Positions 1-32,413 of a stretch of DNA of 32,413 nucleotides are shown here, piece by piece. Under the pieces are notes generated by a model. It was not told the origin of the DNA. It ran no database searches and was given only the letters and a program-made list of their open reading frames with translations. Each line of letters starts with the position of its first letter. Within the stretch, counting starts at the first letter, position 1. Source of the stretch: Acidobacteriota bacterium (GTDB lineage Bacteria; Acidobacteriota; Vicinamibacteria; Vicinamibacterales; Fen-181); assembly GCA_017883185.1 (NCBI GenBank), contig JADGOB010000035.1, forward strand, positions 1 through 32,413, given 5' to 3'. Made by a program: the position numbers and the translations under genes.

Positions 1-243
1 TACTCGGCGCCGTCGCCGGAACCTCGTTCGTATTCCGCACCGTCCGGCTCGGCGCCGCGCTCGTACTCCGCGCCGTCGGCGCCCTCCCCGCGCAGCTATT
101 CCACGCCTGACACGCGGGGTGCGCGTCCGTCGAGCCCATCCTCGTCCGGCGTCAGCGGCGGGCGGTCGCCTGGCGGGTCGTCCCAGGGCGCCAGCGGCGG
201 ACGGTCCTCCGGCGGTGCGCCATCGCGCGGCGGCCGACGGTAG
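1..243 (+). CDS. C-terminal tail of a Ser/Pro/Gly-rich protein (5' end outside window)
   Basis: Frame 1 is open from the window edge to the TAG at 241-243, giving the last 80 residues of a protein. The visible part is entirely low complexity: an RSYSAPS-type motif recurs three to four times (about residues 9-35), followed by a Ser/Gly/Arg-rich tail ending in SRGGRR. No domain is visible. Tails of this kind occur on exported proteins of acidobacteria, for example DUF6600/FecR-like proteins, but that identity is only a guess because the N-terminal domain is missing. The tail is probably disordered. The gene is co-directional with the PBP gene 43 bp downstream. Confidence 0.6.
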   Translation, partial: YSAPSPEPRSYSAPSGSAPRSYSAPSAPSPRSYSTPDTRGARPSSPSSSGVSGGRSPGGSSQGASGGRSSGGAPSRGGRR

Positions 244-274
244 GACAGGGAATGTAGGATTTCCCGTTTTCCAT

Positions 275-280
275 TAGAAT
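275..280 (+). promoter_or_regulatory. -10-like box (TAGAAT) just before the PBP gene
   Basis: TAGAAT ends 6 nt before the GTG start at 287, and no Shine-Dalgarno sequence precedes that GTG. If it is a working -10 element, transcription would begin at or near the start codon and give a leaderless mRNA. No convincing -35 box is visible. Confidence 0.35.
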
Positions 281-286
281 TCCCTC

Positions 287-2620
287 GTGACCCACGTCGT
301 CATTCGTATCGCCCGTCATGCCGGGCTGGTCGCGCTGTTCGTCCTCGCCGCGGTGCTCGGCATCGTCAGCGGTGTGCTGTTTGCCTACGCTGGCGATCTG
401 CCGCAGATCTCCGCCCTCGACGACTACACGCCGAACACCATCACTCGCGTCTACGCCGCGAACGGCCATGTCATCGGGGAGTTCGCCACCGAGCGGCGGG
501 TCGTGGTCAAATACGAGGAGATCTCCCCGAGGCTGCATCAGGCGATCATCTCGGCCGAGGACGCCGATTTCGACCAGCACTTCGGCATCAGCGTCTCGCG
601 CATCGTCATCACGGCGGCCGAGGACGTGTTCAAGCGGCGCCTGGCGGGCGCCAGCACGCTGACGCAGCAGCTTGCGCGCAAGCTCTTCCTCACGGACGAG
701 AAGACGTGGGAACGGAAGATCAAGGAAGCGCTGCTGGCCATCCAGATCGAGCGGCGCTACACCAAGCGCGAGATCTTCACGCTCTACTGCAACCAGATTT
801 ACTTCGGCCACGGCGCCTACGGCGTCGAGGCGGCGTCGCGCCTGTATTTCAACAAGCGGTCGAAGGACCTGACGCTCGAAGAGGCCGCGACGATTGCGGG
901 CATCATCCAGACCCCGGAGCGCCAGAGTCCGTTCGTGGACATGCGCAGGGCGCTGCGGCGCCGCAATTACGTGCTGGACCGGATGGCGGAGGAAGGCTAC
1001 ATCACGAAGGCCATGGCCGCCGAGGCGACAAAGAAGCCGATCGAGGCCCGCGGGCAGCCCACCCAGGAAGAATCGATCGCGCCGTATTTCGTCGAGGAAG
1101 TCCGGAAGTACCTGGAACGGAAGTACGGCGCCAAGCAACTCTACGAGAACGGCCTCTCGGTCTACACGTCGCTGGACGTGGATCTGCAGATTGGCGCCAA
1201 CCGCGCGCTCGATGCCGGGCTTCGCAAGCTCGACAAGCGGCGCGGGTTCCGGAAACCGCGCCGCAACCTTTTCGCGGAGGGCCGGTCCCTCGAACAGTAC
1301 CGAGAGGATCGGTGGGAACGCCTTATCGTCCCCGAGCAGGTGGTGCCCGCCGTGGTGATGGCGATTGGGACGGCGAAGAAGGCCCCGGCGCCGTCGAAGA
1401 CGTCGAGTCCCGTGCCGCTCGCTCAGCGGCCCGTGCCCTCTGGCTCCGTGCGCCTCCGCATCGGCCGCTACGCCGCCGATCTCGGCAAGGCGGGGGTGGC
1501 GTGGACGAGACGCGCGTCAGCGGCCGAGATGCTCAAGCCCGGCGACCTGATCGAGGTCCGCGTGCAGAAGGTGGATGACACCGCCGGCGCCCTCACCGTA
1601 ACGCTCGAGCAGACGCCGCTCGTGGACGGCGCGGTGCTGGCGATCGACAACAAGACGGGCCAGATCCGGGCGATGGTGGGGGGCCTGAGCTTTGCGCGGA
1701 GCAAGTTCAACCGCGCCACGCAGGCGTACCGCCAGATGGGATCGGGATTCAAGCCGGTCGTCTACACCGCGGCGATCGACCGCGGGTTCACGCCCACCAC
1801 GGTCCTGCTCGACACGCCGGTGTCCTACTCGGCGGGCGCAGGCCAGCCGCCCTATTCGCCGCGCGATTACGATGGCAAGTACGAGGGCGCGATCACGCTG
1901 CGGAGAGCCCTCGAGCAGTCGCGCAATATCCCCGCGGTGCGGACGATGGACCAGGTCGGGCCAAAGCACGTGGTGGAGTACGCGCGGCGGTTCGGGTTCC
2001 ACGGCCCGATGGAGCCCTACCTGTCGCTGGCCCTCGGCTCGGCCGAAGCCAGCCTGCTCGAGGTGACAGCCGCCTACTCGGTGTTCCCGAACCAGGGCGT
2101 GCTGATGAAGCCCTACCAGATTCTCAAGATCGTCGATCGGCAGGGCAACCTGCTCGAGGAGACCCGGCCGCAGCCGCGCGAGGCGATCCCCGCGGACACG
2201 GCGTACGTGATGACGAGCCTCATGCGGGGCGTGGTGCAGCGCGGGACGGGTGCCGCCGCCGCGGCGCTCGAGTGGCCGCTGGGCGGCAAGACGGGGACGA
2301 CGAACGACTACACCGACGCGTGGTTCACGGGGTTCGACCCCGGCATCACGGCAGGCGTGTGGGTGGGACACGACGACAAGAAGCCGCTGGGGCCGTCGGA
2401 AACAGGGGCGCTCGCGGCGCTGCCGATCTGGATCGACTTCATGAAGGTCTACATCGACGCGCGGGGCGACCGCCAGAACCCGCCGACCTTCGAAGCGCCC
2501 GGCAACATCGTGTTCGTCAACATCGACCGGACCACCGGCCAGCCGATGCCTGGCGATTCGCCGGGCGCGATCAGCGAGGCGTTCATCGCGGGGACGCAGC
2601 CCGGCGGAATCAAGCAATGA
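287..2620 (+). CDS. mrcA: Penicillin-binding protein 1A (bifunctional glycosyltransferase/transpeptidase)
   Basis: This class A PBP of 777 aa polymerises lipid II glycan strands and cross-links the stem peptides at the outer face of the inner membrane. One N-terminal membrane segment (about residues 13-35) is followed by a GT51 glycosyltransferase domain with EDADFxxHxG (catalytic Glu91), [12 protein letters not shown] (121-132) and [12 protein letters not shown]. The transpeptidase domain has SGFK (Ser486, Lys489), SRN (545-547) and KTGTT (from Lys668). An OB-like insert separates the two domains. The GTG start gives a short basic N-terminus before the membrane helix and lacks a Shine-Dalgarno sequence. 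The 3' end overlaps the convergent cysA by 11 bp. The family is certain; the 1A subtype is likely. Confidence 0.95.
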
Positions 2621-3665
2621 AGATGCTCATATCCTTGGGACGGACGAACACCTCCGTCCCCGCTTCGAGCGCCAGCGCCAGGTAGCGTTCCTGCGACAGC
2701 TCGACCCGCACCGGGTCCCCCCACTCCGCCACCAGGTCCACCTTCACGAACGGCCCTGCCGGATTCACGCGGGCGACGCGCGCCCGGAACTGCTGCTCGC
2801 CGTTGCCCACGCGGTCGATCTCGAGCTGGTGGGGCCGGATATAGAGGGTGGCAATCCGCGCCTCGCGATCGGCGTGGCCCGGCGCGTCGAACTCGAGCGG
2901 CCCGATGTACGCCTTGCCCCGCTCGATGCGCCCGCGAAACAGGTTCACGTCGCCCAGGAAGTCGTAGACGAACGGCGTGGCTGGCCGCGCATATACCTCG
3001 GAAGGCGTGCCCACCTGCTCGACGCGCCCCTGGTTCATGACGACCACCCGGTCAGCGGCCTCGAGCGCCTCCTCCTGGTCGTGGGTGACGAAGATGCTGG
3101 TGACGTGCAGGTCGTCGTGCAGCCGCCTGAGCCAGCGCCGCAGCTCCTTGCGGACCTTCGCGTCGAGGGCGCCGAACGGCTCGTCGAGCAGGAGCACCTG
3201 CGGCTCGACGGCGAGCGCGCGCGCCAGCGCGACCCGCTGGCGCTGACCGCCGGACAGCTGCGAGGGAAACCGGTCGGCCATCGCTTCGAGCTGCACCAGA
3301 TCGAGCAGGCGATGGACCCGCTGCTCGATGTCCGCGCGCGTCGGCCGGCGGTCGCGCGGCCGGACGCGGAGGCCGAACGCGATGTTCTCGAAGACCGACA
3401 TGTGCCGGAACAGCGCGTAGTGCTGGAAGACGAAACCCACGCGGCGATCGGCGATCCGGCGGTCGGTGGAGTTCTGCCCGTCGAACAGGATGCTGCCCGC
3501 GTCGGGGATCTCGAGCCCCGCGATGACCCTGAGCAGCGTCGTCTTGCCCGACCCGGACGGGCCGAGCAAGGCCACGAGCTCGCCCGTTTCGACACGGAGG
3601 CTTACGTCCGTGATGGCCACGAACGTCCCGAACCGCTTGGTCAACCCGACAACTTCGATGCTCAC
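2610..3665 (-). CDS. cysA: Sulfate/thiosulfate ABC transporter ATP-binding protein
   Basis: This 351-aa cytoplasmic ATPase powers sulfate or thiosulfate uptake. Visible elements are Walker A GPSGSGKT (35-42), a Q-loop, the LSGGQRQR signature, Walker [12 protein letters not shown] and the H-loop [10 protein letters not shown]-terminal TOBE-like regulatory domain follows. The N-terminal line [13 protein letters not shown] and the position downstream of two CysT/CysW-type permeases and a sulfate-binding protein fix the substrate class. It is the last gene of the operon, 20 nt after cysW, and its final bases overlap the 3' end of the convergent PBP gene. Length is normal for CysA. Confidence 0.95.
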
Positions 3666-3685
3666 AGGTCACGTCCCATCGTCAC

Positions 3686-4510
3686 CTACTGCGTAATTCG
3701 CCGGCCGACGATGCTCTTGGCCGCGAGCGTCGCCAGCGCCATCAGCGCCAGCACGGACGCCACGGCGAATGCGGCCGCGAAGTTGTACTCGTTGTACAGG
3801 ATCTCGACGTGCAGCGCGGCCGTGTTCGTCTGGCCGCGGATGTGCCCCGACACCATCGACACCGCGCCGAACTCGCCGATCGCGCGCGCGTTCAACAGCA
3901 CCACGCCGTAGAGCAGCGCCCAGCGGATATTCGGCAGCGTCACGCGCCGGAACATCTGCCACCCGCTCGCCCCGAGCGCCAGCGCCGCCTGCTCCTCTTC
4001 CGAGCCTTGTTCCTGCATCACCGGGATCAGTTCCCGCGCGACGAACGGCACGGTGACGAACATCGTGGCCAGCAGGATGCCGGGCACCGCGAACACGATC
4101 TTGATGTCGTGCGCGATGAGCCATGGGCCGAGCAGGCCCTGCGCCCCGAACATCAGCACGAAGACGAGGCCGGAGACGACGGGCGAGATGGCAAATGGCA
4201 GGTCGATGAGCGTGATCAGCAGGCCGCGGCCGGGAAAGTCGAACCTGGCGATCGCCCACGCGGCGGCCAGGCCGAACAGCGTGTTGGCGGGCACCGCGAC
4301 CAGCGCCGCCAGCGCCGTCAACCGGAGCGCGGCGAGCGACATCGGTTCGACGAGCGCCATCCAGTAGGCGCGGACGCCCTCGGCGAAGGCCTGCATGAAG
4401 ACAACAGCGAGGGGCACGAACAGGAAGCACAGCAGGAACGCGAGCGCGACGGCGGTCAGCGTCCAGCGCACGACCCTCGACTCGGTTCGGCGATCGGTGC
4501 CGGCCATCAT
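3686..4510 (-). CDS. cysW: Sulfate ABC transporter permease CysW
   Basis: This inner-membrane permease of 274 aa is one half of the sulfate translocation pore. It has about six hydrophobic segments and the EAA-loop region [25 protein letters not shown], which contacts CysA. The frame stays open far upstream, but that part is the shadow of cysT. The start is placed at the tandem ATGATG (4510 or 4507) because the first ATG overlaps the cysT TGA stop as ATGA, a typical translational-coupling junction. The residues after it ([16 protein letters not shown]) lead directly into the first membrane helix. It pairs with CysT and is energised by CysA. Confidence 0.93.
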
Positions 4511-5340
4511 GCGAGGGCGCCTCGTCGCCGGCTCCACGCCTGCAGCAGGTTGATCGTCAGGAGGATGAGGAACGACACGCCGAGCATCATCGACGCCATC
4601 GCGGTGGCGCCCGCGTAGTCGAACTGCTCCAGCCTCGCGACGATCAGCAACGTGATGACCTCCGTGCGGAACGGGAGGTTGCCCGAGATGAAGACGACCG
4701 AGCCGTACTCGCCGAGCGCCCTGGCGAAGGCGAGCGTGACGCCGGTCAGCAACGCCGGCAGGATCGAGGGCAACAGGACGTGCCGGAACGTCTGCCACCT
4801 GGTCGCACCAAGGCTGGCCGCCGCATCCTCGATCTCGCGATCGAGATCTTCCAGGACCGGCTGCACGGCGCGCACGACGAAGGGCAGGCCGATGAACGTC
4901 AAGGCGACGATCACACCCAGTCGGGTGAACGCCACTTGGATGCCCAGCGGAGCCAGTTGCTGCCCCAGCCAGCCGGCAGGTGAATACACCGTCGTCAGCG
5001 CGATGCCGGCCACCGAGGTCGGGAGCGCGAACGGCAGGTCCACGCACGCGTCGATCAGGCGCCGCCCGGGAAAGCGGTAGCGCACCAGCACCCAGGCAAC
5101 CAGCAACCCGAAGACGCCGTTCACGACGGCCGCGACGACCGCCGCGCCCAGGCTCAACCCGAACGCGGCCAGCGCGCGTTCACTGGTCACCGACGCGACG
5201 AACTCCGGCCAGGTGATGCTGCGCGCTCTCAGTACCACGCCGGTGAGGGGAATCAGGATGAGCAGGCAGACGTACGACAGCGTAAAGCCGAGCGAGAGCC
5301 CGAATCCTGGCAGCACGTGGCGGCGCAGACGCGGCCTCAT
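4507..5340 (-). CDS. cysT: Sulfate ABC transporter permease CysT (CysU)
   Basis: The second inner-membrane permease of the sulfate transporter, 277 aa. It has a basic N-terminus (MRPRLRRH), about six membrane spans and the EAA-loop region [47 protein letters not shown] is a conserved stretch of CysT/CysW permeases. It starts 6 nt after the sbp stop and its own stop overlaps the cysW start. The order sbp-cysT-cysW-cysA is the usual one for sulfate import operons. Confidence 0.94.
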
Positions 5341-5346
5341 CAGCCC

Positions 5347-6363
5347 CTACTTCCCCCGCTGGAAGATCTGGTCGAAGATCCCGCCCTCGTCGAAGTGCGT
5401 CTTCTGCGCGGCCGCCCAGCCGCCGAAGTCGCGGTCGATCGCCAGCGTCCGGACGGCGGGGAACCGGGTCCGGTAGCGCGCCAGGACATCGGGGTTTCTC
5501 GGGCGGAAGTGGTGCCTGGCGGCAATCTCCTGCGCCTCGGGCGTATAGAGGAACTGCAGGTACGCCTCCGCCTGGCGCCGGCTTCCCCGCCGATCGACGA
5601 CGCGATCCACGACAGAGACCGGCGGCTCGGCGAGAATCGTCATCGACGGGACGACAATCGAGACCTGGTTCTTCCCGATCTTCTCGACCGCCAGCAGCGC
5701 TTCATTCTCCCACGCGATCAGCACGTCGCCGATGCCGCGCTGCACGAACGTGGTGGTCGCCGCGCGCGCGCCGGAATCGAGCACCGGCACGTTCCGGAAC
5801 AGGCGCGTCACGAAGTCGCGGGCCGTGGCGTCACTGCCGCCGGACCGGCAGCGCGCGAAGCCCCACGCGGCCAGGTAGTTCCAGCGGGCGCCGCCCGAGG
5901 TCTTCGGATTGGGCGTGATCACCGCCGTGCCGGGTTTGGCCAGGTCGTTCCAGTCGCGGATTCCCTTGGGATTCCCCTTCCGGACGAGGAACACGATGAC
6001 CGAGGTGTAGGGCGTGCTGTTCTCGGGGAGTCGCTTCTGCCACCCACTGGCGATGAGCCCGCGCTGCTGGATGGCGTCGATGTCGTAGGCCAGCGCCAGC
6101 GTCACCACGTCGGCCTCGAGGCCGTCAATCACCGACCGCGCCTGCATTCCCGACCCGCCGTGCGACTGGTTGATCGTCAGGGGCTGACCGCCCTTGCCCA
6201 CCCGACCGCGGTTGAACGCCGCGTTGATCTCCTGGTAGAACTCGCGTGTCGGGTCGTAGGACACGTTGAGCAGCACGGTCGGCTGCGCCTGGGCGCACAC
6301 AGGGACGGCGCCAGCGGCGAGCACGCCGACGCCGAGAAGAAGCAGGAACCTCAACTGCCGCAT
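5347..6363 (-). CDS. sbp: Periplasmic sulfate-binding protein
   Basis: The periplasmic substrate receptor of the sulfate transporter, 338 aa. A Sec signal peptide is visible ([18 protein letters not shown], cleavage probably near VCAQA-QP). The mature N-terminus [20 protein letters not shown] and motifs such as [43 protein letters not shown] and WENEALL are characteristic of the Sbp/CysP family. Sulfate and thiosulfate specificity cannot be separated by eye, so the symbol could equally be cysP. It lies 37 nt after the rrf2 stop and heads the structural genes of the operon. Confidence 0.93.
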
Positions 6364-6400
6364 CGTGACACTCCTCGAAACCGCCCGGGCAGCGAACCGC

Positions 6401-6841
6401 TCAGCGGCGGCGCCGGGCTCCGCGATCCACGGCCCGATTGACGCTCGCGAGGCTCGCCCCTTCGAGGATGCGGGCCGTTTCGTCCCGAACGTCTTTCATC
6501 ACCAGGCGGATGCCGCACTGTTGCTCGTCCGCGCACTCGTCGCAGTGCTGGTACGCCGTCTGACTGACGCAGGGAGTGAGGGCCAGCGGGCCGTCGAGCG
6601 CGCGCAGCACCTCGCCGAAGTTGATCGTCGCGGGATCCCGGGCCAGTTGATAGCCGCCGCCCTGCCCCCGCCGGCTCCGCACGATCCCGCGCCGCCTCAG
6701 CTCGAGCAGGATCAGCTGCAGGAACTTCTCGGGAATCCCCTCCCGCTCGGAGAGTTCGGAGGCAGGAATCGACCCGCGGTCGTACTCGCGCGCCAGGAGC
6801 AGCAGCGCCTTCAGGCCGTACTTCGACTTTCTCGTCAGCAC
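6401..6841 (-). CDS. Rrf2-family transcriptional regulator, probable controller of the sulfate operon
   Basis: This 146-aa protein has the Rrf2 winged helix ([30 protein letters not shown] is the wing region). The family includes IscR, NsrR, CymR and RirA. Four cysteines lie in the C-terminal part, C91-x8-C100-x2-C103-x5-C109. This is richer than the three-Cys IscR/NsrR pattern and could bind an Fe-S cluster or sense thiols. As first gene of the sulfate-import run it is a good candidate for a CymR/CysR-like regulator of sulfur supply; that role is inferred from context. The start is GTG at 6841 with no Shine-Dalgarno sequence. Confidence 0.9.
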
Positions 6842-6847
6842 GGGCTA

Positions 6848-6885
6848 ATTGTCTAGTAAGTGAATTGACAAAGTCAACAGACAAT
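6848..6885 (-). promoter_or_regulatory. Promoter of the rrf2-sulfate operon with two nested inverted repeats
   Basis: Outer repeat: ATTGTCT (6848-6854) and AGACAAT (6879-6885), perfect arms 24 nt apart. Inner repeat: TTGAC-AAA-GTCAA (6865-6877), a perfect 13-bp palindrome. Read on the minus strand, TTGACT (6877-6872) and GACAAT (6853-6848) form a -35/-10 pair with an 18-nt spacer, and the GTG start follows 6 nt later. The palindromes cover both promoter boxes, as expected for an autoregulatory Rrf2 operator. Confidence 0.6.
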
Positions 6886-6887
6886 CG

Positions 6888-6950
6888 GACAGCAGCCAGC
6901 TGGCAGACGACAGCCGACGGCTACCCGCTGCCGGCCGTCCGCTTTCCGCC
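6888..6950. repeat. Degenerate heptamer array between prfB and rrf2
   Basis: Reading from 6888 in steps of 7, nine units fit roughly G-N-C-N-G-C-Y (for example GACAGCA, GCCAGCT). The array ends 1 nt before the prfB stop codon. Similarity between units is moderate, so this is the weakest of the five arrays in the window. Confidence 0.45.
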
Positions 6951-6951
6951 G

Positions 6952-8089
6952 CTAGTCGTTGTCCGCCGCAGACGGCTGGCCCAGCGTGCCGGCGGCTTTC
7001 TGCTTGAGGTAGGCCTTGATGAAGATGTCGATGTCGCCGTCGAGGATGCGGTTGATGTCGCCCACTTCCTCCTTGGTCCGGTGGTCCTTCACCATCTGGT
7101 ACGGGTGAAGCACGTAGCTCCGGATCTGGCTGCCGAACGCGATCTCCCGCTTCTCGCCGCCCAACTGGTCCAGCTTGGCCTGCTGCTCCTTCATCTTCAA
7201 GTCGTACAAGCGCGAACGCAGCACCTTCATCGCCGAGTCACGGTTGCGCCCCTGCGATCGCTCGTTCTGGCAGGTGACGACGATCCCGGACGGGAGATGC
7301 GTGATCCGGACCGCCGAATCGGTGACGTTGAGGTGCTGACCGCCACAACCGCTCGACCGATACGTGTCGATCCGCAGGTCCTTCTCGTCGATCTCCACCT
7401 CGACATCGTCCGGCAACTCGGGCCAGACGTACACCGAAGCAAACGACGTGTGGCGGCGGGCCGCCTGGTCGAACGGCGAGATCCGCACCAGCCGGTGCAC
7501 GCCGGCCTCGGCCGAGAGCATCCCGTACGCGTAGTCGCCGCTGATCGTGAGAGTCGCGCTCTTGATCCCCGCCTCGTCGCCCGGCTGATAGTCCATCACC
7601 TCGCGGTGAAGCCCCTTGCGCTCGGTCCAGCGCAGGTACATCCGCAGCAGCATCTCGGCCCAGTCCTGCGACTCGGTCCCGCCGGCGCCCGGGTGGATGG
7701 TGACGATGGCGTTCTTCTGGTCATGCACGCCGCCCAGGATCTTCTTCGTTTCGGCCGCATCCACGTCGCGGCCGAGCGCGTCAAGCGCCTCGCCCAGGTC
7801 GTGCTCGACGGCCTCTCCCTGCTGCGCCCACTCGACGAGCACCGACAGGTCGTCCTCGCGCGTCTTCAGCGTGTCCACCATCTCGACTTCCTGCTCGAGG
7901 CGGCGACGGCGCTGGAGCACTTTCTGCGCCTCGGCCTGGTCCTTCCAGAAGTCGGGCTCAGCAGTCTGGGTCTCGAGGCGGGTCAGTTCCTCGCGCGGCG
8001 TGGCTCGGTCAAAGATAACTCCGCAGCTCGGAAGATCGCTTCACCAGGTCCTGGTATCGCCGAACGAGTTCGTCGAGCACAATCGCCAC
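6952..8089 (-). CDS. prfB: Peptide chain release factor 2, expressed by programmed +1 frameshift
   Basis: RF2 recognises UGA and UAA stop codons and triggers peptide release. The GTG at 8089 (Shine-Dalgarno GGAGG 5 nt upstream) opens a 26-codon frame ending in SSELRSYL, where CTT TGA C meets an in-frame UGA at 8011-8009. Skipping one T continues as DRATPREELTRLE and yields a 378-aa protein. The main frame carries the stop-codon-recognition motif SPF (about 204-206) and the catalytic GGQ (about 249-251), almost the E. coli positions. The downstream frame alone is open from about 8007 and would be N-terminally truncated if annotated without the shift. Arrays of short repeats lie on both sides. 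Confidence 0.95.
8008..8014 (-). promoter_or_regulatory. RF2 autoregulatory frameshift site CTTTGAC
   Basis: On the minus strand the sequence reads CTT TGA C, identical to the classical prfB slippery site. A GGAG stretch a few bases before it (CTGCGGAGTTAT) can serve as the internal Shine-Dalgarno-like stimulator. When RF2 is scarce, slow reading of UGA allows the +1 shift and more RF2 is made. Confidence 0.93.
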
Positions 8090-8133
8090 AGACACCTCCA
8101 CCATCCGGCTCGCGGCCCAGCACACTCCCGCCC

Positions 8134-8267
8134 GCGCCTTGCGGCTCGCGGCTTGCGGCCCGCATGCCGCCAGGCCGGCCTCAATTCTCGATTCTCAGTT
8201 GTCAACTACCCGACCAGGGCGGTCGTGCGTTTTCCGTTTCCGCCTGTCCGCCCTCCGCCTCTCCGCC
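8134..8267. repeat. Phased heptamer/octamer arrays between lnt and prfB
   Basis: From 8134 the sequence reads in 7-nt steps: GCGCCTT, GCGGCTC, GCGGCTT, GCGGCCC and then drifting units. The same register holds into an AT-richer set (AATTCTC, GATTCTC, AGTTGTC; 8183-8203). A second array of TCCGCC-bearing 7- and 8-mers (TTTCCGCC, TGTCCGCC, CTCCGCC, TCTCCGCC) fills 8237-8267 and ends 3 nt before the lnt stop. The gap holds no other recognisable feature. Confidence 0.6.
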
Positions 8268-8270
8268 TTC

Positions 8271-9800
8271 TCAGTATCGCACCCTCCGCCGCATGGTGAC
8301 GAGGAGGGCCGCCAGCGTCGCGAGGGCGCAGGCGTACACGAAGACGTCGCCGGTTCGCGAGTAGATGGTGCGCGAGGTCAGGAAGCGGATTTCGCCCACG
8401 AGCGATGCCTGCTCGAAGAGACCGCTGCGCATCACCACCCGGCCGTACGGATCGACAATGCCGCTGATGCCCGTGTTCGCCGACCGCGCCAGGTACCTGC
8501 CCTGCTCGATGGCCCGGAGCGATGCCATTTCGAAATGCTGCCACGGCGCGGACGACCGCCCGAACCATGCGTCGTTGGTAATCGTCGTCAGCAACTGGCT
8601 GCCGAGGCGCGTGGCCTGGCGAGCCAGGTCGGGGTAGACCACCTCGTAGCAGATGGCCGTGCTGGCCGGGTGCCCGGCCACCGGCAGCGTCACCATCCGA
8701 TCGCCTTCCGAGAAATCGGAGACAGCCTCCACGAGCGGCCCGACGAAGAACAGGAGCCGCTTCACCGGCACGTACTCGCCAAACGGGACCAGGTGCATCT
8801 TGCGGTACACCGCGGCCACCGTTCCGTGCGGATCCACGAGGAACGCCGAGTTGAAGTAGCGCGGCGGCGTGGTCCTCTCGACCTGGTCGCTGCCGAACAG
8901 CAGGTAGCTGCGCGTCTGGAACGCGACCTGTCGCAGGGCGTCCCCGACGAGCGGGTCGTCCTGGAAGTAGAACGGGAGCGCCGACTCGGGCCACAGGATG
9001 AACCGCGCGCCGCGGCGCGCGACGTCGCGGGTCATGTCCAGGTAGGTCTGGACGATAGTCGCCGCCCTGTCGTGATCCCATTTCTGGTCTTGCGACACGT
9101 TGCCCTGCAGGAGCCCGACCGTCATCGGCACGCCATCGCGGGTCAGCACGTTGTCCCGCAGCCGCGCGCTGCCCCACACCGCGGTCGCCACAACGGCCGC
9201 CACGGTCACTGCCGCCGCCCACCAGCGGAGAGACGTGCGGTCGAAGACGAGGAGCACGAGCGCCGTGCTGACCAGCGTCACCAGCGCCGACAGCCCGTAC
9301 ACGCCGAACACGCTGGCCAGTTGCGCGATCGGGAGGACCGATGCCTGGCTGTACCCGAGCAGCACCCAGGGGAAGCCGGTGAACAGGTAGCCGCGACCCA
9401 GCTCCGTGGTGGCCCAGACGGCAGGCGCGAGGACCAGCCCGCGCGGCCCGAGACGCGCCACCAGCCGATGGAGAACCAGCGCGAAGACGGCGGGATAGAG
9501 CGCAAGGTACGCGGAGAGCACCAGCGTCAGCAGCACCGCGACCGCCGAGGGCAGGTCGCCGTACTGTCGCATCACCGAGCCGGCCCAGTAGATGGTGCCA
9601 ACGAAGTATGCGATGCCGGAGACGAGGCCCAGCGTGAACGCACGCAACGATCCGCTGCGGGCCGCGGCGGGGCCGGAGCCGCCCACGAGGAGACCGGCAA
9701 GAAGCGGTGCGAGCGCGATCCACGCGACGGCCGGATGGCCGAACCGGGGAAAACTCAGCGCGAGCAGAACGCCGGACAGAAGGGCTAGCGAGTAATCAAT
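8271..9800 (-). CDS. lnt: Apolipoprotein N-acyltransferase, apparent ATT start
   Basis: Lnt transfers the third acyl chain to lipoproteins in the inner membrane. The C-terminal half is a nitrilase-fold domain with the triad Glu272 (WPESALP), Lys334 (YRKMHLVPFGEY) and Cys384 (AICYEVVYPD), numbered from 9800; the N-terminal half is multi-spanning. The first ATG/GTG/TTG codon in frame is the GTG at 9686, but the 38 codons before it encode a typical Lnt first helix (LLSGVLLALSFPRFGHPAV). No standard start codon occurs there. The best candidate is ATT at 9800, 11 nt after an AGGAG, giving 509 aa (E. coli 512). CTG at 9779 is an alternative. The N-terminus overlaps the end of the SPOR gene. Confidence 0.88.
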   Translation of the reverse strand: MDYSLALLSGVLLALSFPRFGHPAVAWIALAPLLAGLLVGGSGPAAARSGSLRAFTLGLVSGIAYFVGTIYWAGSVMRQYGDLPSAVAVLLTLVLSAYLALYPAVFALVLHRLVARLGPRGLVLAPAVWATTELGRGYLFTGFPWVLLGYSQASVLPIAQLASVFGVYGLSALVTLVSTALVLLVFDRTSLRWWAAAVTVAAVVATAVWGSARLRDNVLTRDGVPMTVGLLQGNVSQDQKWDHDRAATIVQTYLDMTRDVARRGARFILWPESALPFYFQDDPLVGDALRQVAFQTRSYLLFGSDQVERTTPPRYFNSAFLVDPHGTVAAVYRKMHLVPFGEYVPVKRLLFFVGPLVEAVSDFSEGDRMVTLPVAGHPASTAICYEVVYPDLARQATRLGSQLLTTITNDAWFGRSSAPWQHFEMASLRAIEQGRYLARSANTGISGIVDPYGRVVMRSGLFEQASLVGEIRFLTSRTIYSRTGDVFVYACALATLAALLVTMRRRVRY

Positions 9801-10531
9801 GGCTTGAACTGCTCCTCTCTCTCGAGACGGCCGCGGACCACATCGGCCTCCCGGCGCGTCTTGAACTTGCCCACCCGAACGCTGTACAACACTGGCCCCT
9901 TGCCGGCCAGCGTCACGACATACGTGCTGTAGCCCTTGCCCGACAGCCGCGACGCGAGCGCATCCGCCTGACCTCGATCCCGGTACGCCACGATCTTCAG
10001 GGAATAGCCGGGGCCGGCTGGCTCACCGCTTGCCGCGCCAGCAGGCGCCACAGGTTTCGGCGGCACCGAGGCGGCTGCAGGCACGTCCTTGACCTTCGGC
10101 GCGTCCTTGACCTTCGGCGCGTCCTTGGCCTTCGGCGCGTCCTTGGCCTTCGACGCGTCCTTAGCCTTCGGCGCGTCCTTGGCCTTCGGGTCGGCCTTGG
10201 GCGATTCGGCCGGCGTGCCCTTGTCCGGAAGCCGTGAGTAGTAGCTCAAGTCCTCGTCGGGCGGCGACGGCGGAGCCGAAGCCGGCGGTTGCTGGGGTGT
10301 CGCCCCGGCCTGCGGCTGGAACGCGGCGACGCCCGCGGTCGGGTCGGCGGCCCCCGGCGCGCCCTGGGAGAGCACCTCGTCGGCGACGGCCGACTCCTTC
10401 TGCGCCCGGACCCCGCGCCCGACCAGCACCCCGCACACGAACGTCACCCCCAGGACGACGGCGGCGATCATGAACAGGGAGACGAGTTGCTTCCCGTTCA
10501 ATTGAATTTCGTGAAAACCCTCGTCGGCCAT
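9785..10531 (-). CDS. SPOR-domain membrane protein with hexapeptide repeats
   Basis: This 248-aa bitopic inner-membrane protein has a short cytoplasmic N-terminus, one helix at about 17-38, a Pro/Ala-rich linker and a C-terminal SPOR domain (about 175-248: YSLKIVAYRDRGQADALASRLSGKGY through VLYSVRVGKFKTRREADVV). SPOR domains bind glycan strands lacking stem peptides, typically at division sites, so a cell-envelope or division role is likely. Residues 116-151 hold six KxKDxP hexapeptides (18-bp DNA repeat, 10079-10186), a Lys/Asp-alternating spacer. It starts 9 nt after the slipin stop and its end overlaps lnt, so the genes are probably cotranscribed. Confidence 0.88.
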   Translation of the reverse strand: MADEGFHEIQLNGKQLVSLFMIAAVVLGVTFVCGVLVGRGVRAQKESAVADEVLSQGAPGAADPTAGVAAFQPQAGATPQQPPASAPPSPPDEDLSYYSRLPDKGTPAESPKADPKAKDAPKAKDASKAKDAPKAKDAPKVKDAPKVKDVPAAASVPPKPVAPAGAASGEPAGPGYSLKIVAYRDRGQADALASRLSGKGYSTYVVTLAGKGPVLYSVRVGKFKTRREADVVRGRLEREEQFKPLITR

Positions 10532-10540
10532 GTGGCGTAG

Positions 10541-11329
10541 TTACCCCTGCTCGTGCGTTCCCGTGCTCGTCATTGCCTTGCCGACCGAGCGGCCCACCAG
10601 GTTCAGCAGTTCGATCGGCAGCGGGAAGATGATGGTCGAGTTCTTCTCCGACGCGATCTCGGTGAGCGTCTGGAGGTAGCGAAGCGTGATGGCGACCGGC
10701 TCCGTGGCGATGACGCCCGCGGCCTGCGCCAGCTTTTCCGAGGCCTCCAGCTCGCCGGCGGCGTGAATGATCTTAGCACGTTTCTCGCGCTCGGCCTCGG
10801 CCTGCCGGGCCATCGCGCGCTGCATGTCGGCCGGCAGATCGACGTGCTTCACCTCGACGGCCGACACTTTGATCCCCCACGGATCCGTGTGCTGATCGAG
10901 GATCTGCTGGAGTTGCTGGTTGAGCCGCTCACGCTGCGACAGCAGGTCGTCCAGCTCGCACTGCCCCAGCACGCTCCGCAGCGTCGTCTGCGCGAGCTGC
11001 GACGTCGCGTAGTGGTAGTTCTCGACTTCGACGATCGCGCGATTCGGATCCACGACCCGGAAGTACACGACCGCATTCACCTTCACCGAGACGTTGTCAC
11101 GGGTGATCACGTCCTGCGGCGGCACATCCATGACGATCGTCCGCAGGCTGACGCGGACGATGCGGTCGATCGGGGCAAAGACGAGGATGACGCCTGGCCC
11201 TTTCTCCTGAGGAAGCAGCTTGCCCAACCGGAAGATGACGCCACGCTCGTACTCCGCCAGGATCTTGATCGACCCGAGGAAGTACAGCACGACGACCAGC
11301 GCGAACAGCATGAGCGGTTGGAACGGCAT
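10541..11329 (-). CDS. SPFH/stomatin-family protein (slipin)
   Basis: This 262-aa membrane-anchored scaffold protein has an N-terminal hydrophobic hairpin (about 5-24), then the SPFH domain ([59 protein letters not shown]), a helical stretch [24 protein letters not shown] that forms the coiled coil, and a C-terminal oligomerisation segment. Slipins usually sit beside an NfeD-family membrane protease that they are thought to regulate, and nfeD lies directly upstream here (58-nt gap). The start ATG at 11329 has a GAGGTG Shine-Dalgarno sequence. Confidence 0.93.
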
Positions 11330-11387
11330 GTTTTCACCTCGTGACAGTGCAGGGGTGACCCTTCGGTCGTTCCCCCGCGGTGTTGAT

Positions 11388-12770
11388 TCAGGCGCGATCG
11401 ATCGTCCGCCGGATTATGCCTGGGGCCTTCCGGCTCACGCGCAGTGTCAGCCCCTCGATCCCGCCGACGAGAACCTCGTCGCCCTCGGCGATCGATTCCT
11501 CGGCCGTGGCCGTCCAGACCTCTCCATGCGTCGCCACCCGGCCGGCCGCGCCAGGGGCGATCGCGCTCAACGCCCTCCCCAGCTCGCCAATCATCCCCGC
11601 GGTCCCGGTGGTCGGCCGCCGCCGCTGGGAAGCCAGCCCGAGCTGAACCAGCAGGATCAGGATGGCCGACAACCCGCCCACGACGGGCAGGATCACCGAG
11701 AGGCTCACCTGCAGTTCGGGCGCGGTCGTGTCCATCAGCATCATCGATCCGAACAACAGGCTCAGGATTCCGCCAACGCTCAGCACCCCGTGGCTCGTCA
11801 CCTTGACCTCGAGGATCAGCAAGGTGACGCCGAACAGGATGAGCAGAATTCCCGCGTAGTTCACCGGCAGCACCTGGAAGGTGAAAAACGCCAGCAGCAG
11901 GCACAGACCGCCAGCGACGCCAGGGAGGATCGCGCCCGGGTTCCACAGCTCGATCGTGAGGCCGAGCATCCCGAGGCTGAGCAGCATGTACGCGATGTTC
12001 GGGTGCGCGAGCGCGCTCAACAGCCGCTGCCGCCAATTCATCTCGAAACCGACAACGTGGGCGCCCGCCGTGTGCAGGACCACGGTCCGGCCGTCGAATC
12101 GTCGCACCGTCCGGCCGTCGAGCTTCGCGAGCAACGCCGGCACATCGGCCACCACGAGGTCGATGAGCGGAGGCGAGGCGTTGACCGCCTCGTTCTCGGT
12201 GAACGAGCGGCTCTCGCGGACCGCCTCGTCGGCGAGCTGCACGTTGCGACCGCGCCCGGTCGCCCAGGTCCGGGCCGACGCCGCCACGTCCGACGCCATC
12301 TTCTTCGCCATCGTCTCGTCCACCTTTTCGCCGTTGCCCTGCACCGGGTGCGCGGCCCCGATGTGGGTCCCGGGCGCCATGGCGGCGATATCGGCGGCGA
12401 TCGTGATGAGAAACCCGGCCGATGCGGCGCGGCTACCCGATGGCCCGACGAACACGGCAACCGGCGTTTTCGCCGAGAGCATGCGCGAGACAATGGTGTA
12501 CGTGGAGTCGAGCAGGCCGCCGGGCGTGCGAAGGGTGAACACGACGAGCGCCGCCCCATCACGGTCGGCGCGATCCATGGTGTCCACCATGAACTCCGCC
12601 GACACCGGATGGATGAGCGCGTCCACCGTGGCCGAGTAGACAACAGGACGGGCTGACTGTGACCAGAGCGGGTTGAGCGATGACGCGACCAGCAGCGCCG
12701 AAGAGAGAAGAAAAACCCGAACCGCCGCCCTTCGCCGCCGGCCGCTTCCCACCGACGTCAGCTGCAACAT
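11388..12770 (-). CDS. NfeD-family membrane serine protease (NfeD1b type)
   Basis: This 460-aa protein has a signal/anchor segment (about 15-38), a ClpP-like periplasmic protease domain, four to five membrane spans (about 240-375) and a C-terminal OB-fold NfeD domain (about 395-455, [26 protein letters not shown]). The nucleophile is probably Ser117 in RAASAG and the general base Lys156 or Lys157 in ETMAKKMAS, a Ser-Lys dyad spaced as in the archaeal 1510-N protease, which cleaves stomatin C-termini. Together with the slipin gene it forms the common NfeD-slipin pair of membrane quality control. The start gives a basic N-terminus before the signal. Confidence 0.92.
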
Positions 12771-12811
12771 GGGTCACCTGCCGGGACGATTATATCCTCT
12801 CGGCTGCCAGG

Positions 12812-14449
12812 TCATCGCTGCTTCCCCTCGAGCCTGCCTACCAGTTGCCTGGCTTCGGCCGATTGCGGATCGAGTTGAAGGGCCTTTTGCAGCTCGGCAC
12901 GTGCGCGGGCCAGGTCCTTGGCCGCGAGGTAGGCTTCGCCGAGGACCGCGTGGGCCGCCGCCGAATTCCGGCTCCAGACGGAGATCTTGAGCGCCTCGGT
13001 CGCTTCGGTCAGCCGGCCGGTTCGCAGGTAGATACGGCCGAGCAGGAGGTGGACGTCGGCCTGGTACGGCATGAGGTAGAGCGAGCGTTTCAGCTCCCGG
13101 ATGGCTTCGACGTCCTGCTGCTGCTCGAACAGCCGGCGGCCGCGGTCGGCATGGAATGCGGCGAGGTCTGCCTGATCCTTCTGCTCGGTTGGCGCCAGGA
13201 TCGCATCGACCAGCGTCAGGCGGGGGACGTCGAGGTCGTCACGCAGCCGTTCGAGCCCCTTCGGCACCGGTTCGGTGGCCGCGTTGGGGCGCCGCTCCCA
13301 CTCGGCGTAGATCGAAGAGAGCTGCCGGGCCAGTTCTTTCTCCCGCTCTCCCTCGACGGAGGCCCCGGTGGCGTGCAGGGCGGCCCCAAGGATAAAATGC
13401 GCGTCGCCATCGCTCGGGTTGCGGCGAACGGCCTCGGTGAGCCAGTAGGTCGCCGCCTGCGTGTCGCGCTCCAACCAATACGTGTAGCCGAGGTTGAAGG
13501 CGTAGTCGGGCTCGCTCGGATCGGCCTCCGCAGCCTTGGCGAAGTAGTACGTGGCGCGCCCGGCTTGCGGCGTGGCCACACGGCGCGCCTGGATGACGCC
13601 GAGGTTGTTGAAGAGCGCGGGCGTGGGCGCGACATCAAGGAGCGCCTTCAGTCCGTGGAACGCCTCGTCGTACTGCTTCAGGTGGATCTTGGACAACGCG
13701 GCGAGGAACCGGGCCCGCCGGTACGAACGCGAGGTGGCGGGCACGCCAAGCGCGGAGGTTGCGGCGCGCGCGTGGTCGCCCTCTTCGGTGTAGACCTGCC
13801 AGAGCGCAATCCGCGCGGGCGCGTAGTCGGGCGCCAGCTTGAGGGCACTGTCGAGGAACCGCGTTTTCGCCGACGTGGTCTCGGCCACGAGTCCCTTGAT
13901 GTAGTTCTCGAACACCGGCAGCGCCCCGTGGTCCACGTCGAGACGCTCGGGCACGGTCAGGCCCGGTGGCAGGAGCTGCCGGGACAGCCGGTCGAACACC
14001 GCGAAGAAGTCGGACAGGGGACCGGTGTCCGAGGCCGGCGGGCGCATCCGGCCCGTGTCGAGTCGAATAGCGCGCGCCTTGACCGTCAACTGGCCGTCAT
14101 CGACCGAGAAACTGCCCATCACGACCTGCGCGGCGCCGATCATCTGCCCGAGGCGGATGATCGTCGCTTCGCTCAACGGCGCGGCCGGCGGCAACTGCAG
14201 CCGTTCGAATGCCTGCAGCCGTTGCTCGCGGGTGATCGCGCCGACACCCAGGGCTTCCAGGTTGCTGGTCAGCAGCGTGGCGGCGGCCTCCGACACCCAG
14301 TAGAATCTCCCCTCTCGCTTGACGTTCTCGAAGGGCACCACCAGCAGGCGCTCGGGCGGCGCGACCGCTTGCGCGCCAGCCGCCCTCGCATCGGCGAGGA
14401 GCGTGAGGCAGCAGAGACCGCAGCTCAGGGCAATGGCAGCAGGTGTCAT
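12812..14449 (-). CDS. Exported tetratricopeptide-repeat protein
   Basis: A 545-aa protein with signal peptide (MTPAAIALSCGLCCLTLLADARA), an N-terminal domain like TolB-N/FlgO-type proteins (RLLVVPFENVKREGRFYWVSEAAATLLTSNLEALG...GAAQVVMGSF, about 35-150), and TPR units through the rest (for example PDYAFNLGYTYWLERDTQAATYWLTEAVRRNPSD and the last two before LQLDPQSAEARQLVGRL). The reading frame opens further upstream, but 14449 is chosen because ATG there overlaps the upstream stop as ATGA and a signal peptide follows at once. A periplasmic scaffolding role is likely; no specific function can be given. Confidence 0.8.
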   Translation of the reverse strand: MTPAAIALSCGLCCLTLLADARAAGAQAVAPPERLLVVPFENVKREGRFYWVSEAAATLLTSNLEALGVGAITREQRLQAFERLQLPPAAPLSEATIIRLGQMIGAAQVVMGSFSVDDGQLTVKARAIRLDTGRMRPPASDTGPLSDFFAVFDRLSRQLLPPGLTVPERLDVDHGALPVFENYIKGLVAETTSAKTRFLDSALKLAPDYAPARIALWQVYTEEGDHARAATSALGVPATSRSYRRARFLAALSKIHLKQYDEAFHGLKALLDVAPTPALFNNLGVIQARRVATPQAGRATYYFAKAAEADPSEPDYAFNLGYTYWLERDTQAATYWLTEAVRRNPSDGDAHFILGAALHATGASVEGEREKELARQLSSIYAEWERRPNAATEPVPKGLERLRDDLDVPRLTLVDAILAPTEQKDQADLAAFHADRGRRLFEQQQDVEAIRELKRSLYLMPYQADVHLLLGRIYLRTGRLTEATEALKISVWSRNSAAAHAVLGEAYLAAKDLARARAELQKALQLDPQSAEARQLVGRLEGKQR

Positions 14450-15054
14450 TCGCGTGGCATCAGGCTGGTGACCGATCTCGCGCGACGTCTGTCGAGCGAG
14501 ATAGCGATGAGGCACGATGGGGCGCCGACGGCCCGGCACTGGTCCAGGTGAACCTCGCCCGGCACGGAGTAGAGTCCGAGAAACCGCGCCAGCGTCGCCG
14601 CGAAGAACCCGCAGAGCTGCTCGCTGGACGAGTCGCGGATGCTACAGAAGAGCGACCCCCGCACGTCGAAGGTGCCCTTGCCCCTCCGCAGTTTCGTGAC
14701 AACGCGCGTGCCGACGTAGGTGCCCCGGATCGTGCGGCGCGCGAGGCGCAGCGCCACGCGGGCGCGCATCCACGCGGGCATCGACCGGATCATCGAGCGA
14801 TGGACCGGCCACTGCGACGCGACGGTCCACTCGGCGGCGTACTCGCCCGCACGGCGGGTGATCAGGTGGTAGGGTTCGCCTTCCTGCCTGAGAAAGCTCA
14901 GAACGGCATTCAGCGGGGCCAGGCCGATCGTCCCGTGACGCAGCCCGTCCGGGCTGAGCCAGTTCTCGTAGAACTCCAGCCGGGTCGGCAGCAGATCGGC
15001 AATGCCCTGGTGGAGGCTGGCGACGAGGACCCGGCCAATTCCCGCTTCGGTCAT
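14446..15054 (-). CDS. Conserved hypothetical protein, possible V4R-like domain
   Basis: A 202-aa soluble protein. Its last third (about residues 125-185) shows the pattern GSLFCSIRD...LCGFFAATLARFLGL...GEVHLDQCRAVGAPSCLIAISL. This resembles the end of V4R/4-vinyl-reductase-type ligand-binding domains, where a Cys-x-x-x-Gly-x-x-x-Cys strand pair closes the fold. That match is by eye and tentative. It may be a small-molecule sensor. Its TGA overlaps the ATG of the TPR gene (ATGA), so the two are probably translated together and may work together. The start ATG at 15054 has no clear Shine-Dalgarno sequence. Confidence 0.65.
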   Translation of the reverse strand: MTEAGIGRVLVASLHQGIADLLPTRLEFYENWLSPDGLRHGTIGLAPLNAVLSFLRQEGEPYHLITRRAGEYAAEWTVASQWPVHRSMIRSMPAWMRARVALRLARRTIRGTYVGTRVVTKLRRGKGTFDVRGSLFCSIRDSSSEQLCGFFAATLARFLGLYSVPGEVHLDQCRAVGAPSCLIAISLDRRRARSVTSLMPRE

Positions 15055-15171
15055 TTTCTGTTAAGGTAAGAACGCAAGTGGACGCGGCACGCACGGACCG
15101 GCACTCCGACCGCTGACAGCCACGATTATGGCACGCACGCGGGCCGGTAAACCAGCCACGACAATCGAGCG

Positions 15172-17190
15172 ATGATACTTCCAGTCCACGACCTTGTCCG
15201 CGAACGGACCACGGCAGCTCTCGAGCGCCAGTATGCCCTCGGCGCCGACGCCCTGCCCGCGATCGTCATCGACTACCCGCCCAACCGCGAACTGGGAGAT
15301 CTTGCGCTGCCGCTCGCCTTCGAACTGGCACGGCGCCTGAGGAAGGCGCCCAAACTGATCGCCGAGGAGCTTGCCGCCGCGCTCGGCAGCATCCCAGGCA
15401 TCGCTCGCATCGAAGCCACGAAGGGGTATCTCAACCTTTTCCTCGACCGGCGCGCGTTCCTCGGTGAACGGCTCGGCGTCGACGCGCCACCGCTCGCAGC
15501 GCGGCCCACGTCCGGCGCGGTGAAGACGGTGGTCGAGCACACGGCGATCAACCCGAACAAGGCCGCGCACATCGGCCACCTGCGGAACTCGGCACTGGGC
15601 GACACGCTGGTGCGCGCGCTCCGCTTCCGCGGTGTCCCGGTCGAGGTCCAGAACTACATCGACGATACGGGCGTCCAGGTGGCCGACGTCGTCGTCGGGT
15701 TCCGCCAGATCGAACACCAGGACCTGGCCGGCATCCGCGCGATTGCCGACTCGACGCGGTTCGACTTCTACTGCTGGGATCTCTACGCGCGCGTCGCCGA
15801 CTGGTACGAGGCGGACAAGTCGCGCCTCGAGGTGAGGCTCGACACGCTCCATGACATCGAGCACGGCGGCAACGAGGTCGCGGACATCGCCGCCTTCATC
15901 AGTGACCGCATCGTCCGCTGCCACCTGCTGACGATGGCGCGCATGAACGTGCAGTACGACCTGTTGGCGTGGGAAGGCGATATCCTGCGGCTGCACTTCT
16001 GGGCGAGGGCATTCGAGATCCTCAAGGAGAAGGGCGCCGTGTTCCTACAGTCGCAGGGTCGGCTCGCCGGCTGCTGGGTGATGCCCATCGAGGACGAGGC
16101 GGCCCCGGCGGCCGAGGAGGGAGAGGCGCCGGCCGCGGACGAGGACGAGAGCCGGGAGAAGGTGATCGTGCGGTCGAACGGCACCGTCACCTACGTCGGC
16201 AAGGACATGGCGTACCAGTTCTGGAAGTTCGGCGTGCTGGGCAAGGACTTCAACTACCGGGTGTTCAGCCAACGCGCCGACGGGGAACCGGTGTGGGCCA
16301 CGTGCCAGGAACCGGCGGCCGGGGAACCGGCGCACCCGCCGTTCGGCGGGGCCGGCGCGGTGGTCAACGTCATCGACGTGCGGCAGTCGTACCTGCAGAA
16401 GCTGCTGAAACAGGCGCTCTCCGCCATCGGCCACCAGGAGGAGGCGGACCGGTCGGTCCACTTCTCCTACGAGATGGTGTCGCTCACCCACAACACTGCC
16501 CGGCAGATGGGCTACATCCTGTCGCCGGAAGACGCCGCCCGGCCGTTCGTTGAGGTCTCCGGGCGGAAGGGACTTGGGGTCAAGGCGGACGACCTGCTGG
16601 ACGTGCTGGTGAAGAAGGCGGGCGAGGAGGTCGTCAAACGGAACGCGGAGCTGTCGGCCGACGAGGTCCGGCGTATCGCCGAGGCGATCGCGGTCGCCGC
16701 CGTCCGCTACTTCATGATCCGGTTCTCGCGCGGGAAGGTGATTGCCTTCGACATCGACGAAGCGCTGAATTTCGAGGGTGAAAGCGGCCCGTATTTACAG
16801 TATGCTGTCGTTCGCGCGAACAATATCTTCCAGAAACTTCGCGACCGGGAAGGCATCGACGAAGCTGAGTTCCTGAGCCCCCTCAGTAGTACGCCTACAG
16901 AGGAGTTGACGGGCGGAGCGCACGGGCACGACCTCTGGGCCCTCGTCCTCGAAGCGGCGCGATTGGACGAAGTCGCAGACCAGGCCGTGCGGACGCTTGA
17001 GTTTTCGGTGCTGGCGAAGTACGCGTTCGGCCTCGCGCAGATGTTCAACGCGTTCTATCACCGTTTTCCGATCCTGAACGAGGAGCGCGACGACGCGCGG
17101 CGGTGGCGCGCCGCCGCCGTCAGTTACTTCCGGAACCAGTTGACTGGAGCCCTGAACCTGATGGGCATCCCGGTCCCGCCTCGCATGTAG
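15172..17190 (+). CDS. argS: Arginyl-tRNA synthetase, long form with acidic insert
   Basis: Charges tRNA-Arg with arginine. Visible parts: N-terminal Add-1 domain (NRELGDLALPLAFELARRLRKAPKLIAEEL), class I HIGH motif AAHIGHLRN (133-136) preceded by EHTAINPNK, a KMSKS-equivalent written GRKGLGVKADDLLD (true KMSKS is commonly lost in ArgRS) and a C-terminal anticodon-binding domain with FSVLAKYAFGLAQMFNAFYHRFPIL. At 672 aa it is roughly 80-120 residues longer than most bacterial ArgRS. Part of the excess is an Ala/Glu-rich acidic linker at about residues 303-326. The gene is flanked by minus-strand genes on the left and a hydrolase on the right. Confidence 0.94.
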   Translation: MILPVHDLVRERTTAALERQYALGADALPAIVIDYPPNRELGDLALPLAFELARRLRKAPKLIAEELAAALGSIPGIARIEATKGYLNLFLDRRAFLGERLGVDAPPLAARPTSGAVKTVVEHTAINPNKAAHIGHLRNSALGDTLVRALRFRGVPVEVQNYIDDTGVQVADVVVGFRQIEHQDLAGIRAIADSTRFDFYCWDLYARVADWYEADKSRLEVRLDTLHDIEHGGNEVADIAAFISDRIVRCHLLTMARMNVQYDLLAWEGDILRLHFWARAFEILKEKGAVFLQSQGRLAGCWVMPIEDEAAPAAEEGEAPAADEDESREKVIVRSNGTVTYVGKDMAYQFWKFGVLGKDFNYRVFSQRADGEPVWATCQEPAAGEPAHPPFGGAGAVVNVIDVRQSYLQKLLKQALSAIGHQEEADRSVHFSYEMVSLTHNTARQMGYILSPEDAARPFVEVSGRKGLGVKADDLLDVLVKKAGEEVVKRNAELSADEVRRIAEAIAVAAVRYFMIRFSRGKVIAFDIDEALNFEGESGPYLQYAVVRANNIFQKLRDREGIDEAEFLSPLSSTPTEELTGGAHGHDLWALVLEAARLDEVADQAVRTLEFSVLAKYAFGLAQMFNAFYHRFPILNEERDDARRWRAAAVSYFRNQLTGALNLMGIPVPPRM

Positions 17191-17292
17191 CGGGCGGGCG
17201 CTCGTTCAGCAACCGCGCGCACACTCCCCGGCCGCCAAACACGGTCGGATCTCTGTCCGTGTCGGCCACCTCTGATAGGCTCGAGGTCTGCT

Positions 17293-17979
17293 ATGTCTCC
17301 GATCATCGGCATCGCGCCGTGCCGCAGTCTCACCGACTACGTGGAATCTGTCCGCCGCGCCGGCGGGGAGCCCAGGGTGTTCAACCCGCTCGAGGACCAG
17401 CCTGAACAGATTGTCGGCGAGGTCCAGGGCGTGCTGATGACCGGAGGGGTAGACATCGACCCGGCGCGATACGGCGAGGAACCTCACGCGACGGTGACCG
17501 CGATCGAGCCGGAACGGGACGCCTTCGAGTTCGCGCTGCTGCTGGCGGCCCGCGAGGCCCGGTTGCCGGTCTTCGGTATCTGCCGCGGCCTGCAGGTGAT
17601 GAACGTCGCGCTTGGCGGCAGCCTCATCCAGGACATCGCCGCCGAGATGACCGGCATCCTGCAGCACACCCTGCCCACGCCGCCGTGCGCGGTCGCCCAC
17701 GAGGTGTGGGTGAGCAAGGGCAGCCGGCTGTGGACGTTGATGCAGGAGAAGATGGCGGACGCGGACACCTGCTCGGTGAACAGCCGCCATCACCAGGCGA
17801 TCAAGCGGTTGGCGCCTGGGTTCGAGGTGACGGCCACGGCTCCCGACGGCGTGATCGAGGCGATCGAGTGCCCGAACGCGACGTTCTGCCTGGGCGTCCA
17901 GTGGCACCCCGAGAACTTCTGGCGCACCGGCGAGTTCCGGCCGCTGTTCGAGGGATTCATCGAGGCGTGCCGCACGTAG
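17293..17979 (+). CDS. Peptidase C26 / gamma-glutamyl hydrolase-type class I amidotransferase
   Basis: This 228-aa protein has the glutamine-amidotransferase fold: MTGGVDIDPARYGEEPH (oxyanion region), nucleophile Cys97 in FGICRGLQVMNVALGGSLIQD, and His205/Glu207 in GVQWHPENFW. These motifs are typical of the PuuD-like family that hydrolyses gamma-glutamyl compounds such as gamma-glutamyl-GABA. The segment SVNSRHHQAIKRLAPG is also a family signature. The substrate is not determined by the sequence. A DAO-type oxidase resembling PuuB lies 12 kb away, too far to claim a shared pathway. GAGGT upstream of ATG 17293 is a usable Shine-Dalgarno sequence. Confidence 0.9.
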   Translation: MSPIIGIAPCRSLTDYVESVRRAGGEPRVFNPLEDQPEQIVGEVQGVLMTGGVDIDPARYGEEPHATVTAIEPERDAFEFALLLAAREARLPVFGICRGLQVMNVALGGSLIQDIAAEMTGILQHTLPTPPCAVAHEVWVSKGSRLWTLMQEKMADADTCSVNSRHHQAIKRLAPGFEVTATAPDGVIEAIECPNATFCLGVQWHPENFWRTGEFRPLFEGFIEACRT

Positions 17980-17997
17980 GGGCGACCGCCCTGGCCT

Positions 17998-19335
17998 TCA
18001 GGCCCGCGCGAACACCGCGACGGCTTCCACGTGCGCGGTGTTCGGGAACAGGTCGAACGCCTCGAGGTGAGCCAGCGCGTAGCCGGCGTCGATCAGCTTC
18101 CTGGCATCCCGCGCAAACGTCGCGACGTCACACGACACGTAGACCACACGCTCCGCCTGCTGGGCGGCAATCGCCGCCGACGCGTCCTTCGACATCCCCG
18201 TCCGCGGGGGATCCACCACGATCGTCGATCCGGCTGGCACCGGGTGCGCGGCCAGGTACCACTCCACCGCCATTTCAATCGGGTTGAGCGCGGGGCCAAA
18301 CGGCGACGCATTCGCTCGGAGGTCCGCCGCACCCGCCCGGTCGCCTTCCACGGCGACCACCGACGTCCAACCCGACGCGGCGAGCGATGCGGCAAACAGG
18401 CCGACTCCCGCGTAGAGGTCCACCACCGGGCCGGCCGGCACGAGGGAGACCACGCGCCCGGCCAGCGTGGCCAGCAGGTAGCGGTTCGCCTGGAAGAACG
18501 CCTGCGCGTGATGCTGGAGGCGGACCTGCACCGGAGCAACGCCTGCATCGCCCTCGGCGGCCACCGAGCCCGGCACGGGCAGGTCGAGCACGTCGAGCAC
18601 GCACGGTGTTCCGCCCGCGATGACCGTGCGACGCGTCGGCGCCTGCCCGCCCTGTCCCCGCGCGCCGAACGAGGCGCTGACGCCAACCACGGTGGGCAGC
18701 TTCGCCAGTTCGTCCAGCCCCTGGGGGATGCTCGGGCGATTCAGCTCGAGGTGCAGCGCCCGCTCGGAGGCCGGCACGTTCTCGCTCAACTCGATCTCGG
18801 TGACGCCGTCGAACCCGCCATCGCCCACCCGGTCCGACAGTTCCGAAACGAGCCGGCAGGTGTCGGGCAGCAACTGCTTCGTGATCGCCGGGTCGCACAT
18901 CCCGTGCGTCCCTTCCCGGAAGTAGCCGAGCGTGCGGCCGCGCACGTGGAAGCGGGCCCGCATGCGGTAGCCCTCCTCTGGCGACGCGGTCACCCTCACC
19001 GGGCACTCGAGCGTCACTCGGCCAATCCGCGACAGCGCGTCGGCAATCACCTGCGCCTTCAGCTCGAGTTGCCGCGCATAGGCGATGTGCGCGTAGACGT
19101 TGCCGCCGCACGCCCAGTCACCGATGCCGGTGCGTCGGTCGGGTGACGCTTCCACCACGTCCATCGTCGTGGCGTAGGCTACGCCCTGCCCCGTCCGCTC
19201 GACCACCGCCCGAACACGCTCCCCGGGAATCGCGGCATGCACGAGCACGACGAGACCGTCGTGACGGGCGATCATCCGCCCGCCCGCGGCCGGTTTTTCG
19301 ATGGTCAGGTCGATGACGGAACCGGGAAACAGCAT
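17998..19335 (-). CDS. RNA m5U methyltransferase of the TrmA/RlmC/RlmD family
   Basis: This 445-aa SAM-dependent enzyme methylates C5 of uridine in rRNA or tRNA. It has an N-terminal TRAM domain (DLTIEKPAAGGRMIARHDGLVVLVHAAIPGE), the SAM motif VVDLYAGVGLFA, VDPPRTGM, the catalytic Cys402 in VYVSCDVATFARD and the general-base region AHVEAVAVF at the end. The four-cysteine [4Fe-4S] pattern of RlmD is absent: only one Cys is present at the corresponding WACGGN. Target site therefore remains open. It ends convergently 18 bp from the hydrolase gene. The ATG at 19335 lacks a Shine-Dalgarno sequence and sits next to a displaced coaX segment. Confidence 0.9.
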   Translation of the reverse strand: MLFPGSVIDLTIEKPAAGGRMIARHDGLVVLVHAAIPGERVRAVVERTGQGVAYATTMDVVEASPDRRTGIGDWACGGNVYAHIAYARQLELKAQVIADALSRIGRVTLECPVRVTASPEEGYRMRARFHVRGRTLGYFREGTHGMCDPAITKQLLPDTCRLVSELSDRVGDGGFDGVTEIELSENVPASERALHLELNRPSIPQGLDELAKLPTVVGVSASFGARGQGGQAPTRRTVIAGGTPCVLDVLDLPVPGSVAAEGDAGVAPVQVRLQHHAQAFFQANRYLLATLAGRVVSLVPAGPVVDLYAGVGLFAASLAASGWTSVVAVEGDRAGAADLRANASPFGPALNPIEMAVEWYLAAHPVPAGSTIVVDPPRTGMSKDASAAIAAQQAERVVYVSCDVATFARDARKLIDAGYALAHLEAFDLFPNTAHVEAVAVFARA

Positions 19336-19350
19336 GACAAGAAAGGCTAA

Positions 19351-19424
19351 ATGACCGACTCGGGGCGCCGCGCGTCCACCCGCGGCAGCCTGGTCGCCCG
19401 CTGGAAGAGCGCATCGGCGGAGAT
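19351..19424 (-). pseudogene. 74-bp fragment of a type III pantothenate kinase gene
   Basis: This stretch matches 21853-21926, inside coaX, in the same orientation at 68 of 74 positions (counted by eye). In the coaX frame it reads ISADALFQRATRLPRVDARR followed by PESVI and then a TAG. Four of the six differences are synonymous. Similarity stops sharply at both ends. It is too short to function. It lies 16 bp upstream of the methyltransferase start, so it could also contribute that gene's leader. Confidence 0.8.
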
Positions 19425-19683
19425 CGGACGAGAACTGGCCGTGATGGAGCAGCTACATCACTCCTATGCCCATCTCAGGCGACAGGAAGCGAGGTCTACG
19501 CTCCCCAGATTAACAGAATGCCCCGTTTCTCCGACACAGCCGTCCTCCCCGGCGCTACCGCGCCCCGGGCACAGAGATGGATCGCGAGTTGCTGGCCCTG
19601 ACGACCGGCTTCCGTCCGATCGAGCGGACCGGACAAGAGACGTCCGCCTGGGCCGCGTGGCTGCAGTAGACGGCGCCAGACTA
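19425..19683. other. Gap left of vapC; no convincing gene
   Basis: About 260 bp between the coaX fragment and the vapC stop. One short plus-strand frame (19577-19669, 30 codons, MDRELLALTTGF...) has protein-like composition but no clear Shine-Dalgarno sequence and no recognisable family; it could be a gene remnant. No repeat, terminator or RNA was seen. Confidence 0.4.
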
Positions 19684-20073
19684 TCAGATCAGGTCGACGC
19701 GGGTGCGTCCGCGGAACCCGGCGATGCCCGAATCCCTGGTCACCAACGGGGCGTCCAGCGCTTCAGCCAGCGCCAGGTAGGCGGCGTCGTAGGCCGTGAG
19801 GTTGTGCCGGAGCTCCCAGACCCGTGGCAGCAACTCGGCGTGCGGATAGCGGGTGATCGGCAGGTCCACGAGGTCCTGGACCGCTTCGCGGGCCCGCCCC
19901 GGTTTGAGCTCGCCGGTTGACGCATACCGCCGAAGTACCTGCGTCACCTCGACATCGAGGAGATGAGGCGCATGCAGGCTCTCGCCGCGCGCAAACAGGC
20001 GGTCGGCCGCCTGGCGGCCGACCGCGCTACCGATCAGCACTTCGATGATGATCGACGCGTCCACCACGATCAT
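19684..20073 (-). CDS. vapC: PIN-domain ribonuclease toxin (VapC family)
   Basis: A 129-aa Mg-dependent endoribonuclease of the type II toxin class. Acidic active-site residues are visible at Asp5 (MIVVDASIIIEVL), Glu42 (LLDVEVTQVLRR), Asp96 (TAYDAAYLALAEAL) and Asp114 (LVTRDSGI). These are the four conserved PIN acidic positions, so the toxin looks intact. Its ATG overlaps the antitoxin stop as ATGA. VapC toxins generally cut tRNA or rRNA; the target here is unknown. It lies in the small accessory island between the methyltransferase and coaX genes. Confidence 0.92.
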   Translation of the reverse strand: MIVVDASIIIEVLIGSAVGRQAADRLFARGESLHAPHLLDVEVTQVLRRYASTGELKPGRAREAVQDLVDLPITRYPHAELLPRVWELRHNLTAYDAAYLALAEALDAPLVTRDSGIAGFRGRTRVDLI

Positions 20074-20300
20074 CGCGAGTCACGCTCGGCGCGGATCGCA
20101 TCGGCCGGCGAGATCTCCGGAGTGACCGTCGACCGCGACAGCAAGCGCTCGCGCATCTCCCTGGGCGTCGGACGTTCGGCGCTTCGGCGCACTTCCGCAA
20201 TCAGGTAGTCGGACAACGTCATTCCCTCAATCGCAGCCCTCGCTTTCAACACCTGGTGCAGGCTGTCGGGCACGTTGCGTAGCTGGATCATTCGCGACAT
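20070..20300 (-). CDS. vapB: VapB-type antitoxin, ribbon-helix-helix (FitA-like)
   Basis: A 76-aa antitoxin: N-terminal ribbon-helix-helix (MIQLRNVPDSLHQVLKARAAIEGMTLSDYLIAEVRR), then a charged flexible tail (RPTPREMRERLLSRSTVTPE...) expected to wrap the toxin active site. The frame is open further upstream, but the start at 20300 is chosen because the ribbon strand begins there and the upstream part overlaps an AT-rich palindromic operator. Antitoxin and toxin overlap by 4 nt. The complex normally represses its own promoter. Confidence 0.88.
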   Translation of the reverse strand: MSRMIQLRNVPDSLHQVLKARAAIEGMTLSDYLIAEVRRSAERPTPREMRERLLSRSTVTPEISPADAIRAERDSR

Positions 20301-20331
20301 GCTGCTAGCATGTTTGCATGTAGATAACATG
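20297..20331 (-). promoter_or_regulatory. vapBC operator: four CATG half-sites in two inverted repeats
   Basis: ACATGCT-GCT-AGCATGT (20297-20313) is a perfect inverted repeat covering the vapB start codon. CATGT-AGATA-ACATG (20317-20331) is a second one beside it. This fits ribbon-helix-helix dimers binding side by side in autoregulation. The stretch is AT-richer than its surroundings. Confidence 0.7.
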
Positions 20332-20703
20332 TCAATCCCTTCTTGAGACATGCCCTCATCCGGTGCAACGGCTGTGCCGGCCGATTTATGGCCTGGGACC
20401 GCGGATCTCGAAGAAGACGACGCAGTTTCCGCGATCCGCTGGGACAATGGCCGCGCAGGAACGCGCGGTCGGCCCCGTCAGCCGCTGTCTCGAGCGCTCA
20501 CCCAGCCGGGTCGGAGGTCGGTGCGGGCACGAGGTTCCTCAGGGACTGCGGACGAGGTCGCTTCCGCGCGACGTTCGGGACGAGTCCGAGGATGAATGAG
20601 GTGACGTCGGCGTTCCGGGGCATCTTCAACGAGCAAGGACGCCAGACGACAACCGGCGAACGCTTCACCGCGCGTGGACATCAACAGCGCGACCATGACG
20701 ACG
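20332..20703. other. Gap upstream of vapBC; no supported gene
   Basis: Several frames are open through this GC-rich stretch on both strands, but none shows a domain, a signal peptide or a good ribosome binding site. I see no terminator or tRNA. It is probably decayed accessory DNA belonging to the island. Confidence 0.4.
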
Positions 20704-20732
20704 GGTTCCCCCGCACGCGCGGGGATGCACCG
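20704..20732 (+). CRISPR. Solitary type I-E-like CRISPR repeat (29 nt), no array
   Basis: The 29-nt stretch starts GGTTCCCCCGCACGCGCGGG, continues GATGCACCG and contains the palindrome CCCCGC-ACGC-GCGGGG. It closely resembles the type I-E consensus, in which the end is usually GATGAACC(G). At 61-bp steps on either side there is no second convincing repeat, and no cas gene lies in the window. It is either the last remnant of an array or a repeat carried in with the island. Confidence 0.6.
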
Positions 20733-20758
20733 CGGCGTGGAAGTCGAATCCGTCTCAA

Positions 20759-20779
20759 CTGCACCTCGTGAAGGTGCAG
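20759..20779 (+). other. Hairpin next to the solitary CRISPR repeat
   Basis: CTGCACCT-CGTGA-AGGTGCAG is a perfect 8-bp stem with a 5-nt loop. The following GGGGAACC (20779-20786) is the inverse of the GGTTCCCC that opens the CRISPR-like repeat at 20704. No T-run follows on the plus strand, so a terminator is not obvious. Confidence 0.5.
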
Positions 20780-20843
20780 GGGAACCTGGCGGCGGGCGGC
20801 CGCCGTGTCCAACCGCGCAAGCGGCTGACGGCTGCCGGCGACC

Positions 20844-21590
20844 CTACGGTCCGTACGCGACGTCCGGCAGCTTGAGACGGTCGCGCAGCAGCTTGATGGT
20901 CGCCGCCTCGACTGCCCGCGCGTATTCCTGGGCCGGCATCCGGTCACGGAAGCCAGCCAGATCCTGTTCGGCTTCCACCCGCAGCGTGTTCATCACGTCC
21001 GCCGGTGTCGCCTGGCAGGCGGCCGCCAGCAGCTCGTCGTCGATCGCCTGCAGCCTGGCGACGAACGCCGCGCGCGCCTCGCCCCGCAAGCTGCGGCTCA
21101 GAGAGCGCTCCTCGCCAAGCTCGGCGAGAATGCTCTCGACCGCGCGCTCGAACTCGCCGCCCAGGGCCCCGCCCGCCACGCGGTCGGTCAGCCTCGTCAC
21201 AACACGATCGAGATGCGCGCGCAGCGAGTGCCCCGGCTTCGTCCGCCGATCTTCTCCGGCCGGTTCGCCCGCTCCGCCCGCATCCGCGGCCGCCACTGGA
21301 AACGCCCCGCCACCCGCCGTGCCCACACCGACGGCCCTCCGCCATTGGTCGAACACCTCGAGCACGTCGGCTTCGCAGAACTCCACGCGGAGCGGCCGCC
21401 GGCTCGGCGCCCTGGCCTCGCGACGCTCGACGCAGCGGTCGATGCCGCGCAAGGCCACCTTCAGTGGAATGCCCTGCGTGGCCCAGCCTGTGACCATCTG
21501 GAAGGCGGGCCCGACCACGCGCACGAGGTGGCCCGCGTTCTTCCGGCACAGGTGCGCTTCGATCTCGCGGCAGTAGGAATCGCTGTCCAT
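20844..21590 (-). CDS. Hypothetical protein downstream of coaX
   Basis: A 248-aa protein of unknown function. The N-terminal half (MDSDSYCREIEAHLCRKNAGHLVRVVGPAF through VEFCEADVLEVFDQWRRA) looks globular, with Cys residues at about 7, 15, 53 and 72. A Gly/Ala-rich linker (about 87-112) leads to a helical C-terminal half. There is no signal peptide or membrane segment. It starts 24 nt after the coaX stop and is probably cotranscribed with coaX and birA. I do not recognise the family. Codon use and coding periodicity look like the neighbouring core genes, so it is more likely a lineage-specific gene than part of the island. Confidence 0.7.
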   Translation of the reverse strand: MDSDSYCREIEAHLCRKNAGHLVRVVGPAFQMVTGWATQGIPLKVALRGIDRCVERREARAPSRRPLRVEFCEADVLEVFDQWRRAVGVGTAGGGAFPVAAADAGGAGEPAGEDRRTKPGHSLRAHLDRVVTRLTDRVAGGALGGEFERAVESILAELGEERSLSRSLRGEARAAFVARLQAIDDELLAAACQATPADVMNTLRVEAEQDLAGFRDRMPAQEYARAVEAATIKLLRDRLKLPDVAYGP

Positions 21591-21614
21591 GAGAGTGACG
21601 AACGGCCGTGGCCC

Positions 21615-22403
21615 CTACCCTTTGGTCCCCTTGTTCCTGTTCCAGATCAGCCGGAGCCCGTGCAGCGTGAGATCCCGGTCCACCGCGTCGATCATCGGCG
21701 TGTCGGACGCGATCATCTCCGCGAGGCCGCCCGTGGCGATGCAGGCCACGCTGTCGCCCAACTCGCGACGCAGGCGCTGGACGATCCCTTCGACCAGGCC
21801 GATGTAGCCGAAGAACAGCCCCGACTGAATCGACCCGACGGTCGTGCGGCCGATGACCGACTCGGGGCGCCGCACGTCCACCCTCGGCAGCCTGGCTGCC
21901 CGCTGGAACAGCGCATCGGCGGAAATGTTGACACCAGGGCAGATGACACCGCCCAGATACTCCCCGCGCGCCGAGATCGCGTCGAACGTGGTCGCGGTTC
22001 CGAAGTCCACCACGATCAGGGCTCGGCCATCCGGGCGCCCGTAGCGCTCGTACGCCGCCACGCCGTTCACGATCCGGTCCGCTCCCACGTCTGACGGGGG
22101 CTCGTAGAGGATCGGCATCCCGGTGTCCACGCCGGCTTCGACGACGAGCGGGAGGCGGTCGAAGTACCGCTTCGCCATCTCCACGGTCGGGCGCGTCAGC
22201 GTCGGCACGACCGACGCCATGACGACGCCATCCACCTCACGCGGGGCGAGCTGACCGTGCTGGAACAGCTGCAGCACCCACATGCCCATCTCGTCTGCGG
22301 TTCGCTGCCGCTGGGTGGACAAACGCCAGCTCTGCAGCAGGCAGTCGTCGCGGAACACGCCGACGACGATGTTGGTGTTGCCAATATCAAGGGCGAGCAG
22401 CAT
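21615..22403 (-). CDS. coaX: Type III pantothenate kinase
   Basis: Catalyses the first step of coenzyme A synthesis, phosphorylation of pantothenate, with the feedback-insensitive type III enzyme. The 262-aa ASKHA-fold protein has MLLALDIGNTNIVVGVF (phosphate-1 loop), GADRIVNGVAAYERYG, VVDFGTATTFDAIS and GGVICPGVNISADALF. The frame is open 25 codons further upstream, but the ATG at 22403 is right because the family begins with this strand. The segment 21853-21926 has a second copy at 19351-19424. It follows birA after a 107-bp gap made of short tandem repeats. Confidence 0.95.
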   Translation of the reverse strand: MLLALDIGNTNIVVGVFRDDCLLQSWRLSTQRQRTADEMGMWVLQLFQHGQLAPREVDGVVMASVVPTLTRPTVEMAKRYFDRLPLVVEAGVDTGMPILYEPPSDVGADRIVNGVAAYERYGRPDGRALIVVDFGTATTFDAISARGEYLGGVICPGVNISADALFQRAARLPRVDVRRPESVIGRTTVGSIQSGLFFGYIGLVEGIVQRLRRELGDSVACIATGGLAEMIASDTPMIDAVDRDLTLHGLRLIWNRNKGTKG

Positions 22404-22418
22404 GGTGAAAACCCAATC

Positions 22419-22514
22419 CCTTGCGACCTTGCGATCTTGCGAGCTGCCAGCCGGCAGCCGCCAGCGGGCAGCAGGCACCGCCCTGTTCCCTAACCCCTAA
22501 CCCCTAACCCCTAC
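22419..22514. repeat. Three consecutive short tandem arrays between birA and coaX
   Basis: Three blocks follow each other. Octamers: CCTTGCGA twice and TCTTGCGA (22419-22442). Five heptamers of the form GCNGSCA in register (22443-22477). After 9 nt, four heptamers: TCCCTAA, CCCCTAA twice and CCCCTAC (22487-22514), running into the last codons of birA. On the minus strand the last block is GGGG-TTA repeated, able to form a G-quadruplex in the transcript just after the birA stop codon. Confidence 0.8.
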
Positions 22515-23356
22515 CTGCCGAGCCATCGGACTTCGCCGGCGATGACGCGGCGGGTCGCGCCGTCGGCGGTGACCAGCAGGGCGCCGTCGCGATCGACGCC
22601 CGAGGTCGTGGCCGCGTGCCATCCCGATGTGTCAACAATCTCCACGCGCGCCCCCACGGATGAGGGCGACAGCGCGCGCCACCGGTCGAGAACCTGGTCG
22701 AATCCCCCGACCGAGAGCTCGGTCAACCGTTCCGCCAGGCACGCGAGCGATTCGGCCCACACCGCCGCCCGATCGACGGCCCGCCCGACTTCCGCCTCGA
22801 TCGACGTCGCGCGATGCGCGATGTCCGGCGGGTAGGCGGCGCTCAGCACGTTGATGCCGTATCCCAGGATGACATGCCGCAGCTCGCCGCCTGCCGCGGC
22901 CGCCTCTGCAAGAATCCCGCACACCTTCCGCGGCCCGACCACGAGGTCGTTGGGCCATTTGATCTCCACCGGGAGGCCGGTTGACGCGCGAAGCGCCTCG
23001 GCGAGCGCGACGCCCGCCGTGAGGGTGATCCGCGAGGCGACCGAGACGGAGCGGGCGTCCCAGTCCCCGACCATCTCGCCGGGCCTCAGCACCACCGACA
23101 CGTAGAGCCCGGCACCAGGCGGAGAGAACCAGGTCCGCCCCATCCGTCCCCGGCCGCTCTCCTGGCACTCTGCGGCCACCACCGTGCCGTGCGCCGCGCC
23201 GGCCGCCGCCGCACGCTCCGCCACGTCGTTGGTGGACGACACCGAGTCGTACCAGACCACCCGGGACGCGAACCCGCTCAGGCGAGCGGCCCGGTGTGCG
23301 AGTGCCTCGACAAACCCGGCCGGCAGGTCGGCCGCCAGCGGCGGGAGCCCGCTCAC
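22511..23356 (-). CDS. birA: Biotin-[acetyl-CoA-carboxylase] ligase, no DNA-binding domain
   Basis: Attaches biotin to the carrier domain of biotin-dependent carboxylases. The 281-aa protein has the biotinyl-AMP loop GRGRMGR (68-74), KWPNDL (133-138), GRKVCGILAE-like PRKVCGILAEA (142-152) and a C-terminal SH3-like domain ending RVIAGEVRWLGR. It lacks the N-terminal helix-turn-helix of E. coli BirA, so it should be a catalytic-only class I ligase and not a bio-operon repressor. The GTG start lies 3 nt after the valS stop, so the two are probably translationally linked. Confidence 0.94.
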   Translation of the reverse strand: MSGLPPLAADLPAGFVEALAHRAARLSGFASRVVWYDSVSSTNDVAERAAAAGAAHGTVVAAECQESGRGRMGRTWFSPPGAGLYVSVVLRPGEMVGDWDARSVSVASRITLTAGVALAEALRASTGLPVEIKWPNDLVVGPRKVCGILAEAAAAGGELRHVILGYGINVLSAAYPPDIAHRATSIEAEVGRAVDRAAVWAESLACLAERLTELSVGGFDQVLDRWRALSPSSVGARVEIVDTSGWHAATTSGVDRDGALLVTADGATRRVIAGEVRWLGR

Positions 23357-23359
23357 CGC

Positions 23360-26008
<2,649 letters not shown>

Positions 26009-26056
26009 AGATCTATTAATCGTAATGGAAGAACAGATGATTGAGAAACGGAAATC

Positions 26057-26167
26057 GGGGATCAGGGATCAGGGATCGGGGAGCCGGGATCCGGGGCAGT
26101 CAGGGCCGCAAGTCGCGAACCGCAGGTCGCAGGCCGCCAGCCGCGGGTCGCAAGGCGCGAGCCGGAT
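26057..26167. repeat. Two phased heptamer arrays between the response regulator and valS
   Basis: 26057-26098 reads as six heptamers in register: GGGGATC, AGGGATC, AGGGATC, GGGGAGC, CGGGATC, CGGGGCA. After 6 nt, 26105-26160 holds eight units of the form NNCGCNN (for example GCCGCAA, GTCGCGA, ACCGCAG), with a degenerate ninth to 26167. The core CGC is kept in all eight. The arrays end 13 nt before the response-regulator stop. No other feature is seen in this gap apart from the AT-rich valS leader. Confidence 0.8.
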
Positions 26168-26180
26168 TGTCGTCTCGAGG

Positions 26181-27416
26181 CTACCGGATCGAGGCCTTGA
26201 GGCGCTCGATCTCTTCGCAGACAAGGCGTTCCGCCGTCGCCGAGACGACCTGGGAGACGACATCGCGGAACGCAGGCTCGCCAAGGCGCTCGAGCACCCG
26301 GCGCGCGACGTCGGAGACGAACGTGTCGGTGACCACCGTGCCCGGAAGCATGACAGTGACGACCGCTCCCGCGTCATGCCGATGGATCACGTCGGCGCCG
26401 TGCTCGCGCTCGGCGTCGAGGAGCGCGGCAAACGCCTCAGAGACCGGCAGCGCGGCATACGCGTCCGTGGCCAGCGGCGCGGCAGCCGAGGCGGCCGCTT
26501 CGAGGTCGTCGCCCGGCGATGACGAGGCGCCGAACGCCGGCCCTGGGCCGAAGACATCCGGACGGACGCGATCCGGATCGAGTCCTGGTTCGCGGGTGAA
26601 ATCCGGGAACACGACGCCGGTGTCCGTGCCGACCGGCGTCGCCGGGACAGCAGGCCACTCGTGCGTTGCCCTGACCGCCGCCGCCCACGGGTCGGCTCCC
26701 TGCGCCTTCGACGTCGTCGCGGCCTCGCGGCCCGACGGGGCGCCGGTCAGATGTGCAAACGCCGCATCGAGGCGATCGAAGTAGTCGTCGAGGGAGCCGT
26801 CGGCCGAGGGAGCCGGCTCCGAACGCAGGTTCAGCGATTCCACATCCAGGCGGAGATCATTCTCCGCTGGCACCATCGGCGGCCGCGGCATCCGCACGGT
26901 CGCGTCCTCCTCGAACTCGCTGCCGCTGGCGTCCTCAACAGCGACGAGCGGGGCGTTGCCGGTGTCCGGCTCGATCTGGAGAACCACGACCACGGCCGGC
27001 TGGTCCGCGGGCGGTTGCTCGGCAACCTGCGCGTCTGAGGAAGGCACCACGCCGCTCAGCAGTTCCTTCACACGGTTAATCAGCAACTGTGGCTCGAACG
27101 GCTTGGCCAGGACGCCGTTGCAACGGATCGACCGCGCACGCTCTTCGTCCACCGGCTCGAACGCGCCCGTGAGGAGCAGCACGGGGATGTGCGCGAGAGC
27201 CGGGTCGTCCTTGATGAACGCCGCCACTTCGTACCCGTCACGCTTCGGCATCCCGACGTCGGCCAGCACGATGTCCGGGCGCTCGACCAGGATGCGATCG
27301 ATCGCCTGCTGGCCGTCACCGACCGCCGTCACCTTGACGTCTTCATCGGCGAAGGTGAGCTCGATCACCCGCTGAATCGTGACACTGTCGTCTGCGAGCA
27401 GGAGTTTGTACGGCAT
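26181..27416 (-). CDS. Response regulator with long acidic linker and unknown C-terminal domain
   Basis: A 411-aa protein with an N-terminal receiver domain (1-120): Asp9/Asp10 (LLLADDSVT), phosphoacceptor Asp53 (IVLADVGMPKRDGYE), Thr83 (VLLLTGAFEP) and Lys105 (VLAKPFEPQ). A Pro/Ala/Asp-rich linker of about 200 residues follows, then a small helical C-terminal domain (about 340-411, VTDTFVSDVARRVLERLGEPAFRDVVSQVVSATAERLVCEEIERL). No DNA-binding or enzymatic output domain is recognisable, so it probably acts by protein contact. The start is set at ATG 27416, where the receiver begins. No sensor kinase lies nearby. Confidence 0.87.
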   Translation of the reverse strand: MPYKLLLADDSVTIQRVIELTFADEDVKVTAVGDGQQAIDRILVERPDIVLADVGMPKRDGYEVAAFIKDDPALAHIPVLLLTGAFEPVDEERARSIRCNGVLAKPFEPQLLINRVKELLSGVVPSSDAQVAEQPPADQPAVVVVLQIEPDTGNAPLVAVEDASGSEFEEDATVRMPRPPMVPAENDLRLDVESLNLRSEPAPSADGSLDDYFDRLDAAFAHLTGAPSGREAATTSKAQGADPWAAAVRATHEWPAVPATPVGTDTGVVFPDFTREPGLDPDRVRPDVFGPGPAFGASSSPGDDLEAAASAAAPLATDAYAALPVSEAFAALLDAEREHGADVIHRHDAGAVVTVMLPGTVVTDTFVSDVARRVLERLGEPAFRDVVSQVVSATAERLVCEEIERLKASIR

Positions 27417-27495
27417 TCGGTCCCCACTGAGGCCACCCGAGCTGGGAGGCCACACATCTCCATATCGGCCTCAGCGCCCTCAAGCGACAGGCGGT

Positions 27496-27900
27496 TCAGG
27501 AGTTGCGCCGGGCCCGAACGTTCTGCTCGATGAAGCCCACGATCTCCTTCATCGCACTGCCGGGCCGGAAGATTCCCTTAATCCCGATAGCCTCGAGTTT
27601 GGGAACGTCGAGGTCAGGGATGATTCCGCCGACGACCACCAGGACGTCGTCGAGTCCGTGCTGGCGCACCAGGTCCATCACCCGCGGGCAGATATGGGTG
27701 TGAGCGCCGGACAGGATCGAGAGGCCGATGACGTCCGCGTCTTCCTGGAGCGCCGCGGCCACCACCTGCTCGGGCGTCTGGCGGAGGCCGGTATAGATGA
27801 CCTCCATGCCGGCGTCCCGCAGGGCGCGGGCGATGACCTTGGCGCCCCGGTCGTGTCCGTCGAGCCCGGGCTTGGCGATGACAACTCGAATTCGTCGCAT
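27496..27900 (-). CDS. B12-binding subunit of an acyl-CoA mutase
   Basis: A 134-aa cobalamin-binding protein. The base-off B12 motif DGHDRG (Asp14-Gly-His16-Asp-Arg-Gly19), SGAHTH and VVGGIIPD match the C-terminal domain of methylmalonyl-CoA mutase and the small subunit of isobutyryl-CoA-type mutases; His16 ligates cobalt. It lies 103 bp downstream of the large subunit and should assemble with it into the active enzyme. The start is ATG 27900 ([17 protein letters not shown]); the frame is open further up but without family resemblance. Confidence 0.94.
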
Positions 27901-28003
27901 GGTCACCTCAGAGGCTTGCGCCTTTCGACGTGCGGTCCTGCCCACGAATCGGTGCGGCGGTGTGTTGGCCGCCAGCCGCGAGCCGGAAGGCGCAGGCCGG
28001 CCG
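27901..28003. repeat. Gap between the mutase subunits, with a heptamer array
   Basis: 27968-28002 reads as five heptamers in register (GCCGCCA, GCCGCGA, GCCGGAA, GGCGCAG, GCCGGCC), ending 1 nt before the large-subunit stop codon. The 14-mer GGCCGCCAGCCGCG at 27967-27980 recurs at 26132-26145 in another array. The rest of the gap is the small-subunit leader. Confidence 0.65.
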
Positions 28004-29671
28004 TCACACCACCGGCACTTCTTCGTATTCGCCCCACACGTCGCGGAGTGCGTCGCACATCTCGCCCACGGTGGCGTAGGCGCGGACCGCCTCGAGGATC
28101 GGCTCCATCGTGTTGCCCGACCCGGCGCCGACGTCGCGCAGCCGGTCGAGCGCGCGCGTGACGTGGCCGTTGTCGCGCTCGCGGCGCACCTGCTCGAGCT
28201 TGGCCAGTTGCCGGTCGGCCGCCGCCTCGTCGATGTAGAGCGTCGGCACCGGCGTCTCGACGTCCGCGACGAAGTCGTTGACGCCGACGATGAGCTTCTC
28301 GCGCCGCTCGATGGCCTGCTGAAACAGGTAGGCGCTTTCGGCTACTGCCTGCTGCGGATATCCCTGTTCGATGGCCGAGACCATGCCGCCCATGTCATCG
28401 ATCGTCCTGAAGATCTCGAGGGCCTCGCGCTCCATGTCGAGGGTCAGCTTCTCCACGAAGTAGGATCCGCCGAGCGGATCGACGACGTTGGCCACGCCGC
28501 ATTCGTGGGCGATGACCTGCTGCGTTCGGAGCGCGATCGTGACAGCCTCGCTCGTCGGGAGCGCAAGCGCCTCGTCGAGTGAATTCGTGTGGAGCGACTG
28601 CGTGCCGCCGAGGACGGCGCCCAGCGCCTGGATCGCGGTGCGGACGACGTTGTTGTACGGCTGCTGCGCCGTGAGCGAGACGCCGGCCGTCTGCGTGTGG
28701 AAGCGCAGCTTCAGCGACCGCTCGTCTTTCGCGTGGAAGCGGTCCCGCATCACGCGCGCCCAGATCCGGCGGGCCGCCCGGTACTTCGCGATCTCCTCGA
28801 AGAAATCGCTGTGCGCGTTGAAGAAAAAGGAGATCCGCGGGACGAACTCGTCCACGTCGAGGCCGGCATCCACGCCGTACTGGACGTACTCGATGCCATC
28901 ACGCAGCGTGAACGCGAGCTCCTGGAGCGCGGTCGCCCCCGCCTCGCGGATGTGATACCCGCTCACCGAGATCGTGTTCCACCGCGGCACCTCGCGGGCG
29001 CAGTAGGAGAACACATCCGTGATGAGGCGCATCGACGGCCTCGGCGGGTAGATGTACTCCTTCTGCGCGATGAACTCTTTCAGGATGTCGTTCTGGATCG
29101 TGCCGGAGATCTTCCGCCAGTCCGCACCCTGCCGCTCCGCCACCACCAGGTACATGGCGAAGATCATCGAGGCGGGCGAGTTGATCGTCATCGACGTGGT
29201 GATGTCGGCAAGGGAGATCCCCTCGAACAACGTTTCCATGTCGGCGAGCGACGCGATCGAGACGCCGCACTTCCCCACTTCGCCGAGCGACAGCGCGTGG
29301 TCCGGATCGCGCCCCATCAGCGTCGGCAGGTCGAACGCCACGCTCAACCCGGTGCCGCCATTGCGCAGCAGTTCCTTGTAGCGCGCGTTGGTGTCCTCCG
29401 GCGTCCCGAACCCCGCAAACTGCCGCATCGTCCACAGCTTGCCGCGATAGCCGCTCGGGTGAATGCCGCGCGTGTACGGAAAACCGCCGGGATCGTTCAG
29501 GTCGCGGCCATAGTCGAGCCCGGACACGTCCTCCGGGGTGTAGAGCCGCGCGACCGGCCGTCCCGAGATCGTCGTGAACTGCGCGGGCCGGACCGCGGTG
29601 GCCGACGAGAGTACACCGCCGCGAGCAGACGGCCCACTGGAAGCCGAAGGAGCCCCGGTAGTTGGTAGCAT
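28004..29671 (-). CDS. B12-dependent acyl-CoA mutase large subunit (methylmalonyl-CoA mutase family)
   Basis: A 555-aa TIM-barrel catalytic subunit without a fused B12 domain. Family hallmarks: [75 protein letters not shown] and [10 protein letters not shown]-like [18 protein letters not shown]. At the two substrate-deciding positions it has Phe85 (Tyr in methylmalonyl-CoA mutase, Phe in isobutyryl-CoA mutase) and Arg215 (Arg in methylmalonyl, Gln in isobutyryl), a mixed pair. Substrate is therefore uncertain; Arg favours a carboxylated acyl-CoA. ATG 29671 is preferred because a -10 box overlaps the ATG at 29680; 29680 and 29716 are alternatives. Confidence 0.92.
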
Positions 29672-29678
29672 AGCTCCC

Positions 29679-29686
29679 ATTTTATA
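29679..29686 (-). promoter_or_regulatory. -10-like box of the mutase gene
   Basis: On the minus strand the sequence reads TATAAAAT (29686-29679), 7 nt before the ATG at 29671. Transcription would then start at or close to that ATG, giving a leaderless or nearly leaderless mRNA. A -35 box is not clear. Confidence 0.45.
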
Positions 29687-29893
29687 CGGATTCGCGAGCC
29701 GCCCAACCAGAGGCATCGCTGTCGCCCCACAGCCGCCGGCCAGACGACAGAGACGGACGTGGACCGGGCTGGGGCGGCGGGCGACTTGCGAGGTCTTCCG
29801 AGCGGAGCCCGGCGCAGCAGCCCGGGCCGCGTCCGCCGCCTCACCGGCCGGCGGGGGGCGGTGCCGGCGAGTCCTCGTGTCCCGACTGACCGC

Positions 29894-30006
29894 ATCAGTT
29901 CCGACCCTTCATCGTCAGTTCCGACCCTTCATCGTCAGTTCCGACCCTTCGTCGTCAGTTCCGACCCTTCATCGTCAGTTCCGACCCTTCGTCGTCAGTT
30001 CCGACT
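29894..30006. repeat. 20-bp tandem repeat array, about 5.5 copies
   Basis: CAGTTCCGACCCTTCRTCGT repeats every 20 bp from about 29896, with the sixth copy cut after CAGTTCCGAC. The only variation is A/G at one position. The array begins 7 bp after the stop codon of the minus-strand FAD oxidase gene. Twenty is not a multiple of three, so open frames across it are not real. The remaining upstream part of this gap (29687-29893) is GC-rich without recognisable features. Confidence 0.95.
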
Positions 30007-30013
30007 CGCCTTG

Positions 30014-31291
30014 CTACGAGACCCAGTCGAGCACTTTGTAGTACATCCATGCCGCGGGCAGGTGCACGAGCGGGTTGCCGTTGTAGAGCGGGACCGCGGG
30101 AAACGGCAGGCCGACGAGCGGGTGGTCCGCGGCCTGGCCCAGCATCTGCCGCGCCACCGATTCCCCAAGGCTGGTCGCAATCGCCACGCCGTGTCCGCCG
30201 AACCCGATCGCGTAGTAGAGGTCGTCGAGGACGCCGGCGTGCGGCATGACGTCGTAGGTGAAATCCACGCGACCGCCCCAGACGAACTCGACCGGGGTGG
30301 CCGACAGTTGCGGGAAGACCTGGACCATTCCCTGGCGCAGGATCTCGGCGCTTCGCCGCGTTGACATCGGTGTTTCCGGCCGGAAGGCCGCGCGGCCGCC
30401 AAACAGCATGCGGTTGTCGGGCGTCAGGCGGAAGTAGTAGAGAAAATGCTTCGAGTCGAAGACCATCCGCCGACGCGGGATGACCTGCCGCGCCAGCGCG
30501 TCCGACAGCGGCGCGGACGCGATGATGTACGAGCCGATCGGGATCACCCGTCGCCGGAGCGCCGGGGTCGCGGGACCGGTGTAGCCCCCGGTGCCGACGA
30601 ACACACGTTCCGCGTCGATCGTGCCGCGGTCGGTTGCGACCGTAAACCGCCCCGCCGCTCGCCCCACGCTTCGGACCCTCGTCTGCTCGTGGATGAGGGC
30701 GCCGGCACGCCGCGCCGCGTCCGCCAGCCCCAGCACGAACTGCTCAGGGTTGACGCTGGCCGACACCTCGTCCACCATCCCACCGTGGTAGAGGTCGGAA
30801 CCGATCTCCGCGTGGAGGTCGGCCTTCGGAATCACCTGCACGCGGTGGCCGAATGTCTTCTCCATGAACTCGGCCGCAGCCGCGTAGCCGGCGAAGTGGG
30901 CCGGCTTCCAGGCCGCCTCGAGGTGACCGGAGCGCGCAAACCCGCACGCGATCTGCTCTTCGTTGACGATGCGCTCGACCGTGTCGATGGCGGACAGCGA
31001 AAAGGCGAACATCCGCCGTGCGCGCGCTTCGCCGTACTTCTTCACGAGCGCCTCGGGACCCAGCTTCATCCCCGTGAGAACCATTCCCGCGTTCCGGCTC
31101 GACGCGCCCCATCCCACCGTTTCCTGCTCCAGGACCGCCACCCTGGCGCCCGACCTCGCAAGCACGCGGGCCGCGGACAGCCCCGCATAGCCGCCACCGA
31201 CAATGGCCACGTCCACACGGGACGGCACCGCCGCATCGGGACGGGAGGCGGGCTCCACCGTTGAATTCCAGAAGTTCTTTTCGCTCAGCAT
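30014..31291 (-). CDS. FAD-dependent amine oxidase-type oxidoreductase (DAO family)
   Basis: A 425-aa flavoprotein with the dinucleotide-binding motif VDVAIVGGGYAGLSAARVLARSGARVAVLE near the N-terminus, followed by WGASSRNAGMVLTG, the flavin-region stretch RVFVGTGGYTGPATP, and the closing FAD motif DDLYYAIGFGGHGVAIATSLGESVARQMLG. This resembles the PuuB/glycine-oxidase branch (gamma-glutamylputrescine oxidoreductase-like), which oxidises primary or secondary amines and makes H2O2. The exact substrate is unknown. ATG 31291 is chosen because a promoter and palindrome lie just upstream; 31330 is the longer alternative. It diverges from the cytochrome gene. Confidence 0.88.
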   Translation of the reverse strand: MLSEKNFWNSTVEPASRPDAAVPSRVDVAIVGGGYAGLSAARVLARSGARVAVLEQETVGWGASSRNAGMVLTGMKLGPEALVKKYGEARARRMFAFSLSAIDTVERIVNEEQIACGFARSGHLEAAWKPAHFAGYAAAAEFMEKTFGHRVQVIPKADLHAEIGSDLYHGGMVDEVSASVNPEQFVLGLADAARRAGALIHEQTRVRSVGRAAGRFTVATDRGTIDAERVFVGTGGYTGPATPALRRRVIPIGSYIIASAPLSDALARQVIPRRRMVFDSKHFLYYFRLTPDNRMLFGGRAAFRPETPMSTRRSAEILRQGMVQVFPQLSATPVEFVWGGRVDFTYDVMPHAGVLDDLYYAIGFGGHGVAIATSLGESVARQMLGQAADHPLVGLPFPAVPLYNGNPLVHLPAAWMYYKVLDWVS

Positions 31292-31292
31292 G

Positions 31293-31351
31293 AGACAGTT
31301 TGTCTTACTCTCGAGATGACCTCTGGACAATTCTCAACACTGCGGTACAAT
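31293..31351. promoter_or_regulatory. Divergent promoters of the FAD oxidase and cytochrome genes, with a palindrome
   Basis: Rightward: TGGACA (31324-31329), 16 nt, TACAAT (31346-31351), 46 nt before the cytochrome ATG. Leftward: TTGTCC (31330-31325), 17 nt, TAAGAC (31307-31302), 10 nt before the oxidase ATG. The two -35 boxes overlap on opposite strands. AGACA-GTT-TGTCT (31293-31305), a perfect palindrome, covers the leftward -10 and the expected transcription start, so it is a good operator candidate. Confidence 0.6.
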
Positions 31352-31397
31352 CCGGGCTGCAACGTTCTCGTCTGGTAATTCAATCCAAGGAGCACAC

Positions 31398-31799
31398 ATG
31401 AAGAAATTCCTCGTGGTTCTGTCCGTGTTTGCCGTGGCCGCCTTTATGTCCGGCATCGCGTCCGCCCAGGAGAAGGTGCCTGGAACCGTGGTGCTGAAGG
31501 GCGCGCCGCTTGGTGGCGTGAAGTTCGACCACGCGAAGCACAGCAAGATGGAAGGCGTGAAGTGCGAGACCTGCCACCATGCCTCGAAGCCTGAGCATGC
31601 GTCGAAGGTTGCCCACGAGCCTTGCCAGACCTGCCACACCAAGGTGGCCACGGCGCCGATGAAGACCGCGACCCAGGGCGCATTCCACGCGGCGATGGCG
31701 AAGGGCGGCACGTGCATCGACTGCCACGTCAAGCAGAATGCCGCTGGCAAGAAGGCGCCGATGAAGTGCCCGGAATGCCACAAGAAAGAAAACGTCTAG
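31398..31799 (+). CDS. Small periplasmic tetraheme cytochrome c (class III / c7-like)
   Basis: A 133-aa exported multiheme cytochrome. It has a signal peptide (MKKFLVVLSVFAVAAFMSG, cut near ASA-QE) and four CxxCH heme sites: C56-H60, C76-H80, C106-H110, C124-H128. Extra histidines (45, 48, 61, 73, 97) can supply distal ligands. The layout VKFDHAKHSKMEGVKCETCHH is that of class III/c7 cytochromes, low-potential periplasmic electron carriers. The redox partner is not in the window. A good promoter and a strong Shine-Dalgarno sequence (AAGGAG) precede it. It is short and monocistronic-looking, followed by hairpins. Confidence 0.94.
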   Translation: MKKFLVVLSVFAVAAFMSGIASAQEKVPGTVVLKGAPLGGVKFDHAKHSKMEGVKCETCHHASKPEHASKVAHEPCQTCHTKVATAPMKTATQGAFHAAMAKGGTCIDCHVKQNAAGKKAPMKCPECHKKENV

Positions 31800-31803
31800 A
31801 CAT

Positions 31804-31891
31804 CTTCCAGGGCTGAGATCGTCACGGTTGAAGCACGTTTCTGGGGGTCCCCTGGAAGCTGTCTTAAGCGCGGCCGGTTGACCGGCCGCGC
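31804..31891 (+). terminator. Stem-loops after the cytochrome gene
   Basis: Two inverted repeats lie in tandem. CTTCCAGGG (31804-31812) pairs with CCCTGGAAG (31850-31858) across 37 nt. GCGCGGCCGG-TTGA-CCGGCCGCGC (31868-31891) is a perfect 10-bp stem with a tetraloop. The second is very stable but is followed by C's instead of T's on the plus strand, so intrinsic termination is uncertain; it may instead protect the 3' end of the mRNA. Confidence 0.5.
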
Positions 31892-32251
31892 CCCCCGCGT
31901 TGCGATCGTCCCGCCCTCGGCGAGTACTTAGCACGACAAGGCAGACCAGCCCCGGAGCCACCATCGACGTTCGCCGCGCACCTGTTCCCATCGGATGCCC
32001 CAGTTCCTGCCAGACCGCGAACCTGACCGACCATACTAACGTCTAAACCGGAATGAGCGGGAGCTTGCCTCCAGTTCACGGGCAGGACGGCGGGATATTT
32101 CGTGGAACTTCTCCCCCGCGCAAACTGAATATCACCAGTGAGAAAATCGCTCCCGGGGTATTTTTTGCGCCCGGGGTGGTTTTGCGCCGATTCGGCCAGG
32201 CCGAGCCTCTTTGGTTCCGGCTCGACCGGGTTATGGTAAACGGAGAACGAC
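31892..32251. other. Non-coding gap with a tandem direct repeat at 32152-32186
   Basis: No gene is supported here. CCCGGGGTATTTTTTGCG (32152-32169) is followed directly by CCCGGGGTGGTTTTGCG (32170-32186), an imperfect 17-18-bp tandem duplication about 66 bp upstream of the next start. It could be a regulator binding site for the gene at 32252. The surrounding region is AT-richer than the rest of the window, as expected for a promoter region. Confidence 0.5.
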
Positions 32252-32413
32252 ATGCGGAGGGTGACACCGATGGTGAACAAGGTCAGGCTGCTGGGGCTGG
32301 CGGGAGTCGTCGCGGCGCAGGCGCTCGTGTTCGCGCAGGGCGGAGACGTGAACGCGATCCTTACGGGCGCGCGGGAGGCGCTGGGCGGCGACAAGAAGCT
32401 CGACGCCGTGAAG
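32252..32413 (+). CDS. N-terminus of an exported protein (3' end outside window)
   Basis: The first 54 codons of a gene running off the window. ATG 32252 is preceded by GGAGA at a good spacing; ATG 32270 is a second in-frame possibility. The protein starts MRRVTPMVNKVRLLGLAGVV with a signal peptide (cut near VFAQ-GG), then DVNAILTGAREALGGDKKLD. That mature N-terminus resembles acidobacterial exported proteins of unknown function in which an AREALGG-like helix opens a lipoprotein-sorting-protein-like domain, but too little is present to name it. Confidence 0.7.
   Translation, partial: MRRVTPMVNKVRLLGLAGVVAAQALVFAQGGDVNAILTGAREALGGDKKLDAVK

Follow-up and report, generated by a model that had tools for sequence, protein, structure and literature searches.

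Phased heptamer arrays upstream of valS in a Vicinamibacterales genome and their relation to dispersed intergenic heptamer repeats

Heptamer repeats in other bacteria

Among the simple sequence repeats of bacteria, heptamers are over-represented (PMC4692102). The STRR heptamers of heterocystous cyanobacteria such as Calothrix are, as far as they are cited in PMC4692102, 7-nt tandem units that form several families per genome. Repeats of GGGAATC in Xanthomonas and of GGGGA(C/T)T in Nostoc occur at many intergenic loci close to gene ends and form G-quadruplexes (G4) in vitro, and each Xanthomonas genome carries 70–75 inverted convergent heptamer pairs, with 83% of the sites common to two species (Rehm et al. 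2015, PMC4692102). In marine Beggiatoaceae, TAACTGA repeats are dispersed, intergenic and patchy in their taxonomy, and mostly lie directly upstream of start codons (PMC4679880), while P6b of the Nostoc tRNA-Leu intron is a stem-loop of degenerate heptanucleotide repeats with varying copy number (PMC3488679). For a preferred slippage step of 7 nt, the footprint of the polymerase has been considered (PMC4692102, PMC4679880). Our literature search returned no report of heptamer repeats in Acidobacteriota.

The arrays described here are STRR-like repeats in a new phylum. They share with STRRs the 7-nt tandem units above chance, the intergenic position and the presence of several families per genome, but differ in their unit sequences (no GGGGAYT) and in that one family supplies the arms of a hairpin element that has a core and, at one locus, an empty site. 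With the G4 heptamers of Xanthomonas and Nostoc they have in common GGG(G) plus 3–4 nt in every 7 nt, the intergenic location near gene ends and inverted pairs, although the unit GGGATCR deviates from the consensus GGGNATC/GGGGAYT. Whereas most Xanthomonas sites are common to two species, with no core or mobility reported, several gaps in our genomes differ among close relatives in whether they hold arrays. The Beggiatoaceae repeats are likewise dispersed intergenic 7-nt direct repeats of patchy taxonomy, but consist of one unit located mostly upstream of starts, and the heptanucleotide stem-loop of Nostoc P6b is confined to one intron loop instead of being dispersed. Similarities extend to MITEs, REP/BIME and the small dispersed repeats of Nostoc punctiforme, which are also short, non-coding, dispersed in intergenic DNA, bounded by inverted ends and associated with empty sites; here, in contrast, the arms are phased heptamers of variable number, no target duplication was seen at the empty site and no RAYT was found in the genome.

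The gap between valS and the response regulator gene

The window, i.e., the whole analysed stretch of 32,413 nt, is contig C98 of a Vicinamibacterales MAG (G000; 4.85 Mb, 395 contigs); all genomes compared are draft MAGs. The nearest named relatives of its valS belong to acidobacterial and Vicinamibacterales MAGs, the closest (98%) being isolate GL140_5_metabinner_95, so that the original prediction of an STRR-like system in an acidobacterial host was borne out, with a genome-wide set of several families. The predicted flanking genes, both on the minus strand, were confirmed by their conserved domains. The features of the gap are as follows:

23360–26008, minus strand: valS, valyl-tRNA synthetase (PF00133, PF08264, PF10458), whose gene start bounds the gap
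26050–26098, plus strand: NGGGATC heptamer array, G-rich on the plus strand and of CCCTGAT type on the minus strand, with degenerate units at both flanks
26092–26105, no strand assigned: 14-nt linker CGGGGCAGTCAGGG between the arrays
26103–26168, minus strand: CGC-type array, a single (CTTGCGR)n arm of a heptamer-armed hairpin element, with AATCCGGCTCGCGCCTTGCGACCCGCGGCTGGCGGCCTGCGACCTGCGGTTCGCGACTTGCGGCC on the minus strand
26181–27416, minus strand: response-regulator receiver protein gene (PF00072, E 1.1e-19), with the CGC array just past its stop

The NGGGATC units at 26057–26091 read GGGGATC, AGGGATC, AGGGATC, GGGGAGC and CGGGATC and are flanked by the degenerate units GGAAATC (26050) and CGGGGCA (26092). 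Thus, the 7-nt register predicted for six units holds, but five of them are good (one with GGGAGC) and the sixth is a degenerate unit that had been counted in. The arrays are separated by 14 nt, or by 7 nt when CGGGGCA is taken as a unit, and not by 6 nt as had been stated. At 26106–26161, all eight expected CGC-type units (CCGCAAG, TCGCGAA, CCGCAGG, TCGCAGG, CCGCCAG, CCGCGGG, TCGCAAG, GCGCGAG) were present with the CGC core in 8/8. Read in the GCGRCYN register, this arm comprises nine units, with AATCCGG at its outer and GCGGCC at its inner end; a partner arm was not found in the gap. With a GGG run every 7 nt, the NGGGATC array would in principle be capable of forming a G-quadruplex, as judged from its sequence.

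Lag-7 identity in the interval first described as repetitive (26057–26167) amounted to 62 matches in 104 comparisons, compared to 33.1±4.7 in dinucleotide shuffles (0/2000 as high), and in the whole gap to 83/165, compared to 45.5±5.7 (2000 dinucleotide shuffles). Each array singly exceeded all shuffles (z=5.6 for array 1, z=4.7 for array 2), and lags 7, 14, and 21 alone stood out. The two phased families are therefore real, with a lag-7 signal far above that of shuffled sequence. A hairpin within the gap was rejected, since its DNA strand folded no better than shuffles (z 0.26).

Period 7 across the genome and the CGC-armed element

The lag-7 comparison of intergenic regions with shuffled controls, which had been proposed as a check, was run on a sample of ~0.83 Mb (~17% of the genome), partly picked for GGGATC arrays and with genes called by a home-made finder. 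Within 143 kb of intergenic sequence, it revealed 28 lag-7 arrays versus 0.0 in shuffles; any other lag between 4 and 13 yielded 0–3 arrays. Lags 14 and 21 were harmonics of 7, and lag 20 represented a separate 20-mer family. This second genome-wide tandem family has the 20-nt unit TCAGTTCCGACCCTTCATCG with variants, in 2–15 copies at ~20 loci in 0.86 Mb (window 29895–30005, L050:71–317, L062:1880–2190, L089:7327–7509, L076:9356–9461, and others). A further repeat of the window, the 18-nt unit GGCGCGTCCTTGGCCTTC at 10080–10200 (6.7 copies), has a length that is a multiple of three and lies in a predicted minus-strand gene (9785–10531).

The period-7 arrays are mainly intergenic (53 of 60) and fall into many unit families, e.g., GGGATCR, GCGRCYN, ACAGCSG, and GTTGYCA. 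Outside the portion of the sample picked for GGGATC, similar units (≥0.7) were shared by 24 of 273 unlinked array pairs, while 3.1±1.6 were obtained by column permutation and 4.5±2.2 with random intergenic heptamers. Since unlinked arrays thus share families above chance, they were not seeded independently as products of local slippage, in agreement with the original view that more than slippage of one local seed is involved. An inverted partner within 250 bp was detected for 11 of 60 arrays (2.2 expected), inverted pairs being rare in the GGGATC family itself. In-phase drift between unit types, observed at L036:16958, L360:341, and L066:9878, is real, yet it is not needed to explain the valS gap.

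Regarding their position, 22 of the 45 intergenic arrays had a stop codon as the nearest gene end at a distance of up to 40 nt and 8 a start, in a raw count. A role of Rho, as a terminator or at the RNA level was rejected in view of the mixed strand orientation and the lack of an Rfam match, and G-quadruplexes as a general explanation in view of the many families without G runs. A hidden rule common to all units (GNNRNYN or CTGAYYN) appeared very strong over all arrays, but was rejected as unproven because the effect shrank to ~1.6–2.6 SD when each family was counted once.

Other short repeats were noticed in the same intergenic DNA. The perfect palindrome GGGCGACCGGCCGGTCGCCC is dispersed and adjoins heptamer arrays at L039:1029, L067:7032, and L075:2172; it also occurs at L298, and the palindrome GCGGGCCTTCAGGCCCGC lies beside other heptamer arrays. 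Both are reminiscent of the small dispersed repeats of Nostoc punctiforme, which are short and embedded in heptamer arrays. In addition, ACGATCTCAGCCCTGGAAGATGTCTA and CCTAAGACAGATTCCAGGGG are repeated in intergenic DNA of G000 (5–7 copies in the sample) and are possibly the ends of another dispersed element.

Outside of the valS gap, both of its families are widespread. With 0–1 mismatch, the GGGATC family matched its own genome 28 times in forward and 12 times in reverse orientation, compared to 0 and 4 times when the pattern was reversed, and was detected in 16 of 40 relatives, with a patchy distribution between and within families. A CGC arm followed by a CCCTGAT array of 28–42 nt was found in the valS gap and at L060:13522, L353, and L377, in two species; the count comprises just these four arrays, as a loose C-rich regular expression gave many spurious matches. 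In 4/4 composites the CCCTGAT array lies on the inner side of the arm and on the same strand, while the phase offsets are 0, 5, 3, and 4 without a common register. Because the offset differs, we read the composites as a recurrent joining of modules and not as one array that switches its unit, and the end-to-end pair in the valS gap looks like such joined modules. The second and third composite gaps are organised as follows:

8103–8207, plus strand: second composite gap, with a CGC-type arm (TTGCGGC, TCGCGGC, TTGCGGC) at 8134–8160, then CTCAATT/CTCGATT/CTCAGTT at 8180–8205
22419–22513, plus strand: third composite gap, with CCTTGCGA 8-mers, GCAGCC-type heptamers, then CCCTAAC heptamers

The complete CGC-armed element shows the order ATCCGG, phased (CTTGCGR)n, GCGGCC, core, GGCCGC, inverted (YCGCAAG)n, and CCGGAT, with the end sequence ATCCGGCTTGCG. 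A query with one paired locus resulted in 20 matching places in G000, and G000 and G003 together provided ~25 paired copies. Six cores of G000 have a length of 88–91 nt and form two similarity groups, namely L060/L069/L365/L372 (mutual similarity z 3.8–5.7) and L058/L370 (z 5.0). The cores of G003 are mostly 14–27 nt long, several of them with centres resembling TGTCACGCGTGACA, and a similar centre is present in hairpins of G000 with GTTGYCA/ACTGACC heptamer arms. To speak of one element is therefore a simplification, since two or more types of core occur alongside short loops. One paired copy is located in the window itself:

27911–28000, plus strand: degenerate paired CGC-type copy, with left arm 27911–27938, a 27-nt core, and right arm 27966–28000

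This copy lies directly past the stop of a methylmalonyl-CoA mutase gene and is predicted to fold into a single hairpin (z -3.1). In general, predicted folds of paired copies and of GTTGYCA hairpins were better than those of shuffles (z -1.9 to -4.4), with mismatches at a spacing of ~7 nt. At variable sites, facing units within an element resembled each other less than random pairs did (0.38 versus 0.473±0.031, p~0.001), in a small sample of 24 elements. This is the opposite of compensatory pairing between the arms and speaks against selection for perfect pairing; instability of perfect palindromes may be the reason for the imperfect arms.

Comparison with relatives and origin of the arrays

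G001, with an identity of ~96% in aligned stretches, is the closest relative. The gap segment has 233 nt in both genomes and both arrays are kept, with substitutions only (alignment noise aside), so that the same gap is also repetitive in a close relative and does not consist of conserved non-repetitive sequence. Unit number and family, for which changes had been considered, were thus kept in G001, but upstream of valS a CCCCGAT array was present in G002 and neither array in G004. In other gaps that carry arrays, G000 and G001 differ by gains or losses of arrays, and in the third composite gap (22404–22510) G001 is longer by 14 nt, exactly two heptamers. Within the genus, matches to the CGC pattern versus its reversed control amounted to 104/23 in G000, 170/20 in G003, 46/19 in G001, and 14/23 in G004. 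The pattern did not exceed the reversed control in G004, G005, and G006. In G002 the reversed control gave 306 matches and the pattern 137, which suggests another heptamer family there.

At a relaxed threshold, the density of lag-7 arrays per 100 kb was 3.4 in this genome and 29–49 at three other loci of Vicinamibacterales; a set of further relatives had 1.5, and a set made up mostly of Aminicenantes 0.2. One Aminicenantes MAG (CSMAG_1065, L133) carried eight AT-rich arrays of TTAAACA/TTAAACC type in 22.6 kb, while other Aminicenantes loci had nearly none. In G030 (L251–L270), of the same order as G000, periods 8 and 9 were about as common as 7, with the units AAAGGCA, AAAGTTA, and CGGGATC. 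The valS gap of another Vicinamibacterales MAG (L096:8239–8317) harbours an inverted GAGAATT/TTCTCCA pair unrelated in sequence to the arrays of the window.

One clean empty site was identified at L287, an operon gap, where the distance from the stop to the next start is ~200 nt with the element in G000, compared to ~5–20 nt in G001 (94% identity), G002, G003, and G004. A target-site duplication was not evident at this single site, whose flanks have partly diverged, and the insertion extends beyond the element proper by ~10 nt on the left and ~40 nt on the right. As a second, less clean empty site, the copy at L060 is absent in G003, while a few CGC-like units are present at this site in G004. 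At L290 the left arm is common to G001, in which ~1.9 kb of inserted DNA (G001:C189:11222–13091) interrupts the copy, and the gap of G003 contains a heptamer stretch of another family. The other-family hairpins and arrays at L290 and in the valS gaps of other species also fit local generation. The CGC element thus shows features of MITEs, i.e., terminal inverted repeats, absence of coding sequence, a length of <500 nt, multiple copies, and empty sites in relatives. A search of G000 for a RAYT/Y1 transposase (PF01797), the class searched, gave no match, and no long element with both ends of the CGC element was found in the sampled part of the genome. The empty-site case covers one locus and not the valS gap, whose arrays have the same length in the closest relative.

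On balance, we consider it fairly probable that the arrays of the valS gap are two members of a dispersed population of intergenic heptamers, in which CGC arms spread as an inserting hairpin element and are then resized and decay. Accordingly read, both the CGC arm and the GGGATC array would belong to genome-wide dispersed repeats. The CGC hairpin element, of ~80–155 nt with arms of 3–9 phased heptamers inverted around a core of ~90 nt or of ~3–27 nt, would have spread in some lineages of the genus by insertion into intergenic gaps, often beside stop codons, presumably by a transposition-like insertion of ready-made elements. GGGATC would represent a second dispersed family that repeatedly ended up beside CGC arms. 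Once in place, arms and arrays would gain or lose whole 7-nt units, through slippage or unequal exchange that resizes the arms, and would decay as point substitutions accumulate. We infer that the repeat load is mainly selfish or neutral, with incidental effects on expression.

Ordinary heptamer microsatellites, each born in place by slippage that favours steps of 7 nt and then eroded by point mutations, would explain the strong preference for period 7, the 14-nt and 35-nt length differences seen in two gaps when G000 is compared with G001, and the many families with degenerate units. They do not predict, however, that unlinked loci have families in common, that inverted arms enclose similar cores of 88–91 nt, or that an empty site is clean, and we regard this origin as unlikely. 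Less probable still is a selected role in cis, in which the arrays would act on neighbouring genes as 3'-UTR hairpins, terminators, or G-quadruplex/protein-binding arrays. The excess of stop codons over starts as nearest gene ends would agree with such a function, but this neighbourhood is also where insertions are tolerated. Stable predicted hairpins and the layout of one GGG per 7 nt, which forms G4 in vitro for the Xanthomonas/Nostoc heptamers (PMC4692102), point in the same direction, whereas the valS-gap strand folds like shuffled sequence, the orientation towards genes is mixed, Rfam gave no match, presence varies among close relatives, and both arrays are absent upstream of valS in G004.

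The process suggested by the original prediction, which extends heptamers in a fixed phase and then switches the unit, appears very improbable. Cut into NGGGATC and YCGCRRG units, both arrays of the valS gap fall on a single 7-nt grid, and the three loci with in-phase drift are of the kind it would produce, but each of the two families is common alone, the CGC part has defined ends and belongs, as an arm, to a separate element, and the four composites of the same families differ in their offsets.

Because one array is the arm of a hairpin element with an empty site at one locus, travelling, insertable elements may also underlie the heptamer repeats of cyanobacteria and Xanthomonas. More tentatively, and with considerable doubt on our side, bacterial heptamer repeats in general might be arms of a class of hairpins mobilised by some enzyme, in which differing arm families surround shared cores (such as the TGTCACGCGTGACA-like ones, which G003 combines with CGC arms and G000 with GTTGYCA/ACTGACC arms) and the arms are kept imperfectly complementary with mismatches spaced by ~7 nt. 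Heptamer repeats have been known for decades in cyanobacteria and xanthomonads without an accepted origin, and a new phylum now supplies pieces for testing it, namely arms in inverted pairs around similar cores, a site that is empty in close relatives, and changes in unit number. If the arms are indeed parts of mobile hairpins, the question would move from a 7-nt slip of the polymerase to the mover of these elements and to the reason why sevens make up their ends.
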